From Halorussus salinus (GTDB lineage Archaea; Halobacteriota; Halobacteria; Halobacteriales; Haladaptataceae), in NCBI RefSeq assembly GCF_004765815.2, contig NZ_ML974128.1, forward strand, positions 439,077-503,076: DNA of 64,000 nucleotides, written 5' to 3'. Shown here piece after piece: positions 1 through 64,000 of this stretch (positions are counted from its first letter, which is position 1; each line of letters opens with the position of its first letter). Under the pieces are notes generated by a model. The model saw nothing but the letters and a program-made list of their open reading frames with translations. It made no database searches and was not told the origin of the DNA. The translations under genes and the position numbers were made by a program.

Positions 1-226
1 CGGCCCGTCGGGTAGTAACGCTCGTTGCTCCGCGACTACTGACAGGTTGTACGCGCCGAACGACGACAAGGTTCAAGACGACTCCTCGTCCGGTCGTCGC
101 TCCCGACCGCCCCGCCGTCGTCCGCGCCGCGTTTGGAGGCAGTTCCCGCCGCGAGTTCCGGGGAGCGCGTTCACCGATTCCGATACTACTAACTCTCGCA
201 CGCGGGAAGTATCGAGCGAGTCTAGA

Positions 227-1372
227 ATGAGATTACACGAGTATCAGGCGAAGCGGGTCTTCGCCGACGCAGGGATTCCGACGCCGGACGCGACGCTGGC
301 GTCGTCCGTAGACGAGGTAGTCGAGGCCGCCGAGGAGATCGGCTACCCCGTCGCCGTCAAGGCACAGGTACACGTCGGGGGCCGCGGCAAGGCCGGTGGC
401 ATCAAACTCGCCGAGAGCGCCGACGAGGCCGAGGAGGCCGCCGAGGACATCATCGGCATGGACCTCAAGGGCTATCACGTCGAGCGCGTGCTGGTCGAGG
501 AGGCCGTGAACTTCAAGAACGAACTCTACGTCGGCGTGACGATGGACCGCGGCGAGGGCAAGCCCGTGGCGATGGTCTCGACCAAGGGCGGCGTGGACAT
601 CGAGTCCGTTGCCGAGGAGACTCCCGACGCCATCGCTCGTGAACACATCGACCCCGCCTTCGGGATGCACCCCTATCAGGCCCGGAAGGCCGTCTACGAC
701 GCGGGCGTCCCCCGCGAACTCGCCTCCGACGTGGCGAGCGTCCTCCAGACGATGTACCAGCTCTGGGACGACCGGGACGCCAGCGAGGTCGAAATCAACC
801 CGCTGATGGTCACGGAAGACGACGAAATCATCGCGGCCGACGCCGTGATGAACATCGACGACGACGCGCTGTTCCGCCAGCAGGAACTCGCCGAGATGGA
901 AGAGGAGGCCTTCGAGGACGACCTCGAACGCAAGGCTGGCGAGTACGGCTTCGACTACGTTCGCCTCTCGGGGAACGTCGGCATCATCGGCAACGGTGCC
1001 GGACTCGTGATGACGACGCTCGACCTCGTGGACTACTACGGCGGCGAACCCGCCAACTTCCTCGACATCGGCGGCGGCGCGAAGGCCGAGCGAGTCGCTA
1101 ACGCGCTGGACATGGTGTTCTCCGACGAGAACGTCGATGCCGTGGTCTTCAACATCTTCGGCGGCATCACCCGCGGTGACGAGGTGGCCAAAGGCATCAA
1201 CTCCGCGCTCGAACAGTTCGACGAGATTCCCAAGCCCGTGGTCGTCCGCCTCGCCGGGACCAACGCGGCGGAGGGCCGCGAGATTCTGAACGACGAACTC
1301 GTCACGGTCGAGGAGACCCTCGAAGACGCGGTTCAACGCACGGTCGAATACTCCGAGGAGGAAGCACAATGA
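227..1372 (+). CDS. sucC: Succinate-CoA ligase (ADP-forming) beta subunit
   Basis: This is the ATP-grasp subunit of succinyl-CoA synthetase, which makes ATP from succinyl-CoA in the TCA cycle. The protein of 381 aa opens with the family signature [18 protein letters not shown]. It continues with [14 protein letters not shown] in the ATP-grasp part and ends with the ligase domain containing [14 protein letters not shown] and [11 protein letters not shown]. The frame stays open upstream to position 47, but that stretch is Arg/Pro-rich and unlike the family, so I chose the ATG at 227. The stop overlaps the sucD start (ATGA), so the two subunits are probably translationally coupled. The length is normal for the family. 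Confidence 0.97.
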
Positions 1373-2238
1373 GCGTTCTAGTCGATTCCGACACCAGAGT
1401 CGTCGTACAGGGCATCACCGGCGGGGAAGGCAAGTTCCACGCCGAACAGATGATGGAGTACGGGACCAACATCGTCGCCGGTGCGGTGCCGGGCAAGGGC
1501 GGCCAAGAGGTCGCTGGCGTCCCGGTCTACGACACGGTCCACGAAGCGGCCCGCGAGGAGGACGCCGACGCGTCGGTCGTCTTCGTCCCGCCCGCGTTCG
1601 CTGGCGACGCCGTTTTCGAGGCACTCGACGCGCCCCTCGACCTCGTGGTCGCCATCACGGAAGGCATCCCCACGCAGGACATGGCGAAGGTCAACAAGCG
1701 CCTCTCCGAGGTCGATACGCGACTCATCGGCCCGAACTGTCCGGGCATCATCACCCCCGGCGAGTCGAAACTCGGCATCCTGCCGGGCAACATCTTCGAG
1801 TCGGGCGACGTGGGTCTGGTCTCCCGGTCTGGCACCCTCACCTATCAGGTCGTGGACAACCTGACCTCGCGGGGCATCGGCCAGACCACCGCCATCGGCA
1901 TCGGCGGCGACCCCATCATCGGCACGGACTTCACCGACGCGCTGGAACTGTTCGAGAACGACCCCGACACGAAGGCGGTCGTCATGTGCGGCGAAATCGG
2001 CGGCGAGGACGAGGAGGAAGCCGCTCGGTTCATCGCCGAGAACATGGACACGCCGGTCGCTGGCTTCATCGCGGGCCGGACCGCCCCGCCGGGCAAGCGC
2101 ATGGGCCACGCGGGCGCAATCGTCTCCGGTAGCGGCACCGGCACCGCCGAGAGCAAAATCGAGGCGCTGAACGACGCTGGCGTCCCGGTCGGCGACACGC
2201 CCAACGAAGTCGCCGACCACATCGAAGACTTCCTGTAG
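1369..2238 (+). CDS. sucD: Succinate-CoA ligase (ADP-forming) alpha subunit
   Basis: This is the CoA-binding, phosphohistidine-carrying subunit that pairs with SucC. The 289-aa protein has an N-terminal CoA-binding Rossmann fold ([18 protein letters not shown]) and the conserved [11 protein letters not shown] and SRSGTLTYQ motifs. The active-site histidine segment [10 protein letters not shown] places the phosphorylated residue at about H247. Its ATG overlaps the sucC stop by four bases. A pyrimidine-rich, T-run-containing tail follows and probably terminates the operon. Confidence 0.97.
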
Positions 2239-2243
2239 CGCGG

Positions 2244-2345
2244 TTCCCCTCCGCTCTTTCGGCCTCTCTCCTCTGCGTTTTCCGATTCTTTTCGGCTTCT
2301 CCCGCCTCGTCCTCGTCTCCTCCCGTCTTCTCTTTTCGCCACAGC
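2244..2345 (+). terminator. Pyrimidine-rich terminator-like tract after sucCD
   Basis: About 100 bases directly after sucD are almost pure C/T on the plus strand and contain several short T runs (cgttttcc, gattcttttcgg, tcttctcttttcg). Archaeal RNA polymerase stops at U-rich stretches without needing a hairpin, so this is a plausible multi-site terminator. No strong stem-loop is visible. The call is inferred from composition and position only. Confidence 0.4.
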
Positions 2346-2403
2346 CACGCCCGAAATCCGCCGCTGGCACAGCACTTACCCGTGTCACGGCCTAACGTAG
2401 CGT

Positions 2404-2643
2404 GTGAACACCCCCAACCAACTTCGGTCGGCCGCCGACGAGCAAGAGGACCTGACTATCGCCCGGCGCGAGTCCGAGGCGGGCAACGTCGTCACCGTCG
2501 ATTTCGGTCCCGGCGTCGAGGTGTCGCTGGACCTCCTCGGCGAGTTGGTCATCGTCGTGGCTGGCGACCGCCAGTTCGAGTTCGAGATGCCCGACGAGGC
2601 GACCGAACTCTCCACCAACAACGGCATGCTCGTCATCGAGTAG
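2404..2643 (+). CDS. Small Hsp20-like haloarchaeal protein
   Basis: A 79-aa acidic protein with a GTG start (gtgaacacc). Its pattern of short beta strands (VVTVDFGPGVEVSLDLLGELVIVVAG) and the C-terminal NNGMLVIE resemble the end of the alpha-crystallin/Hsp20 domain, where an NGxLxI motif is typical. It is shorter than a true small heat-shock protein and lacks the flexible arms. I believe it belongs to a conserved uncharacterised haloarchaeal family (DUF7127-type, from memory). It stands alone between sucCD and hisH. The function is unknown; a chaperone-like fold is inferred. Confidence 0.75.
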   Translation: MNTPNQLRSAADEQEDLTIARRESEAGNVVTVDFGPGVEVSLDLLGELVIVVAGDRQFEFEMPDEATELSTNNGMLVIE

Positions 2644-2731
2644 CGACGCGCCGCCCCGCTCGTCGCGGGACTCCTCGGAGAAAACTACCGCAACGGGAAA
2701 GGCCCAATACCTCCCGCGCTAACCGCTAGAC

Positions 2732-3382
2732 GTGAACGTTACCATCGTCGATTACGGCGTGGGCAACCTCCGGAGCCTCCGACGGGGCTTGGAGCGGGCC
2801 GACGCCGACGTGGAAGTCACCGACGACCCCGAGGCGATCGCCGACGCCGAGGCCATCGTCCTGCCCGGCGTGGGCGCGTTCGAGGAGTGCATGCGAAACT
2901 CCGAACCGTTCCACGACGTGTTGCGCGAGGCCGCCGCGGACACCCCGATTCTGGGCATCTGCGTCGGTCTCCAACTCCTGTTCACCGAGAGCGAGGAGGG
3001 CGCGCCCGAGGGTGAAACCGTCGAGGGGTTGGACCTCATCCCCGGCCGGGTCGAACGCCTCCCCCGCGGCGAGGTCAAGGTCCCACAGATGGGGTGGAAC
3101 GAGGTCGCGGTCGAGCGCGACCACCCCATCGCGGACGGCATCGCCGACGGCGACTACGCCTACTTCGTCCACTCCTACTGCGCAGCGGCCGCCGACCACA
3201 CCGTGGCGTCCTGCGACTACGGCTTCGACTTCGCCGCGGTCGCGGCCAACGACGCGGGTAACGTGATGGGCACGCAGTTCCACCCCGAGAAGAGCGGCGA
3301 GACCGGCCTCCGACTCCTCCAGAACTTCGTGGACTACGCCGAGCAGTATCGGGACGCGACCGCCGAGACCGCGGCGGACTGA
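2732..3382 (+). CDS. hisH: Imidazole glycerol phosphate synthase subunit HisH
   Basis: This is the glutaminase subunit that feeds ammonia to HisF in histidine biosynthesis. The 216-aa class I glutamine amidotransferase has the oxyanion strand (IVLPGVGAFEECM), the nucleophile elbow LGICVGLQLLF with Cys77, and the catalytic pair in TQFHPEKSG (H184, E186). VPQMGWNEV and YFVHSYCA are HisH-specific motifs. The start is GTG; an upstream A/T-poor promoter is not obvious. No other his gene is adjacent, as is usual in haloarchaea where his genes are scattered. Confidence 0.96.
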   Translation: MNVTIVDYGVGNLRSLRRGLERADADVEVTDDPEAIADAEAIVLPGVGAFEECMRNSEPFHDVLREAAADTPILGICVGLQLLFTESEEGAPEGETVEGLDLIPGRVERLPRGEVKVPQMGWNEVAVERDHPIADGIADGDYAYFVHSYCAAAADHTVASCDYGFDFAAVAANDAGNVMGTQFHPEKSGETGLRLLQNFVDYAEQYRDATAETAAD

Positions 3383-3429
3383 CGGGGAACTGAAGCGAAA
3401 AGAGTCGCGTGAAGGCGACCGACGGCGCG

Positions 3430-3777
3430 CTACCGGTTCAGTTCACCGAGGCAGTCCTGACAGTACTTCGCGCCCGCCATGTTCGACGCGCCGCACGTCC
3501 CGCAGGCGAACTCGTCGGCGGTCGGCACAGCGTCGGCCGCGGCGTCTCCACCGCTCGAACCGCGGTTCTCGCCCCGGCCGTCCGCCCGAATCGGTCCCTT
3601 GTCGAGGGCCTCGGCGGCCGCGCTCGACACGTCCCGCGGCGCGTCGTCGCGCTCCGCGAGCGCCAGCAACAGCGCGTCGTCGCGCATCTTCTCCAGTCCG
3701 CGCATCAAGCCCAGAAACAGGAGCGTCGGCGCGGCTATCACGAAGCAGGCCATCAGTAGTCGGAGGGCGAGGTTCAT
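3430..3777 (-). CDS. Membrane-anchored zinc-ribbon protein
   Basis: A 115-aa protein with one N-terminal transmembrane segment (residues about 5-25, LRLLMACFVIAAPTLLFLGL), a variable charged linker, and a C-terminal zinc ribbon with two CxxC pairs (C92/C95 and C106/C109: CGTCGASN..AKYCQDCLG). Such one-TM zinc ribbons are common orphan proteins in haloarchaea (DUF7577-like, from memory). The ribbon would face the cytoplasm or the outside depending on topology, which I cannot fix. It converges with hisH. The partner and function are unknown. Confidence 0.8.
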   Translation of the reverse strand: MNLALRLLMACFVIAAPTLLFLGLMRGLEKMRDDALLLALAERDDAPRDVSSAAAEALDKGPIRADGRGENRGSSGGDAAADAVPTADEFACGTCGASNMAGAKYCQDCLGELNR

Positions 3778-3889
3778 ATTCGACTCCGGTGAGCGTGGCT
3801 ATTTAATTGTACCGGTTATTTGAAGTCCTGTGCCTCGCTACCGAATCGCTGGTCGGGTCAATGGCCCGTCTCCCGTCGCCGTCGGCGAC

Positions 3890-4267
3890 CTACTCTCGGT
3901 CGCCGTCACCGACTGACGCTTCGTCACCGTCGGGGACCGTTCGGTCGATTCGCTCGCGGCTCTCGGCCGAGAGGTCCGCCAGCGCGACGCGTTCGCTCGA
4001 CTCGTCGTAGTCGAGCAGGCCCGCCTCGACCATCAGCGGGAGGTGGTGTCGGTCCAACGAGACCAGTACGCGGTCGGCGGGTTGGTCGCCGGTTCGGGCC
4101 ACCGCTTCGGCGAGTTCGGCGAGCGTCGCCGACTCGCGTTCGCGGAGCGTCGCCAGCGCGGCGCGACGACTCTCGTCGGTCAGGACCCAGTGCAGGTCGT
4201 CAGGGAGCGGTTCGTCGGTCGGCGCGTTCGACCCATCCGTCGAGTCGGTACGGGTTCTATCCATCAC
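3890..4267 (-). CDS. Haloarchaeal winged-helix regulator (DUF7344-like)
   Basis: A 125-aa protein with the layout of the ArsR-like DUF7344 family: LPDDLHWVLTDESRRAALATLRE (helix 1 of the winged helix), ATLAELAEAVA (recognition region), and RVLVSLDRHHLPLMVEAGLLDYDESSERV (wing). It is likely a small DNA-binding regulator acting on a nearby gene. Start: two adjacent ATGs, the second at 4264. The A/T-rich segment just upstream (4296-4320, including tatattgatatatcc) contains a good TATA box for this minus-strand gene. A similar paralogue lies at 31694-32029. Confidence 0.85.
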   Translation of the reverse strand: MMDRTRTDSTDGSNAPTDEPLPDDLHWVLTDESRRAALATLRERESATLAELAEAVARTGDQPADRVLVSLDRHHLPLMVEAGLLDYDESSERVALADLSAESRERIDRTVPDGDEASVGDGDRE

Positions 4268-4492
4268 GCTACTCCACGGGTTCCGCCTACATCAAACTAT
4301 TCAGTATATTGATATATCCCGGTACGCCCCGATTCGAGTGTGAATATCCCTCACGGGAGGAGTCCCGGAGACCGCGAGGAGTCCCGGAACCAAGCGAGGA
4401 GGGCGGAAGAAAACGGCGGAGTCGGCGGTATCGAAACGACGGCGAACGTCGGTCGGCCGAGTCGGCGCGGGGGAACCGTCGGCGGGCGGTTC

Positions 4493-4729
4493 TCAGCAGG
4501 TCGAGTCGAGGTCTACGAACGCGTCGTCGTCGGCGGTGAGCCACGAGGACATCCGCTCCATGCCGGAGACGCCAGCGGGATACACCGTCCGTCGGTCCGG
4601 TCGCTCCTCGTACTCGACGACGACGGAGCGCAGTCCGATGTCGGGCCGGTCGTCGCGGGCCTCGGTCTCTAAATCCGCGGGGCGGTCTCGGTCGGTCCGT
4701 GTGTCGAGGGTGTCGGGGTCCGTACTCAT
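4493..4729 (-). CDS. Small haloarchaeal protein (DUF7511-like)
   Basis: A 78-aa acidic protein. The conserved core is the C-terminal half, VVVEYEERPDRRTVYPAGVS followed by GMERMSSWLTADDDAFVDLD. I recognise this as an uncharacterised haloarchaeal family (DUF7511, from memory). I chose the start MSTDPDT at 4729; the frame extends 20 residues upstream to 4789, but that stretch (MAHRKYLTEPRR) is basic and unlike the family. It often sits near regulatory genes and is the second minus-strand gene after the DUF7344-like regulator. No catalytic motif is visible and the function is unknown. Confidence 0.75.
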   Translation of the reverse strand: MSTDPDTLDTRTDRDRPADLETEARDDRPDIGLRSVVVEYEERPDRRTVYPAGVSGMERMSSWLTADDDAFVDLDSTC

Positions 4730-4883
4730 GATACTCCGGCCGCATCTCGGACTGCGACGCGGTTCGGTTAAGTACTTTCTATGAGCCATATATATCCGTT
4801 AGCTCGAATCTGAACGCTCCGTAACTTCCTAGCGGTCGCTGCTCGCTCACCAACCTCGGAATTATATCACTATATTGGCGATA

Positions 4884-4896
4884 AATTTTATATATT
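4884..4896 (+). promoter_or_regulatory. TATA-box promoter of the Cys-rich Tat protein
   Basis: The segment aattttatatatt lies about 30-40 bases before the ATG at 4926, inside an A/T-rich block (4855-4925) that contrasts with the GC-rich surroundings. Spacing fits an archaeal TATA box giving a nearly leaderless mRNA. The block also holds several other TATAT runs, so the exact box is uncertain. Confidence 0.6.
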
Positions 4897-4925
4897 GTAT
4901 GGGCAAAATATATTCTGGAGCAAAA

Positions 4926-5588
4926 ATGACAGATAAAAACTATTCGACTCCGAGTCGAAGAGCGGTGTTGAAGAGTGCGGGCGTCGGCATGGCCGGGTTC
5001 GTCGGCGTGACGGGCACGAGCGGTGCCGCGGAAGTCGGCGTGGACGAACAGCAGGCGGCCCAACTCGACGCGCCTCACGACTCCGCGACCGACGCGGCGG
5101 CGGTCCTCGAAGACCACGGGGGCGACCTGTTGGCGGCGCTCTCGCAGGCCGACGTTCTCCCGGCCGCTACCGTCTCCGAACTCGACGCCGAGACGTTGCT
5201 CAGTTACTCGGAACACGTCGATGGTCGTGAGGGACTGTTCAGTTCGGTCACGACGCTCGCCGAGCCGACCTCGCGCGTGACGCTCCGCAAGCACGTCGGC
5301 GACCGAGTGGTCGAGCTGTTCGTCCATCCGGAAGCTGGCGATCACTACGCAGTCGTCCGCTCACAGGACTCCTCGGACGCGACCATCGTCCGCCCGCAAG
5401 ACCTCGACAGCGACGCGCAGGACGGTGACGTGGGAACGAACGCCGACTACGTCGGCTACAGTTGCGAGGTCTACATCTACAGCGACTGCTCGTACGACTT
5501 CTACCCGTGGTTCGTGGACGACTCGGGCTGTTACAAGGGTTCGCGCTCGGGGTGCTGTAGCGAGGGCTACAAGCCGCGACCCTGCTGA
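4926..5588 (+). CDS. Tat-exported protein with six-Cys C-terminal peptide (halocin-like)
   Basis: A 220-aa precursor. Residues 1-35 form a twin-arginine signal (TPSRRAVLKSAGVGMAGFVG). Residues 36-170 are an acidic, cysteine-free domain (LLAALSQADVLPAATVSELDA). The last 45 residues carry all six cysteines (C180, C188, C202, C210, C211, C220), and the protein ends on cysteine, with many Tyr/Phe/Trp. This order of Tat signal, Cys-free pro-domain and Cys-rich C-terminal peptide matches the plan of halocin C8 precursors (established for that family), but I see no sequence identity that proves homology. A strong TATA box precedes it. The start is the ATG at 4926; an upstream extension to 4875 falls in the promoter. 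Alternative: an unrelated secreted disulphide-rich protein. Confidence 0.8.
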   Translation: MTDKNYSTPSRRAVLKSAGVGMAGFVGVTGTSGAAEVGVDEQQAAQLDAPHDSATDAAAVLEDHGGDLLAALSQADVLPAATVSELDAETLLSYSEHVDGREGLFSSVTTLAEPTSRVTLRKHVGDRVVELFVHPEAGDHYAVVRSQDSSDATIVRPQDLDSDAQDGDVGTNADYVGYSCEVYIYSDCSYDFYPWFVDDSGCYKGSRSGCCSEGYKPRPC

Positions 5589-5718
5589 CGGACGAGGAGA
5601 TTCGCTCGCGTTGACGAACTCCCAGCGCGGCCGCTGGTGGTTTCGGTTCATCTTTTCGAAGCCGACGACCGAGGAGGTCGAATTCCGACGACTCTATCGA
5701 CCGGTTTCCCTAGTCACG

Positions 5719-5958
5719 CTACTCGTCCAATCGGATGTAGACGGCCGCCCGCGCTCCCACCTTCTTCTTGTGGAGGTCCCCCTGCTCTACGAGCGTTTCG
5801 AGCTTGTTGTACGCCGCGGGCCGGGAACACGCGACTTCGTCGGCGACTTCGCTGGTGGTCAACACCGGCAGGTCGGTCTCCTCGAAGACCGCCATCACGG
5901 CATCGAGCGTGACCTCCTCGACGTATTTCCCGCCCTCGTCGCGCTCCCGTTCGTCCAT
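5719..5958 (-). CDS. Winged-helix transcriptional regulator
   Basis: A 79-aa protein with a compact winged helix: LDAVMAVFEETDLPVLTTSEVADEVACSRPAAYNKLETLVEQGDLHKKKVGARAAVYIRLDE. TSEVADEVACSRPAAYNKL is the helix-turn-helix and KKVGARAAVYI the wing. Related haloarchaeal proteins start with an acidic MDERER-type leader, so I chose the ATG at 5958; the frame is open to an ATG at 6024. If the longer start were used, it would begin directly beside the palindrome at 6025. It sits convergent to the Cys-rich gene and may regulate it or itself. The ligand is unknown. Confidence 0.8.
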   Translation of the reverse strand: MDERERDEGGKYVEEVTLDAVMAVFEETDLPVLTTSEVADEVACSRPAAYNKLETLVEQGDLHKKKVGARAAVYIRLDE

Positions 5959-6024
5959 AGAGGTAGGTCGGATAGTAGTCCACTTAGTTCCATTGTCTAC
6001 GAAGTTATTGGAAAACTTTTTCAT

Positions 6025-6044
6025 CTATAACTACGTAGTTATAG
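6025..6044. promoter_or_regulatory. 20-bp perfect palindrome, candidate operator
   Basis: The sequence ctataactacgtagttatag is a perfect 10+10 inverted repeat. It lies about 67 bases upstream of the chosen start of the winged-helix gene (minus strand) and about 92 bases before the first micro-ORF on the plus strand. A/T-rich symmetric sites of this length are typical targets of dimeric winged-helix proteins. The adjacent A-rich stretch on the minus strand (aaaagttttccaataac) could serve as its promoter. That it is an operator is inference. Confidence 0.5.
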
Positions 6045-6135
6045 GTAGAAGGTCGCCGCCCCTCGGGGCGTACTCCTCGCGGAAAACGCCCGGCGTCAGA
6101 GCGCCGGACGGTGGCCTTCTGTGGAGCAGAAAGCC

Positions 6136-6237
6136 ATGTCCAAGTCAGCCACCTACCGACTTGAGTGTGACGAACAGGTCCGAAAACGTCCACGATGGGT
6201 CCCGTTCGGGGTCACTCGCTTCGGTGAGACCGCATGA
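6136..6237 (+). CDS. Micro-ORF 1 (33 aa), overlapping micro-ORF 2
   Basis: An ATG-started frame of 33 codons, MSKSATYRLECDEQVRKRPR continuing WVPFGVTRFGETA. Its stop overlaps the next ATG as ATGA, the same coupling used by true operon pairs in this genome. An imperfect hairpin (ggccttctg ... cagaaagcc) ends directly at the start codon. Third-position GC is lower than in neighbouring genes. The product is basic and has no known domain. It is too short for certainty, but the overlap and coherent composition argue for a real gene. Confidence 0.45.
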   Translation: MSKSATYRLECDEQVRKRPRWVPFGVTRFGETA

Positions 6238-6368
6238 AGTCCACTCGTCTCGTCGTCGAAGGCGTGTCTCCCGACGAGATTACCGTCGATCTCCTCGTGG
6301 CAGTCGAGGAGGCCGCACAAGACCACGACCTCGGAGTAGAAGGTATCTCGATTCAACGAAGAAGATAG
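6234..6368 (+). CDS. Micro-ORF 2 (44 aa)
   Basis: A 44-aa frame starting in the stop of micro-ORF 1. It reads MKSTRLVVEGVSPDEITVDL, then LVAVEEAAQDHDLGVEGISI, then QRRR. The alternation of hydrophobic residues, the acidic helix and the terminal Arg cluster look like a small folded domain with a beta-alpha-beta pattern rather than random translation. No family is recognised. It lies between the palindrome and tRNA-Val, in a stretch with other mobile-element-like signs. Confidence 0.5.
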   Translation: MKSTRLVVEGVSPDEITVDLLVAVEEAAQDHDLGVEGISIQRRR

Positions 6369-6448
6369 AACGCGGACGGGATACCGATTCGCCGCTCACG
6401 AAGTGGCGAGCGCACGAGACGCTCGCCGTATTGTTCGCGGCAGAATAG

Positions 6449-6534
6449 TGGGTCGGGGCGGATTGCGAACCTGAGCAAGACATTCCTGCTCGCTTCGCTG
6501 CGCGGGCCTGTGACTTGCTGGGTTCGAATCCGCC
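6449..6534. repeat. Inverted pair of tRNA-Val 3'-end fragments
   Basis: Positions 6449-6464 repeat the last 16 bases of the tRNA-Val gene exactly (tgggtcggggcggatt, also at 6608-6623). The arm then continues as gcgaacctgagcaag to 6479. Positions 6514-6534 (cttgctgggttcgaatccgcc) are nearly its reverse complement. Both arms contain a tRNA T-arm core (ggcggattcgaacc), separated by 34 bases. Neither folds into a whole tRNA. Such copies next to a tRNA usually mark old attachment sites of integrative elements; the inverted arrangement is unusual. Confidence 0.6.
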
Positions 6535-6546
6535 CGCCGAACAGTA

Positions 6547-6603
6547 TTTGCGACTCGTGGATTTGCGAGTAGACAAGCTACTCGCAGTCGAACTCGTCGC
6601 AAA
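6547..6603. repeat. Long interrupted hairpin just downstream of tRNA-Val
   Basis: The outer arms tttgcgac / gtcgcaaa and inner arms gcgagtag / ctactcgc are arranged symmetrically around the loop acaag, with a 10-base internal bulge on each side. On the minus strand it starts five bases after the tRNA-Val 3' end, so it would lie in the tRNA trailer and could affect termination or 3' processing. It may also belong to the attachment-site remnant beside it. Confidence 0.55.
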
Positions 6604-6607
6604 ATCA

Positions 6608-6682
6608 TGGGTCGGGGCGGATTCGAACCGCCGACCTGCTCCGTGTGAAGGAGCTGTCATAACCGGACTAGACTACCGACCC
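6608..6682 (-). tRNA. tRNA-Val (anticodon CAC)
   Basis: Read on the minus strand, the gene opens GGGTCGG and closes CCGACCC plus discriminator A. The anticodon stem GCTCC/GGAGC encloses loop TTCACAC, giving anticodon CAC (codon GUG, valine). The T-arm is GGCGG-TTCGAAT-CCGCC. The tRNA is 75 nt with no intron and no encoded CCA. Two tRNA-derived inverted repeats and a hairpin lie directly beyond its 3' end. Confidence 0.95.
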
Positions 6683-6783
6683 GCGCATTCCATTCTTCCC
6701 CCTTCCGGGACTTAAGACTTACTTTACAATCGGAAACACGCGTGCCGTCCGGGACTCGGCGATGCCCGAACGCACACGCCGTC

Positions 6784-7017
6784 TCAGACTCGCTCGCGGG
6801 CCTTGCGCATCGCTCGCCGGGCGCGGGCGGCGGCCTCGTCCTCGGTCGATTTCAACTCGGCTTGCCACCGCTGGACGCGAGTCGTCGGCTCCTCGTCGCG
6901 ACCGGTCGCCTTCCGGACTCGTCGCTCGACCGGGGCTAGCTCCTCGCGAACGCCGCGAGTGAGGTGTTTCCCCGCGCGCTTGCCGTAGTACCACGCGTCT
7001 TCGAAGTGTTTGTTCAT
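6784..7017 (-). CDS. Small charged helical haloarchaeal protein (DUF7553-like)
   Basis: A 77-aa highly charged protein (MNKHFEDAWYYGKRAGKHLT start, then alternating Arg/Glu). It is predicted to be all helical with coiled-coil character and has no membrane segment. It resembles a conserved haloarchaeal family that begins NKHFEDAxYYxKRAG (DUF7553, from memory). The start ATG at 7017 has an A/T-rich region upstream. It neighbours tRNA-Val. Function unknown. Confidence 0.75.
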   Translation of the reverse strand: MNKHFEDAWYYGKRAGKHLTRGVREELAPVERRVRKATGRDEEPTTRVQRWQAELKSTEDEAAARARRAMRKARERV

Positions 7018-7424
7018 GTCTCACGCACCATTATGTTCTTACGACGAGGACAGATATAGCTTTTACCCTCGCCGAAGTACTGCGATTTCTGTCGTCAGGT
7101 CTGAGGAAAGAGACGCACCGAAGGCGGCGAGACGGCCGTTTCGGGTCCGACTCGGGAAGTTTCCGTGACAGCAAAATCGCAGATGGGACTGCGGTTCGTT
7201 GCCGACGCCACTCGGACCGCGACAACTACCGCCCAACACTGCACCCACACAGCAGTCTGTCACCGATACCTATCGTACCGCGAGCGCAACAACACCGCAC
7301 TTCGACCGCCTGCCGTCGGTGGCCCGAGGAGACGCGCGTTGTCGAACGAACGCCGTCCCGCGTTTCCGTCCGAGGAGCGGCGCGTGTCAAAAACTGTTTA
7401 TCGGCAGGCGGCCACAGTGTCGGT
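7018..7424. other. 407-bp intergenic region with a possible decayed repeat
   Basis: I find no convincing gene here. Frames open on both strands are Arg/Ser/Thr-rich and lack start signals. Positions 7264-7301 (tacctatcgtaccgcg ... caacaacaccgcac) resemble the middle of the dispersed repeat described at 22178-22330 and may be a decayed copy. A TATA-like actgtttatcgg at about 7395-7406 precedes the next gene. Confidence 0.4.
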
Positions 7425-8378
7425 ATGTTCACGCGGTTCTCGATACCGACGCCGTTTCAGGTCGGCCCGGTCAACGCCTACCTCGCTGGCCGGACGCTGG
7501 TAGACCCCGGACCGGGTAGCGAAGAGGCGTGGGCCGCCCTACTGGACGAACTCGAATCTCAGGACATGGGACCGACCGACATCGAGCAGGTGCTGGTGAC
7601 CCACGCCCACCCCGACCACTTCGGACTCGCCAAGCGACTCCGCGAGGAGGGCGCGCGCATCGTCGCCAGCCCCACTACCGCGGAAATCATCGCGGACTTC
7701 GAGGCCCGCCTCGACTACGAGCAGTCGTACTTCGTGGACTTCTTCGAGACCCACGGGATGGCCCGCTCGACGGCCGAGACCATCACCGACCTGCCGGAAG
7801 TGTTCCTCAACGTCGCGCCCGGCGTTGAGACCGACACCACCCTCGGCGACGGCGAGACCGTCGAGGTCGCCGACACGCAACTCACCGCCGAGGCCGTGCA
7901 GGGCCACGCGACCGGCGAGACCATCTTCACCTACGAGACCGACGGGAGCCAGCGCGCCCTCGTCGGCGACCACGTCCTCCCCGACATCACGCCCAACCCG
8001 CTCCTCCAACCGCCCGCCGACGACGGCGGTGAGCGACCCCGCGTCCTCCCGGCGTTCAACCGCTCGCTCTCGAACCTCCGCGAGCGCGAGTTCGACCGAT
8101 TCCTGCCGGGCCACCGCGAGGAGATAACCGACCCGAACGGCCGCATCGGCGAGATTCTCTCCGCCCACGAGGAACGCACCGCGAACGTCCTCGAAATCGT
8201 GGAGAACGGCCCGACGACCGCAGTCGAGGTGATGGAGGAACTGTTCGACGACCTGCCCGCGACCGAGTACTTCTCGGGGATGAGCGAGGCGGTCGGCCAC
8301 CTCGACGTACTGGACGAGCGCGGCGAGGTCTCCTCGCGCGAGCAGGGCGGCGTCGTCGTCTGGGAGGTGGCGGAGTGA
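7425..8378 (+). CDS. Metallo-beta-lactamase-fold hydrolase
   Basis: A 317-aa protein with an MBL domain over about residues 1-230. The metal motif THAHPDHFG (H60, H62, D64, H65) and the following GHATGE and GDHVLP segments supply further ligands. A C-terminal winged-helix-like tail (EIVENGPTTAVEVMEELFDD) is typical of the glyoxalase II/LACTB2-like branch, which hydrolyses thioesters or other esters. Its stop overlaps the adenine deaminase GTG by four bases, so the two are likely co-expressed. The true substrate is unknown. Confidence 0.9.
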   Translation: MFTRFSIPTPFQVGPVNAYLAGRTLVDPGPGSEEAWAALLDELESQDMGPTDIEQVLVTHAHPDHFGLAKRLREEGARIVASPTTAEIIADFEARLDYEQSYFVDFFETHGMARSTAETITDLPEVFLNVAPGVETDTTLGDGETVEVADTQLTAEAVQGHATGETIFTYETDGSQRALVGDHVLPDITPNPLLQPPADDGGERPRVLPAFNRSLSNLREREFDRFLPGHREEITDPNGRIGEILSAHEERTANVLEIVENGPTTAVEVMEELFDDLPATEYFSGMSEAVGHLDVLDERGEVSSREQGGVVVWEVAE

Positions 8379-10150
8379 ACCGCCTCCAATCAGTTGCGCT
8401 CGGCGACGAGGACGCGGATATCGTCATCACCGGCGGCCGAGTCTGCCTGCCGGAGAAAGGCGAGTTCCAGTCGCGCGACGTGGTCATCGTGGACGACCGG
8501 GTCGCCGCGCTCCCCGAGGACGCCACCCCGGTAATCGGCGACGACACCCGCGTCATCACCGCGACGAACCGCGTCGTCGCGCCCGGATTCGTGGACGCCC
8601 ACACCCACCTCGACCTCCACCAGACGTTCGAGAACGCCTACCACTACGCCATCGAGGGCGGCACGACCACGGTCGTCTCGGAGGTCACGGGCTACGGCCC
8701 GGCGTTCGGCGCGGAGGGCGTCGAGCAGTTCCTCGCGGCCACGTCCTACCTCCCGGTCCGGGTTCGCGCCGTCGTCCCGCCCCAACCCCTGCTCGATACG
8801 TTCGAGCCTCCCCGAGCAGACGACGACGAGGCCGACGCCCTCGCGGACCTGCTGGCCGACGACCGCGTGGTCGGCGTCGGCGAGACCGACTGGATTCACG
8901 CCGTGGGTCGGGACACCCCCGCGGAACTCCTCTACGAGCGCGCCGACGCGGAAGACAAGACCGTCTCTGGCCACGCCGCGGGTTGCTCGGGCGAGAAGCT
9001 GTCCGCCTTCGCCACGATAATCGACGACGACCACGAGGCCATCTCGGGCGAGGACATCGTGGAGCGCGTCGAGAACGGAATCCACGCCATCGGGCGATAC
9101 GGTTCGATTCGCGACGATATGGAGGCTATCGGCGACGCCTACCCCGCGGTCCCCACCGCGGAACTCTCGCTCTCGACCGACGGGATGTGGCCCCGCGAAC
9201 TCATCGGCGAGGGGTACATGGACGCGGTGGTCCGCCGGGCCATCGAGGAGGGTGTCGAACCCGCCGACGCCATCCGGATGGCGACGCTCAACCCGGCGCG
9301 CCACTTCGGGTTGGACGACGAGGGCGTCGGGTCGCTGTCGCCCGGTAGCGTCGCCGACGTGATTCTCATCGACGACTTGGACGAGGTGAACGTCACGACG
9401 GTTCTCAGCGGCGGCGAGGTCGTCTACAACAAGGGCGAGTCGAAAGTCGCGCCCCGGAGCCACGAGTACCCCGACCACTTCTACGACTCGGTGAACGTCT
9501 CGACGGACCCCGAGCAGTTCCGGGTGCCCGCCGACGCCGCCAGCGACGGAACCGGAAGCGGGGAAGGGAGCGACGCCGACGCCCGAGCGGGCGCGGTCCG
9601 CGCCGTCGAGTACCAACAGGGCCTGCTCTCGGGCGAGACGACCGTCGTCCCGCCGGTCGAGGGCGACGAACTGCTCGCGGACCCCGACGAGGACATTTTG
9701 AAGGCGACACTCCTCGACCGCCACCGGAACGGAGACGGAACGGGCTTCACCGGCTTCGTGACCGGTCTCGGCATCGACTCGGGTGCGGTCGCGACCACGC
9801 TGGTCTGGGAGACCACGGGCGTCCTCGCCATCGGCGCGGACGACGACGAGATGCGGACCGCGGTCGAACGCGTCGCCGAGATGGGCGGCGGGTGGGCCGT
9901 CGTGGACGACGGCGAGGTCGTCGCGGAACTCCCGACCCGCGTCGCGGGCGTCTGCTCGGACCTCGAAGTCGAGGAGACCGCGAAGCTCTACGACGCCGTG
10001 GAATCGGGCCTCCGGCGACTCGGTGCCGACGCCGACCGGCCGATGCTCGCGGTCCAGACCATGACGTTCCCCGGCGTCCCGAAACTCAAGTTCTCCTTCT
10101 CGGGGTACGCCGACATCCTGAACCGGGAAGTAGTCGGACTGACGCCCTGA
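8375..10150 (+). CDS. Adenine deaminase family amidohydrolase
   Basis: A 591-aa protein matching adenine deaminase, which converts adenine to hypoxanthine in purine salvage. The N-terminal amidohydrolase barrel has PGFVDAHTHLD (metal ligands H76, H78), VGVGETDW, VSGHAAGCSG and the STDG loop. The C-terminal domain includes GGGWAVVDDGEVVAELP and MTFPGVPKLKFS. A stretch at about residues 388-405 is Ser/Gly/Asp-rich and looks like an inserted linker. GTG start overlapping the MBL gene stop. The family also contains relatives of uncertain specificity, so the substrate is inferred. Confidence 0.9.
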   Translation: MNRLQSVALGDEDADIVITGGRVCLPEKGEFQSRDVVIVDDRVAALPEDATPVIGDDTRVITATNRVVAPGFVDAHTHLDLHQTFENAYHYAIEGGTTTVVSEVTGYGPAFGAEGVEQFLAATSYLPVRVRAVVPPQPLLDTFEPPRADDDEADALADLLADDRVVGVGETDWIHAVGRDTPAELLYERADAEDKTVSGHAAGCSGEKLSAFATIIDDDHEAISGEDIVERVENGIHAIGRYGSIRDDMEAIGDAYPAVPTAELSLSTDGMWPRELIGEGYMDAVVRRAIEEGVEPADAIRMATLNPARHFGLDDEGVGSLSPGSVADVILIDDLDEVNVTTVLSGGEVVYNKGESKVAPRSHEYPDHFYDSVNVSTDPEQFRVPADAASDGTGSGEGSDADARAGAVRAVEYQQGLLSGETTVVPPVEGDELLADPDEDILKATLLDRHRNGDGTGFTGFVTGLGIDSGAVATTLVWETTGVLAIGADDDEMRTAVERVAEMGGGWAVVDDGEVVAELPTRVAGVCSDLEVEETAKLYDAVESGLRRLGADADRPMLAVQTMTFPGVPKLKFSFSGYADILNREVVGLTP

Positions 10151-10192
10151 AAAATCGGGTGCAGGTTCGGATTCGCTCTCGGTCTCGCACGC

Positions 10193-10486
10193 TCAGTCTT
10201 CCAGCATCTCCTCTTCGGCCCCCGACTCCCCGCCGCCCTCCTCGGGCCTCCGAGCAGTCGCGGGTTCCTGTTCGGCGTACCGTCCCTCGGGATGCTCCCG
10301 AATGGTGCGAATCTGCTCGTACGGGAAGAAGTTCCGGCCCTCCTCGCGGTTCAGCCAGACTCCGGTGTCGTAGAACTCCAATTCGTGGCCCTGAACCGGC
10401 GACGTGACCACTCGTTTGCCCCCCTGTTCGCCGTCCCGCTCGCCGTGTCGTTTGACGAGGTACACGGAGTAGATACTCTCGGGCAT
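10193..10486 (-). CDS. Conserved haloarchaeal protein of unknown function
   Basis: A 97-aa protein starting MPESIYSVYLVKRHGE at 10486; the frame continues far upstream, but those codons overlap the divergent promoter and the next gene. The core reads VVTSPVQGHELEFYDTGVWL followed by NREEGRNFFPYEQIRTIREH, suggesting a small beta-rich fold. It ends in a Glu-rich tail with low complexity. I do not recognise a characterised family. It is convergent with adenine deaminase and divergent from the NmrA-like gene. Confidence 0.75.
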   Translation of the reverse strand: MPESIYSVYLVKRHGERDGEQGGKRVVTSPVQGHELEFYDTGVWLNREEGRNFFPYEQIRTIREHPEGRYAEQEPATARRPEEGGGESGAEEEMLED

Positions 10487-10534
10487 CGCAGAGGGAGTAC
10501 GCCACAGGCGTCGATAAGTGTGTGGGATGCTATC

Positions 10535-10560
10535 GTTAGCCAATTTACTTAAGCCCGCGT
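10535..10560 (+). promoter_or_regulatory. TATA-like promoter of the NmrA-like gene
   Basis: The segment gccaatttacttaagccc lies 25-40 bases before the ATG at 10580 in a GC-rich context. The ttacttaa core fits a haloarchaeal TATA box giving a short leader. The divergent gene at 10486 could share this region. Confidence 0.5.
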
Positions 10561-10579
10561 CCGTCGCATCCCCGCTACC

Positions 10580-11455
10580 ATGTCCGAAACCGTACTGGTG
10601 ACCGGCGCGACCGGAACGCAAGGCGGCGCAGTCGCAGACCACCTGCTGTCGGGCGACCACGGCGACTTCGAGGTCCGCGCGCTCACTCGCCACCCTGACG
10701 GCACCGCGGCCCGCGAACTCGCGGAGCGCGGTGCCGAGGTCGTGCAGGGCGACCTCTCGGAGAAGAACACCCTCCGACCCATCGTCGAGGAGGCCGACGC
10801 CGTGTTCGGCGTCACGAACTTCTGGGAACACGGCTACGACGACGAAATCGACCACGGCACGAACCTCGCGGAAGTCGCCGACGAGGTGGGCGTGGACCAC
10901 TTCGTGTTCAGTTCGGTCGGCGGTGCCGAGCGCGACACGGGCATCGCTCACTTCGACTCGAAGTGGGAAATCGAGGAGCGCATCCGGGACCTCGACCTAC
11001 CCGCGACGGTGGTCCGCCCCGTTTTCTTCATGCGGAACTTCGAGGGAGCGCGCGAGGACATCGAGAACGGAACGCTGGCGAACGCCCTCGCGGAGGGCGT
11101 CTCGCTCCAGATGATAGCGCCCGACGACATCGGCGGGTTCGTCGCCGAGGCGTTCGCCGACCCCGACCGCTACCGCGGCGAGAGCTACGAACTCGCGGGC
11201 GACGAACACACCCTCGAAAGCGCGGCCGAGACCTTCTCGACGGTGCTGGACCGCGAGGTAGAGGCGGTCCACGTCCCCATCGACGAGTTCCGCGAACAGA
11301 TGGGCGAGGAGTACGCCGTCATGTTCGAGTGGTTCAACGACCACGGCTACGAGGCCGACATCGAGGCGCTCCGGGCCGACCACGACGTGGCGTTCACCGA
11401 CCTCGAAACCTACCTCCGCGAACGCGGGTGGGGGTCGGCCGACCGCCCCGACTGA
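10580..11455 (+). CDS. NmrA-like NAD(P)-binding protein
   Basis: A 291-aa atypical short-chain dehydrogenase. The N-terminal Rossmann motif VLVTGATGTQGGAVADHLL binds dinucleotide. ALTRHPDG, GDLSEKNTL and FGVTNFWEHG follow the NmrA/HSCARG pattern, and HFVFSSVGGAERDTG replaces the usual Tyr-Lys catalytic pair. Such proteins often sense NAD(P)H redox state or reduce quinones. No adjacent partner gives a clearer role. The start ATG is preceded by a good TATA box. Confidence 0.88.
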   Translation: MSETVLVTGATGTQGGAVADHLLSGDHGDFEVRALTRHPDGTAARELAERGAEVVQGDLSEKNTLRPIVEEADAVFGVTNFWEHGYDDEIDHGTNLAEVADEVGVDHFVFSSVGGAERDTGIAHFDSKWEIEERIRDLDLPATVVRPVFFMRNFEGAREDIENGTLANALAEGVSLQMIAPDDIGGFVAEAFADPDRYRGESYELAGDEHTLESAAETFSTVLDREVEAVHVPIDEFREQMGEEYAVMFEWFNDHGYEADIEALRADHDVAFTDLETYLRERGWGSADRPD

Positions 11456-11479
11456 GCGACCGACGGCTCCGAGCGACGG

Positions 11480-11791
11480 CTACTGCGACCGGAGCCGCGA
11501 CAGCGGACCGGTCCCGGCGGCTTCCTCCTCGGCTTCGGCGGCCCGCCGCGCCCGCCGGTCCTGCAGTCGGTTGTACGCCACGCCCGCGCCGATGACGAAC
11601 GCCATGATGGCCAGCGACCGGAGCTTCGGCTTGATGGCCGGGCGCTCGCGCTCTTGGCCGCCGTCGGTCGCCGACTCGTCCCCACCGGCCCCCAGCGAGA
11701 GCGAGCGAGAGGCGGTCTCCTCGTCGTCGCTTCCGGGACTCACCGACCAACTGAACTCCGAATCGTGAAAGTGGATTTCGAGAATTCCCAT
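11480..11791 (-). CDS. Single-TM haloarchaeal protein
   Basis: A 103-aa protein: an N-terminal MGILEIHFHDSEFSWSVSPG beta-type segment, an acidic linker (residues 22-50), a short transmembrane helix (about residues 58-74, LRSLAIMAFVIGAGVAYN) and a basic tail with an Arg-rich helix. The frame extends far upstream, but M at 11791 starts the coherent protein. It is a convergent neighbour of the NmrA-like gene. Function unknown. Confidence 0.7.
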   Translation of the reverse strand: MGILEIHFHDSEFSWSVSPGSDDEETASRSLSLGAGGDESATDGGQERERPAIKPKLRSLAIMAFVIGAGVAYNRLQDRRARRAAEAEEEAAGTGPLSRLRSQ

Positions 11792-11932
11792 GCCCCGTAC
11801 CTTCGCCGAGCGCGAACTTAGCGGTTGGGGCGGCGACCGAATCCCTCCGACGTGGGTTTCGACGCTCCTAACGAAACCGACCGACGAAACGCTTCCGTGA
11901 CGTTCATTACCACAGGCTGATTCCTCGCAGGT

Positions 11933-12997
11933 ATGGACGAACGACACCGCGAATTTCTCGACGACTTGCTCACGACCGCCAGTCCGTCCGGCTTCGAGGC
12001 CGACGTGCAACGGGTGTGGGTCGAGTACGTCTCGGAGTTCGCCGACGAGGTGCGGACCGACGAGTACGGGAACGCAGTGGCGGTCGTGGAGGGTAGCGAC
12101 CCCGCCGTCGCGTTCACCGGGCACGCCGACGAAATCGGCCTGATGGTCAACGGCGTGGACGAGGAGGGCTTCGTCCGCCTCTCGCGGGTCGGCGGCACCG
12201 ACCGCACCGTCTCGAAGGGCCAGCACGTCGAGATTCACACCGACGACGGCGTGGTCCGCGGCGTCGTCGGCCAGACCGCCATCCACCTCCGGGACCCCGA
12301 GGACGAGGAGCTAGAGGACATCGCCGAACAGCACGTCGATATCGGCGTCGAGAGCGAGGCCGAGGCCCGCGAACTCGTGGACGTGGGCGACCCCATCACC
12401 TTCGACACGCCGGTCCGCGAGTTGGAGGGGACCCGGATGGCCGCCCGCGGGATGGACAACCGCGTCGGCATCTGGGTCGCCGCGGAGGCCGCCCGCCGCG
12501 CCGCCGAATCGGACGTGGACGCGACCGTCTACGCGGTCAGTACGGTCCAAGAGGAGTTGGGAAAGCAGGGCGCGAAGATGGTCGGGTTCGACCTCCCGGT
12601 GGACGCCGCGCTCGCGGTGGACGTGACCCACGCGGTCGATTCGCCCGACCTCGGCAAGGAGAAAGACCAGCACGGCGAAGTCGAGTTGGGCGCAGGTCCG
12701 GTCGTCTCGCGGGGTTCCTCGAACCATCCCGAGGTCGTCCGCGCAGTCCGCGACGCCGCCAGCGAACGTGACCTGCCGCTCCAGTTGCAGGCCGCCGGGC
12801 GAGCGACCGGCACCGACGCCGACGCCTTCTACACCTCGCAGGGCGGTATCCCGTCGCTGAACGTCGGCCTGCCCAACCGCTACATGCACACGCCCGTCGA
12901 GGTCATCGACACCGACGACTTGGACGCCGCCGCGGACCTCCTCGCGGCCTTCGCCGAGGAGTCCGCGGGCCGCGACGAGTTCGCCGTGGACATTTGA
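11933..12997 (+). CDS. M42 family metallo-aminopeptidase
   Basis: A 354-aa protein of the tetrahedral aminopeptidase family (M42), dinuclear metal enzymes that trim short peptides in the cytoplasm. The metal and catalytic residues are all in place: H64 in FTGHADEIG, D175 in GMDNRVG, E207/E208 in VQEELG, D230 in AVDVTHA, and H319 in YMHTPVE. Length is normal. In haloarchaea it probably helps recycle proteasome products. It stands alone between divergent neighbours. Confidence 0.95.
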   Translation: MDERHREFLDDLLTTASPSGFEADVQRVWVEYVSEFADEVRTDEYGNAVAVVEGSDPAVAFTGHADEIGLMVNGVDEEGFVRLSRVGGTDRTVSKGQHVEIHTDDGVVRGVVGQTAIHLRDPEDEELEDIAEQHVDIGVESEAEARELVDVGDPITFDTPVRELEGTRMAARGMDNRVGIWVAAEAARRAAESDVDATVYAVSTVQEELGKQGAKMVGFDLPVDAALAVDVTHAVDSPDLGKEKDQHGEVELGAGPVVSRGSSNHPEVVRAVRDAASERDLPLQLQAAGRATGTDADAFYTSQGGIPSLNVGLPNRYMHTPVEVIDTDDLDAAADLLAAFAEESAGRDEFAVDI

Positions 12998-13029
12998 ACT
13001 AATGGTAATCGGTCCCGGTGTCAATCTGC

Positions 13030-13046
13030 TATAAAATTACTTATTA
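13030..13046 (+). promoter_or_regulatory. A/T-rich promoter of the HNH-membrane gene
   Basis: tataaaattacttatta lies 32-48 bases upstream of the ATG at 13078. It is a strong archaeal TATA-type element in an otherwise GC-rich region, which suggests independent expression of this gene. Confidence 0.6.
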
Positions 13047-13077
13047 GTTTCAGCGAACGAACGGTATTCGTAACGGA

Positions 13078-13641
13078 ATGTCTACGGAGCGCCAGCACCG
13101 GAGTCGGTACCTTCGGGCGTTCGTCTTGGAGCGTGACGACCACACGTGTCAGTCGTGTGGAGTTACCGGTGCTGAACTGACCCGGTCGGGTCTTCACATC
13201 CATCACATCGAACCGGTCTACAGCGGCGGTCAAAACGCGCCATCGAATCTCGTCACGCTTTGCCCGCAGTGCCACGTAGAGTGGGACGAAATAGAGCATC
13301 CACCGCTGGTTCCCGAAACGTCGATTTACCACCGAACGCTCGACTCACACAGTCACTTACGTTCCGAAGTCAGGGAGACACGTCGGTTGCTCGTCTTGGT
13401 TGTGTTAGCATCTCTTCTTGACGATGGTGAGAAGTCGTCCGAGTTGTCCGAGGAGAAGAAAAAAGGCGTTCGACTACTCCTCGCCGCTTCGGTTGCGATG
13501 TCGGTCGGTATTCCGTCCGGAGTCGCTTTCACGGCCGGTCTCGGAGTCGGCGTCGGTATTTCGTCGTTCGCGGCGACTTCTTACCAACTCGACGACTATT
13601 ACGAGATAAAGAAGAAGCAGACCCTCGACGGAGACGACTGA
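13078..13641 (+). CDS. HNH endonuclease-domain protein with membrane tail
   Basis: A 187-aa protein. Residues 15-70 form a zinc-bound HNH domain: CQSC (C24, C27), the HIHHIEPVYSGG core (H42, H43), N57, and CPQCH (C62, C65). Residues about 132-168 are strongly hydrophobic and Gly/Ala-rich (VRLLLAASVAMSVGIPSGVA onward), enough for one or two membrane helices, with a shorter hydrophobic patch at 103-113. The C-terminus is Lys-rich. HNH domains cut DNA; membrane anchoring is uncommon. Third-position GC is lower than in the neighbours, consistent with transfer. The role is unknown; a defence or plasmid-barrier function is possible. Confidence 0.85.
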   Translation: MSTERQHRSRYLRAFVLERDDHTCQSCGVTGAELTRSGLHIHHIEPVYSGGQNAPSNLVTLCPQCHVEWDEIEHPPLVPETSIYHRTLDSHSHLRSEVRETRRLLVLVVLASLLDDGEKSSELSEEKKKGVRLLLAASVAMSVGIPSGVAFTAGLGVGVGISSFAATSYQLDDYYEIKKKQTLDGDD

Positions 13642-13695
13642 GGACTCCGCGTCGAGGCGACGGTTTGACGTTCGGTATCGACGTACTCTCGGTTC

Positions 13696-14991
13696 GTGAA
13701 TCTTCCCTACGGCGACGCGACCATCGACGTATCGCTTCCGGACTGCAACGTCACGGTCGCCGACCCGCCCGGCGGCGACCCCGTGGACCCCCGCGAGGCC
13801 GCCGAGGAGGCCATGGCCGACCCGCACGGGCCACCGCTGTCCGAACGGGTCTCCTCGGCGGACGAGGTGGCAATCGTCGTGACCGACGTGACCCGCGCGA
13901 CGCCCGACGACGTGCTGGTCGATTTGCTCGTCGCCGACCTCCGCGAGGCGGGCGTCTCGCGCGACCAAATCTCCGTCGTGGTCGGTCTCGGTCTCCACCG
14001 GCCGATGACCGACGAGGAGTTACGGACCGCGCTCGGCGGGTACGCCGACCTCGCGGAGAACCACGACGCCGAGGCCGCGGAAGTCGTCGGCGAAGTCGAG
14101 GGACCCGACGACGAGTTCGTCCCCGTCGAGTTGAACCCGACCGTCGCCGAGGCCGACGCCGTGGTCTCGACCGGGATGGTCGAACCCCACCAGTACGCGG
14201 GGTTCTCCGGCGGTGCCAAGACCGTCGCCGTCGGCGCTGGCGGGGAGTCGCTCATCCGCTACACGCACGGTCCCGCGATGCTCTCTCGGGAGGGCGTCCG
14301 CTTGGGCCGCGTCGAGGGCAACCCCTTCCGCGCGATGCTCGACCGAGCGGGCGACGCGGCGGGCGTGGACTTCTGCCTGAACGTGACCCACGGTTCCGCG
14401 GGTCTCCTCGGGGCGAGCGCGGGCGACCACCGGAAGGTCGTTCGAGACCTTGCAGAGCTATGCAAAAGAAACATTTCTATTTCTTTAGACCAGACGTACG
14501 ATGCCGTCGTCGCTGGCGTCGGCGCGCCGAAGGACGCGAACCTCTATCAGGCGACGCGGGCCGCGACGTACCTCGCGTTGGGCGACTACGACCCCCTCGC
14601 GTCTCCGGCGCGTCACGCCGGAGACGCGAGCCAGCGGGAAGGCGGTTCGGGTACGAGCGGTCGCATCGTCGTCCCGGCCCGCTTGCAGGAGGGCGCGGGC
14701 GAGGGCACGGGCGAGAAACGCTTCTACGACTGGCTCAGCGGTGCCGAGAGCGCCGACGCCCTCTACGACGAGATGCGGCAGGGGTACGAACCCGGCGCAC
14801 AGCGCGCGTTCGTCGTCGCCCGCGTCCTCCGGGAGTACGACCTCTACGTCACGAACAGCGAGTCGCCCGAGGTCGTCGAGGAGTGCCTGATGCACGCTCG
14901 GGAGTCGGTCGTGGACGCCGTGGAACCCGGAAGCGACGTGTTAGTCGTCCCGGACGCGCTCGACACGTTGCTGACGAGCGCGGAGTCCTGA
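13696..14991 (+). CDS. larA: LarA-family nickel-pincer racemase/epimerase
   Basis: A 431-aa protein of the lactate racemase A family, which uses the nickel-pincer nucleotide cofactor to racemise 2-hydroxy acids. Expected residues are present: H101 (GLGLHRPM), H165 (VEPHQYAGFSGG), K175 (GGAKTVAVG, the cofactor-linking Lys position) and H191 (RYTHGPAM). GAPKDANLYQATRAATY is the C-terminal signature. GTG start. Two oddities: an A/T-rich, rare-codon island at about 14455-14490, and a perfect 15-bp hairpin at 14596-14630 encoding a non-conserved linker. No larB, larC or larE is nearby, so cofactor supply must come from elsewhere. The substrate may not be lactate. Confidence 0.9.
   Translation: MNLPYGDATIDVSLPDCNVTVADPPGGDPVDPREAAEEAMADPHGPPLSERVSSADEVAIVVTDVTRATPDDVLVDLLVADLREAGVSRDQISVVVGLGLHRPMTDEELRTALGGYADLAENHDAEAAEVVGEVEGPDDEFVPVELNPTVAEADAVVSTGMVEPHQYAGFSGGAKTVAVGAGGESLIRYTHGPAMLSREGVRLGRVEGNPFRAMLDRAGDAAGVDFCLNVTHGSAGLLGASAGDHRKVVRDLAELCKRNISISLDQTYDAVVAGVGAPKDANLYQATRAATYLALGDYDPLASPARHAGDASQREGGSGTSGRIVVPARLQEGAGEGTGEKRFYDWLSGAESADALYDEMRQGYEPGAQRAFVVARVLREYDLYVTNSESPEVVEECLMHARESVVDAVEPGSDVLVVPDALDTLLTSAES
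14596..14630. repeat. Perfect 15-bp hairpin inside larA
   Basis: The arms ctcgcgtctccggcg and cgccggagacgcgag are exact reverse complements around the 5-base loop cgtca. It keeps the reading frame and encodes a Pro/Ala/Ser/Arg linker that interrupts the otherwise conserved C-terminal part of LarA. The structure could be a small palindromic insertion. Confidence 0.7.
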
Positions 14992-15009
14992 CGGGCGCGC
15001 GGCGCGTGA

Positions 15010-17787
15010 CTATTTCGCGGCGGAGGCTCCGCCCGACTCGTCGCTCTCGTCGCCGTACTCGCCGCCGATTTCCTCCAGCACGCGGTCGTGGAACTCCTGT
15101 AGCACCGCGCTCTCGTCTTCGGCCAGCACCACGTCGCTGGCCATCAGCGTGGCGAGACCGAACGCCCGCGGCGTCGGCGTGTCCACGCGGTGCTGTGTCA
15201 CCGCTAGCTCGCCAGACTGCACGTCGGCCAGCACCTCCTCGATGGCCGAGACGGCGAGTTTGTCCTCGATTATCTCCCGGTAGGTCTCCTCGACGACCGC
15301 GAAATCGTCCAACTCCTCGGCGAATCCCAACAGCATCTCGCTGGAGACCTGCTGTTCGCTGGCGGACTTCTCGTAGCCCTTGTAGCGTTTCAGAATCATC
15401 AGCGACCGCGTGGCGTCGATGCGGAAGTACCGCTGGAGGAGGTCCGTGCCGTCGAGCGCCGACCGGAGGTCCGGGCGGACCTCCTCGGGGTCGATGTCGC
15501 GCAGAATCTCGGCCACGTCCACCTTCCGGTTGAGCGGCATCGACACCGTGAACCCGTGGTCGGCGACTGCGACCGTGACGTTGGTGTTGGCCGCGTTGGC
15601 ACACCGGTAGGCGACGAGCCGCGAGAGACCGTCGTTGAACTTCCGGCCGTAGTTCGAGTGGACGTAGTAGTGACGCTCGTACTCGTCGCGGTCCAACTCG
15701 ATTTCCACGGCGAGGCGCGTCGTCGTGCTGACGCTCTCGGGACCGGCGTACCGGACCTGCTCGTCGAACATCCGGGCGATGGCGCGGACGCTGTTCTCGT
15801 CCAGCGGAAACTCCCGGAGCCAGACCCGGACCGCGGGCTTGCCTCGCTTCTGGAACTTCTCCAGCAGGTCGCCCTGAAAGTCGAGGATGCTCCGCCCGAG
15901 GTCGTAGGAGAGGGGCAACCGCTCGGAGAACCACGAGGGGACGGTCGGTCGCCCGTTCGTCCTATCGACGTACACCTTCGACCCGCGGCGGTACTGGTAC
16001 TCGAAGGTCTGGCCGCCGAGGACGAACACGTCGCCCTTTTCGAGGGTGTCCAGATACTCCTCGTCCAAGTCGCCGACCCACTCGCTGTCGGCCCGCGTGA
16101 ACACGTCACAGGTGAACGAATCCGGAATCGTCCCGATGTTGGTCATGTAGATGACCCGCGCGAGTCGCCCCCGTTTCCCTATCAGGGGTTCGCCCACGTC
16201 GAACTCCGGGTAGTGGTACTCCCCGTCCGGCGGGTCGTTCTCGTCGCGCCAGATTTTCGCGTAGACGTTCTTGTCATCCAACCCCTCGTAGTCCGAGGTC
16301 AGATACCGGAACAGCGTCTCGAACTGCTCGTCGGAGAACTCGCGGTAGGGGTAGGCCCCGCGCAGAATCTCGCGGACCTCGCGCTCGGGGCGCACCTCGT
16401 TGATGGCCATCCCGTAGACGTGCTGGGCCGCCACGTCGTAGGCCTCTTCCGGAACGAAAACCCGGTCCACGAAGCCCTCTTCCGCCTTCTTGAGCATCAC
16501 CGCGCACTCCACGAGTTCGTCGCGGTCGAGCGCGACGACCCGGCCCGTCACGGTCTGGCCGAGTTGGTGGCCCGCCCGCCCGACGCGCTGGAGGAGCGAC
16601 GCCACCGACTTCGGCGAGCCGATTTGGACCACGAGGTCGATGTGGGGCATGTCGATGCCCAACTCCAGACTCGTGGAGGTCGTCACCACGTCGAGCGTGC
16701 CGTCCTTCAGGTCCTGCTCGATGGACTGGCGGGCCTCCTTCGAGAGACTGCCGTGGTGACAGCCGGAGTTCTCCTCGTCGTACTCCGGGTACCGCTCCCG
16801 CAAGTTCTGCAAGACGCGCTCGGCTCCGGACCGCGTGTTCGTGAAGACCAGCGTGTTCGTGTGGTCGCCGATGAGGTCGTGGAGTTGGTCGTAGAACCGC
16901 TCGTTCACCACGTCCCGAGGAGTCCCGATGAGGTCGTCGGTCGGACACTGCAACTCGATGTCGAACTCCCGCACGAACCGGGTGTCAACGATTTCGTAGT
17001 CGCGGGGCGTCGGGTCGCGGGCGGCCTCGGAACCGCCGACCTCACACCCGACCAGAAACTCCGCGATGTCGTCCAAGGGTTCGACCGTCGCCGAACAGCC
17101 GATTCTGGTCGGCGAGGTCTCGGCCATCCGCTCCAGTCGCTCCAGACTCACCGCGAGGTGGGTGCCGCGCTTCCCGTCGGCGAGGCTGTGAATCTCGTCC
17201 ACGACGACGTACTCGACCGTTTCCAACTTCTGCTTGAACTTCGGCGAGTTGAGCAGAATTGCCAGCGTCTCGGGCGTCGTGTTGAGGATGTGGGGCGTCT
17301 TCTCAAGCATCTTCTGGCGGGCCGAGTCGTCGGTGTCGCCGTGGCGGATGGCGTGGCGGACCGACGGGTCGCCGTCCATCTTCTCGGCGATACCGCGCAG
17401 GGGCACCTCCAGATTCCGGTGGATGTCGTTGGCCAGCGACTTCAGCGGCGAGACGTAGAGGCAGTAGACGGAGTTGTCCAAGCCCTCCTCGCGCTCGCGC
17501 TCGCGGCGAAACAGTTCGTTCAGGATGGCGGTGAACGAACTCAGCGTCTTCCCGCTCCCGGTCGGCGAGGCGACCAAGGCGTTCTCGCTTTCGTGGACGA
17601 GCGGGATGGTCTCCTTCTGGGGCGGCGTGAAGAAGCCGCCGTTCTCGGGCACGAACGCGCCGAACTCCTCGACCCACCACTCCCGGACTTCCGGTTCCAG
17701 CGATTCGAGGACCGCGGCGTCGTCGAGGGCCACCGACTCGGCGTCGAAGTCGAACTCCTCGCGCGCCAACAGCTCGCGCGCTCCCAT
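15010..17787 (-). CDS. lhr: Lhr-family DEAD/DEAH-box helicase
   Basis: A 925-aa superfamily 2 helicase of the Lhr (large helicase-related) type, acting in DNA repair or recombination. Motifs: Q-like FTPPQKETIPL, Walker A SPTGSGKT (74-81), motif Ia YVSPLKSL, the DEIH box (197-200), SATVEPL, then the second RecA domain with LVFTNTRSGAE, TTSTSLELGIDMP and QRVGRAGH. The C-terminal 450 residues form the Lhr-specific winged-helix and core domains. Length fits archaeal Lhr. The large open frame on the opposite strand is a high-GC shadow. It converges with larA. Confidence 0.95.
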   Translation of the reverse strand: MGARELLAREEFDFDAESVALDDAAVLESLEPEVREWWVEEFGAFVPENGGFFTPPQKETIPLVHESENALVASPTGSGKTLSSFTAILNELFRREREREEGLDNSVYCLYVSPLKSLANDIHRNLEVPLRGIAEKMDGDPSVRHAIRHGDTDDSARQKMLEKTPHILNTTPETLAILLNSPKFKQKLETVEYVVVDEIHSLADGKRGTHLAVSLERLERMAETSPTRIGCSATVEPLDDIAEFLVGCEVGGSEAARDPTPRDYEIVDTRFVREFDIELQCPTDDLIGTPRDVVNERFYDQLHDLIGDHTNTLVFTNTRSGAERVLQNLRERYPEYDEENSGCHHGSLSKEARQSIEQDLKDGTLDVVTTSTSLELGIDMPHIDLVVQIGSPKSVASLLQRVGRAGHQLGQTVTGRVVALDRDELVECAVMLKKAEEGFVDRVFVPEEAYDVAAQHVYGMAINEVRPEREVREILRGAYPYREFSDEQFETLFRYLTSDYEGLDDKNVYAKIWRDENDPPDGEYHYPEFDVGEPLIGKRGRLARVIYMTNIGTIPDSFTCDVFTRADSEWVGDLDEEYLDTLEKGDVFVLGGQTFEYQYRRGSKVYVDRTNGRPTVPSWFSERLPLSYDLGRSILDFQGDLLEKFQKRGKPAVRVWLREFPLDENSVRAIARMFDEQVRYAGPESVSTTTRLAVEIELDRDEYERHYYVHSNYGRKFNDGLSRLVAYRCANAANTNVTVAVADHGFTVSMPLNRKVDVAEILRDIDPEEVRPDLRSALDGTDLLQRYFRIDATRSLMILKRYKGYEKSASEQQVSSEMLLGFAEELDDFAVVEETYREIIEDKLAVSAIEEVLADVQSGELAVTQHRVDTPTPRAFGLATLMASDVVLAEDESAVLQEFHDRVLEEIGGEYGDESDESGGASAAK

Positions 17788-17860
17788 TTGCAGGTCCGTT
17801 AGGAGCGGACGGTTAAGACGGTTTGGCCCCCGGAGTGAAAGTGAAAACGCTCCGCTGTGC

Positions 17861-18014
17861 GGTCGTTCGGTAGGCTTCTCTCCCGGCGCGTGCGGCGTGG
17901 GTCGTTCGGTTGGCCTCTCCCCCGGCGCGTGCGGCGTGGGTCGTTCGGTTGGCCTCTCCCCCGGCGCGTGTGGCGTGGGTCGTTCGGTTGGCCTCTCCCC
18001 CGGCGCGTGCGGCG
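17861..18014. repeat. Four tandem 39-bp repeats
   Basis: Units begin ggtcgttcggt and end ggcgcgtgcggcgtg, starting at 17861, 17900, 17939 and 17978. The first unit has a few changes; the middle two differ by one base and the last is slightly short. The 39-base period is a multiple of three, but no start or ribosome site supports a protein. The unit's ggcgcgtgcggcg end matches the terminal bases of the adjoining dispersed repeat, so the array may have grown from that end. Confidence 0.85.
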
Positions 18015-18148
18015 CGGCCTCCCGTGGCCGCGCCAGTCGCGCGAGGGCTGAGGACCGCAGCGAAGCGAGGACCGCAAGCGGTTGGGGAGGACGTGGCCTG
18101 CGGTGGCGGTGCGGTCGCGGTGACTCCTTTGCTCAAGCCTGAAGCTAG
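18001..18148 (-). repeat. Dispersed intergenic repeat, copy A
   Basis: Read on the minus strand, it starts ctagcttcaggcttgagc, passes cctccccaaccgc and ccctcgcgcg, has a hairpin tggcgcggccac / ggccgcgcc, and ends gcacgcgccg. Copy B at 22178-22330 has the same blocks in the same order and similar length. It is not coding. It overlaps the last 39-bp tandem unit by about 14 bases. Confidence 0.7.
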
Positions 18149-18173
18149 CCTTCTCTCTTATTCACGTTCTTTT

Positions 18174-18241
18174 CCACCTCCACCTCCACCTCTACCTTCA
18201 CCTCCACCTCTACCTCCACCTCCACCTCCACCTCCACCTCC
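18174..18241. repeat. CCACCT hexanucleotide tract
   Basis: About eleven consecutive CCACCT units with a few C-to-T changes. One strand is all pyrimidine plus A, so it is strongly asymmetric. It is a simple-sequence repeat prone to slippage, sited downstream of the SRPBCC gene. No coding role is supported. Confidence 0.85.
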
Positions 18242-18310
18242 GAGAAAAACGATAGCCACGTGGCCGCCAAATAGGACAGAAGAAACCTCTAACGCGCTGA
18301 TTGTACGAAC

Positions 18311-18709
18311 TCAAATCCGCTCGCTCAGTTCCCCGAGCGCGACCGCACAGACCGGCGCGTAGCCCGCCGCCAGCAGGGGGACCTCGAACACCACTCGACA
18401 CCCGCCGTCCAGCGGTTCGACCCGGTGGCCCGTCGCGGCGATACCCGAAATCTCCCACGTCCAGCGGTACTCCTCGCAGGCCGTGACCTCGAAGGAGAGG
18501 CCGACGCCGAACGTCGTTTCGAGCGTCCCGGTCGTCCCCTCCCGAATCCGGTCGTCGCTACAGACGACCCCCGCGACCAGCGGCCCCCACTCGGCCCACT
18601 CGCCGGTGTCGGTCAGCAACTCCCAGAGCCGTTCGGCGGGCGCGTCGAATTCCTCGGCGACTTCCAGACGACGCCCCTCGGGCGTCCGACCGAACTTCGT
18701 CGTGACCAT
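18311..18709 (-). CDS. SRPBCC-family (START/Bet v 1-like) protein
   Basis: A 132-aa protein with the typical opening RRLEVAEEFDAPAERLWELLTDTGEWAEWGP of the polyketide-cyclase/SRPBCC fold: first strand, then the alpha-helical V/LxxLLTD segment. It continues with FGVGLSFEVTACEEYRWTWE and ends in a long helix. Such proteins bind hydrophobic ligands in a cavity. ATG at 18709; the frame extends further upstream only as an antisense shadow of the next gene. Ligand unknown. Confidence 0.85.
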   Translation of the reverse strand: MVTTKFGRTPEGRRLEVAEEFDAPAERLWELLTDTGEWAEWGPLVAGVVCSDDRIREGTTGTLETTFGVGLSFEVTACEEYRWTWEISGIAATGHRVEPLDGGCRVVFEVPLLAAGYAPVCAVALGELSERI

Positions 18710-18940
18710 GCCGGACTCCTCGGAGTCCGCCACCAAAATTCCGGCGCTCCAGCTCAAATTTAAGTCTTTGCCACCTCTCGGAAGTGAAATCACGACCGAT
18801 AGCTCGCTTCTAGACCGTTTCGGTCGAATTTGCGTATCGAGGGCTAATATAAATGACTCGGCGTCGGGAACCGCCCCGAACGCGCCGCTCGCCCGGCAAG
18901 TCCCAAAGCCATTAACACGGTTCGGACCGGCGAGTCGAGT

Positions 18941-19684
18941 ATGCGAGTCACCTTTCTCGGCACCGGCAGTGCGATGCCGACCGGCGAGCGCTACCAGACC
19001 GGTATCGTCGTGACCGACGAGGAGCGCGACCGCCACCTCCTCGTGGACTGCGGGAGCGGGGTCCTCCATCGCCTCCAGCAGTCGGGCATCGGCTACGAGG
19101 AGATATCCAGCGTCCTCCTCACGCACCACCACTTGGACCACGTGGCCGACCTCCTCCCGCTGTTGAAGGCCCGCTGGCTCGCGGGCGAGGAGCATCTCGA
19201 AGTCGTCGGCCCGACCGGAACGAAGGCGCTCGTGGACGACCTGCTGGAGGTGTTCGACTACCTCGAAGAGCGCATGGACCTCCGGGTTCGGGAGGTCGGT
19301 GCCCACGAGTTCGAGGTCGCCGGATTCGAAATCGAGGGCTACGAGACCCGCCACTCCCTGCCGTGTCTGGCCTACCGCTTCGGCGAGGAGTTCACGTTCA
19401 GCGGCGACAGCGAGGCCTTCGAGGGGTTGGCCAACTTCGCCGACGGCTGTGACGTGCTGGCTCACGACTGCTCGTTCCCCGACGACGTGGACGTGGACAA
19501 CCACCCGACGCCGACCCAACTCGGCGCGGCGCTCGCGGGGTCGGAGGCGGACATCGGCAAAGTGTTCCTGACTCACCTCTACCCGCACACCGAGGGCCGC
19601 CACGAGGAGATGCTCAAATCTATCGAGGCGGAGTACGACGGCGACGTGCGGTTCGCCGATGATTTGCGGACTGTCGAACTGTAG
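18941..19684 (+). CDS. Ribonuclease Z-like metallo-hydrolase
   Basis: A 247-aa MBL-fold protein starting MRVTFLGTGSAMPTGERYQT, the opening typical of RNase Z and related hydrolases. Metal residues are THHHLDH (H62, H64, D66, H67), TRHS, FSGDSE and the final THLYPH. It is shorter than true tRNase Z (about 310 aa) and lacks an obvious exosite arm. Most likely it is an RNase Z-like hydrolase of unknown substrate. TATA-like cattaacac lies 25-30 bases before the ATG. Confidence 0.88.
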   Translation: MRVTFLGTGSAMPTGERYQTGIVVTDEERDRHLLVDCGSGVLHRLQQSGIGYEEISSVLLTHHHLDHVADLLPLLKARWLAGEEHLEVVGPTGTKALVDDLLEVFDYLEERMDLRVREVGAHEFEVAGFEIEGYETRHSLPCLAYRFGEEFTFSGDSEAFEGLANFADGCDVLAHDCSFPDDVDVDNHPTPTQLGAALAGSEADIGKVFLTHLYPHTEGRHEEMLKSIEAEYDGDVRFADDLRTVEL

Positions 19685-19747
19685 CCTCGACTTCGATTCG
19701 TCCGCTCGCGGCGAACTGTTTTACCCTGTCACTCCCTCACGTAGCTC

Positions 19748-20002
19748 GTGACCGACCAGTGCCCCTACTTGGAGTACCGTTCGCTGTCCGACGGAGACGA
19801 CGAGGAGGCCCCGAGTGAAACGACCGAGGAGGCCGCCGACCCTCACTCCGACCGACCGTACTGCACCGCGGCCGACGAGTTCGTCCAACCGATGCGCGCG
19901 GACATCTGCAACGACCGCTACGACCTCGACCACGAGGAGGACTGCGAAATCTATCGGGACCGCGAGAGAGCGAGCGACGGAAACGGGAGCGACGGCGAAT
20001 GA
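19748..20002 (+). CDS. Small four-cysteine haloarchaeal protein
   Basis: An 84-aa acidic protein with a GTG start. Conserved-looking blocks are CPYLEYR (C5), PYCTAADEFVQPMRADICND (C39, C54) and HEEDCEIYR (C66), flanking a variable acidic linker. Four cysteines and a His suggest a zinc or iron-sulphur site. I recall relatives across haloarchaea but no characterised function. Its stop overlaps the next start (ATGA), tying it to the BKACE enzyme. Confidence 0.8.
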   Translation: MTDQCPYLEYRSLSDGDDEEAPSETTEEAADPHSDRPYCTAADEFVQPMRADICNDRYDLDHEEDCEIYRDRERASDGNGSDGE

Positions 20003-20838
20003 CCTACGACGACTACCTCGACGGCGACCCCGTCGTCGTCACCGCGGCGCTGACCGGCGGCGTCCACGGCAAGGAGGCCAACCCGAACCTGCCCGAGACG
20101 CCCACGGAAATCGGCCGAGCGGCCGCAGAGTGCGAGGAGGCCGGTGCGGCCGTGGTCCACCTCCACGCGCGCCGACCGAGCGGCGAACGCTCCTTCGACC
20201 GCGAGCGGTTTCAGGCCGTCACCGACGAAGTGCGCTCGCGGACGAATCTCGTCGTCCAGCACTCGACCGGCGGGACCGGCGCGCCGCTCGACGCGCGTCG
20301 GCAGGCCCTCCGGACCGACCCGCCGCCGGAGATGGCCAGCCTCGACATGGGACCGCTGAACCGCTATCGGCACCTGACCAGCGAGAACACCCGCGGGACC
20401 ATCGACGCGCTCTACGACGAGATGGCCGAGCGGGGAATCAAGCCCGAGATGGAGGTGTTCAACGACGGCCACCTGAACGAGGTCCGCGCGCTACTGGAAC
20501 GCCGGGACCTCGCCGAGCCGGTGTACGCGACGCTCATCTTCGGCGGCGGGACGACCGCGCCGCCCTCGCCGCGCAATCTGCTCACCGCCGCGGACCACTT
20601 ACCCGACGGCGCGCTGTTCAACACCCTCGGGTTCGGTCGTCACCAGCTTCCCCTCACGACGATGGGCATCCTGCTCGGCGGGCACGTCCGCGTCGGACTG
20701 GAGGACAACGTCTACTACGACCGCGGAGAACTCGCCGAGAGCAACGCCCGACTGGTCGCCCGGACCGCCGACCTCGCCGAGACGCTGGGCCGCGAGCCAG
20801 CGACCCCCGACGAGGCCCGCGAGATTCTGGGGCTGTGA
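19999..20838 (+). CDS. BKACE family (beta-keto acid cleavage) enzyme
   Basis: A 279-aa TIM-barrel protein of the 3-keto-5-aminohexanoate cleavage family. These zinc enzymes condense beta-keto acids with acetyl-CoA. Seen: VVVTAALTGGVHGKEANPNL, the zinc-binding HLHAR (H54, H56), EMEVFNDGHL, and the C-terminal GLEDNVYYDRG. Length is normal. The family covers many substrates, so the specific reaction is unknown. It is translationally coupled to the four-cysteine protein upstream. Confidence 0.92.
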   Translation: MTYDDYLDGDPVVVTAALTGGVHGKEANPNLPETPTEIGRAAAECEEAGAAVVHLHARRPSGERSFDRERFQAVTDEVRSRTNLVVQHSTGGTGAPLDARRQALRTDPPPEMASLDMGPLNRYRHLTSENTRGTIDALYDEMAERGIKPEMEVFNDGHLNEVRALLERRDLAEPVYATLIFGGGTTAPPSPRNLLTAADHLPDGALFNTLGFGRHQLPLTTMGILLGGHVRVGLEDNVYYDRGELAESNARLVARTADLAETLGREPATPDEAREILGL

Positions 20839-20931
20839 CTCGTCGCGACGGCGACCAGTCGGTTACGCCCGCGTCACCTGCTTACTCCTCCGTCCGACAA
20901 GGCTCAAGGTCGCTGTGCGGCTAGGGGACGT

Positions 20932-21411
20932 ATGAGCGACTCGGAGACGCCGCCACTCACCGACATCAACCACGTCACGAACATCTGCACCGACATGGAC
21001 CGCACCAAGGAGTTCTACGAGGAGGTCCTCGGATTCCACACGGTCAAGATGACCGAGAACTACGACGACCCCGGCACGAAGCACTACTACTTCTCGCCGA
21101 CCCCGGCGGGCGAACCCGGCACCGTCGTCACCTACTTCGAGTACCCCGATTCGCGGGGCAACCCCGGTCCGGGTGCCTCCCACCACTTCGCGCTGGGCGT
21201 CGCGGACGGCGAGACCCTGCGCGAGTGGCGCGACTACCTCCGGTCGCAGGACGTTCGCGTCTCGCCGGTGCAGGACCGCACCTACTTCGAGAGCATCTAT
21301 CTGGCCGACCCCGACGGTCTAACCATCGAAATCTGCACCGAGGGACCGGGCTTCGGCGTGGACGAGGAGACGCCGGGAACCGAGTTCGTCGCGGCACCGG
21401 AGAAGCGATGA
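20932..21411 (+). CDS. VOC (glyoxalase/dioxygenase) superfamily protein
   Basis: A 159-aa protein with two beta-alpha-beta-beta-beta modules. The candidate metal ligands are the His of DINHVTNICTD, the His pair of GASHHFALGV and the Glu of GLTIEICTEG. ADPDGLTIEI is the typical VOC end. Such proteins include glyoxalases, extradiol dioxygenases and resistance proteins. It overlaps the next gene by four bases (ATGA) and so is likely co-expressed with a carboxylesterase-type hydrolase. Confidence 0.9.
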   Translation: MSDSETPPLTDINHVTNICTDMDRTKEFYEEVLGFHTVKMTENYDDPGTKHYYFSPTPAGEPGTVVTYFEYPDSRGNPGPGASHHFALGVADGETLREWRDYLRSQDVRVSPVQDRTYFESIYLADPDGLTIEICTEGPGFGVDEETPGTEFVAAPEKR

Positions 21412-22097
21412 CGGCGAACCGCAACCCCCACGCTGGCGAGGCCGACCCCCACGAGGGCCAACCGGTCGCCACCGCTGGCGCGGCCGCCGACGGCGCTCCC
21501 ACCGCGGAGGCCGACAGCGCGGTCGTGTTCGTCCACGGTCGCGGCGCGACCGCAGAGGGAATGCTGGAGATGGCCACCGAGTTCGACACCGAGGGCGTGG
21601 CCTACCTCGCGCCGCAGGCCCGCGGCCGGACGTGGTATCCCCACTCGTTCCTCGAAGCCATCGAGCAGAACGAACCCAGTCTCTCGTCGGCGCTGGACTT
21701 TCTGGCTCGGGTCCGCCAGCGCGTCCTCGACGCCGGAATCCCGGCCGACCGCCTCTGCTTCGTCGGGTTCTCGCAGGGTGCCTGTCTGTCCAGCGAGTTC
21801 GTCGCCCGGAACCCCGAGCGATACGGCGGGCTGGCGGTCCTGAGCGGCGGCCTGATTGGGCCGGATGGAACTCCTCGGGACTACGACGGCGACTTGGAGG
21901 AGACCCCGGTATTTTTGGGATGCGGCGACCGCGACCCTCACATCCCGGTCGAGCGCGTCCACGAGACCCGCGACGTGCTGGCGGAGTTGGGCGGCGACGT
22001 GACCGAGCGCATCTACGAGGGGATGAGCCACGGCATCAATCAGGAGGAGATGGCGTACGTCCGGAATCTGGTCGAAGACGCGACTTCTGACGAGTGA
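21408..22097 (+). CDS. Alpha/beta hydrolase (phospholipase/carboxylesterase type)
   Basis: A 229-aa protein. After a 36-residue acidic/Ala-rich leader, AVVFVHGRGATAEGM begins the hydrolase fold. The nucleophile elbow is GFSQGA (S122), and GCGDRDPHIPVERV and GMSHGINQEE supply the acid (D176) and His (H208) of the triad. It resembles LysoPLA/carboxylesterases. ATG at 21408 overlaps the VOC stop. T-runs just downstream (atttttgac, gtttttcgg) may terminate the pair. Confidence 0.92.
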   Translation: MTANRNPHAGEADPHEGQPVATAGAAADGAPTAEADSAVVFVHGRGATAEGMLEMATEFDTEGVAYLAPQARGRTWYPHSFLEAIEQNEPSLSSALDFLARVRQRVLDAGIPADRLCFVGFSQGACLSSEFVARNPERYGGLAVLSGGLIGPDGTPRDYDGDLEETPVFLGCGDRDPHIPVERVHETRDVLAELGGDVTERIYEGMSHGINQEEMAYVRNLVEDATSDE

Positions 22098-22406
22098 ACT
22101 GCCGGATTTTTGACTGGGATGTTTTTCGGCGTAGGATTCCGACGAGTCACGTAGAAGTATACGTGACGAACAGGTCGCTAGCTTCGGGCTTGAGCCTATC
22201 ATACCGCCACTGCACAGCACCGCAACAACCTCACACCTCCCCAGCCTCCTGCGCTTCTCGGCCGACGGCCTGCGATGCTCGTCCCTCACGCGGTTGGCGC
22301 GGCCACTTCGGGCCGCGCCAGCACGCGCCGAGGAGACGGTGAAACAAGCGCGCCGGGACGGAATACCCGGATTCGGGCCAACAGTCGAAATACTGATTGA
22401 AACGCT
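22098..22406. other. 309-bp intergenic region holding repeat copy B
   Basis: T-rich stretches at 22107-22124 probably terminate the hydrolase transcript. A short inverted repeat cacgta/tacgtg lies at about 22149-22166. The rest is repeat copy B with its GC-rich hairpin. No gene is seen. Confidence 0.6.
22178..22330 (+). repeat. Dispersed intergenic repeat, copy B
   Basis: It opens ctagcttcgggcttgagc, continues with ctatcataccgc and cctccccagcc, and carries the strong hairpin gcgcggcc-acttcg-ggccgcgc (about 22297-22318) before ending gcacgcgccg. Order and length match copy A (18001-18148, inverted), and its middle matches the truncated copy C at 34671-34748. Confidence 0.7.
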
Positions 22407-23972
22407 CTAATACGGGTATTCCCGCGTCTCTTCCTGCACCGAAATCCAGCGCGTCTCGGTCAGTTCATCGACTATCCACTCGCCGTTGTACCGGCCGACG
22501 CCGGACGCGTTCACGCCGCCGAAGGCCACGTGCGGCTCATCGTTCAGCGGTTGGTCGTTGACGTGGACCATCCCCGTGTCGAGTCGCCGGGCGATGTCGA
22601 TGGCGCGGTCGGTGTTCTCGCAGTGGACCGACCCCGAGAGGCCGTACTCGGTGTCGTTGGCCAGTTCGATTGCCTCGTCGTCGTCCGCGAACGGAATCAC
22701 CGGGGCGACCGGACCGAAGTGTTCCTCCGCGGCGATGGGCATGTCGTTGGTGACGCCCGAGAGGACGGTCGGCTCCACGAACCAGTCGTCAAACTCGCCG
22801 CCAGCCTCGACTTTCGCGCCTCGCTCGACCGACCGCTCCACGAGGTCGGTGATGGTCTCGAACTGCGACTCGTTCTGGACCGGCCCGACGAGGACGCCCT
22901 CCTCGCGCGGGTCGCCGACCGGCAGATTCGCGGCGCGCTCGGCCAGTCGCTCGACGTACTCGTCGTACAGCGATTCGTGGACCAGATGGCGATTGATGGA
23001 GATGCACTCCTGTCCCTGATGGGTGAACGACCCGAAGACCCCGCCGTCCACTGCTCGGTCCAAGTCCGCGTCCGCGGTCACGACGTGGGCGTTGTTCCCG
23101 CCGAGTTCCAGCGCCGGGAGCGACAACTCCTCGGCCGCCGTCGCGCCGACCTTCCGCCCGACCTCGGTCGAACCCGTGAAGGAGACGACCGACGCCGCGG
23201 GGTGGCCCGCGACCGTCTCGCCGATTGCAGACCCCTCGCCCGTCACGACGTTCAGCACGCCGTCGGGGAGTCCGGCCTCCTCGAAGAGGCTGGCCAGCGC
23301 CAATCCGCCGACGATTGCGGTGTGCGTCGAGGGCTTGAGGACCACCGCGTTCCCGAGCGCGAGGGCTGGCGCGACCGCCCGCATCGAGAGGTACAGCGGG
23401 AAGTTCCACGGCGAGATGACGCCGACCACTCCGGCGGGTTCCCGGAAGACGAGGTTGCGCTTGCCCTCGACGTTCGAGTCGTACTCGTCGGTGTCGGTCG
23501 GGTCGGCGGCGTCCGCCACGTCCTCGGCGACCGCCATCGTCGCCTTCGTCAGGTCGAGTTCGATTTCGGCCTTCAGTCTGGCCCCGCCGCACTCGACAGC
23601 GAACAGGTGCGCGAACTCGTCGTGGTACGCCGCGACGAGTTCCCGCGCGTCGGCGACCACCGATGCGCGCTCCTCGGGCGTCCGGTCGGCCCACGCCTCC
23701 TGTGCCGACTCGGCGGCCGCGTACGCCGCGTCCACGTCTTCGTCGGTCCCGGCCGGAACCGTCCCGACCGCCGCCCTCCTCGTCGGGTCCACCACGTCGA
23801 GTCCCGAGCGGTCGCCCTGCGCGCGCCACTCGCCGTCCACGTAGACGGCGTTCCACCCCTCGGACGGTGCGAACCCGAGTTCGTCGAGGTCCCGAGGAGT
23901 CCCGTCGCCCGCGTCCGTCTCGGGGGTCGCGGCGCTCTCGGCGTCGGTCGGTGACTGGCGTTCGCTTGCCAT
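22407..23972 (-). CDS. NAD(P)-dependent aldehyde dehydrogenase
   Basis: A 521-aa ALDH. Residues 1-40 are an acidic haloarchaeal leader. The core has PWNFPLYLSMRAVAPALALG and VLKPSTHT, the NAD loop FTGSTEVGRKV, the catalytic Glu in ALELGGNNA and the nucleophile Cys in THQGQECISINR. EEHFGPVAPVIPF and GGVNASGVGRYNGEW close the fold. The closest type is a benzaldehyde/vanillin-like dehydrogenase, but substrate is not certain. I chose ATG at 23972; another ATG lies five codons upstream. Confidence 0.93.
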   Translation of the reverse strand: MASERQSPTDAESAATPETDAGDGTPRDLDELGFAPSEGWNAVYVDGEWRAQGDRSGLDVVDPTRRAAVGTVPAGTDEDVDAAYAAAESAQEAWADRTPEERASVVADARELVAAYHDEFAHLFAVECGGARLKAEIELDLTKATMAVAEDVADAADPTDTDEYDSNVEGKRNLVFREPAGVVGVISPWNFPLYLSMRAVAPALALGNAVVLKPSTHTAIVGGLALASLFEEAGLPDGVLNVVTGEGSAIGETVAGHPAASVVSFTGSTEVGRKVGATAAEELSLPALELGGNNAHVVTADADLDRAVDGGVFGSFTHQGQECISINRHLVHESLYDEYVERLAERAANLPVGDPREEGVLVGPVQNESQFETITDLVERSVERGAKVEAGGEFDDWFVEPTVLSGVTNDMPIAAEEHFGPVAPVIPFADDDEAIELANDTEYGLSGSVHCENTDRAIDIARRLDTGMVHVNDQPLNDEPHVAFGGVNASGVGRYNGEWIVDELTETRWISVQEETREYPY

Positions 23973-24062
23973 GACAAGACGTACCACTACAACTGACTTA
24001 ATATTTCCTCTAGAATAAATAAGAAATAGTATGGTGGGGGCGGAACGAACGCCTCGGACGGC

Positions 24063-25304
24063 TCACTCGCCGCCCTGCGCCCCGAACTCGTCAAGCGTCG
24101 TGCGCTGGCCGGGCGACCGGACCTCGCTGACGAGCGCGCCGTCGGTCTCCAGTCCGAGGACCGACTCGGCGGCGTGGCCGACCGCGTCGGTGTCCTCCTC
24201 GGGCGCGTAGACGCCGAGACGCCACTGTTCGCGCTGGACCTGCCGGAGCGCGGAGACGAGCGCGGACTGCTGGCCGAGGCGTCGAATCTCGCCGTTGACG
24301 ATGACCCGCGTCGAGGACTCGGTCATGCTCGGCCGCCCCAGCACGTCGATGATGACCGACTCGGGTTCGACGCCCGCGTCGGCCGCAATGTCCGCCTCGA
24401 ATCGCTCGATGTCGTCGTGGTCGGCGTCGATGACCGCGTCGGGCACGTCGGCCATCTCGGCCCAGACCGCCCGCTTGTAGAGGTCCCGCGCGCCGAGTCG
24501 CCGGGCGAACTCCTCGGTCGGGTCGCTCCTGCGGAGCGCCGCGAAGAAGTCGTGGTCGTCCATCCGGCGGAGTTCGTCCGCGGAAATCTCGGTCTCGGCG
24601 ATGAGGCGTTCGCTCGCGCGCTGGAGCATCCCCCGACAGATGCGCGTGACGTGGTGGTTGTAGACGGTCGGATTCATCAGCGCGCGGGCCAGAAGCAGGC
24701 TCTCGGCGGTCGGGACGTTGCCCTCCGCCAGCACGAGTTCGCCGTCGATGAGCGTGAGTTCCCGGACTAGTCGGGAGTGGTCGATGGTGCCGTACGGAAC
24801 CCCGGTGTGGTGGGCGTCCCGCACGAGGTAGTCCATCCGGTCCACGTCGAGTTCGCCCGAGACCAACTGGCCGAGTTTCCCCTCGCCAGCGATGAGGTCG
24901 GCCACGGTGTCGGGGTTGTGCCCGTGGTCCCGAAGCACGTCGCCGACCTCGTTGTTCGCCAGCAGGTCGTGAACGTCGTCGTGGTACTTGCCGGTGTGGC
25001 GGTGGATTACCTCCTCGATGGTGTGGCTGTAGGGCGCGTGGCCCACGTCGTGGAGGATGGCCGCGGCGCGGACGCGCTCGGCCTGCCTGCCCTGAATCCC
25101 GAGGTGGTCGAGTCCTTCGCACGCCAGATGATAGACGCCGAGGCTGTGTTCGAATCGCGTGTGGTTCGCGGAGGGGTAGACGAGATGCGCCGGACCCAAC
25201 TGCTTGATGTGCCTGAGTCGCTGGACCGCTGGCGTGTCGAACAAGGCGCGAGCGACGCCCTCGACCTCGATGTGGTCGTGAACGCTGTCCTTGATGGTCT
25301 TCAT
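24063..25304 (-). CDS. HD-domain phosphohydrolase
   Basis: A 413-aa protein of the SAMHD1/dGTPase-like archaeal HD family. It opens MKTIKDSVHDHIEVEG and has the metal motif H...HD...D: FEHSLGVYHL (H53), AAILHDVGHAPYSH (H85, D86), and GELDVDRMDYLVRDA. Such enzymes hydrolyse dNTPs or other nucleotides. The C-terminal third (from about residue 290) is a haloarchaeal extension ending in variable residues. The cytoplasmic role is probably nucleotide-pool control. Confidence 0.92.
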   Translation of the reverse strand: MKTIKDSVHDHIEVEGVARALFDTPAVQRLRHIKQLGPAHLVYPSANHTRFEHSLGVYHLACEGLDHLGIQGRQAERVRAAAILHDVGHAPYSHTIEEVIHRHTGKYHDDVHDLLANNEVGDVLRDHGHNPDTVADLIAGEGKLGQLVSGELDVDRMDYLVRDAHHTGVPYGTIDHSRLVRELTLIDGELVLAEGNVPTAESLLLARALMNPTVYNHHVTRICRGMLQRASERLIAETEISADELRRMDDHDFFAALRRSDPTEEFARRLGARDLYKRAVWAEMADVPDAVIDADHDDIERFEADIAADAGVEPESVIIDVLGRPSMTESSTRVIVNGEIRRLGQQSALVSALRQVQREQWRLGVYAPEEDTDAVGHAAESVLGLETDGALVSEVRSPGQRTTLDEFGAQGGE

Positions 25305-25484
25305 GTTACAGGATTGTCCGCCTTCGTATAAAAACCGCCGGGAGTGGAGTGGCCGAGAATCGGGGCCGTCGAGGCGTCACTCTTCTTTCTCGCTCCGTTA
25401 TCCCGACCGTCGAGGAGACCGATTACTGGAAAAACGGCTAGCGCAGACGTTTTAACTACTCGTTGAGAATCGGACAGAATAGTC

Positions 25485-25880
25485 GTGATCGGATTCAACG
25501 GAGACGAGCCAAATCGGTGGCAGGTCCGTCTGTTGAGTATCCCGGCGTTCAACCTGCTCTGGTCGTTCGCTTCGATGGAGGCGTCCGGGTCGGCTTTCCC
25601 GTTCGGTCTCTCCACGTGGGGCGTCCTCCTCGGCGCGTCGGTAGTGATTCTGACGCCGGTGTTCTATCACGCGCTGTATCGCGACATCGAAGTCGTCGGC
25701 CGCGGCGACTCGCGGTGGGCACCGGACTGGAGACTCTGGGTCGGCGGCGGCACGCTCGTCTCGCTCGCGTCGCTGGTAGTCTTCCTGAATCCGCTCGTCC
25801 ACTACGTCGCCGCAGTGTACCTGTTCCAGCGGTCTCGGAAGGGTTCCGTACAGGAGTTCGCTGGCGACATCGAACCGTGA
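25485..25880 (+). CDS. Small integral membrane protein
   Basis: A 131-aa protein with a GTG start and about three hydrophobic helices (residues about 17-35, 43-62 and 88-115). It begins [20 protein letters not shown] and ends with a soluble tail [18 protein letters not shown] do not recognise a family; similar orphan membrane proteins occur in haloarchaea. It lies 74 bases before cofD, in the same direction, with no overlap. Function unknown. Confidence 0.7.
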
Positions 25881-25954
25881 GCGTTCTCGCCAGTCGAAAC
25901 GCTCCACCGCGAGACAGCACAAGCGTTTACCTCTCGGAACACGCAGGTCGGCAC

Positions 25955-26965
25955 ATGACGACGTTTCTCTCCGGGGGCACCGGGACCCCCAAACTGCTCG
26001 CTGGAGCCGAGTCGGTCTTCGACCCGGCCGAGACCACCGTCGTCGCCAACACGGGCGACGACGTGGAGTTGGGCGGCCTGCTGGTCTGTCCCGACGTGGA
26101 CACCGTCCTCTTCGAGCAGGGCGACCTCCTCGATTTGGAGACGTGGTGGGGCATCGCCGACGACACCACCGAGACCCACGCAGAGCTACACGATATCGCA
26201 GAAGCCGCCGACCTCGCCAAGGGACCGCGCTACCTGTCCGACGAGGCCCAGACCGCGGGTCGCCACCTCGCGAACTGGCGGCGCTTCTCGGGCGTCGCGG
26301 AGTTCATGGAGTTGGGCGACCGGGACCGCGCGGTCCACGTGACCCGGACCAGCCTGCTGGACGAGGGCTACAGTCTGACCGAGGTCACGCGGCTCCTCGC
26401 GGACGCCTTCGACGCGCCCGTGGACGTGGTGCCGATGAGCGACGACCCCGTGGCCTCCATCGTCCACACGCCCGAGGAGAGCGACGAGTACGCCGACGAG
26501 ATGCACTTTCAGGAGTTCTGGGTCGCCCACCGCGGCGACCCCGAGGTGGACCACGTCGAGTTCCGCGGCGGCGACGAAGCCGACCCCGCCCCGGCGGCCC
26601 TCGGCGCGATAGAGGAGGGTCCCGTCGTCGTCGGTCCCTCGAACCCCGTCACCAGCATCGGGCCGATGCTCGCCATCGAGGAACTGCACGACGCACTCGA
26701 CCGAGCCACCGTGGTCGCGGTCTCGCCGTTCGTGGAGGACGAGGTGTTCTCCGGTCCGGCGGCCGACCTGATGGCGGGCGTCGGCTTCGACCCTTCGACC
26801 GCGGGCGTCGCGGAGGCCTACCCCTTCGCCGACGCCTTCGTGCTGGACGACGAGGACGACACCGACCTCGACCGCCCGGTCGTCAGGACCGACACCGAGA
26901 TGAACGACGCGGCGGACGCCGAGCGCGTGGCCCGCGCGGTCGCCGACGCGCTGGAGGTGCTTTGA
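25955..26965 (+). CDS. cofD: 2-phospho-L-lactate transferase (coenzyme F420 biosynthesis)
   Basis: CofD transfers the phospholactyl-type moiety onto the deazaflavin Fo, making F420-0. The 336-aa protein opens [20 protein letters not shown] and contains [20 protein letters not shown] and [15 protein letters not shown], all diagnostic. I chose the ATG at 25955; the frame is open upstream but the codons there are not family-like. Its stop overlaps the next ATG. It heads a four-gene block (cofD, Dus-like, CitG-like, DUF447), each overlapping the next. Confidence 0.96.
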
Positions 26966-27744
26966 TGTTCGAACCCCGCCTCGCGCTCGCCAGCCTCAGC
27001 GGCCAGTCCGACGCCGAGTGGGCGAGGAGTGCCGACGAGTTCGCTGGCGCGGCCCTCCTCGGCGGCATCGCGCTCGACGGCCCGACCCGCGAGGCCGCCC
27101 GCGAACTGGTCGCCCGCGACCGCGAGGAGTTCCTGCCCGACGACCCCGTCCGGTTCGTGGACCGGCAACTCGCCGCGCTCGAAGACGCGGACCTCCGGGC
27201 TGGCTTCAACGTCCGGACGACGACGCTCGGACCGCTCCGGGAGGTGGCCGAAATCTGCGCCGAGCGCGGGGCGCTCCTCGAACTCAACGCCCACTGCCGA
27301 CAGGACGAGATGTGCGCCGCGGGCGCTGGCGAGAGTCTGCTCCGCGATTCCGACCGACTCCGCGAGCAGGTCGCAACTGCGGCCGACGCCGGAGCCACAG
27401 TCAGCGTCAAGGTTCGCGCGGAGGTGCCGGGCGTGGACCTCGCCGAACTCACCCGCGTCGTCGCCGAGGAGGGCGGCGACGCCATCCACGTGGACGCGAT
27501 GGACTCCGAAGGCGTCGTCGCGGAAGTCGCGGAGGCGGCGCAGTCGGCGGAATCGACCGCGGGTACCGACCTCTTCGTCATCGCGAACAACGGCGTCCGG
27601 GACGACGAGACCGTCCGTGAGTATCTGGCCTACGGCGCGGACGCGGTGAGCGTCGGCCGACCGAGTGACGACCCCGCGGTCCTCCGGCGTGTGAAGGGTG
27701 CTGTGAGCAAGTGGTTCGCCGAAAGACCGGAGGTGAGGGCATGA
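26965..27744 (+). CDS. Dus-like TIM-barrel oxidoreductase
   Basis: A 259-aa flavin-type TIM barrel resembling tRNA-dihydrouridine synthase/dihydroorotate dehydrogenase-like proteins of archaea. Seen: LLGGIALDGPTREAAREL, LLELNAHCRQDEMCAAGAGE, TVSVKVRAEV, and phosphate-loop segments DLFVIANNGVRDDETVREYL and GADAVSVGRPSD. It lacks the full Dus active-site cysteine loop, so it may not modify tRNA. The start overlaps the cofD stop (TGATG), suggesting a shared role. Confidence 0.85.
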   Translation: MFEPRLALASLSGQSDAEWARSADEFAGAALLGGIALDGPTREAARELVARDREEFLPDDPVRFVDRQLAALEDADLRAGFNVRTTTLGPLREVAEICAERGALLELNAHCRQDEMCAAGAGESLLRDSDRLREQVATAADAGATVSVKVRAEVPGVDLAELTRVVAEEGGDAIHVDAMDSEGVVAEVAEAAQSAESTAGTDLFVIANNGVRDDETVREYLAYGADAVSVGRPSDDPAVLRRVKGAVSKWFAERPEVRA

Positions 27745-28583
27745 CGCCCGCCGAGAACGCCCAACTCGCGCTCCTGCTCGAAGTCGCGGGCACGCCCAAG
27801 CCCGGCAATGTGGACCGCCAGCGGGACTTCTCGGACCTCCGATTCGAACACTTCCTCGCTGGCGCGGTCGGCGCGGGACCGGGACTGCGTGCCGCCCAAG
27901 CGGGCGTTCCGGTCGGCGAAGCCTTCGAGGAGGCCGTCTCGGGGATGAGCCAGCAGGAAGGCGGCAACACCCAGTTCGGCGCGCTCCTTCTGCTCGTGCC
28001 CCTCGTCCGGGCCGCCGCGGACGGCGACCTCACGCCCGAGGGCGCGACGCGCGTGGTCGAGGACACGACCGTCGAGGACGCCGCGAACTTCTACCGGGCC
28101 TTCGAACACGCCGACGTGTTCGTGGACGACCCGCCCGAAGACGCCGAGGAGTTGGACGTGCGCCGCGGGAGCGACGCGATTCCGGCCGTCGAGGAGCGCG
28201 GCGTCACGCTCTACGAGGTGCTGGCGCTCGGCGACGACGAGGACGACGTGGCCGCCGAGTGGACCGGCGGCTTCGAGCGCACCTTCTGGGCGGCCGACCG
28301 CCTCGCGGAGCTATCGGGGTCGGCCCCCGCGTCCGCAATCGGCGCGCGGGTGTATCTGGAACTCCTCGGGCGGGAACCCGACACGCTGGTCGCCAAACAG
28401 CACGGCGCGAAGACCGCCGAGAGCGTCCGCGTCCGCGCACAGGAAGCTCTCGAAGGTGGCTCGGAGGTAATCGAAGCCTTCGCCGACTCGCTGGTCGAGG
28501 ACGGCGTGAATCCGGGGACGACCGCCGACCTGACCGCCGCGGGCCTGTTCGTCGCCTTGGCCCGCGGGGAGGTGTCGGTGTGA
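27741..28583 (+). CDS. Triphosphoribosyl-dephospho-CoA synthase-like protein (CitG family)
   Basis: A 280-aa protein of the CitG/MdcB family. It starts MTPAENAQLALLLEVAGTPKPGNVDR (KPGNVxR is the family signature) and has MSQQEGGNTQFGALLLLVPL, YRAFEHADVFV and HGAKTAESVRVRA. In bacteria the family makes the citrate lyase cofactor precursor from ATP and dephospho-CoA. Haloarchaea lack that lyase here, so the real job is probably different and tied to its neighbours. It overlaps both flanking genes by four bases. Confidence 0.9.
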   Translation: MTPAENAQLALLLEVAGTPKPGNVDRQRDFSDLRFEHFLAGAVGAGPGLRAAQAGVPVGEAFEEAVSGMSQQEGGNTQFGALLLLVPLVRAAADGDLTPEGATRVVEDTTVEDAANFYRAFEHADVFVDDPPEDAEELDVRRGSDAIPAVEERGVTLYEVLALGDDEDDVAAEWTGGFERTFWAADRLAELSGSAPASAIGARVYLELLGREPDTLVAKQHGAKTAESVRVRAQEALEGGSEVIEAFADSLVEDGVNPGTTADLTAAGLFVALARGEVSV

Positions 28584-29260
28584 GCGACGGCGGCGAGTCC
28601 GGCGCGGCCGACGGGTCCGGCGACGCGAGCGCCGAGGACTGGCCCGTCAAGTTCCGCGGGATAACCGAATCGCTGGTGACGACGCTCGGCCCGAACGACC
28701 TGTGGAACGTCGCGGCGCTCGGCCTGCATCCGCCCGCCGAGAGCGAGGCTGTGGGAAACGACGCGGGCGAGAACGACGGGAAGCGCGACGACGGCGGGGA
28801 CCCGCGAGTCACCGCCCGAACGTGGGGCAACACTCGAACCCGGCGCAACTTCCACCGGCAGGGCGGGGGCTACGTCCAGTTCGTCCGCGACCCGGTGGAC
28901 TTCGTGGACGCGACGCTCTCCATCTTCGAGGTCGAGGAGCCGGTTCTGGACTCCGCCGACGCGTGGGTCGAGGTCGAAGCCGAGCGGATAGACTCCGGCG
29001 CGGAGGGCGACACCGAGTGGGAAGAGTGGACGCTGACGCCGGTCGAGTCTGGCGTCGAGTGCGAGGCGGTGCCGACGATAAACCGGGGTCTCGGGGCGGT
29101 CGTGGAGGCGACCGTCGCGGCCTCGCGGCTCGGCGTGGACGCCTACGACGATGCCGAACTGAGAGAACGATTGTCGTACTTCGAAGCAGTCGGGCGAAAC
29201 TGCGGCGACGACCGCGTTTGCACCGCGTTCGACCGCCTCCGCGACCACCTCGGCGAGTAG
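28580..29260 (+). CDS. DUF447 family protein
   Basis: A 226-aa protein, GTG start overlapping the CitG-like stop. The core matches DUF447: FRGITESLVTTLGPNDLWNVAALGLHP, then an acidic insertion (about residues 54-70), ARTWGNTRTRRNFHRQGGGY, FVDATLSIFEVEEP, WTLTPVES and NRGLGAVVEATVAASRLG. The fold is expected to be flavin-reductase-like (split barrel). Relatives in methanogens and methylotrophs occur near one-carbon cofactor genes (from memory). Function unproven. Confidence 0.9.
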   Translation: MSDGGESGAADGSGDASAEDWPVKFRGITESLVTTLGPNDLWNVAALGLHPPAESEAVGNDAGENDGKRDDGGDPRVTARTWGNTRTRRNFHRQGGGYVQFVRDPVDFVDATLSIFEVEEPVLDSADAWVEVEAERIDSGAEGDTEWEEWTLTPVESGVECEAVPTINRGLGAVVEATVAASRLGVDAYDDAELRERLSYFEAVGRNCGDDRVCTAFDRLRDHLGE

Positions 29261-29262
29261 AC

Positions 29263-29490
29263 TCAGATGCCGTCCTTTCGGTCGATAGTGACCGTCCAGT
29301 CGGGAATCTCGTCCGGCTCGTATTCGAGGTCCCAGACGCCCTCTATCTCCTCGCCGTCGCCGAAGGCTCTGAGGACGAGGTCTTCGAGTTCGTTCTCGAA
29401 CGTCCGACCCGAGTCGTCTGCTTCGACCGGTTCTCCGTCCGTATCTCGGTCTGCTCCCCGCACTGTACCGCTTGAGACTGTATATTCCAT
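29263..29490 (-). CDS. Small acidic haloarchaeal protein
   Basis: A 75-aa acidic protein convergent with the DUF447 gene (two-base gap). The recognisable part is ENELEDLVLRAFGDGEEIEG followed by VWDLEYEPDEIPDWTVTIDR, which suggests a small alpha/beta fold. I do not recognise the family. ATG at 29490 is followed downstream by an A/T-rich promoter-like segment (about 29492-29505 read in reverse). Confidence 0.65.
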   Translation of the reverse strand: MEYTVSSGTVRGADRDTDGEPVEADDSGRTFENELEDLVLRAFGDGEEIEGVWDLEYEPDEIPDWTVTIDRKDGI

Positions 29491-29567
29491 CGTAATTATC
29501 TTTACGAACTGATGGAGTGCGCTCGGTGACAGTTACACGGCGGTTCGGGTCGCTCGCCGTCGGTCGG

Positions 29568-30170
29568 TCAGGGTTCGTCCACCTCCGCTTCCAGAACCAC
29601 GTCCGCGGCGGTCCGGTTCGCCGGGCCGGGGGCTTCCTCGCGGGCGAACGCCGCGATGCGCCGGTGGGCGTCGGCCGCGCTCGCCTCGCCGGTCTCCAAC
29701 TTCGGCAGGAGGTCGGCGTAGAGGTCGAGTTCCGCGTCGAGCGCCCCGATGAGCGCCGACCGCGCGGCACCGTAGGACTCCTCGCGGTTCAGGTAGACCG
29801 ACAGCTTCGTGCTGTACTCCCGGAGTCTGTCTTTCGTCTGGTCGGCCACCGCGGGGTGGTCGAGCAAGTCCACGGCCGGAATCTCCTCGGGGTCCTCGTC
29901 CTCGAAGCCGTCGGCGCTCTCGACCTTCTCGACGCCCTTGCCCTCGCCCTCGCCGTCGTTCCCACCTCTCGCGCTCCGAATCTCGTCGCGGGCGAGTCGC
30001 TTGGCGGCGTCGTACTGGGACGCCAGTTCGGTCTGGGTGTCGCGGCTCTCCTCGGTCCACGACTCCAAGAGGTCCAGCGCCTCGCCGATGGCGTCGATTC
30101 GCTCGGTGAGTCGGCGACGCAACGCCGCGGGGTCGGAGACGGTCTGGACCGCTTCGACGAAGGTCGGCAT
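29568..30170 (-). CDS. Coiled-coil haloarchaeal protein (DUF7118-like)
   Basis: A 200-aa, strongly acidic, mostly helical protein: MPTFVEAVQTVSDPAALRRR, then heptad-like RIDAIGEALDLLESWTEE, an acidic Gly/Glu linker (residues about 68-97), and HPAVADQTKDRLREYSTKLS. It resembles an uncharacterised haloarchaeal family (DUF7118, from memory). The frame extends upstream to 30302, but that part is the promoter region of rps17e on the other strand. It lies divergent from rps17e, near the translation block. Confidence 0.75.
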   Translation of the reverse strand: MPTFVEAVQTVSDPAALRRRLTERIDAIGEALDLLESWTEESRDTQTELASQYDAAKRLARDEIRSARGGNDGEGEGKGVEKVESADGFEDEDPEEIPAVDLLDHPAVADQTKDRLREYSTKLSVYLNREESYGAARSALIGALDAELDLYADLLPKLETGEASAADAHRRIAAFAREEAPGPANRTAADVVLEAEVDEP

Positions 30171-30334
30171 GGTTTCGACTACGCGTCCGCAGGTCCTTGG
30201 TCTGTCGGGTCTCGAAGCCGAGGAGAGGGAATCGCCCACGGACCCCGAGACGCCGATGTCCCGAACCCCCGAGAGGGCCGCCCGGACGACCGGAGACCGC
30301 AACGCACTTACTTTCCGGACGTAGAAATCACACT

Positions 30335-30508
30335 ATGGCAATCAAACCCGACTACGTCAAGAAGACGGGGCGCATCCTGCTGGAGCGATACCCCGACGCC
30401 TTCACGACCGACTTCGAGCAGAACAAAGAGAGCGTCCAGAAGCTCACCAGCATCGAGTCGAAGGGCGTCCGCAACCGCATCGCTGGCTACGTCACCCGCA
30501 AGAAGTAA
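30335..30508 (+). CDS. rps17e: 30S ribosomal protein S17e
   Basis: A 57-aa protein matching archaeal S17e: MAIKPDYVKKTGRILLERYP and SIESKGVRNRIAGYVTRKK. It is an archaeal/eukaryotic small-subunit protein. Archaeal S17e is short like this. The ATG at 30335 sits in the sequence cactATGgca; cgcacttac upstream may be its TATA-like region. It lies before asd. Confidence 0.96.
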   Translation: MAIKPDYVKKTGRILLERYPDAFTTDFEQNKESVQKLTSIESKGVRNRIAGYVTRKK

Positions 30509-30652
30509 CGACGCCGAGTTCCGGAGTTCCTGCTTACTTCCAACCGACTCCCGGTAGCGACGCGACCGGTCCGGCGTCGAACCCGCGCCGTCGGGCAAGA
30601 AGCTGGCCTTCCCAAATCGTTTTATCACCCTACCGCCCTACCAACGAGTACC

Positions 30653-31687
30653 ATGACTGTACGAGTCGGTGTCCTCGGTGCGACCGGGGCGGTCGGTCAG
30701 CGATGTATCCAACTGCTCGACGGCCACTCCGAATTCGAACTGGCGGCGGTAACTGCGAGCGAAGCGAGCGCGGGCAAGTCCTACGACGAGGCCGCGAAGT
30801 GGCGCGTCGATTCCCCGATTCCCGACGCGGCGGCCGACCTGACCGTCAGCGCGACCGACCCCGAGGAGGTCCCCGACGACGTTGACCTCCTCTTTTCGTC
30901 GCTCCCCTCCGGCGTCGCCGCGGAAGTCGAATCCGACTTCGCCGAAGCCGGATACGTCCTCTCGTCGAACTCGTCGAACGACCGACTCGCCGACGACGTG
31001 CCGCTGGTCATCCCCGAAATCAACCCCGGCCATCTCGACCTGCTCGAAGTCCAGCGCGACGAGCGCGGGTGGGACGGCGCAGTCGTCAAGAACCCCAACT
31101 GCTCGACCATCACGATGGTTCCCACGCTCGCGGCGCTCGACCAGTTCGGACTGGAGCGCGTCCACGTCTCGACGCTTCAGGCCGTCTCGGGCGCGGGCTA
31201 CTCCGGGGTCTCCTCGATGGAGATCATCGACAACGTGATTCCCCACATCGGCGGCGAGGAGAACAAGATGGAGACCGAGTCCAAGAAGCTCCTCGGGAGT
31301 TTCGACGGCGCGGAACTCTCGGTTCACGACGCCGAGGTGTCGGCGTCCTGCAACCGCGTGCCGACCATCGACGGCCACCTCGAAAACGTCTGGGCCGAGA
31401 CCGCCGAGGACGTGACCGAGGCGGACGTAGAAGAAGCCTTCCGCGGCGTCGAGAGCCTCGACCTGCCGAGTTCCCCCGACCAACTCATCGAGGTCTTCGA
31501 GGACCCGAGTCGCCCGCAACCGCGACTCGACCGGACGCTGGGCGGCGGGATGGCCATCGCCGCTGGCGGCGTCCAGACGACCCCCGCGGGCGTCCAGTAC
31601 AACTGCCTCGCGCACAACACGATTCGGGGCGCGGCGGGCGCGGCGATTCTGAACGGCGAGTTGCTCGCCCGCGACGGCTGGCTCTGA
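30653..31687 (+). CDS. asd: Aspartate-semialdehyde dehydrogenase
   Basis: A 344-aa enzyme that reduces aspartyl-phosphate to the semialdehyde, feeding lysine, threonine and methionine synthesis. The Rossmann motif GVLGATGAVGQRCIQ, the catalytic cysteine in KNPNCSTI (C150), the VSGAGYSG loop and the catalytic H242 (TIDGHLEN) are in place. It is of the archaeal/fungal type. It stands after rps17e, with cgttttatcac about 30-40 bases before the ATG as a promoter. Confidence 0.96.
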   Translation: MTVRVGVLGATGAVGQRCIQLLDGHSEFELAAVTASEASAGKSYDEAAKWRVDSPIPDAAADLTVSATDPEEVPDDVDLLFSSLPSGVAAEVESDFAEAGYVLSSNSSNDRLADDVPLVIPEINPGHLDLLEVQRDERGWDGAVVKNPNCSTITMVPTLAALDQFGLERVHVSTLQAVSGAGYSGVSSMEIIDNVIPHIGGEENKMETESKKLLGSFDGAELSVHDAEVSASCNRVPTIDGHLENVWAETAEDVTEADVEEAFRGVESLDLPSSPDQLIEVFEDPSRPQPRLDRTLGGGMAIAAGGVQTTPAGVQYNCLAHNTIRGAAGAAILNGELLARDGWL

Positions 31688-31693
31688 ACCGCG

Positions 31694-32029
31694 CTACGAG
31701 TCGGTAGACGACCGCGATTTTCGGCTCCGCGGGTCCCGCGAACTGCGAACCGCCGATTCGACCAGTTCTTTCATCGGCGACTCCCGATACCGGACCGCCC
31801 CGCTCCGCGGGTCGTACTCCGCGAGTCCGGCCTCGTCCAGCGTCGGCAGGTGAGTGTGATGGAGCGCGGCGCGCAGTCGCGCGGTCGATTCCGCCTCGCT
31901 CACGCCTTCCAACCGTTCGGCCAACTCCTCGATTTCGGCGACACCGTCGTCTCGTCCCGACAGAACCGACAACACCTCTCGGCGGAGCGGGTGGGCTAAC
32001 GCCGTGAAGACGGTGTCGAGGTGGCTCAT
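31694..32029 (-). CDS. Haloarchaeal winged-helix regulator (DUF7344-like)
   Basis: A 111-aa protein with an ArsR-type winged helix: DTVFTALAHPLRREVLSVLSG (helix 1), IEELAERLEGVSE, RLRAALHHTHLPTLDEAGLA (recognition helix and wing) and AEYDPRSGAVRY. It is similar in plan to the regulator at 3890-4267. It is convergent with asd and divergent from the membrane protein downstream, which it may control. Ligand unknown. Confidence 0.87.
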   Translation of the reverse strand: MSHLDTVFTALAHPLRREVLSVLSGRDDGVAEIEELAERLEGVSEAESTARLRAALHHTHLPTLDEAGLAEYDPRSGAVRYRESPMKELVESAVRSSRDPRSRKSRSSTDS

Positions 32030-32174
32030 GTTTGAACCTACCGGGGACGCATCCTTAGAAGTCAGGTGGGATTTTCACAGCTCGGGAAAGTGACGAGTTT
32101 TCGACCTGTCGAACGTACGTCGAATCCCCGACGCGACGACAGGAATTTTCTCGTCTCGGTTCCTTCGTGACGGT

Positions 32175-33116
32175 ATGCCGACCGATTCCGCCGAGTCGGA
32201 GCCGACGGCCTCCGACGCCGGACCTGCCGACTCGAACGCCGACGGGTCGCCGACCCCGCCCGCCGACTCGCCGACGTTCGCGTGGTCCCACACGCCCGCC
32301 GAGTCCCGACTCCTCCGCGGCCTCGTCGCGCTCCCGGTCGGCGTCGTTTCGGGGTTCGCGCTCGGCCTCGTCCTCGGCGCGCTCGGTTTCGTCGTCCTGA
32401 TCGCGCTGAACGGGCGCTACCTGCTCGCGGCCGGAACCCTGCTCGCGTTCGTCTTCGCCCTCTCGCGGACCGCCCCGCACCTCCTCGCCCACCGAACCGG
32501 CGACTTCGACGCCGCGTTTCGAGGACTCGGCGCTCGGACGCTCGCTGCGGGAACGGTCGCGGGAGTCGCGGTTCTGGCGGTCGGCGCGCTCGTTCTGCCG
32601 GACGACCTGTTCCCGGTGTTCGTCGGCGCGACGCTCGTCGGCCCGCTACTGGTCGCCAGCCTGTTCTCCTCTGAGGGCGAACTCGACGCCGAGGCCGGGC
32701 GACTCACGTATCAGGGGACCGACGTGGACCTCTCGACGCTCGTCGGCGTGGGCCGCTGGTCGGTCGGGGGCTACGTCGCCTATCGCCTCTCGTACGCGGC
32801 GGGGGCCGCGACGTTCACCACTCCGCGGACACTCGTCGTGCCCCGTCGCGTCGATTCGCACCTCCGGGACGCGCTCGACGCCGGGGTCGCGGCCGACGCG
32901 GGCGACCCCGGTCCGTCCCGCACCGCGGTCCGTCTCGTCGCGGCCGCCATCGGACTCTCGCTGTTCGCGTTTGCCGGACTCCTGCTGACCGCGGACCCGA
33001 CCGGCGTCGCTTCGACGGGTGGCTCCTCGCGGGGCGACGCCGTGCTGTGGTACGCCGCGCTAATAGCTGGTCTCTTCGGCGCGATATTCCTCTCGCTCGG
33101 GATTCGCGGCGGCTGA
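32175..33116 (+). CDS. Six-TM haloarchaeal membrane protein
   Basis: A 313-aa protein with a low-complexity acidic/Pro-rich N-terminus (residues 1-40), four hydrophobic helices between residues 48 and 164, a soluble central domain (about 165-240: GRLTYQGTDVDLSTLVGVGR) and two more helices (about 246-268, 286-308). The central domain looks like a bacterial PH-like fold. No catalytic motif. Function unknown; it is transcribed away from the winged-helix gene. Confidence 0.75.
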   Translation: MPTDSAESEPTASDAGPADSNADGSPTPPADSPTFAWSHTPAESRLLRGLVALPVGVVSGFALGLVLGALGFVVLIALNGRYLLAAGTLLAFVFALSRTAPHLLAHRTGDFDAAFRGLGARTLAAGTVAGVAVLAVGALVLPDDLFPVFVGATLVGPLLVASLFSSEGELDAEAGRLTYQGTDVDLSTLVGVGRWSVGGYVAYRLSYAAGAATFTTPRTLVVPRRVDSHLRDALDAGVAADAGDPGPSRTAVRLVAAAIGLSLFAFAGLLLTADPTGVASTGGSSRGDAVLWYAALIAGLFGAIFLSLGIRGG

Positions 33117-33145
33117 AAACAGCGGCGGCGTCGAACGCGGTCGGT

Positions 33146-33373
33146 CTACTTCCGCAGGCGCAGTTTCTCGGTCTCGCTCGCGTCCGCGACCCGCGTGACG
33201 ACGGCGTCCACGGACCCCCGTTTCTCCCCGATGGTCGCACCGACGAGCGCGCCGATTCCGGCCGCAGTACTCGCGGCGTTCCGACTGACGAGTCCGCCGA
33301 GCGCACCGCCGACGGCGGCCCCGGCGGCGGCGTACTCGGCGCGGTTCAGAACTCGTTTGATTCGTTTTCGCAT
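33146..33373 (-). CDS. Small glycine-zipper protein
   Basis: A 75-aa protein with a central Gly/Ala-rich segment (residues about 13-49, AAAGAAVGGALGGLVSRNAA and GIGALVGATIGEKRG) flanked by basic ends. The repeated GxxxG spacing is that of a glycine zipper that can insert in membranes. Such short proteins are common in haloarchaea. Function unknown. Confidence 0.7.
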   Translation of the reverse strand: MRKRIKRVLNRAEYAAAGAAVGGALGGLVSRNAASTAAGIGALVGATIGEKRGSVDAVVTRVADASETEKLRLRK

Positions 33374-33464
33374 GTTCCGACCTTCGGCGGGCGACGGGAT
33401 AAAACTGGTCGCCGATTCGCTAGTCGAAGCGGTTGGGGTCGGCGAGTTCGGGACGCGCGAGCGT

Positions 33465-34433
33465 TCACACCACTCGGTTTCGTAACTCCTCGCCGTCGTC
33501 CAGTCTTCGGACGTTCTCGGCCACGATGTCGGCCAGCCGCGAGTAGTACTCCGGCGTGTGCCCCGAGCAGTGAGGAGTGACCAGACAGTTCTCGAAGTTC
33601 CAGAGCGGGTGGTCCTCCGGGAGCGGTTCGGGGTCGGTCACGTCCAGCGCCGCGCCCCGGAGGTGGCTCCCGCGGAGCGCCCACACCAGCGCGTCGGTGT
33701 CCACGACCGGCCCGCGGGCGACGTTGACCAGCACGGCGTCCGGGGGCAGAGTCTTCAGTTCCTCTTTCCCGATTAGCCCGCGGGTCGTCTCGGTCAGCGG
33801 GCAGGCGAGCGCGAGATAGTCGGTCCGGGAGAGGGCCTCCTCGAACTCCGGTCCCTCGAAGCCGACCACCTCGTCGGTCGGGCCGCCCTTCTCGGGCGTG
33901 TAGCGCACGCCGATAGTCTCGACGCCGAAGCCCTCCAGTCGCTCCACGACCGACCGCCCGATAGCGCCCAGTCCGACCACGGTGACGGTGCTACCCCGCA
34001 ACTCGTGAGACTGGAAGTGTCGCCACTCGCGGTTGCGCTGGCGTCGCCACCCCTCGTGGAGTCGCCGCGCGAAGACCAGCAGGTTCCCCACGACGTGTTC
34101 GCCGATGTTCGGTCCGTGGATGCCCGAGGCGTTCGTCACGGCCACGCCGCGGTCTTCGAGCGCGTCCAGCGGCAGGTGGCCGGTCCCGGCGTAGGCGCAC
34201 GCGAACAGTTCCATCGACCCCGCACGGTCCAACAGGTCGGCGTCGAGTTCCATCCCGGCGACGACGGGTGCTTGGGGAACGAGGGCGCGCTCCTCGGTCG
34301 GCGTCCGAGCGTGGACGACGTTTCGGTCGGGCAGGCGCTCGCGCAGGTCGGCGACGTACTCCGAGACCGGCACGCCGTGGGTACTCTTTCGCAGAACGAC
34401 CACGTCGGGCGCTTCGTCTTTGGTTTGGCTCAT
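33465..34433 (-). CDS. D-2-hydroxyacid dehydrogenase
   Basis: A 322-aa NAD-dependent enzyme of the D-isomer 2-hydroxyacid dehydrogenase family. GSTVTVVGLGAIGRSVVERL binds NAD; the catalytic residues sit in NVARGPVVD (Arg), DPEPLPEDHPLW (Glu) and VTPHCSGHTPEY (His). IHGPNIGEHVVGNLL is the family segment. I chose the ATG at 34433, since upstream codons are variable and the frame there is non-family. Substrate (glyoxylate, hydroxypyruvate or other) cannot be told. Confidence 0.93.
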   Translation of the reverse strand: MSQTKDEAPDVVVLRKSTHGVPVSEYVADLRERLPDRNVVHARTPTEERALVPQAPVVAGMELDADLLDRAGSMELFACAYAGTGHLPLDALEDRGVAVTNASGIHGPNIGEHVVGNLLVFARRLHEGWRRQRNREWRHFQSHELRGSTVTVVGLGAIGRSVVERLEGFGVETIGVRYTPEKGGPTDEVVGFEGPEFEEALSRTDYLALACPLTETTRGLIGKEELKTLPPDAVLVNVARGPVVDTDALVWALRGSHLRGAALDVTDPEPLPEDHPLWNFENCLVTPHCSGHTPEYYSRLADIVAENVRRLDDGEELRNRVV

Positions 34434-34883
34434 TCGTGTGGTGGGTTCGTCGCGGGGGCGTAAAGTGGCACTCGATACGGCGAACGAGGTGGGTCTCGGG
34501 GTAGTGGCCGTGGTGTGGGTCGATGGAGCGTCGGTTTCGGTACTGGCGAAGTGGATTACCGTCTCGACCGTGAACTGGAGCGAATCCGACTTCGAGAAGT
34601 TCACCGCACAGCACTACGACCGCGACGAGACCGCAACCGTAGCGCAACCGCGAACCGCGCTGATGCCGACTCCTATCATACCGCAACCGTCCCGCACCGT
34701 ACCGCGCCACGTCCTCCCCAACCGCGGCGACCGCGCCCGCACACGCCGGGCCGAACGGTCGATGAGAGCGCAAGCAATCCATATATTTCTTACAACTACC
34801 AAAATTCGTCTAAAGACGCTTACACCGTTCCAGAAGTTCGACGCTCCGGTGGGACTACGGCGTTCGCCGACGAACTCGCTCGC
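34434..34883. other. 450-bp intergenic region with truncated repeat copy C
   Basis: No gene is convincing. Repeated accgcaacc/accgc motifs fill about 34605-34700. A truncated dispersed repeat lies at 34671-34748. An A/T-rich segment (34781-34815, ccatatatttcttac) probably holds the TATA box of the YjbQ gene, followed by a long leader. Confidence 0.55.
34671..34748 (+). repeat. Dispersed intergenic repeat, truncated copy C
   Basis: It shares cctatcataccgc with copy B and gccacgtcctccccaaccgc with copy A in the right order, then jumps to acacgccg. The 5' ctagcttc box and most of the GC-rich hairpin are missing. Confidence 0.55.
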
Positions 34884-35267
34884 ATGTTCCGCGTCGAGAC
34901 CGAGGAGCGAACACAACTGGTGGACGTGACCGAGCGCGTGGCCGAGGCGGTCCCCGACGACGCGACGGGGGTCTGCACTGTCTTCGTCCGCCACACCACC
35001 GCCGGTGTCGTCCTCCAAGAGGCCGAGTCCGGACTGGTCGAGGACATCGAGGAGTTCGTCGCCGACCTCGCGCCGAGCGACGGCGACTACCGCCACGACC
35101 GCATCGACGACAACGCCGACGCACACCTCCGCGCGACCGTGCTGGGCGAGTCGGTGAGCGTCCCCGTCGAGAACGGCGAGTTAGCACTCGGAACGTGGCA
35201 GTCCGTGCTGTTCGTGGAGTGCGACGGCCCGCGGACGCGGCAGGTCGATGTCGTCGTCACGTCCTGA
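34884..35267 (+). CDS. YjbQ/UPF0047 family protein
   Basis: A 127-aa protein of the YjbQ family, small beta-rich proteins reported to have thiamine-phosphate synthase-like activity. Seen: MFRVETEERTQLVDVTERVA, CTVFVRHTTAGVVLQEAE (HTTA signature), HLRATVLGESVSVPVENGEL and LGTWQSVLFVECDGPRTRQV. Length matches the family. Role in vivo is unclear; it may complement thiamine synthesis. Confidence 0.93.
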   Translation: MFRVETEERTQLVDVTERVAEAVPDDATGVCTVFVRHTTAGVVLQEAESGLVEDIEEFVADLAPSDGDYRHDRIDDNADAHLRATVLGESVSVPVENGELALGTWQSVLFVECDGPRTRQVDVVVTS

Positions 35268-35350
35268 GACGCGTCTCCCGAAGCGACGACCGACCCTGTC
35301 CGACGCCCGAACACCAATGGTGAATGATACCGTGTACCAGTAAGGATACT

Positions 35351-36610
35351 ATGGAGCGCACGAGGAGCCTCGCGGTGGTCGCACTCGTACTGACAGTCAC
35401 GACCGGCGGCGTCACGGCGTTCTGGACGCCGACGGCCGGGGCGTCTCATCAGACCATCGCCATCTCGTCGCCCGAGGGCGCGTACTTCGTCGGGCAGGCG
35501 GTCAACCTCAGCGGGACCGCAAACGAGAGCGTCGCGGAGGTCGCCGTCTACGCCCAGAGCGGCGGCGACTGGCAGTTGCTCGACGTGAACCAGAACGGGC
35601 AGTTCGGCGCGGACGACGCGGTGGCGGTGGACGAGTCGGGCAACTGGTCGGTCCGGAACCTCGTCCTCTCGAACGCCAACCGGATGCTGTCGTACCCCGG
35701 CAACTACCGCCTCGGCGTCGTGAACGCCAGCGCGGTCGGCGGGAACGACTCGCTTCCGGCCAGCATCGCCCCCGAACAGTTCGTGGAGACCGAGAGCGGC
35801 CAGACGCTCGTCCGGGTCAACCGCGCCCGCCTCCGGGGAAGTTTCCGCACCACCGACGGGCAGTTGGCGACCTCGACCGCCGAGGTCACGGTCCGCGGGA
35901 CCGCCCGCGGCGGCCGGGACCTGCTGGTTCTCCTCGTAGACTCCCGCGGCCGCGTCGCCACCGACCGGATTCAGGTGCCCCGCGGCAACGGTTCGTTCGA
36001 CGTGGACGTGCCGCTCCGGACCGACGACGGCCAAATTCTCGCCGAGGGTCCGGTGCGGGCGTACGTGCTGGCGCTCGGCCGCGACGACCGCGCGGGCGAC
36101 GGCCGACTCCCGGACGGGACGAACGCGACCCTCGACGCGCTCGCGGCGTACGTCGGCGACCACCCCGCCCGCCTCGACGCCGAGCAGGTCAGCGAGCGGT
36201 TCCTCGGCCAGACGACCGAGGAGTCCGGGAGCGACGACCTGCTCATCAGCGAGCAGTTCGAGTACGTCGAACCGACCACGCGCATCACGACCGTCGCCCA
36301 AGAGAGCCAGTTCGGCCCGGAGGGAATCTACGGGATTCCGACCGGCGAGCGCATGGTCGTCGCGGGCCACACCAACCTCCTGCCCGACGACAACACCATC
36401 CGCGTCGCGGCCATCGACGGTCCCTCCGCGAGTCGGTTCCCGGACCTGTGGACCCACGACTGGAACGCCGACGGCACGTGGTCGGTCTCGCTCGACACGA
36501 CCGGACTCGAACCCGGCGTCTACACGCTGACCGTCGAAGCCGACGGCGAGACCGACGACACCGTCTCGTTCCGCCTCCTCCCCAGTTCGACCAACGTGAC
36601 CGCGGACTGA
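35351..36610 (+). CDS. Secreted haloarchaeal surface protein
   Basis: A 419-aa protein with a Sec-type signal peptide (residues 1-31, MERTRSLAVVALVLTVTTGG to PTAGA). Several beta-sandwich-like modules follow, for example VGQAVNLSGTANESVAEVAV, WSVRNLVLSN and VYTLTVEADGETDDTVSFRL. Many N-glycosylation sequons (NLS, NES, NWS, NAS, NAT) fit an extracellular glycoprotein. No C-terminal membrane anchor or PGF-type tail is seen, so it is presumably released or bound to the S-layer. I prefer the ATG at 35351, since the nine upstream codons break the signal peptide. Confidence 0.78.
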   Translation: MERTRSLAVVALVLTVTTGGVTAFWTPTAGASHQTIAISSPEGAYFVGQAVNLSGTANESVAEVAVYAQSGGDWQLLDVNQNGQFGADDAVAVDESGNWSVRNLVLSNANRMLSYPGNYRLGVVNASAVGGNDSLPASIAPEQFVETESGQTLVRVNRARLRGSFRTTDGQLATSTAEVTVRGTARGGRDLLVLLVDSRGRVATDRIQVPRGNGSFDVDVPLRTDDGQILAEGPVRAYVLALGRDDRAGDGRLPDGTNATLDALAAYVGDHPARLDAEQVSERFLGQTTEESGSDDLLISEQFEYVEPTTRITTVAQESQFGPEGIYGIPTGERMVVAGHTNLLPDDNTIRVAAIDGPSASRFPDLWTHDWNADGTWSVSLDTTGLEPGVYTLTVEADGETDDTVSFRLLPSSTNVTAD

Positions 36611-36677
36611 GACCGTCGCGGTCGGTGCGAACGGCGGATTCGCGGCGAAACCTCTCGGTCTTCTCGACCAACCGAAC

Positions 36678-37922
36678 TCAGGCGTTTTGTACCTCTTCAA
36701 CGAATCCGCGCATGTAGACGCCGGTCTTGTTGAAGCAGTTTCGGGTGATGGTGATTACATCGTCGTTGGACTTCCACGAGTCGGGGTTATTATAGATTGT
36801 CTGATACAAATTCGGGAGGTAGTCGTGACTGTATCTAGCGAGTTCCTTCGTCGCCTCGGCCCCGTCGTTGATGGATGCGGCGTACTGGGTCCGCATGAGC
36901 GACCCCCGGAAGTTCTCACCGCTGTCCCAGTTATCGTACACGAAGCTCTCGTAGTCGTAGTGGACCCACGAGTTCGTCGCTTGTTTGAGTTCGTAGCCGG
37001 TGTGTTGGGGTTGCCCTGCATCACTGAGGAAGTGGGAAGCGTAGCCGAGATTGATGTACCTGTCTGACTTGTTACTCTTGTCTTTCGCTTTCTGGAGGTA
37101 CTTCTTCGCGTACTTCGGTGCCTCACCGAGGGTGGCGGTGTAGGTTATTGCACCATCGACGAATTTGAACTCGGGGTTCCAGTAGTGACGGTACGAGTGA
37201 AACACCTGATCGACGGCGTCTTGCACCTTCTGTTCGAGGTAATCCGGCCAAGTTCCCGGAGAGTCTACGTCACACTGGCAACCCCAGTCATCTGGGTCGC
37301 CGCCGTAGGTGCCAGCGACGTTCGCGTAGCCGGAGTCCACGCCCATCTGCTTGCAGACGGCTTCTATCATCCGGTCGTGGTCTGTCGGTGCCCATTGCGT
37401 GGACGGGCCGTCGCTGTGGTCGTGGCTGTGTACGTAGTGTACGTGCGGCACGTCCTTACCACCTGCCGACACCACGTCGGCGACGTGTTCGAACTGCCGT
37501 CGCTCGGCGTCGCTCGTCAGTGTGCCCGATGAATCGACCGAAACGCGACTCCGGTCGCCGTCGAGCTTGTATCGGACCTCCTCGTCCGTCTCGACGCGGC
37601 GGACGGGATACTTCCGCCAGAACTTGTGGAGGTATCCTCGGGCGCGCTTGCGCTCGGCGGTGGACACGTCGGCGCTCTCGACGTACGCCAGCGTCTGGTC
37701 TTTATCACCGGTTAGCAGGTAATCGTGAGGCGTGACTCGTTTGATAGAATCGTCCACGACCATCGGTTTCACGTCGCGGTCCGCGCGGTCGTCCGCGTCG
37801 CCGGGGTTCCGGTCGGTCGCCGCCGCGGCGTTCGCGGCCCCGGTCGCCCCGACGGCCGCAGAAGTGGCGAGTGCTTTCAGGACGGTGCGTCTCCGATCCG
37901 AAGATATCTCCTTTTCACTCAT
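36678..37922 (-). CDS. Tat-exported phospholipase C/S1-P1 nuclease-like hydrolase
   Basis: A 414-aa protein. Residues 1-35 carry a Tat signal (SDRRRTVLKALATSAAVGAT). The HxxxD core of the zinc-dependent phospholipase C/P1 nuclease superfamily is visible as YASHFLSDAGQPQHTGYE (H297, D301, H307), with further histidines in VPHVHYVHSHDH and WVHYDYES. Such enzymes cleave phosphoesters outside the cell. Cysteines in GCQCDVD may form a disulphide. GC content is lower than in neighbours, which hints at horizontal acquisition. Substrate unknown. Confidence 0.83.
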   Translation of the reverse strand: MSEKEISSDRRRTVLKALATSAAVGATGAANAAAATDRNPGDADDRADRDVKPMVVDDSIKRVTPHDYLLTGDKDQTLAYVESADVSTAERKRARGYLHKFWRKYPVRRVETDEEVRYKLDGDRSRVSVDSSGTLTSDAERRQFEHVADVVSAGGKDVPHVHYVHSHDHSDGPSTQWAPTDHDRMIEAVCKQMGVDSGYANVAGTYGGDPDDWGCQCDVDSPGTWPDYLEQKVQDAVDQVFHSYRHYWNPEFKFVDGAITYTATLGEAPKYAKKYLQKAKDKSNKSDRYINLGYASHFLSDAGQPQHTGYELKQATNSWVHYDYESFVYDNWDSGENFRGSLMRTQYAASINDGAEATKELARYSHDYLPNLYQTIYNNPDSWKSNDDVITITRNCFNKTGVYMRGFVEEVQNA

Positions 37923-38082
37923 CGCAATTTAGTCTTGGAAAGTTTGTAAATTAATGGTGGTTGCGAACATGTTCTAGACATCCCGGAGTCGCCGCGGAAA
38001 TCGAACTCGGCGTGGACTGGCGCGTTCCCAGTTTGCGAAAACGACGCTCCGGTACTAAGCCCGCAAGACTGCAACTACGCGT

Positions 38083-38376
38083 ATGGCCAGTTCGCAAGCG
38101 TTCGCCGGGTCGGCGGCGGTGGTCGCGCTCAAGACCGTCACGCTGGCGCTCGGCGGCACGATAACCTACTTCGCGTTCGAGGCGTACCGCCGGACGAACG
38201 TCCCCGCGCTCCGGGCGCTCGCGGTCGGGTTCGGTCTCGTGACCCTCGGGACCGTCCTCGGCGGCGTCGTCCACCAGTTCACGGCCCTCAGCATCGCGGG
38301 CGGCATCGCCGTCGAGAGCCTGTTCATGGCGCTGGGTTTCGCCGTGCTGACCTACTCGCTGTACGCGAAGACGTAG
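38083..38376 (+). CDS. Small three-TM haloarchaeal protein (DUF7521-like)
   Basis: A 97-aa protein with three hydrophobic helices (residues about 10-33, 44-65 and 71-93), starting MASSQAFAGSAAVVALKTVT and containing TYFAFEAYRRTNVPALRALA. It resembles an uncharacterised haloarchaeal family (DUF7521, from memory), often encoded next to winged-helix regulators. Function unknown. Confidence 0.78.
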   Translation: MASSQAFAGSAAVVALKTVTLALGGTITYFAFEAYRRTNVPALRALAVGFGLVTLGTVLGGVVHQFTALSIAGGIAVESLFMALGFAVLTYSLYAKT

Positions 38377-38567
38377 CTCGCGGATGATAAGCTATTTACA
38401 CGACCCGCGAACACAACCACCCAACCGCCCGTCAGCCCTCCACCCGCGCCCGCAGACGGGCGACCCCGAACGATGCCCCGAATCGGTAGCCACGACGACG
38501 CTCGCGGACTCCCGCACGCCTCCCCCGCGCGCTCCTCGCCGCCGCACGCGCCGGAGGTGAGAGAGTC

Positions 38568-40454
38568 GTGACTCCCGCGAGTCTCCCGGTCGCGTCGGCC
38601 GTCTCCGCGCCTGCGGTCCCCGCGTCCGCCGTCTCCGCACTTGCGGCGCTCCCCGGCCTCGACGCCCTCTCGTCGGTGTTCCTCCGACCGCTCGGTCTCG
38701 CCGCGCTGGCGGCCGCGATTCCCGTTCTCGCGCTGTACCTGCTGAAACCCGACCCCGAACGCGTCGAATTTCCGGCGGTCGAGTTCCTCGTCGGCGACAC
38801 CGAGGAGAGCCGCAGTCACCCCGCGCTCCGTCGCCTGCGGCGCAACGCCCTCCTCGCGATACAGTTGCTCGCCATCCTCGCTATCGCGGTGTCGCTGGCC
38901 GCGCCCTACGTCCCGGTCTCCGAAACTGAGACGGTTTCCGAGACCGTCGTCGTCGTGGACGCGACCGCGAGCATGGCGACCGAGGCCGACGGTGCCACCC
39001 GGTTCGACCGCGCGATTTCGGCCGCGAAGGACGCCGCGACCGCCGAGACCTCCGTGGTCGTCGCGGGCGCGGAGACCGCGGTCGTCGCGCGGCGCGCACC
39101 CCAGACGGACGCCAAATCGACGCTCTCGGGTCTCTCGGTCACCGACGCGCCGGGCGACCTCCGCGGAGCCATCGACAGAGCCGTGGCGGTCGCGGGCGAC
39201 GAGGCTCGCATCGTCGTGGCCAGCGACTTCGCGTCGGGCGACTGGCGCTCGGCGGTCTCCTCGGCGCGCGCCAGAGGCTACGACGTGTCGCTCCGGCAGT
39301 TCGCCCGCGGCGGGGCGAGCAACGTCGGCGTCGTGGACTACGCCTTCGCCGACGGCACCGCCACGGTCCGCGTGAAGAACTTCGGCGACGCGGAGACGAC
39401 CCGGAAACTCTCGCTGGGCGAGGCAACCGAGTCGCTGACGCTCGCGCCCGGCGAGGTCGCGTCGGCGGACCTGCCGGTTCCGGCGGGCGGCGGCCGACTC
39501 GAACTCTCGCCCGGCGACGCGTTCCCGACCGACGACCGACTCGCGGTCGCGGCCCCCGCCGACCCGACGATGGACGTGCTGGTCGTCACCAACGACCCGA
39601 ACCGCCCGCTGATAACCGCCCTGCGGGTCGTCCGCGGGACGAGCGTGACGGTGAAGAACCCGCCCGCGTCGGTCTCGCAGTCCTACGACCTCGTGGTGTT
39701 CAGCGCGGTCGAACCGGGTCGCCTCCTCGACGGGACCGTACAGGTCGCCCGCGAGACGCTGGCGGACGGCGGCGGCGTCGTGGTGCAGGCCCAGTCGAAC
39801 CTCTCGGCGGTCGGCTACGGCGACCTCCTCCCGGTCGCGCCGAACGGCACGGTCTCGGACCCCGCGATTCGCCAGCCGAACGCGACCGGTCTCACCGCCG
39901 ACGTGACGTTCCCAGCCCCGAAGACGGCGGTCCGGGCCGAACTCCGGTCGGGTCGGGCACTCCTCGAAACGGTCAACGGGACGACCCTGCTGGCGAGTTC
40001 GCGGCGCGGTCCCGGCGAGGTGTTCTACTACGGCTACCCCGCCGAGTCCTCGTTCTCGCGCAACTACCGCTATCCCGTCTTCTGGAAGCGCGTGGTCTAC
40101 GACCTGACGGGCCGCCGGTCGCTGTCCGCGATGAACCCCGAGACCGGAACCTCCCTGTCGCTCGGGACCGACGCGACCGCCAAGACCCCGACCGGAACGC
40201 GAACGACCAACGCCCTCACCTTCCGCGACGCCGGATTCTACGAGGTCGGCGGCGACCGCTACGGCGCGTCGCTGTCCAGCGCGGCCGAGTCGAACGTCTC
40301 CGCGCCCGCGGTCGGCGGCGACGGACCGGGCGCGAGCGGTGGCGACACCGAGACCACGACCGTCCCCCGGTCGCTCACGCCGGTCGCGGCGGGCGTCGCG
40401 CTCGTCGTCGTCCTGCTCGAACTGGCGGTCCTGCGCTACCGAGGTGACCTCTGA
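38568..40454 (+). CDS. BatA-like membrane protein with VWA domain
   Basis: A 628-aa protein opening the six-gene operon. Start GTG at 38568 preceded by a strong ribosome site (ggaggtga). Residues 36-60 and 95-113 are membrane helices of the BatA-type N-terminal region (YLLKPDPERVEFPAVEFLV). VVVVDATASMATEADG at about 131 is a von Willebrand A motif, partly degenerate (D-A-T-A-S). A C-terminal membrane helix is at about 600-620. The long middle is predicted extracytoplasmic. It works with the following VWA and MoxR/DUF58 genes. Confidence 0.88.
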   Translation: MTPASLPVASAVSAPAVPASAVSALAALPGLDALSSVFLRPLGLAALAAAIPVLALYLLKPDPERVEFPAVEFLVGDTEESRSHPALRRLRRNALLAIQLLAILAIAVSLAAPYVPVSETETVSETVVVVDATASMATEADGATRFDRAISAAKDAATAETSVVVAGAETAVVARRAPQTDAKSTLSGLSVTDAPGDLRGAIDRAVAVAGDEARIVVASDFASGDWRSAVSSARARGYDVSLRQFARGGASNVGVVDYAFADGTATVRVKNFGDAETTRKLSLGEATESLTLAPGEVASADLPVPAGGGRLELSPGDAFPTDDRLAVAAPADPTMDVLVVTNDPNRPLITALRVVRGTSVTVKNPPASVSQSYDLVVFSAVEPGRLLDGTVQVARETLADGGGVVVQAQSNLSAVGYGDLLPVAPNGTVSDPAIRQPNATGLTADVTFPAPKTAVRAELRSGRALLETVNGTTLLASSRRGPGEVFYYGYPAESSFSRNYRYPVFWKRVVYDLTGRRSLSAMNPETGTSLSLGTDATAKTPTGTRTTNALTFRDAGFYEVGGDRYGASLSSAAESNVSAPAVGGDGPGASGGDTETTTVPRSLTPVAAGVALVVVLLELAVLRYRGDL

Positions 40455-42874
40455 TGAGTCCGCTCGCACTGCCGACGGCGGTCCGACTGGTGACGCTCCC
40501 CGGCATCGACGCCTCGCTCTCCTTTACCCGACCGCTCGCGCTCGCCGGTCTGCCGGTCGCCGCCCTCCTCGTCCTCGTGCTGGTCAGAGGCTCGGGCGAC
40601 CGCGAACGGACCGAGGAGAAGAGCGGCGACGCGGACCGTACGGCGAGTCGTCGCGCCAGACTCGCGCTCCTCGCGACCCGACTCCTCGTCGCGACCTGTC
40701 TCGTCGTCGCCGCGGCGGGACCGACGACGGTCACGACTGCGACCACCGCGGGCGACCCGAGCGTCACGATGCTGGTGGACGAGTCGGCGAGCATGGGAGT
40801 CCACGAACCGGTCGCCGACGACCTCGAAGCCGAAATCGAGGAGCGGGGCGTCGGCGTCGAACGCGTCGCGGTCGCCGCCGACAACCGCTCGCGGGTCGGG
40901 TCGGGGGTCGCCGCTACTCTCCGACCGAACGCGAGCCTGCTGGTCGTCTCCGACGGGCGGGTCACCGGCGGCACGTCGCTGGCCGAGGCGACCGACCTCG
41001 CGCGCTCGGTGAACGCGACGATAAACCGGGTCCGCCTGACGACGAACCGGTCGGACGCGCGCGTCGTCGTCACCGGCCCGCGGAAGGCCAGCGTCGGCGT
41101 CGAAAACCGCTTCGGCGTCCGCGTCGCTGGCGTCGATGGCGTGCCCGCGGGACGACCGATTTCGGTCACTATCGACGGCGAGGAGGTCGTCTCCCGCGAG
41201 GTCCCGAAGGGAGGTGCCTTCACTGTCGAACGCAACTTCTCGGCGACCGGACCCCACCGCATCACGGCCGAACTCGGCGGGAACGACGCCTACGCCGTGG
41301 ACGACACGTACCGCAAGACCGTGCAGGTCGTCGAACAACCGCGCGTTCTCTACGTGAGTCGCGGCGACTACGCCTTCGAGGAGTACCTCCGGGAACTGTA
41401 CGACGTGACCCGCGCGAAGTCGGTTCCGGACGATTTGAGCGACTACTACGCCGTGGTAGTCCACGACGTGGCCGGGCCGGACCTCGGGAACGTCACCGCC
41501 CTCCAGAGCCACGTCATCGACGGCGGCGGTCTCGTCACGGTCGGCGGTCCCAACGCCTTCGAGAAGGGCGACTACGGCGACTCGCGGCTCTCGTCGCTCC
41601 TCCCGGTCGAAGTCGGCGGCGAGACCGGGCAGAAGTCCCGCGTCGTGCTGGCGGTGGACGTGTCCGGAAGCGCCGCCGCCGGGATGCGCGTCCAGAAGAC
41701 CTTGGCGCTGAACGTCCTCTCGCAACTGGGCGACCGCAACGAGGTCGGCGTCGTCGCCTTCGACGGGAGCGCCTACCGCGTCGCGGACCTCGCCTCGCTC
41801 GAATCTGACCGCGCGGCACTGAAAGAGACGATTCGGAGCCTCCAGAGCGGCGGCGCGACCAACGTCGGGAAGGGACTGCTCGGCGCGTCGAATCTGCTGG
41901 GCGAGCAGGGCGGCACCGTCATCCTCCTGAGCGACGGCCGGGACCGCGCCGCGCCCGCGTTCTCGGCGGCCGACCGCCTCGCCGACCGGAACGTCCGGGT
42001 CGTCAGCGTCGGCGTCGGCAACGTCCACGAGAAACTCCTCCGGGGCGTCGCCGGGCGGACCGACGGCACGTTCCTGCTGGCGAACGAGACGAGCAGGCTC
42101 CGAGTCAGGTTCGGCGGCGCGAACCGGCGCTACAGCGGCGACCACGCTGTCGTGGTGGACGACGGCCACTTCGTCACCCGCGGCATCTCGCCGACCGCGA
42201 GTCTCCCCGGCGTCAACGACGTGAGCGTCAAGCGCGGTGCCGACCTGCTGGTGGCGACCGGCGACGGCGCGCCCGCGCTCTCGTCGTGGCGGTTCGGTCT
42301 CGGCCGAGTCGCCGCGCTCACGGCCTACGGCGCGGACGGCGGCTTGGGCGACCTCCGGTCGAAACCCGACTCGCTTCTCCTCTCGCGGACCGTCAACTGG
42401 GCCATCGGCGACCCACAGCGAAAAGCGACCGGCGTCGTCGCCGCGCCCGACACGCGCGTCGGCGAGGAGACCACGGTCGTCTACGCCGGACAGACCCCGC
42501 CGGACTCCCCCGAATCGGCAGACCTCTCGTTCTCGGAGGTCGCGCCCGGCCGCTACGAGGCCACGGCAGTCCCGGCATCGCTCGGCTACCGGGACGTGTC
42601 GGGGAGCGCCTACGCGGTCAACTACCCGGCGGAGTACGCCGCGCTCGGGGTCTCGCCCGACCTGAAGCGAGCGGTCGAGCGCACCGGCGGCCGGGCGTTC
42701 GCGTCGAATCGGCCCGCGAAAATCGCGGCCGCGGTGAAGCGACAGGCGACCCGCGAGCGCGAGGTCCGCCAGTCGTGGGACTGGGCGGTCCTGCTGGCGG
42801 GCCTGCTGGTCTTGGTCGGGGAAATCTGTGCCCGGCGACTCCGGCGACGACGCGGCAACGGAGTGATACCATGA
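40454..42874 (+). CDS. Membrane protein with VWA domain and glutamine amidotransferase-like segment
   Basis: An 806-aa protein overlapping its upstream neighbour. Membrane helices at about 28-45 and 70-90 and near the C-terminus (about 776-796). First a degenerate VWA motif VTMLVDESASMG (D109), then an N-glycosylated beta region, a segment like the GAT1-type VVHDVAGPDLGNVTAL and VTVGGPNAFEKGDYG, and a second VWA domain with the intact MIDAS VVLAVDVSGSAAAG at about residue 397. Likely anchored in the envelope. Part of the BatA/MoxR-type operon. Confidence 0.88.
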   Translation: MSPLALPTAVRLVTLPGIDASLSFTRPLALAGLPVAALLVLVLVRGSGDRERTEEKSGDADRTASRRARLALLATRLLVATCLVVAAAGPTTVTTATTAGDPSVTMLVDESASMGVHEPVADDLEAEIEERGVGVERVAVAADNRSRVGSGVAATLRPNASLLVVSDGRVTGGTSLAEATDLARSVNATINRVRLTTNRSDARVVVTGPRKASVGVENRFGVRVAGVDGVPAGRPISVTIDGEEVVSREVPKGGAFTVERNFSATGPHRITAELGGNDAYAVDDTYRKTVQVVEQPRVLYVSRGDYAFEEYLRELYDVTRAKSVPDDLSDYYAVVVHDVAGPDLGNVTALQSHVIDGGGLVTVGGPNAFEKGDYGDSRLSSLLPVEVGGETGQKSRVVLAVDVSGSAAAGMRVQKTLALNVLSQLGDRNEVGVVAFDGSAYRVADLASLESDRAALKETIRSLQSGGATNVGKGLLGASNLLGEQGGTVILLSDGRDRAAPAFSAADRLADRNVRVVSVGVGNVHEKLLRGVAGRTDGTFLLANETSRLRVRFGGANRRYSGDHAVVVDDGHFVTRGISPTASLPGVNDVSVKRGADLLVATGDGAPALSSWRFGLGRVAALTAYGADGGLGDLRSKPDSLLLSRTVNWAIGDPQRKATGVVAAPDTRVGEETTVVYAGQTPPDSPESADLSFSEVAPGRYEATAVPASLGYRDVSGSAYAVNYPAEYAALGVSPDLKRAVERTGGRAFASNRPAKIAAAVKRQATREREVRQSWDWAVLLAGLLVLVGEICARRLRRRRGNGVIP

Positions 42875-43662
42875 GCTACATCGGCGACACCATCAACGTC
42901 GTGCTGGCGCTGCTCGTCGGTCTCTCGGCGTTCGGACTGGCCGGAACGACCGTCTACTATCAGGAGTCGGTCGGCGACCTCCGAACTCAGAACGAGGAGT
43001 TGACCGACCGAAACGAGAAACTGGCGTCGAAAGTGGAGCGCAAGCAGGCGCGCATCGACCAGTTGAACCAGTCGCTCCGGAACGTCAACCAGTCGCTGAA
43101 GACCCGCCTCTCGGACATCGAGGAGGTCTCCGCCCAGTTGCGCGAGACCGAGAAGCGTCTCAATCGCACCCTTCGAGACCTGAACGCGACGAAGAGCGAC
43201 CTCGAACGCTCGCGCCAGACGGTCTCGGACCTCCGAGATAGGGTCGCCGAGTTGAAAGACGCCCGCGACAGGCTGAAACGCCAGTTCGAGGCCGCCGAGG
43301 AGCGCACCGACCGACTCAACGAGACGGTCGAAAACCTCCAAACGACGGCCGACGCGCGCAACGAGACCTTGGAGCGAGTCAACGAGACGGTGCGCCGCCA
43401 ACAGCGACTCCTCGACCGGAAGAACCGGACGATTCGGGACCTCCGGAACGAAATCGAGGACCTGCAAGACCGCATCGACGAGTTGGAATCGCAGTCGAAC
43501 GACCTTCGGCGACCCGACCGACCGGCTTCCCGGTCCGACCGACTCGTTTCCCGGCCCGACCGACTCGTTTCCCGGCCCGACCGACCGACTCCTCGGACGG
43601 ACGCCGCCCGGAGCAGGTCCCACGCAATCCGGCGTCCGACCGGCGCGGAGGTGCGAGGATGA
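42871..43662 (+). CDS. Membrane-anchored coiled-coil protein
   Basis: A 263-aa protein. One membrane helix (residues about 8-28, TINVVLALLVGLSAFGLAGT), then about 180 residues of almost unbroken coiled coil with Leu/Val heptads (ELTDRNEKLASKVERKQARI onward). N-x-S/T sequons (NQS, NRT, NET) recur through the coil. The tail (about 214-263) is a Ser/Arg/Pro-rich stretch with three 7-residue repeats such as DRLVSRP. It overlaps both neighbours in ATGA fashion and is probably a structural part of the operon complex. Confidence 0.85.
   Translation: MSYIGDTINVVLALLVGLSAFGLAGTTVYYQESVGDLRTQNEELTDRNEKLASKVERKQARIDQLNQSLRNVNQSLKTRLSDIEEVSAQLRETEKRLNRTLRDLNATKSDLERSRQTVSDLRDRVAELKDARDRLKRQFEAAEERTDRLNETVENLQTTADARNETLERVNETVRRQQRLLDRKNRTIRDLRNEIEDLQDRIDELESQSNDLRRPDRPASRSDRLVSRPDRLVSRPDRPTPRTDAARSRSHAIRRPTGAEVRG
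43516..43578. repeat. Three 21-bp tandem repeats in the coiled-coil gene tail
   Basis: Units start at 43516, 43537 and 43558. The second and third are identical (gaccgactcgtttcccggccc) and the first has four changes. The translation is DRPASRS, DRLVSRP, DRLVSRP. The repeat keeps the frame and probably arose by slippage. Confidence 0.85.
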
Positions 43663-44747
43663 CCGACGACTCCGACGCGAGCGAGTCCCCGACCGACTCG
43701 GGGTCCTCGTCGCTGACCGACTTCGGGACCGACCCCGACGCCGACGACTCGTCTCCGGACTCCCAACCGAACGTGACTGACTGGTCGGCGGACTCCGCCT
43801 CCGCGGACGAATCGGCGACGACCACGGACGAGTCCACGACGACCCCGGACGACTCAGCGACGGTCGCAGACGAGTCGGCGACGGCCGCGGACGAACGCGA
43901 CGAGATTCGGGCCGCGCTCGCGGAGGTCCGCCGGGAGTGCCGCAAGGTCGCGCTCGTCTACGCCAGCCTCGACGCCGTGTGCGTCCTGCTGGCGGTCCGG
44001 TTGGCGACGACGCTCGTCGGCGTCCCGGCGCTCGGAACCGACGTGGCTGTCGCCACGTTCGACTCGCTCGGCCTGCCAGCGCCGAGCGTCGGCACCGTCG
44101 TCGCGCTCGTCGTCGGCGTCGTTGCGTTCGCCGTCGAGGTCCGCGTCCGGACGCGACGCCCCGCCGCCGAGCAGTTCGAGGCCGCCAACCCCGACATCGC
44201 CGAGGCGCTCCGGACCGCCCGCGACGCCGCGCGCGACGACCGGTCGAACCCGATGGTCCGGTCGCTGTACGCCGACGTGCTGGACCGTCTCCGGGAGACT
44301 TCGAGCGCGAACCTGCTGAACGCGACCCGCCTCGCGGCGACGTTCCTCTTCGCCGTCGCGGTGAGTCTGGCGACGGTCCAGACCGCCGTCGTCGGACTCG
44401 ACCTCGGACTCGCGGGGCCGACCGAACCGGGCGGCGCTGGCGCGTCGGGCGGCGGCGCGAGCGGTCCCGTGACCACCCAGTCGGCGGCGCTCCAGAACGG
44501 CGAGGAGGTCCTCGGCGACCCGACCGACGTGTCCGCTGGCTCGGAGAACCTCTCGGCCGCGGTGGACGCCAGCCCCGGCGGCGAGGGCGACCGCGAGTGG
44601 GACTACGGCTCGGACTCGGGCGAGGGGAGCGACGACGACGCCGTGGACCCACAGCGCGCCGGGTTCTCCTCGCCCGAGCGCGTCGAGGACGCCGCGCTCG
44701 TCCAGCGATACGCCCGCGAACTCGACGGCAACGCGACCGGCGCATGA
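43659..44747 (+). CDS. Acidic three-TM membrane protein (DUF7502-like)
   Basis: A 362-aa protein. Residues 1-85 are Asp/Ser/Thr-rich and disordered. RAALAEVRRECRKVALVYAS begins the ordered part, with membrane helices at about 104-122, 140-158 and 222-242. NPMVRSLYADVLDRLRETSS separates the pairs. The end (about 255-340) is again acidic and Gly-rich. I believe it belongs to a haloarchaeal family found in MoxR operons (DUF7502, from memory). Its start overlaps the coiled-coil stop. Confidence 0.8.
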   Translation: MTDDSDASESPTDSGSSSLTDFGTDPDADDSSPDSQPNVTDWSADSASADESATTTDESTTTPDDSATVADESATAADERDEIRAALAEVRRECRKVALVYASLDAVCVLLAVRLATTLVGVPALGTDVAVATFDSLGLPAPSVGTVVALVVGVVAFAVEVRVRTRRPAAEQFEAANPDIAEALRTARDAARDDRSNPMVRSLYADVLDRLRETSSANLLNATRLAATFLFAVAVSLATVQTAVVGLDLGLAGPTEPGGAGASGGGASGPVTTQSAALQNGEEVLGDPTDVSAGSENLSAAVDASPGGEGDREWDYGSDSGEGSDDDAVDPQRAGFSSPERVEDAALVQRYARELDGNATGA

Positions 44748-44772
44748 GAAGACAACACACGGAGACTCACAG

Positions 44773-45726
44773 ATGAGCGACCGAAACAACGCGATAGACG
44801 ACGTGACGAACCGCATTCAGGCTATCCGCTCGGAGGTCCGACGCCGCATCGTCGGCCAAGAGCAGGTCGTAGACAGGGTGTTGGCCTGCTTGCTCTGTGA
44901 CGGCAACGCGCTGTTGGAGAGTACGCCCGGCCTCGGCAAGACGCTCCTCGTGCGGACGCTGGCGGAGGTGACTGGCCTCTCGTTTTCGCGCATCCAGAAC
45001 ACGCCCGACCTGATGCCCTCCGACGTTATCGGGACCGAGATGGTCCGGGAGACCGAGACGGGCCGCACCTTCACCTTCGAGAAGGGACCGGTGTTCGCCA
45101 ACCTCGTCCTCTCCGACGAGATAAACCGGGCGACGCCGAAAACCCAATCCGCCCTGCTGGAAGCGATGGAGGAGGGCCAAGTGACGGCGGGCAACGAGAC
45201 CTACGACCTGCCCGAACCGTTCTTCGTGCTGGCGACGCAGAACCCAATCGACCAAGAGGGGACCTACCCCCTGCCGGAGGCCCAGTCCGACCGCTTCCTG
45301 ATGAAGATTATCGTGGACTTCCCCTCCGCGGAGGCCGAGCGGGAAATCGTGGACCGCTACACGGGGGACGTGGACTCCTCCGTCTCGGTCGAGTCGCAGG
45401 TCTCGACCGCCGAACTCCGGAAGATGCAACAGCTCACCCATCAGGTCCCCATCGCCGACGACCTGCGGGACCTCGCGGTCGGCCTCGTGCGCGACACCCG
45501 AACCGCCGAGGACCTCGAATACGGCGCGAGTCCCCGCGCCAGCATGTCGCTGGTCCGCGCCGCGAAGGCCCGCGCGCTCGTGGAGGGGCGCACCCACGTC
45601 GGCCGCGAAGACATCACGGCGATGACGGTACCGGTCCTGCGCCACCGCGTCGTCGTGGACTTCCGGGCCGAGCGCGAGGGGCTGACGCCCGACGACGCGA
45701 TTCGCGCGCTGGTCGAGGACCGATGA
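44773..45726 (+). CDS. MoxR-family AAA ATPase
   Basis: A 317-aa MoxR-type ATPase that acts as a chaperone for VWA-containing partners. Motifs: IVGQEQVVDRVLACLLCDGN, Walker A TPGLGKT (51-57), Walker B LVLSDEINRA (D115-N118), sensor VLATQNPIDQEGTYPLPEAQ and a C-terminal lid with GASPRASMSLVRAAKARA. It overlaps the DUF58 gene by four bases, the classic MoxR-DUF58 pair, and follows the membrane VWA genes. Confidence 0.96.
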   Translation: MSDRNNAIDDVTNRIQAIRSEVRRRIVGQEQVVDRVLACLLCDGNALLESTPGLGKTLLVRTLAEVTGLSFSRIQNTPDLMPSDVIGTEMVRETETGRTFTFEKGPVFANLVLSDEINRATPKTQSALLEAMEEGQVTAGNETYDLPEPFFVLATQNPIDQEGTYPLPEAQSDRFLMKIIVDFPSAEAEREIVDRYTGDVDSSVSVESQVSTAELRKMQQLTHQVPIADDLRDLAVGLVRDTRTAEDLEYGASPRASMSLVRAAKARALVEGRTHVGREDITAMTVPVLRHRVVVDFRAEREGLTPDDAIRALVEDR

Positions 45727-46574
45727 TAACGACCGACTTCCTCGACGAACTCGACCGCTTCGACGCCGCCAACGACCGGGACGCCCGCTCGCAACACCAA
45801 GGCGACCGCACCACTGAAGCGGTCGGCGAGGGTCTGACGTTCGCGGACTACCGACGCTACGCGCCCGGCGACGAACCGCGATTCATCGACTGGAACCTCT
45901 ACGCCCGCACCGACGAACTCTACGTCAAGCAGTTCGAGGCCGAGCGCAACTTCACGGTCCACGTGCTGGTGGATTCGAGCGCGTCGATGGACTTCGGCGA
46001 CCCTCACAAGTTCGAAACCGCCGCGAAACTGGGTCTCGGGTTCGCCTACCTCACCGCCCGCGAACACAACGAGTTCCGGTTCACAGTGTTTGACCGCACG
46101 GCTCGGCGACTCGACCGCGGCCGGTCGAACCGCGGGGAAGTGCTGAGTCTGGTCGAGGAGTGCAACGCGGTCGAACCCGACGGCGAGGCCGCCTTCGAGG
46201 CCGCGCTCACCGACTACGCCGCGACCATCGACTCGAAGGCGCTCGTCGTCGTCTGTAGCGACTTTCTAGCCGAGACCGACGCCATCGACGCTGGCTTGGA
46301 GGCACTGGCGGGAAATCAGGTTCTCCTCGGGCACGTCGCCGCGCCCGACGAACAAAATCTTCCGACCGGCGGCGATACGGTCTTCGAGGCGCTGGAGTCC
46401 GACCAGTCGCTCCGGGCCTACGTCAGCAATCGACTGGAGAACTCGTATCGGGACCGCTTCGACGCCCACCGCGAGGAGGTCGAGAACGTGGCCCACGACC
46501 TCGGGGCGCGCTACGAGTTCGTGGACACCGGCAGGCCGTTCTTCGAGGCGTTCGGGGACCTGTGGTTCGAGTGA
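45723..46574 (+). CDS. DUF58 family protein (VWA-like)
   Basis: A 283-aa protein. GLTFADYRRYAPGDEPRFIDWNLYARTDELYVKQFE is the DUF58 signature; VHVLVDSSASMDFGD (D84-S88) is the metal-ion site of the VWA-like fold. It usually works with MoxR in assembling or regulating membrane or metal-binding partners. It is the last gene of the operon. Overlaps the moxR stop by four bases. Confidence 0.95.
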   Translation: MITTDFLDELDRFDAANDRDARSQHQGDRTTEAVGEGLTFADYRRYAPGDEPRFIDWNLYARTDELYVKQFEAERNFTVHVLVDSSASMDFGDPHKFETAAKLGLGFAYLTAREHNEFRFTVFDRTARRLDRGRSNRGEVLSLVEECNAVEPDGEAAFEAALTDYAATIDSKALVVVCSDFLAETDAIDAGLEALAGNQVLLGHVAAPDEQNLPTGGDTVFEALESDQSLRAYVSNRLENSYRDRFDAHREEVENVAHDLGARYEFVDTGRPFFEAFGDLWFE

Positions 46575-46662
46575 GTCAGCGTCGGGACGCGATTTGGAGG
46601 GTCGGACACCGACCTCAAATTGAGGATTCGTAGCCGTAGTGTTTTATTTCACGGCAAAATTA

Positions 46663-46737
46663 TGCTCCGTCTGGGATTTGAACCCAGGTCATCGGCTCGA
46701 AAGGCCGAAATGATTGGCCGGGCTACACCAACGGAGC
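46663..46737 (-). tRNA. tRNA-Glu (anticodon UUC)
   Basis: On the minus strand the gene starts GCTCCGT and closes ACGGAGC plus discriminator A. The anticodon stem TCGGC/GCCGA encloses loop CTTTCGA, giving anticodon TTC (Glu, GAA). T-arm TGGG-TTCAAAT-CCCA. 75 nt, no intron, no encoded CCA. A NUMOD3/HNH endonuclease gene lies 67 bases upstream on the same strand. Confidence 0.95.
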
Positions 46738-46804
46738 AACTATCTCCATCCGGGCTTTCTCCCGGACGCATTCTGACGAATGGCCCGGATATTTATAAAC
46801 CTCA

Positions 46805-47521
46805 CTAAATCGCTCTCTCGCCGTGGCGCGGTTTCTCACGCTTGCCCTCGAAGAGCAACTCGACGGGGGCGTCGAACTCGATCTGGCCGTGTTCGGCGTG
46901 ACCGTGACAGCGACAGCACAGGAGGACGAGGTTCTCCGTCTCGTGAGCGTCCTCGATATCGAGATGGTCCGCGTTCCTGAACACTCGAACCGGAACGATG
47001 TGATGGACCTGTAACTGTCGTTCGGAACCATCGTGGCCGCAGTGCTGGCAGACCTCGTCGCGTTGGCGGACGGCTTCGCGTGCCATCGACCAGCCGGAAC
47101 CGTAGCGGTTACTGTACCCGCCACGCCAGTTCGGGTTCGCTTCGCCCGCGGTCGATTCGCTCATCTTCCGGCGCGTCTCCTCGGAGCGAGTCAGTCCTTC
47201 CAGCGACTCCGAGATTTTCTCACGGACCTCGTCGGGAAGTTCTTGACCGCGTTGGGCCTCCGAGATTCGGCGACGGGCCTCCTCGGAGAGCGTTCGACCG
47301 TCGAGCGTCTCGGAAATTTTTTGCTTCGCTTCCTCAGAGCGTTCTCGGCCGTACATCGGATGATTCTCCCCGCGCATCTCTCGGGTCGGAATGTCGAACT
47401 TTTTCATGTATTTCCGAATTGTCGATGGCGAGACGTTACATTTCTCGGCAATTTCTTTCTGCGTCAAGCCTTCGTCCCAGTACTTTGCTTCGAGCCAGTG
47501 TTCTTTCCGATACAGCTTCAT
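46805..47521 (-). CDS. Free-standing NUMOD3/HNH homing-type endonuclease
   Basis: A 238-aa protein of homing-endonuclease plan. Residues 18-46 are a helix-turn-helix (LTQKEIAEKCNVSPSTIRKY). Residues 52-122 are four NUMOD3-like units (ENHPMYGRERSEEAKQKISE, LSEEARRRISEAQRG, LPDEVREKISESLEG, RSEETRRKMSEST). Residues 155-210 form the HNH nuclease: C158/C161, LQVHHIVPVR (H173, H174), N197 and C202/C205. No host gene is interrupted here, so it is free-standing. It is A/T-richer than the flanks. A TATA (gaattttatag) lies 27-36 bases before its ATG. Confidence 0.93.
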   Translation of the reverse strand: MKLYRKEHWLEAKYWDEGLTQKEIAEKCNVSPSTIRKYMKKFDIPTREMRGENHPMYGRERSEEAKQKISETLDGRTLSEEARRRISEAQRGQELPDEVREKISESLEGLTRSEETRRKMSESTAGEANPNWRGGYSNRYGSGWSMAREAVRQRDEVCQHCGHDGSERQLQVHHIVPVRVFRNADHLDIEDAHETENLVLLCCRCHGHAEHGQIEFDAPVELLFEGKREKPRHGERAI

Positions 47522-47693
47522 CTATCGTCTTTCTAGACTATCAAGACTATAAAATTCTCCGGTGTGGTGGCGAAAGGATACCGAGGAGAACCCTCCGTCC
47601 GAACGGAACTGATGGCTCTCGGAGACCGAAAATATCGTTCGAAAAGCGAAAGACGGTCCGAACCCCGAGTTACCGCCGGTTAGTGCGCGTCGC

Positions 47694-49673
47694 TCACTTT
47701 CCTTGGAAGTCCGGCTCCCCGTCGCCCATGAACGCCGTGATGCCCTCCATCAGGTCGTCGGTGTTCATGAGGTGGCCGAACGCCTGCGATTCGACCGCCA
47801 GACCCGCATCCGTATCGTCGCGGCCCGCGAGCATCGCGCGCTTGGTGTACTTCTGGGCGATGGGCGGTCCGGCCGCGAGGTCCGCGGCGAGTTCGTGGGC
47901 GCGCTCCTCGAAGTCGGCCACTTCGACCACTTCGTTGACGAAGCCGTAGTCGGCCATCGTCTCGGCCTCGAAGCGGTCGGCGGTGAAGATGACCTCTTTG
48001 GCGCGGCCCTCGCCGACGATGTGCTTCAGACGTTGGGTGCCGCCCCAGCCGGGGAGGAGACCGAGGTCGTGTTCGGGCTGGCCCATCTCCGAGCGGTCGG
48101 TGGCGATGCGCATGTCGGCGCAGGTGGCCATCTCCATCCCGCCGCCGAGACAGTAGCCGTCGATGGCCGCCAGCACGGGCATCGGGCAGGCTTCGAGTTT
48201 GCCGAAGGTGTCTTGGCCCTTCTTCGAGAGTTCGACGGCCTGAATCGGGTCGCCGCCGCCCGCGGCCATGCTCTGCACGTCTGCGCCCGCGGAGAAGGCC
48301 TTGTCGCCTTCGCCGACGAGGAGAAGCGCGCGCACGTCGTCGTCCTCGGTCAGTGCTTCGACCGCGTCGCCGAGGTCGTCCAGTAGCTCCTCGCTGACGG
48401 TGTTCATCCGGTGGGGTCGGTCGAGGACGACTTTGCCCACCATGTCGCCGGGTTTCTCGACGCGGATGGTGTCGTAGTCGTACGCGCCTTCGTCGCTCTC
48501 GTCGTCCTCGCCGCCGTAGAAGCCGCCCTCGTCGGCGGCCTCGCGGAGGTAGTCGCTGGGTTCGTAGCGTTCTTCACCGGTCTCGTCGTGGAGGTCTTCG
48601 AGCGTCTCCAGCAGGGTGTCGAGTCCGGCGTCGTCGGCCATCTTCGCGGGACCCTCGGGGAAGCCAGCGCCGAGCATCACGGCGTCGTCGATGGCGTCGG
48701 GGTCGGCCACGTCGTTGCCGACCAGCTTGGCGACTTCGTTGGCCATCACGGCCTGCAGGCGGTGAACCGCGTCTTCGCTTCCGGCGTCGGTCGGGATGTC
48801 CGCGCCGCCGTCGTCGTAGTCGTAGAAGCCCTCGCCGGTCTTCTTGCCGAGTTTGTCCGCCTCGACCTTCTCAACGAGGAGGGGACACGGTTCGTAGGCC
48901 TCGCCCAGAACCTCGTTCATGTATTCGAGGACGTGGTAGCCAACGTCCACGCCCACTTGGTCGGCCAACTCGAAGCTCCCCATCGGGAGGCCCATGTCGA
49001 ACTTGGTCGAGCTATCGACCTGCTCGATGGTGTAGTCGCCCGACTCGACCATCCACGCCGCCTCGTTCATCAGCGGGACGAGGACGCGGTTGACGATGAA
49101 GCCGGGGCTGTCCTTGCGGACGCGGACGGGCGTCTTGCCCATCTCTTCGGCGAGGTCCTCGGTCAGGTCCAGCACCTCGTCGTCGGTGTGTTCGCCCGAG
49201 ATGACCTCGACCAACTGCATCCGGACCGGCGGATTGAAAAAGTGCATCCCGCAGAACCGCTCGGGGCGCTCGGTGACCTCCGAGAGTTCCGTAATCGAGA
49301 GGCTGGACGTGTTCGTGGCGAAGACCGCGTCGTCGGCGGCGTACTCCTCTAGCTCGCCGTACACGTCTTTCTTGATGTCCATCTTCTCGGGGACCGCCTC
49401 GACCACGAAGTCGGCGTCTTCGACGGCCTCCTCGAAGTCCACGAGCGGCGTCACGCGGTCGAGGGCGGCCTCGGCCTCCTCGTCGGTGAGCTGGTCTTTC
49501 TCGGCCAGCTTGTCGAGGCTCCACTCGATCTGTTCGTAGCCGTTCTGGACGAACTCGTCTTTGATGTCCCGCAGGTTGACTTCGTACCCTGCGATGGCCG
49601 CGACCTCGGCGATGCCGTGGCCCATGTTGCCCGCTCCGAGAACCGCGATGGTGTTGATATCGTCTACCTCCAT
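47694..49673 (-). CDS. 3-Hydroxyacyl-CoA dehydrogenase/enoyl-CoA hydratase fusion
   Basis: A 659-aa bifunctional beta-oxidation enzyme. Residues 1-290 are 3-hydroxyacyl-CoA dehydrogenase: NAD motif IAVLGAGNMGHGIAEVAA, MHFFNPPVRMQLVEVI and DSPGFIVNRVLVPLMNEA. Residues about 405-659 are enoyl-CoA hydratase: SAGADVQSMA, IDGYCLGGGMEMATCADMRI and GLLPGWGGTQRL. The order is dehydrogenase first, the reverse of bacterial FadB; this arrangement is known in archaea. I chose the ATG at 49673; the frame is open ten codons further. It faces the acyl-CoA dehydrogenase gene divergently, forming a functional pair. Confidence 0.95.
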   Translation of the reverse strand: MEVDDINTIAVLGAGNMGHGIAEVAAIAGYEVNLRDIKDEFVQNGYEQIEWSLDKLAEKDQLTDEEAEAALDRVTPLVDFEEAVEDADFVVEAVPEKMDIKKDVYGELEEYAADDAVFATNTSSLSITELSEVTERPERFCGMHFFNPPVRMQLVEVISGEHTDDEVLDLTEDLAEEMGKTPVRVRKDSPGFIVNRVLVPLMNEAAWMVESGDYTIEQVDSSTKFDMGLPMGSFELADQVGVDVGYHVLEYMNEVLGEAYEPCPLLVEKVEADKLGKKTGEGFYDYDDGGADIPTDAGSEDAVHRLQAVMANEVAKLVGNDVADPDAIDDAVMLGAGFPEGPAKMADDAGLDTLLETLEDLHDETGEERYEPSDYLREAADEGGFYGGEDDESDEGAYDYDTIRVEKPGDMVGKVVLDRPHRMNTVSEELLDDLGDAVEALTEDDDVRALLLVGEGDKAFSAGADVQSMAAGGGDPIQAVELSKKGQDTFGKLEACPMPVLAAIDGYCLGGGMEMATCADMRIATDRSEMGQPEHDLGLLPGWGGTQRLKHIVGEGRAKEVIFTADRFEAETMADYGFVNEVVEVADFEERAHELAADLAAGPPIAQKYTKRAMLAGRDDTDAGLAVESQAFGHLMNTDDLMEGITAFMGDGEPDFQGK

Positions 49674-49788
49674 GTTCGTGGGGTCGGTTGCCGGGCGTTT
49701 CAACGTTTCCCTCTCACAGGTTAGAAACTCTCGGCGAGTTTACCGTCGGTTACGAAGTAATTTAGGGGTGGGTATGTAATCTGGGCAC

Positions 49789-50940
49789 ATGGACTTCGCA
49801 CTCTCCGACGAGCAGAAACAGATTCGCGAGGAGGTTCGGCGATTCGCCGAGAACGAGGTTGCCCCGGTCGCCAAGGAGTACGACGTAGAAGAGAAGTACC
49901 CCCACGAGGTCATGGACAAGGCCGCCGAGATGGGGATGTTGGGTTCTATCATCCCGATGGAGTACGGCGGTGCGGGCTACAACAACCTCGAATCGGCCAT
50001 CATCACCGAGGAGTTGTTCGCGGTGGACCCCGGCATCGGACTCTGTATCACCTCGGCGTCGTTCGGTGCCCACGCCATCATGGAGTACGGTACCGACGAC
50101 CAGAAAGAGCGGTTCCTGTCGCCGATTGCGGACGGTGAGGCCATCATGGGCGCGGCCATCTCGGAACCCGACACCGGGTCGGACGTGTCCAGCGTCTCGA
50201 CCAGCGCCGAGAAGGACGGCGATGAATGGGTAATCAACGGGAACAAGATGTGGATCACGAACGGCTCGGTCGGCGACTACTACGTCGTCCTCTGTCAGAC
50301 CGACCCCGACGCCGACGGCCGGTACAACGGCTTCTCTCAAATCGTCGTGGAATCGGACCGCGACGGCTTCGAGTCCGAGAAGATCACCGGAAAACTCGGC
50401 ATCCGGTCGTCGGACACCGCAGAACTCATCCTGAACGACGTGCGCGTGCCCGAGGAGAACCTCGTTGGCACCCGCGGGATGGGCTTCCTCCAGCAGATGC
50501 AGTTCTTCGACGAGACCCGGACCGCGGTCGCCGCCCAAGGCGTCGGCATCGCCAAGGGGGCCGCCGAGGCGGCGCTCGATTACGCCGAGGAGCGCGAGCA
50601 GTTCGGTCGCGAAATCGGCGAGTTCCAAGCCATCCAGCACAAACTCGCCGAGATGCACACCGAGACCGAGGCCGCGCGCAACCTGACCTACAAGGCCGCG
50701 TGGAACGTCGATCAGGGCGAGGACATCACCAAACTTGCCAGCATGGCCAAGGAGTTCGCCTCCCGCGTCGCAGTTGACGTGGCCAACGAGGCAGTCCAGA
50801 TTCACGGCGGGTCGGGCTTCGTCAACGACTTCCCGGTCGAACGGTTCTACCGCGACGCCAAGATTACTCAAATCTACGAGGGCACCACCGAGATTCAGAA
50901 GAACATCATCGCTCGGGAACTCCTCGGAAAAGGATTCTAG
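49789..50940 (+). CDS. Acyl-CoA dehydrogenase
   Basis: A 383-aa flavoprotein that oxidises acyl-CoA to enoyl-CoA, the first step of beta-oxidation. It starts [20 protein letters not shown] and contains [51 protein letters not shown] and [20 protein letters not shown] (catalytic Glu). Length is normal. Divergent from the hydratase/dehydrogenase fusion, with a shared promoter region of 115 bases (taatttagggg). Confidence 0.96.
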
Positions 50941-51172
50941 CGGGGACGGTCTCCGGCCGAAATCCGAGCGCCGCCCCGTCCGGGCGACCGGAGCGTAGGG
51001 TCTAGGAGCGGTCGGGGGAACTCCTCGTTGACCGTCTCGGGACTGGGGCTCACGTTTTTCGGTCAGTTCGGTGTCTCTCCGGCGAGCCTCGCGGCCGGTC
51101 TCCTCGTTCCGATTTTCCGTAAACGAGGGCCACGTTGTTTGAAATTAATGGTATCTAGTGCCGAAAACCGTA

Positions 51173-51183
51173 TTTTTAAATAT
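51173..51183 (+). promoter_or_regulatory. TATA box of the first subtilase
   Basis: tttttaaatat lies 22-32 bases before the GTG at 51205, in an A/T-rich stretch (51140-51200). The distance fits a near-leaderless archaeal transcript. Confidence 0.6.
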
Positions 51184-51204
51184 GGGTGATAGATATTTCA
51201 TATC

Positions 51205-52791
51205 GTGAAATCTAAAACCAATCGAAGATCGTTTCTGAAAGGAGCGGGCGCGTTGCTCGGCGGTCTCACGTTCACGACGACGACGGTTTCGGCGACGGAG
51301 GCCGAGAATCGATACATCGTCGATATGCAGGAGACCGCCGAGGCCGACTTGGACGGTCTCGACGTGGTTCACGACCTGAGCCAGATCGACCTCGTGGTCG
51401 TCGAAGGCGACGAGGAGGCCGTCCGTGGACTGCGCTACTCCAAGGACGTGGAGATGCAGTTCGAGGTGGACGAGGAGTACGACGAGGATGATGACGATGA
51501 CGACGAGGATGATGACGAGGAAAAAGAAGACGAGGACGACGACGAGGAAGAAGAAGACGAGGACGACGACGAGGAAGAAGAAGACGAGGACGACGACGAG
51601 GAAGGAGAATCCGGAAAGCCGACTCGCGCGCAACTCCAGTGGGACAAACAGTCCCAAGAAATCTACGAAGTCTTCGAGGAGACGACGGGCGAGGGGACCC
51701 GCGTCGCAGTGCTGGACTCCGGCGTGATTCCGGACCACCCGGACCTGAAGAACGCGCTCAACACCGACCTCTCGCGCAACTTCACGGGCGACGGCGGCGA
51801 CTACACGCCGTGGTACAACGACCACGGCACCCACGTCGCGGGCATCATCGCCGCCGACGGGTCGAACACCGACGGCGTCGTCGGCACCGCGCCCGGCACG
51901 GAACTCGTCGCGCTCCGGGTGTTCACCGGCCCGTTCGCGTTCTTCGGCGACATCGTCGCGGCGATGACTCACGCGGGCGACATCGAGGCCGACGTGGCCA
52001 ACATGAGCCTCGGCACGTACCCGATGCCCGACAACGAGGAGAACCAACTCCTGCGCGATTCCATCGAGCGCGCGACCGACCACGCCGCCTCGCAGGGTAC
52101 GCTCATGGTGGCGGCCGCGGGTAACAACGGGACGAACCTCGACACCGACGGCGACGTTCTCAGCCTGCCCAACGAGGCGGACAACGTGATGAGCGTCAGT
52201 GCGACCGGTCCCATCGGCTACCGGTGGGACGCGGCGTCGAGCGAGGAGGACGCGGAAGACGACGAAGACGACGACGAGGAGCCGTTCGAAAATCTGCGGA
52301 AGCCGACGACGACGCCCGCTTCGTACACGAACTACGGGCGGGAAGCCATCGACGTGAGCGCGTCCGGCGGAAACTCCGCGACGAATCCGCCGTCGGACGC
52401 CAACTGGCAGTACGACATGATTCTGAGTACCACGCTCACGTGGGACGAGGACGACAACATGGTCCCGGACTACGGGTGGAAGTCGGGGACGAGCATGGCG
52501 GCCCCGCAGGTCAGCGCCGCGGCCGCGCTGGTCAAGAGCGTCAATCCCGAGGCTACGCCCGGTCAGATTCGCCGCCACCTCGAAGCGACCGCGGAGGATG
52601 TCGGCCAGCGGTCGTACAGCGGCGAGGGGCACCTCGACCTCGAAGAAGCGGTCGAGGAGGAGATCGAAGTGGAAGACGAGGAGGACGAAGAAGACGAGGA
52701 GGACGAAGAAGACGAGGAGGAACGAGAGGACGAAGAAGACGAGGAGGAACGAGAGGACGAAGAAGAGGACGACGAGGAGAGAGACGACTGA
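51205..52791 (+). CDS. Tat-exported subtilase (S8) with Asp/Glu tracts
   Basis: A 528-aa protease, GTG start. Tat signal in residues 1-30 (TNRRSFLKGAGALLGGLTFT). A propeptide-like part (35-88) is followed by a 45-residue, almost pure Asp/Glu tract (89-133). The S8 domain has all catalytic residues: D171 (VAVLDSGVIP), H207 (YNDHGTHVAGII), oxyanion N307 (AAAGNNG), S430 (SGTSMAAPQV). A second short acidic tract lies at about 345-359, and the C-terminus (about 493-528) is again Glu/Asp repeats. Such tracts may bind calcium or aid salt stability. Closely related to the next gene. Confidence 0.93.
   Translation: MKSKTNRRSFLKGAGALLGGLTFTTTTVSATEAENRYIVDMQETAEADLDGLDVVHDLSQIDLVVVEGDEEAVRGLRYSKDVEMQFEVDEEYDEDDDDDDEDDDEEKEDEDDDEEEEDEDDDEEEEDEDDDEEGESGKPTRAQLQWDKQSQEIYEVFEETTGEGTRVAVLDSGVIPDHPDLKNALNTDLSRNFTGDGGDYTPWYNDHGTHVAGIIAADGSNTDGVVGTAPGTELVALRVFTGPFAFFGDIVAAMTHAGDIEADVANMSLGTYPMPDNEENQLLRDSIERATDHAASQGTLMVAAAGNNGTNLDTDGDVLSLPNEADNVMSVSATGPIGYRWDAASSEEDAEDDEDDDEEPFENLRKPTTTPASYTNYGREAIDVSASGGNSATNPPSDANWQYDMILSTTLTWDEDDNMVPDYGWKSGTSMAAPQVSAAAALVKSVNPEATPGQIRRHLEATAEDVGQRSYSGEGHLDLEEAVEEEIEVEDEEDEEDEEDEEDEEEREDEEDEEEREDEEEDDEERDD
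51522..51604. repeat. 27-bp tandem repeat encoding the acidic tract
   Basis: About three units of gaagaagaagacgaggacg onward (27 bases, nine codons, Glu/Asp only). The DNA is purine-rich on the plus strand. A second, shorter array of gaggacgaagaagac-type units lies at about 52678-52785 at the 3' end of the gene. Confidence 0.75.
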
Positions 52792-52903
52792 CTCGGTGCC
52801 TTCGGCGTTTTAACACTGCTTCTGGAGAATAATTCTATCAATTTAAGTTATATATTCGTATATTTCCGTTAGAATTAAATCCGGCTGTCTTCATGGCTTG
52901 CCT

Positions 52904-54247
52904 ATGGTAAACAAGACCAACCGAAGGTCGTTCCTGAAAGGAGCGGGCGCGGCGCTGGGCGGATTGGCGGTGCCGACGAACGTCGTCTCCGCGGAGACGG
53001 CGGACAAGCGGTACATCGTGGACCTGCAGTCGGCGTCAGACGGCGTTCTCGACGGCTTGAACGTCGTCCACGACTTGAGCCAGATCGACCTCGCCGTGGT
53101 CGAAGCCGAGGAGTCACAGGTCGAGGGCGCGGCGTTCTCCAAGGACGTGGAGATGGAGTTCGACTTCGCGGCGGCCGAGGACAACGGGAACGGCGACGAG
53201 CCGGGTCCGAAGAAGCTCTCGCAGCTCCAGTGGGACAAGCAGGCCCAAGGCGTTTCGGGCGTCCACGGTCGGACTCGCGGCGAGGGGACCCGCGTCGCGG
53301 TGCTGGACTCCGGCACGATTCCCGACCATCCGGACTTGGAACACGCGCTCAACACCGACCTCTCGCGCAACTTCACGGGCGACGGCGGCGACTACACGCC
53401 GTGGTACAACGACCACGGCACCCACGTCGCGGGCATCATCGCGGGCAACGACCAAAACGACGAGGGCGTCGTCGGTACCGCGCCCGGCGTCGAACTCGTC
53501 GCATTGCGTGTGTTCATCGGCCCGTTCGCGTTCTTCGGCGACATCGTCGCGGCGATGACCTACGCGGGCGACATCGAGGCCGACGTGGCCAACATGAGCC
53601 TCGGCACGTACCCGATGCCCGACAACGAGTCCAACCGGGAACTGAGAGAGACCATCGAGCGCGCGACCGACCACGCCGCCTCGCGGGGCACGCTCATGGT
53701 CGCGGCCGCTGGCAACGACGGGACGAACCTCGACGCCGACGGCGACGTTCTCAGCCTGCCCAACGAGGCAGACAACGTGATGAGCGTCAGCGCGACCGGA
53801 CCCATCGGCTACCGGTGGGACGACAAAGGTAACGGGAAGTTCATCCGGAACTACCACGCCGCGTTCAACAAACTCGACGAAGCGCCGACCGAACCCGCGC
53901 CCTACACGAACTACGGGAGCGAGGCCATCGACATCAGCGCGCCCGGCGGGAACGAGGACCCGGACGCCGGGAGCGACGCGAACGCCCAGTACGACATGGT
54001 GCTGAGTACGGTCTTCGAGTGGGGCGACGACGGCGGGATGGTCCCGGCCCACGGCTGGAAGGCGGGCACGAGCATGGCGGCCCCGCAGGTCAGCGCCGCG
54101 GCCGCGCTGGTCAAGAGCGCCAACCCCGACGCGACCCCGGCCGAGATTCGCGAGCATCTGGAATCGACCGCCCGCGACGTGGGTCCGGCGAAGTACCACG
54201 GCGAGGGCCACCTCGACATCGAGGCCGCGCTGAACGAGTCGATTTAG
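52904..54247 (+). CDS. Tat-exported subtilase (S8), paralogue of the upstream gene
   Basis: A 447-aa protease. Tat signal TNRRSFLKGAGAALGGLAVP in residues 5-24; propeptide 35-100 with VVHDLSQIDLAVVEAEE nearly identical to the first protease. Catalytic residues D135, H171, N271 and S390 (AGTSMAAPQV) are present. The long acidic tract is replaced by a short AAEDNGNGDEP linker, and there is no acidic tail. I chose ATG at 52904; a TTG two codons upstream also opens the frame. The pair looks like a tandem duplication with one copy having gained the tracts. Confidence 0.93.
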   Translation: MVNKTNRRSFLKGAGAALGGLAVPTNVVSAETADKRYIVDLQSASDGVLDGLNVVHDLSQIDLAVVEAEESQVEGAAFSKDVEMEFDFAAAEDNGNGDEPGPKKLSQLQWDKQAQGVSGVHGRTRGEGTRVAVLDSGTIPDHPDLEHALNTDLSRNFTGDGGDYTPWYNDHGTHVAGIIAGNDQNDEGVVGTAPGVELVALRVFIGPFAFFGDIVAAMTYAGDIEADVANMSLGTYPMPDNESNRELRETIERATDHAASRGTLMVAAAGNDGTNLDADGDVLSLPNEADNVMSVSATGPIGYRWDDKGNGKFIRNYHAAFNKLDEAPTEPAPYTNYGSEAIDISAPGGNEDPDAGSDANAQYDMVLSTVFEWGDDGGMVPAHGWKAGTSMAAPQVSAAAALVKSANPDATPAEIREHLESTARDVGPAKYHGEGHLDIEAALNESI

Positions 54248-54361
54248 CTCCCGCACTCGGGTTTCTCCCCTTATCTCCCGCACCCGACTTTCTCTCCCCT
54301 TCCCTTTCGCACTCGACGTTCTCTCCTCGTATCTCTCACGTCCCCGGCGCTCTCACGCTAT
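54248..54361 (+). terminator. Degenerate 29-bp CT-rich repeats after the subtilase
   Basis: Four units of about 27-29 bases follow the stop directly, each starting ctcccgcac, ctttcgcac or ctctcacg and ending ttat, ttcc, gtat or ctat, with T-rich parts (gggtttctcc, gactttctc). Pyrimidine-rich tails are typical haloarchaeal terminators. The last unit runs into the end of the convergent GtrA-like gene. Confidence 0.45.
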
Positions 54362-54823
54362 CTGCCACGTCCACCGCGAGTCCAGATAGTACCGGTAGAG
54401 ACCGCTGATGAAGATGGCGAAGCCGTTCGCCAGCAGGTAGACGAGTCCGGCCCAGTTGACGAACGCCCACAGCAGTCCCAACTGGAGCGGAATCGCGCTC
54501 CCGCGGACCAGATTCGTCCGGAGCAACCCCACGAGGTAGTCCGAGCGCGCGGTGTAGCTGGCGTGCTGAAACGTCCACGCGTTGTTCACGACGAACTGGA
54601 GGATGATGGTCAACTCGATGGCGATGGTGGCCGCGACCAGATAGTTGAGGCCGCCGACCTCCACCAGCAACCAGAGGACCGCAGTCTGGACGAGCGCGGC
54701 GCTCGCGCCGACGACGACGAACCGGTAGAGCCGAACGAACGTCGGGTGTTCGACTACGTTTCGGTATGGAGAGTTCCCCACGGCAACCGGAAGAAGGCTT
54801 CGAGCGTGTAGAACGTTTTGCAT
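54353..54823 (-). CDS. GtrA-like membrane protein
   Basis: A 156-aa protein with four predicted membrane helices. LYRFVVVGASAALVQTAVLW and FVVNNAWTFQHASY are GtrA signatures; the end is YRYYLDSRWTWQIA. GtrA proteins flip or help use polyprenyl-phosphate sugars in cell-surface glycosylation. I chose MQNVLHARS (54823) because the 34 residues before it are unlike the family. It overlaps the terminator-like repeat at its 3' end. Confidence 0.87.
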   Translation of the reverse strand: MQNVLHARSLLPVAVGNSPYRNVVEHPTFVRLYRFVVVGASAALVQTAVLWLLVEVGGLNYLVAATIAIELTIILQFVVNNAWTFQHASYTARSDYLVGLLRTNLVRGSAIPLQLGLLWAFVNWAGLVYLLANGFAIFISGLYRYYLDSRWTWQIA

Positions 54824-54884
54824 TGCGTCGATTCGAGGAGTGTCTGCTCCTACGGGACGGTACTCACTAGTCGATATCCGGGCC

Positions 54885-55271
54885 TCAGCTTTCCGTCGTC
54901 GGCTCCAGCGGTACGCGCTCGACATCGACTTCTTCGTAGTCCTGCTCGGAGGACAGAACGCCTCTATCGCGCGTCTCGGCGGTCGCGGCGTGGAAGGCGT
55001 CGAACGGTGTCATACCGTCGTCGTAGTACTTGGTAGCCTTGAGAACGACTTGCTTCTCGCGCTCGCTCTCGACCGGTACGAGTTCGAGGAGGTTCGAGAC
55101 GAGCGCCACGTAGTCGAATTCGTGACGCTCGCGGGCCAACAGGAGTTCGAGATACGTGAACGCGGACGTTTCGGGTTCGTAGCGGTCCAGCGCCTCCTCG
55201 GCGGAAGACTGCAACCAATCGGAGTCCTTGGCGAGCGCGAGGAGGAAGTCGGTCTCGACGTACACCGTCAT
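54885..55271 (-). CDS. PIN-domain toxin (VapC-like)
   Basis: A 128-aa PIN-domain protein with the usual acidic residues: D8 (VYVETDFLLALAKDSDWL), E42 (FTYLELLLARER), D91 (MTPFDAFHAATA) and D111. PIN toxins cut RNA, often tRNA or mRNA. The ATG overlaps the stop of the antitoxin-type gene (ATGA), the standard toxin-antitoxin order. It is the second gene of the pair. Confidence 0.9.
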   Translation of the reverse strand: MTVYVETDFLLALAKDSDWLQSSAEEALDRYEPETSAFTYLELLLARERHEFDYVALVSNLLELVPVESEREKQVVLKATKYYDDGMTPFDAFHAATAETRDRGVLSSEQDYEEVDVERVPLEPTTES

Positions 55272-55528
55272 CGTTCGGCGTCCCTCTCCTCGGCGTCTCC
55301 GATTTCGGCGTCGGCGTTCGCCTCGGCTTCGATGTCGTCGCGAATCTCCTCGACCGACGAGTCGCGGAGTTCGCCCGCCGCCTCCCGGACCGCGGCCAGC
55401 GGGTCGTCGGCGACCGGCACGAGTTCGATTCTGTCGTCGTACTCCACGATGTGGTACTTGTCTCCGTACTTCTCGCGGACCGCTTTCGGCAGGTAGATGC
55501 GGCCTTGTCCGTCGGTCTCCGTCGACAT
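55268..55528 (-). CDS. AbrB/SpoVT-type antitoxin
   Basis: An 86-aa protein. Residues 5-40 form the swapped-hairpin AbrB fold (TDGQGRIYLPKAVREKYGDK then YHIVEYDDRIELVPV), which binds DNA. The acidic tail (about 50-86) would bind and cover the PIN toxin. I chose the ATG at 55528; a longer frame to 55567 is less likely. It probably represses its own operon. Confidence 0.9.
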   Translation of the reverse strand: MSTETDGQGRIYLPKAVREKYGDKYHIVEYDDRIELVPVADDPLAAVREAAGELRDSSVEEIRDDIEAEANADAEIGDAEERDAER

Positions 55529-55600
55529 GGTAGAGCGTAGAGTGGAGAAACAAAAATATCTTACCACGGAACGCTTCTCGATGGTACCGTCGGTGCTTCC

Positions 55601-56662
55601 TTACCTCCACGTCTCTCGAATCACCCGAAGCCAGTTGTCCCGCGCGATAGCTTGGACCTCCTCGTCGCCGAACCCTCGGTCCCGAAGCGCCCGAATCACG
55701 GCCGGAAGCCCGGTCGCGTCGCCCACCGACTCGACGACGGTCGCGCCGTCGAAGTCCGACCCGAGCGCGACGTGTTCGACGCCCACTCTGTCGGCGACGT
55801 ACTCGACGTGGTCCACGAGCGTCGAAATCGGCGTGGGGGAATCGGGGTCGTTGTCGCCGTCCGGCCGGAGGTGGCTCCTCGCGAAGGTGACGCCGAGGAG
55901 ACCGCCCGAGTCCGCGAGGGCGTCGAGTTGCCGGTCGGTCAGGTTTCGGCTCGCCGGACAGACCTCGTGGACGCCGCCGTGGCTGACGACCAGCGGGTCC
56001 GTCGAGAGGTCGGCGACCTCCTCGAATCCGGCGGCGGTCGCGTGCGCGAGGTCCACCAGCATCCCCCGGTCGTTACATGCGCGGACGAGGTCCCTCCCCG
56101 CCGTGGTGAGTCCCGGCCCGGTGTCGGGCGTGCCGGGGAACGCCGACCGGACGCCGTGGCCGAACGCGTTGGGGCGGCTCCAGACCGGGCCGATGGAGCG
56201 CACGCCCGCGGCGTAGAGGAGGTCGAGGTTCGACAGGTCCGGCGCGACTGCTTGGGCACCTTCGAGGTGCGGCACGGCGGCGAGCGCGTCCGAATCGAGG
56301 AGCGTCGCTTCGAGGGCGTCGTACTCGCCGACGACCCGGACCGCGCCGTCCGAGTCGGCCGCGATGCGGTGGAGGCGCGCCAGCGCGTCGTAGGTGAACG
56401 ACTTTGCGCGCTCGTGGCTCACGGCTGGCGGCAGGTCCATCTCGTAGCCCGCGTCGGTCTCGCGGCGCTCGTACTCGTACTCCTCGTTCGGGACGAAGAC
56501 GGCGAAGAAGCCACCGCCGAGGTTCGCCTCGCGGCTTCGCGGCAAATCGAGGTGGCCCTCGTCGCTCCGGTCGAGAAACGCGCGTCCGGAACCGGTCTCG
56601 TCGGCGAGGTCCAGCAGGGTGTCGTTGTGGCCGTCGAACAGTCGCAAATCGGCGTCGGTCAT
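55601..56662 (-). CDS. Membrane dipeptidase family (M19) hydrolase
   Basis: A 353-aa protein of the M19 renal-dipeptidase fold, dinuclear zinc. FDGHNDTLLDLADE (H12, D14) opens the metal site; HLEGAQAVAPDLSNLDLLYA contains the bridging Glu; VVSHGGVHEVCPASRNLTD and ALGSDFDGATVVESVG supply the other ligands. No signal peptide is seen, so it is cytoplasmic. It likely cleaves dipeptides. Confidence 0.93.
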   Translation of the reverse strand: MTDADLRLFDGHNDTLLDLADETGSGRAFLDRSDEGHLDLPRSREANLGGGFFAVFVPNEEYEYERRETDAGYEMDLPPAVSHERAKSFTYDALARLHRIAADSDGAVRVVGEYDALEATLLDSDALAAVPHLEGAQAVAPDLSNLDLLYAAGVRSIGPVWSRPNAFGHGVRSAFPGTPDTGPGLTTAGRDLVRACNDRGMLVDLAHATAAGFEEVADLSTDPLVVSHGGVHEVCPASRNLTDRQLDALADSGGLLGVTFARSHLRPDGDNDPDSPTPISTLVDHVEYVADRVGVEHVALGSDFDGATVVESVGDATGLPAVIRALRDRGFGDEEVQAIARDNWLRVIRETWR

Positions 56663-56744
56663 CCGTTAGCACGAGAACAGATGCGAACGAGTGTCAACCT
56701 ATCGGAGGCGGAGAACGACGGCGCGACGCCGACCCAAAGGCTCG

Positions 56745-58115
56745 TCAGACCGTGTACTCGTCTTCGCGGAACTGGACGTACTTGCCGTTCTTGAACTTCC
56801 GCTTGGCGGTCTTGTACTTCGTGACTATCTTCGCGCCCGTGAGTCCCGACCTGAGCTTGTACTTCAGCAGGCCGCTCTCGTCTTTCCCGGCCAGAATGTC
56901 GCTCGCGGCCGAGAACGCCTTGTCCCAGTCGTCGGGACCGTAGTCGGCCACGATGTCGGCGAAGGTGACGTTCCGGACGATTTCGTCGCCGATGGCGTCC
57001 TTCCAGCGGTCGTTATAGCCGTCGAGGCGTCCCTTGCCCGCGAGTTCGCCCGCGATTTGGCCGGTCCGGGCCGCGACGTGGTAGCCGCCCTCGTGGAACG
57101 CCGAGGTCGTGCCCATCGCGCCGCCCGCGACGGCGATGTTCGCGGCAGTCGGCGACTCGATGGGCCGGGTCGAGGAGATGGGATACGTCTCGGTCCCCTC
57201 GCTCTTGCCCCGGTCGGTGACCAGCGGGAAGTCCGCGAGGTCGTACTCGTCGCCGAACTGGCGGTCGAGGAGTCGCTCGATGTACTCGGCGGGACGGGGA
57301 ATCGCGTCGTCCTCCGGCCTCAGGAGGTCGTACTTCTCGGGGTTCGCCACGTCGGCCAAGTCCATCCCGATAGGCATCGTCAGGCCGACGCGCGCGACCG
57401 TGCCGTCGTTCGGGAAAATCCACGGGTACGCGGTCTCGCCGGGCATCACGCCCCACCAGAACTTGAGCGAACTCGGGTCGAACAGCTCCTCGGGGAACTC
57501 CCGGTACTCCTGATACGCGATGTGGTTGGCCTCGTTGGGGGCCATCACGTCCGAGATAGGGCGGTCGTCGGGCGAGAACCGGTCGAGCGCCCGCATCGTG
57601 ACCTGTCGCTGGGGACCGTCGGCCAACACGAGGTAGTCGGCGACGACCTCCTCGCCGTCGGATAAGTGGAGGGTGTGGGTCGGCGACCCCGAGAGGTCGG
57701 TCGTCACGTCGGTCACGCCGAGGCCGACGCGGTACTCCGCACCGGCGCGCTCCGCCCGGTCGCGGAGCCAGTCGTCCATCCGGGCGCGGTGGAAGGTGAA
57801 CCCGAACCCGTCGTACGAGGACTCGATGCCCGTTTCCTCCATGACGGCGGCCTCGGTCGGACCGAAGAACTCGGTCCGCTCCAGTTCCCGGAGGACGACG
57901 CGGTCGGGAATCTCGTCGAACGACACGTCCAAAATGTCCACCCAGTAGTCGAGCATCCCGGCGGCGTCGGTCGAGTCCGGTCCCAACTCCTCGCGGTCGG
58001 CGCGCGGCACGCCCTTCTCGACGAGGAGGGCGTCGGCTCCTTGCTCGGCGGCCGCACGGGCGGCGGACGTTCCGGCGGGACCCCCGCCGACGATAGCAAC
58101 GTCGACTCGCTTCAT
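56745..58115 (-). CDS. Geranylgeranyl reductase family flavoprotein
   Basis: A 456-aa FAD-dependent reductase. MKRVDVAIVGGGPAGTSAAR binds FAD; FHRARMDDWLRDRAERAG, YLVLADGPQRQVTMRALD and VAGGAMGTTSAFHEGGYHVA are typical of archaeal geranylgeranyl reductases, which saturate isoprenoid chains of membrane lipids or of menaquinone and carotenoids. Whether it acts on lipids or a pigment cannot be told. Confidence 0.93.
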   Translation of the reverse strand: MKRVDVAIVGGGPAGTSAARAAAEQGADALLVEKGVPRADREELGPDSTDAAGMLDYWVDILDVSFDEIPDRVVLRELERTEFFGPTEAAVMEETGIESSYDGFGFTFHRARMDDWLRDRAERAGAEYRVGLGVTDVTTDLSGSPTHTLHLSDGEEVVADYLVLADGPQRQVTMRALDRFSPDDRPISDVMAPNEANHIAYQEYREFPEELFDPSSLKFWWGVMPGETAYPWIFPNDGTVARVGLTMPIGMDLADVANPEKYDLLRPEDDAIPRPAEYIERLLDRQFGDEYDLADFPLVTDRGKSEGTETYPISSTRPIESPTAANIAVAGGAMGTTSAFHEGGYHVAARTGQIAGELAGKGRLDGYNDRWKDAIGDEIVRNVTFADIVADYGPDDWDKAFSAASDILAGKDESGLLKYKLRSGLTGAKIVTKYKTAKRKFKNGKYVQFREDEYTV

Positions 58116-58449
58116 ACGATTAGGGTTCCCCGCTGGGTATTAAATGGTTGACCTTCCGATTTCGTGACGGAATCGACGTGGTTTTTCGAGACGTGGCGTC
58201 AGAACGACAGGAGTTCCTGCAGCCGAGAGCCGGAAATAAGCCCGAAGCGACGCTGTAACGCCACCGGGACAGTGGTGGCAGCGAAACGACTCGTTCGAGT
58301 GGCATCGTCTCGGCCGCGAGTCACGTCGGCAATCGGACTCCGGTATCGGCCACGAGACGAGGCCTGAGCGAGACGACGATGCGACCCGTCGAACTGGGAC
58401 CTGACGACTCGCCCGAGACCTAAGTACCGAGGCGTCGTACTCCGGTGCC
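58116..58449. other. 334-bp intergenic region
   Basis: A divergent promoter region between the reductase and the serine hydrolase. A TATA-like gtattaaatgg lies at 58137-58147 for the reductase side; gacctaagtaccg at 58418-58430 for the hydrolase side. Open frames in between are Arg-rich and unlikely. No repeat or RNA is seen. Confidence 0.5.
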
Positions 58450-60627
58450 ATGCGACCTCGTACCCACGGTCCGGCAGTCGCGGCGGTTCTCCTCGTCCTC
58501 CTCGCGCCGGTCGGTCCCGCGGTCGGCGCGACGGGTTCGGCGGGCGCGACAGGTGCCCAGACCGCGACGCCGACCGCGAACGCGACTCGGACGGCGAACG
58601 CGGCCCAGACTGCGAACGCGACCCAGACCGCCGACCGAGGAGTCGATTCGCGCGCCGAGGTCGAGGCGTTCGTGGACGCCGCGATGGCCGAGGACCTCCC
58701 GGAGCATCACGTCTCGGGGGCGACCGTCTCCGTGGTGAAGGACGGCGAACTCCTCTTCGCGGAGGGGTACGGCTACGCCGACCGCCGAAACCGGACGCCC
58801 GTCGCGGCCGACCGGACGCTGTTCCGCGTCGGGTCGGTCTCGAAGCTGTTCGTCTGGACCGCGGCGGCCCAACAGGTCGAGGAGGGCGACCTCGACCCGA
58901 ACGCGAGCGTCAACCGGTACCTCGACGAGGTTCGGATTCCCCGGACGTACGGCGAACCGGTCACGCTCGAACACCTCGCGACCCACACCGCCGGGTTCGA
59001 GGACAGCTACGAGGGACTGGCCGTCGAGTCGCCCGACGACCTGCGGCCGCTCGGCGAGGTGTTACGGAACGTGCCTGCCCGCGTCCGACCGCCGGGCGAG
59101 GTCACGTCCTACTCCAACTACGGCGCGGCGTTGGCGGGTCACATCGTCGCCCGACGGGCGGACACGACGTTCGACAGCTACGTCGAGAACCGAATCTTCG
59201 CGCCGCTGAACATGACCCGGAGTACGTTCCGGCAACCGGTCCCGGCCGACGTTCCGGGTCGGCTCTCTGAGGGCTATCGCTACCGGAACGGGCGGTTCGT
59301 CCGCGGCGAGTTCGAGACCATCGGCACGCCGCCAGCGGGGTCGATGAGCGCGACCTCGACCGACGTGGCGAAGTTCATGCTCGCGCACCTACAGGGCGGC
59401 CGGTACGGCGACGCGCGTCTCCTCTCGGCGGAGGCCACCGCCGAGATGCACCGCCAGCACTTCACCAATCACCCCGCGCTGAACGGGATGGGCTTCGGCT
59501 TCTACGAGGAGAGCCGAAACGGCGTGCGCATCGTGGGCCACGGCGGCGACACCGAACTGTTCCACTCGGGGCTGTGGCTGTTCCCCGAGCGCGACCTCGG
59601 GGTATTCGTCTCCTACAACAGCGTCGGCGGGGCGCAGGCCCGAGGGGAGTTCTTCGACTCGTTCGTGGACCGCTTCTTCCCGGCCGAGGGCGAGGGAACC
59701 GCCGACCCGGCGACCGGTCCCGTCGCCGTGGACGGCGGGGGCGGCGACGGCGGAGCGAACGACGGACGCGCCGCCTCGACCCCTCCGCTCTCGACGTTCA
59801 CCGGCGCGTACCGCTCGACGCGACTGCCCTACAGCGACTTCACGAAGATAGCCGGAATCGGCTCGGACTTCCGGGTGCGCCGCGCCGACGAGGGGACGCT
59901 CGTGACCTCGGTTCCGGGGCAGGGAACCCGGCGGTGGGTTCGGACCGGGCCGACCGTCTTCGAGGAGGTCGCTGGCGACGACGAAATGGCCTTCCGGGTC
60001 GAGGGCGGCCGAGCAACCTACGCCTTCTTCGACAGTCGCCCGCCGGTGAGCTTCGAGCGCATCGCCGTCTGGGAGACGACGCTCGCGCAGGGCGGCGTGT
60101 TCGCGGCCGCGCTCGTCGTCCTCCTCACCGGTCTCGTCGGGTGGCCGCTCGCGGCGCTCTGGCGGCGGTTCCGGGCGTGGCGACGACGTCGGAGCGGGCG
60201 GGAGCGCGGTCCCGCGAGCGCGGACGGAAGCGCGCGGGGCGGCAGAAGCGCGGACGGCCGCAGGCGGTCGCGCGGCGGCGGTCGAGCCAGCGACGGCGGC
60301 GCGACGCCGACCGGCGGACCCCGCGCGGCCCGGTGGCTGGCCGGGTTCGCTGGCCTGCTCGCGGTCGGCTTCGTCGTGGGGTTCCTCGCGCTCGTCGCGA
60401 CCAGTCCCAACAGCGTCGTCTACCGCCCGGCGAGTCTGGAGGCCCTCCTCGCGGTGCCGCTGGTGTACGCGGTGGCGGCGCTCGGCGTCGTCGCGTCCGC
60501 GGTCCTCGCGTGGACCGACCGCTACTGGGGACTCGTCGGCCGGGTTCACTACACGCTGGTCGCCGTCGCGGCGGTGGTCCTCCTCTGGCAACTCTCGTAC
60601 TGGAAGCTGTTGGGCTACTGGCTCTGA
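58450..60627 (+). CDS. Secreted, membrane-anchored beta-lactamase-family serine hydrolase
   Basis: A 725-aa protein. Residues 1-27 are a Sec-like signal; 38-61 are a Thr/Ala/Asn linker with repeated TANA-type units and N-glycosylation sites. The class C beta-lactamase/esterase domain has the SxxK motif SVSK (129-132), the YSN motif (221-223) and the HGG motif in VGHGGDT (364). The last 190 residues hold four membrane helices separated by an Arg/Ser/Gly-rich loop (about 575-620). Likely acts outside the cell on a peptide or ester. Not necessarily a drug-resistance enzyme. Confidence 0.9.
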   Translation: MRPRTHGPAVAAVLLVLLAPVGPAVGATGSAGATGAQTATPTANATRTANAAQTANATQTADRGVDSRAEVEAFVDAAMAEDLPEHHVSGATVSVVKDGELLFAEGYGYADRRNRTPVAADRTLFRVGSVSKLFVWTAAAQQVEEGDLDPNASVNRYLDEVRIPRTYGEPVTLEHLATHTAGFEDSYEGLAVESPDDLRPLGEVLRNVPARVRPPGEVTSYSNYGAALAGHIVARRADTTFDSYVENRIFAPLNMTRSTFRQPVPADVPGRLSEGYRYRNGRFVRGEFETIGTPPAGSMSATSTDVAKFMLAHLQGGRYGDARLLSAEATAEMHRQHFTNHPALNGMGFGFYEESRNGVRIVGHGGDTELFHSGLWLFPERDLGVFVSYNSVGGAQARGEFFDSFVDRFFPAEGEGTADPATGPVAVDGGGGDGGANDGRAASTPPLSTFTGAYRSTRLPYSDFTKIAGIGSDFRVRRADEGTLVTSVPGQGTRRWVRTGPTVFEEVAGDDEMAFRVEGGRATYAFFDSRPPVSFERIAVWETTLAQGGVFAAALVVLLTGLVGWPLAALWRRFRAWRRRRSGRERGPASADGSARGGRSADGRRRSRGGGRASDGGATPTGGPRAARWLAGFAGLLAVGFVVGFLALVATSPNSVVYRPASLEALLAVPLVYAVAALGVVASAVLAWTDRYWGLVGRVHYTLVAVAAVVLLWQLSYWKLLGYWL

Positions 60628-60899
60628 GGCCCGGCCCGGTCGGCCGTCCGCCGGAACCGATAGCCCAGCGCGAACGCCACCGCCGGAATCGCGACGTACG
60701 AGACCAGCGAGACGCCGAGGAGGTAGACGGTGACGGTCTCACCGGTCGTGCCGAACGCCGGGAGGGGCCACGGGAGCGTCCCAGTGCGACTCATTTCGCC
60801 GACTACTGCGGACCGGACCAGCGCCCGGAGCGCGTAGCCGCCGACGACGAGGAGGGCGAGACCTGCGAGCGGACCGAAGCGGCGAACGTCGTCTCTCAC
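60615..60899 (-). CDS. Small two-TM membrane protein
   Basis: A 94-aa protein with two membrane helices (residues about 10-30 and 56-82). Its 3' end overlaps the serine hydrolase end by 13 bases in the opposite direction. MRDDVRRFGPLAGLALLVVG opens it. Family not recognised; may be a partner of the neighbouring S9 peptidase or hydrolase only by position. Confidence 0.65.
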   Translation of the reverse strand: MRDDVRRFGPLAGLALLVVGGYALRALVRSAVVGEMSRTGTLPWPLPAFGTTGETVTVYLLGVSLVSYVAIPAVAFALGYRFRRTADRAGPQSQ

Positions 60900-60953
60900 A
60901 CTCGCCCGATTCGTGTCGGAATGCTAAAATACTGGCGGTCGGACGAGCGTCGC

Positions 60954-62819
60954 TTACTCGTCGGGGCGATGGGGCCGACTCGACCCGTCGTCGGGGTCCA
61001 CTTCGAGGTACTTGGCGAACAAGTCCGCGACCCGCGAGTAGGCGTCGAGGACGTTCTCGCGCTTGAGGAACCCGTGGGGTTCGTCGTCGTAGGTCTGCAG
61101 TTCGTGGGTCTTGCCGTGCTTCTCTAGCTCGGCGACCAGTTGCTCGGACTGGCTCGGGGGGACGCGCACGTCCTCCTCGCCGTGGAGGACCAGCAGGGGC
61201 GCGTCGATGTCCGGGACGTGACGGATGGGGCTAGCCTCTCGATAGTTGTCGATGTCGGTCGCGGGGTAGCCCAACTCGCGTTTCATCAATCGCCAGCCAA
61301 CGTCGTCCGTATCGTCCATGAACGTCTCGTAGTCGTAGACGCCGTAGAAGGCCGCTCCGGCGTCGAAGCGGTCGGTGCGGCCCAAGGCGTTGACGGTCAT
61401 CAGCCCGCCGCCCGACCCGCCGTAGATGCCCGCGCGGTCGCCGTCCACCGCGGGGTAGGCGTCGGCCAGCGCGTCGGCGGCGTTCACCACGTCGTCCAAG
61501 TCGCCCTCGCCCCACGCGAAGTCGTTGCGGTTCCGGAACTCGCGGCCGAAACCCGACGACCCGCGGTAGTTCGGCTCGATGACGGCGAATCCCTGCGCGG
61601 CGAAGTACTGCGCGCGGTGGTTGAACTCGTAGCCGTCGAAGGCGGTCGGGCCGCCGTGGGGGTGGACCAGCAGGGGAATCGAGTCGGGGTCCGCGTCGTC
61701 GTGGCCCTCCGGCAGGTAGACCATCGCGTGAATCTCGACGCCGCCGGTCGAATCGTAGATGATGCTCTCGGGGCGGACGAATCTGGATTCGAGTCCCGCG
61801 GGCGGTCGCCCCGCGACGCGCTCGTCGGTCGTGAGGTTGCGGACTTCCGGGGGTCTGGTCGGGGTCGCTTCGACGGCGAGAACGTCGCCGTCGCGCCACT
61901 CGGGGAAGTAACGGTCGCCCGGTTCGTCGGTCAGGGCGGTCTCCTCGCCGGACTCGACCGCGAGGGTCCGGACGTGGACCTCGCCCTGCCGGGTCGCCGT
62001 GAACGCGAGGAGGTCGCCGTCGGAATCCCACGCTGGCGCGCCGAGGTCGGTGCCCGACTCGGCGAGCAACTGCTCGGGTTCGGCACGGTCCGGTCCCGCG
62101 AGGTAGAGCGCGTCGTAGCCGCTGGCGTCGTGGACGAACGCGACCTCCTCGTCCTCGCTTCCGGGCCGCGGCCGGGGCGCGTAGGCGTTCACCGAGTCGC
62201 TGGCGAAAATCGGCTCGACGGTTCCGTCGCGGTCCACGCGGACGACCTGACTCGCGCGGTCCGAGAGGTCCCGGTGGCGCATCCGGACCGCGTAGAGAGC
62301 GTCGTCGGCCCACCGCGGGTCCTGATACAGGTACTCGTCGTCGCGCAGGACCTCGACGCGGCGGCCGTCCGCCGAGGCGACCGCGAGCGCGCCCGGCGAG
62401 CGGTAGTCGGTCACGAACGCGATTTCGTCGCCGTCGGGGGAGAACCGAGGGTGGGAGTCGATGGCCTCGTGGGCGGTCACGCGGGTCTTCTCGCCGGTCT
62501 CGACAGCGACGGTCCAGACCGAGAGGCCGTCGTCGTCCTCTCCGGCGTAGGCGACCGACTCGCCGTCGGGGTGCCAGTCGAACCACCGGGGGTCGAGGTG
62601 GGTGTAGCGTTGGGCGAGGAGACCTCTGCTCGTGAGTTTGCGGGTCTCGTCGCCGTCCTTCAGGTAGAGGTCGGTGCGATGCTCGCGGGAGGTCGCGTAG
62701 GCGAGGCGGTCTCCGTCGGACTCCTCGGGTTCGGCCGCGACCTGCTCGGCCATCTCGGCGGTGGCGGCGTCGGCCAGCAGGTCGTCGTGTCGGGTCTCGC
62801 GCAGGTCGCGTCGATACAT
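60954..62819 (-). CDS. S9 family (prolyl oligopeptidase-like) peptidase
   Basis: A 621-aa cytoplasmic peptidase. Residues about 30-340 form a beta-propeller (repeated SPDGDEIAF and HPDGESVAY blades). The C-terminal alpha/beta hydrolase has HPHGGP (about 387-391), NYRGSSGFG, the nucleophile GGSGGG (S469), the acid in GEEDVRVPP and the His in DDEPHGFLK. It resembles acylaminoacyl-peptidases. No signal peptide is seen. Confidence 0.94.
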   Translation of the reverse strand: MYRRDLRETRHDDLLADAATAEMAEQVAAEPEESDGDRLAYATSREHRTDLYLKDGDETRKLTSRGLLAQRYTHLDPRWFDWHPDGESVAYAGEDDDGLSVWTVAVETGEKTRVTAHEAIDSHPRFSPDGDEIAFVTDYRSPGALAVASADGRRVEVLRDDEYLYQDPRWADDALYAVRMRHRDLSDRASQVVRVDRDGTVEPIFASDSVNAYAPRPRPGSEDEEVAFVHDASGYDALYLAGPDRAEPEQLLAESGTDLGAPAWDSDGDLLAFTATRQGEVHVRTLAVESGEETALTDEPGDRYFPEWRDGDVLAVEATPTRPPEVRNLTTDERVAGRPPAGLESRFVRPESIIYDSTGGVEIHAMVYLPEGHDDADPDSIPLLVHPHGGPTAFDGYEFNHRAQYFAAQGFAVIEPNYRGSSGFGREFRNRNDFAWGEGDLDDVVNAADALADAYPAVDGDRAGIYGGSGGGLMTVNALGRTDRFDAGAAFYGVYDYETFMDDTDDVGWRLMKRELGYPATDIDNYREASPIRHVPDIDAPLLVLHGEEDVRVPPSQSEQLVAELEKHGKTHELQTYDDEPHGFLKRENVLDAYSRVADLFAKYLEVDPDDGSSRPHRPDE

Positions 62820-62885
62820 GAGCGTGGTATCGAGTGACGTGGGTTTAGGTGTCCGGGTACCGGCGACCCAGCTATTTTGTCGATA

Positions 62886-62897
62886 GTTTTATATTAT
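62886..62897 (+). promoter_or_regulatory. TATA box of the Gly-rich secreted peptide
   Basis: gttttatattat lies 32-43 bases before the ATG at 62929 in a short A/T-rich island (62870-62930). The spacing suits an archaeal promoter. Confidence 0.6.
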
Positions 62898-62928
62898 TAC
62901 AAACCATTTACTAATTGGGTTGTAACCT

Positions 62929-63174
62929 ATGAGAAAGAAATTAATCATCGCGGTTGTCGCACTCGGACTGCTGTTCGGCATGACCGGACAGGTCGGAGCG
63001 GTAACCACGGACGTTACAGATAATCAGTCGAACAAGGTTTCGCAACTTACTACCCCTCTACAATCATCCGATTCCATATCTGATGGCGGAGGCGGTGGTG
63101 GCGGTGGTGGCGGTGCTGCCTGTTGTCTCGGCGGTGGTCTTGGCGGTGGTGACTCTTTCAGCGATAACACCTGA
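62929..63174 (+). CDS. Small secreted Gly-rich peptide with Cys pair
   Basis: An 81-aa protein. MRKKLIIAVVALGLLFGMTG (residues 1-20) plus QVGA is a clear Sec signal; cleavage after A24 is likely. The mature part has an N-terminal Ser/Thr/Asn-rich segment (25-52), ten consecutive glycines (53-62), then AACCLGGGLGGGDSFSDN. The adjacent cysteines and Gly run are unusual. Codon use is A/T-richer than neighbouring genes. No family is recognised. A poly-T stretch at 63226-63231 may terminate it. Confidence 0.75.
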   Translation: MRKKLIIAVVALGLLFGMTGQVGAVTTDVTDNQSNKVSQLTTPLQSSDSISDGGGGGGGGGGAACCLGGGLGGGDSFSDNT

Positions 63175-63225
63175 AAATAGTAGCTTCGAACGCTTCTCGT
63201 CACGACGAACACGGCTCAGAAACCG

Positions 63226-63231
63226 TTTTTT
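63226..63231 (+). terminator. T-run terminator after the Gly-rich peptide gene
   Basis: Six T residues (ccgttttttgc) lie about 50 bases past the stop, a common archaeal termination signal. No strong stem precedes it. Confidence 0.45.
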
Positions 63232-63335
63232 GCACCGGCTCATTCCTTGATTTTCAGACGATTCTACCAAATAGCGAGCGGTCAGGGTACTTTCGAACCG
63301 AAATCCTGAAACCCGCGCTTTCGGACTGTCGTGGT

Positions 63336-64000
63336 GTGCGAGCAATCGTCAATGGTACGGTTCACACGGTGGCGGAGCGCGGAACTATCGACGGCGGCAC
63401 TGTTCTCTTCGAGGAGGGCGACATCGCGGCGGTCGGGGCTGGCGACGAGGTGGAGGTCCCGGACGACGCCGAAGTCGTGGACGTAGACGGCGCGCACGTC
63501 ACGCCCGGACTGATAGACGCCCACAGCCACGCCGGGATGGCCGAGTGGGGCGAACCCGAGGACGGCGACTTCAACGAGGTCTCGGACCCGGTGACGCCGC
63601 AAGTCAACGCCTTGGACGGGTTCCACCCGCGCGACGACGAACTGAAACACGCGTTTCAGGGCGGCGTGACGACCGTCTCGGCGCGGATGGGGAGCGCGAA
63701 CGTCGTCGGGGGCATCATCTGCTCGATGAAGACCTACGGCGACGTGGCCGACCGGATGCTCATCCGGGAGGACGGGATGAAGGCGGCGTTCGGCGAGAAC
63801 CCCAAGCGGTTCCACGGCGACGAGAAGGACCGCCAGCCCTCGACGCGGCCCGGCGTCGCAGCGACGCTCCGACAGGCGCTGATGGAGGCCGAGGACTACG
63901 TGGAGCGCCGCGAGAAGTCGCGCGAGGAGGGCGACCCCTTCGAGCGCGACCTCGGGATGGAGAATCTGGCGCGCGTGATAGAGGGCGACCTACCGCTCCG
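63336..64000 (+). CDS. Amidohydrolase family protein, 3' end outside the window
   Basis: The frame starts GTG (VRAIVNGTVHTVAERGTIDG) and runs to the window edge without a stop, giving the first 221 residues. GAHVTPGLIDAHSHAGMAEW contains the metal-binding HxH of the imidazolonepropionase/dihydroorotase-type amidohydrolases. FQGGVTTVSARMGSANVVGG follows the same family pattern; SMKTYGDVADRMLIREDGMK continues. The closest guess is an amidohydrolase of the haloarchaeal type without assigned substrate. Confidence 0.85.
   Translation, partial: MRAIVNGTVHTVAERGTIDGGTVLFEEGDIAAVGAGDEVEVPDDAEVVDVDGAHVTPGLIDAHSHAGMAEWGEPEDGDFNEVSDPVTPQVNALDGFHPRDDELKHAFQGGVTTVSARMGSANVVGGIICSMKTYGDVADRMLIREDGMKAAFGENPKRFHGDEKDRQPSTRPGVAATLRQALMEAEDYVERREKSREEGDPFERDLGMENLARVIEGDLPL

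Follow-up and report, generated by a model that had tools for sequence, protein, structure and literature searches.

To our knowledge, few archaeal antagonistic peptides are known by sequence, with halocin C8 as the best characterised example. A survey of archaeal antimicrobial peptides by Makarova et al. in 2019 is said to have expanded the halocin C8 family and to have listed further candidate families. Halocin C8 originates from one Tat-exported precursor that yields HalI and a 76-aa halocin (PMC11509114), and known halocins have been described as hydrophobic (PMC11509114). Haloarchaea also use extracellular serine proteases for the activation of the secreted precursors HalH4 and HFX_0892 (PMC12893001).

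The gene under study was located at 4926-5588 (+) of the window, the whole stretch of 64,000 nt of Halorussus salinus contig NZ_ML974128.1 that was analysed. Its stop-free translation comprised 220 aa, and the codon-position GC of 0.66/0.48/0.82 showed a coding pattern. The protein started with a Tat signal peptide, SRRAVLKSAGVGMAGFVGVTGTSGAAE (residues ~1-35, 4926..5030, +), which was recognised from the sequence and matched Tat models weakly. Its motif, S10-R11-R12-A-V-L-K16, included the twin arginine that was invariant across a 24-member family alignment. The Cys-free, family-defining middle domain (residues 38-154, 5037..5387, +) was delimited with the family middle-domain HMM and was followed by the linker DLDSDAQDGDVGTNADYVGYS (residues 155-179, 5388..5462, +) and a Cys-rich C-terminal peptide with the pattern C-x7-C-x13-C-x7-CC-x8-C (residues 180-220, 5463..5588 with the stop codon, +). 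Cysteines were present at 180, 188, 202, 210, 211 and 220, the last residue of the protein, with none before 180, giving six in the 41 residues of the peptide. At 0.53% Cys, the average of the window genes, at least six Cys in 45 aa have a probability of 1.5e-7, and at least four Cys in the last 60 residues were found in 0 of the 35 other long window genes. An initial annotation had described a Tat signal, a Cys-free middle and a six-Cys end with a terminal Cys, all of which were seen in the translation. A putative TATA-like box, TTTTATATATT (4886..4896, +), was read in the AT-rich leader about 35 nt 5' of the start codon and is consistent with near-leaderless haloarchaeal transcription. The 60 nt 5' of the start codon were AT-rich in all members inspected (L002, L003, L004, L005, L008, L009, L019, L029, L091 and L092) despite GC-rich genomes; these leaders may reflect shared regulation.

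By sequence, the gene is a member of a large, unnamed haloarchaeal family of putatively secreted proteins. The family plan consisted of a Tat signal, a Cys-free domain of ~115 aa and a hypervariable Cys-rich C-terminus of 40-140 aa. A protein search of the organism's own genome (4.75 Mb) detected paralogues of this plan, and about 40 further members were obtained from 59 relatives. Profile A2, which represented the Cys-free middle domain only, found members in 48 of the 392 Halobacteria genomes sampled, spread over 23 of 86 genera; the own genome accounted for seven of them. Matches in a phylum-wide sample were limited to the same order. The matches to A2 comprised 67 unique ORFs, and a Cys-rich tail was present in all 63 full-length members. 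As the tail was absent from the model, the Cys-richness of these tails is an independent observation. The ORF at 4926-5588 was matched by the middle-domain HMM with an E-value of 1.8e-31 (1e-30 in the genome search). A single-protein search of the genome contigs with its product gave no match, and an alignment search (A6) matched one locus, L103. None of 17 congeneric genomes contained a 1:1 orthologue of the gene, and no family member was found on the viral contigs, plasmids and phages searched. The own genome encoded an eighth protein with this plan (L005:1465-2142; C4, ~392.6 kb), comprising a Tat signal, a Cys-free domain and a 10-Cys tail. Its middle domain gave no match to the family model, and it is classed as a more distant sister family. 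In the member at L034:1250-2038, the Cys-rich tail was in a different reading frame, either a frameshifted pseudogene or a sequencing error, hinting at fast turnover.

No family in Pfam (2025), NCBIfam (2026) or the PDB covered the middle domain or the whole protein, the profile searches against the PDB gave no credible match, and an enzyme family was not among the results of any of these searches. One member matched DUF7776 weakly (E 0.0012, below the cut-off), and this candidate was rejected, as genuine DUF7776 is another protein that nearly all haloarchaea possess. AlphaFold models, with a mean pLDDT of 33.6 for the whole protein and 49.3 for the middle domain modelled with one homologue, were unusable; they showed helices followed by a beta-sheet at a confidence too low to build on. 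Some members may have been flagged in the 2019 survey.

The initial annotation had compared the protein with halocin C8, and the plan of halocin C8 precursors, i.e., Tat signal, Cys-free domain and Cys-rich end, was indeed seen in the protein and its family. The stated lack of a residue-level match to halocin C8 was borne out, with 0 of 24 members, the 4926-5588 product included, matching TIGR04449, the C-terminal halocin C8 domain, or PF22862 (Hac8_like_N / HalI). As a positive control, TIGR04449 detected authentic HalC8 with 61.5 bits. Its match L037 encodes the published HalC8 sequence, with an N-terminal part that matches PF22862 (163 bits), and further genes in relatives were matched by TIGR04449. 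When the profile of the middle domain was compared with those of two HalI-type domain groups, the probabilities were 0.6% and 0.1%. Together, these results ruled out membership in the halocin C8 family at the sequence level, and the sequence profile ruled out identity of the middle domain with HalI. The proposal of a new halocin class was therefore retained in part: the plan without a halocin C8 match stood, while the gene proved to be one of a family with many paralogues instead of a lone gene. The own genome also contained three genes with true halocin C8 domains (L047, L053 and G000:C5:223635-223832). The strain therefore probably makes several halocin-type precursors, from two unrelated families.

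In 54 non-redundant members, the tails contained 634 Cys in 3,863 residues and the middle domains 1 in 5,926. The tail Cys count ranged from 6 to 22 and was even in 52 of the 54 members, with a binomial p of 8e-14 that is optimistic as the members are related. The almost exclusively even counts (6, 8, 10, 12, 14, 16, 18, 20, 22) correspond to the prediction of complete disulfide pairing, from which we infer that the tail cysteines pair as disulfides. The cysteines were fully conserved in relatives with close orthologues; as an enzyme family match was also lacking, neither of the refuting conditions named in the initial annotation applied. Among 17 related pairs, 13 had all tail Cys in common with the other tail positions 41-95% identical, and the remaining four differed by tail insertions or deletions. 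Three tandem duplicates had middle domains with 60-66% identity and tails with 41, 33 and 19% identity in pairwise alignments; by a second method, the tails of the last two were 10% and 23% identical. Below ~45% middle-domain identity, non-Cys tail similarity was undetectable. The order C-C-C-CC-C of the 4926-5588 tail recurred with different spacing in the six-Cys tails of L017, L018 and L030. The tails were acidic, with a mean net charge of about -5 and -2 for the tail of the 4926-5588 product. Altogether, this points to disulfide-rich peptides with diversified ends, borne on a common exported domain.

The gene shares a species-specific slot (4826..6421) with a wHTH gene; the slot is bounded by a conserved DUF7511 gene on one side and tRNA-Val on the other. 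Congeneric genomes aligned to ~4825 and again from ~6380-6560, and in relatives the slot was read to contain a PGF-CTERM-type secreted protein, an ATP-grasp protein or a CBS-domain protein. This position next to tRNA-Val may be a hot spot of integration. In the congeneric L110, the end of the tRNA-Val gene (1036-1068) was repeated from 4362 over 33 bp with 94% identity, ~3.3 kb off, and this repeat resembles an attachment-site duplication. In the window (6452-6540 and 6608-6682), the tRNA-Val gene was directly adjoined by a tRNA-like remnant, which carried an inverted and perfect 15-nt copy of the tRNA-Val T-arm. Annotated window neighbours of the gene were DUF/HTH genes. The adjoining wHTH gene named in the initial annotation is real (5719..6024, -), with a weak, sub-threshold match to DUF7342/IclR-HTH, and was not conserved beside other members. 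Across 18 family loci, no recurrent neighbour gene was detected. The wHTH neighbour is thus local, and no immunity gene, transporter or modifying enzyme is dedicated to the family. Members occurred two or three in tandem at several loci (L089, L093-L097). At L103:5625-6494, from the MAG Halobacteriales archaeon QS_4_70_19, a putative lipoprotein with DUF7537 started 7 nt past the family member; this neighbour was not seen at other family loci.

The product of the gene is best read, at a probability of about 0.5, as a precursor, exported by Tat, that gives rise to a peptide stabilised by disulfides; its action would be halocin C8-like, but its family is unrelated, and an antagonistic, halocin-like function is the likeliest interpretation at about the same probability. 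The twin-arginine signal would export the folded acidic middle domain with its C-terminal extension, and outside the cell the cysteines would pair to three disulfides in the 4926-5588 product and 3-11 in relatives. An extracellular protease would probably free the tail, and the freed peptide would antagonise related haloarchaea. The common middle domain would serve as carrier and possibly for self-protection, so that toxin and immunity domain may be combined in one protein. Fast diversification of the tail would lead to strains with different sets of peptides. The plan common to the 63 full-length members, the patchy, species-specific location, the even number of cysteines and their retention, and the diverged tails of tandem copies argue for the precursor, as do the published maturation of halocin C8 (PMC11509114) and the activation of secreted haloarchaeal precursors by proteolysis outside the cell, with a C-terminal HalH4 fragment as one case (PMC12893001), and the lack of a conserved neighbour in 18 loci is the expectation if one gene suffices. 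A search of the linkers established no processing site before the tail. The linker element [DEG]V[STG][TIV], chosen post hoc, was present in 27 of 67 members against a shuffled mean of 4.8, and a TQ/IQ motif alone before the tail was not clearly enriched (12 against 6.6 in shuffled linkers). Arguments against a halocin-like function are the apparent lack of homology to any proven halocin module, the acidic tails, whereas known halocins are described as hydrophobic (PMC11509114), and the different tails of seven paralogues, against which one type of middle domain would have to protect.

The main rival is that the tail stays attached as a disulfide-rich ectodomain for recognition, adhesion or signalling. 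Such a domain would mark cell identity, e.g., in mating or in partner choice at cell contact, and tail diversity would serve recognition instead of killing. The combination of a constant domain with hypervariable tails, together with the species-specific content, fits this almost as well as killing, and it would accommodate the linkers, in which no cleavage site was established, and the acidic, non-hydrophobic tails. The protein is short and ends on Cys, without a membrane anchor or a PGF-CTERM-like C-terminus, and would need another holder on the surface. This leaves recognition as a rather unlikely function, though the strongest competitor of the precursor.

Inhibitors are often built on small Cys-rich domains. 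The tails could accordingly belong to a secreted protease inhibitor that varies with its target and blocks the producer's own halolysins or those of its neighbours, and extracellular serine proteases do take part in haloarchaeal conflict (PMC12893001). Known inhibitor folds were unmatched by sequence, and 6-22 Cys are a range too wide for one inhibitor fold, making inhibition improbable. Equally small chances are given to metal binding, in which case the product would be a metallothionein-like or Fe-S protein that is loaded before it leaves the cytoplasm in the folded state. The Tat route does carry folded proteins, and CC and CxC motifs occur in some tails of very high Cys density (L012, 22 Cys). 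Metal binding is opposed by the even Cys number in 52 of 54 members, a low His content (1.3% of the tail), the absence of the conserved spacing that a metal site requires and the lack of a metal-handling neighbour. The absence of an orthologue of the exact gene in the genus would also suit a chance ORF or a decayed gene, but this explanation is refuted by the codon-position GC, the family match of E ~1e-31 and the improbable Cys cluster, and its probability is negligible.

For the family as a whole, the precursor reading extends tentatively, at somewhat less than even odds, to a widespread, unannotated haloarchaeal arsenal, in which an exported carrier or immunity domain delivers fast-diversifying peptides with 3-11 bonds, several per genome. 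If true, archaea would thereby have a counterpart to venom or defensin-like repertoires. The family is absent from Pfam and NCBIfam and supplies dozens of concrete candidate peptides with 3-11 predicted bonds. It also raises a clean question, namely whether one middle domain protects against many different tails. Even if non-toxic, the tails would form a hypervariable repertoire, secreted or on the cell surface, that is unusual for archaea.

In relation to described systems, the family shares with polymorphic toxins a constant N-terminal part, a hypervariable C-terminus and tandem copies with diverged ends. It differs from them in having no separate conserved or downstream immunity gene (18 loci) and no known toxin or trafficking domain, and its tail of 40-140 residues resembles a disulfide peptide, not an enzyme. 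Haloarchaeal class II lanthipeptides have a LanM-type synthetase beside the precursor and a short leader. In the family, a Tat signal and a 115-aa domain replace the short leader and no neighbour is conserved; with DUF/HTH genes as window neighbours of the 4926-5588 gene, a class II lanthipeptide was rejected. Halocin H4/CTH4 and HFX_0892 (HmHapP) of Haloferax mediterranei are protease-activated secreted precursors, and the processing proposed for the family is of that kind. Their active parts are a C-terminal fragment, CTH4, and an N-terminal alpha-helical fragment, described without mention of cysteine (PMC12893001). The closest parallel in plan is halocin C8, whose precursor ProC8 (HalI + HalC8) likewise combines Tat export, a Cys-free N-terminal domain and a Cys-rich end in haloarchaea, although neither module is related by sequence. 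Halocin-C8-domain proteins contain 8-12 Cys, mostly 10, and long hydrophobic stretches, with a mature peptide of ~70-76 residues, whereas the family tails are acidic and hypervariable, with 6-22 Cys and no common spacing. Even Cys numbers prevail in both (18 of 19 halocin-C8-domain proteins). Halocin C8 is encoded by a single self-contained gene, as would fit the family with no conserved neighbour in 18 loci, and both are present in the own genome.
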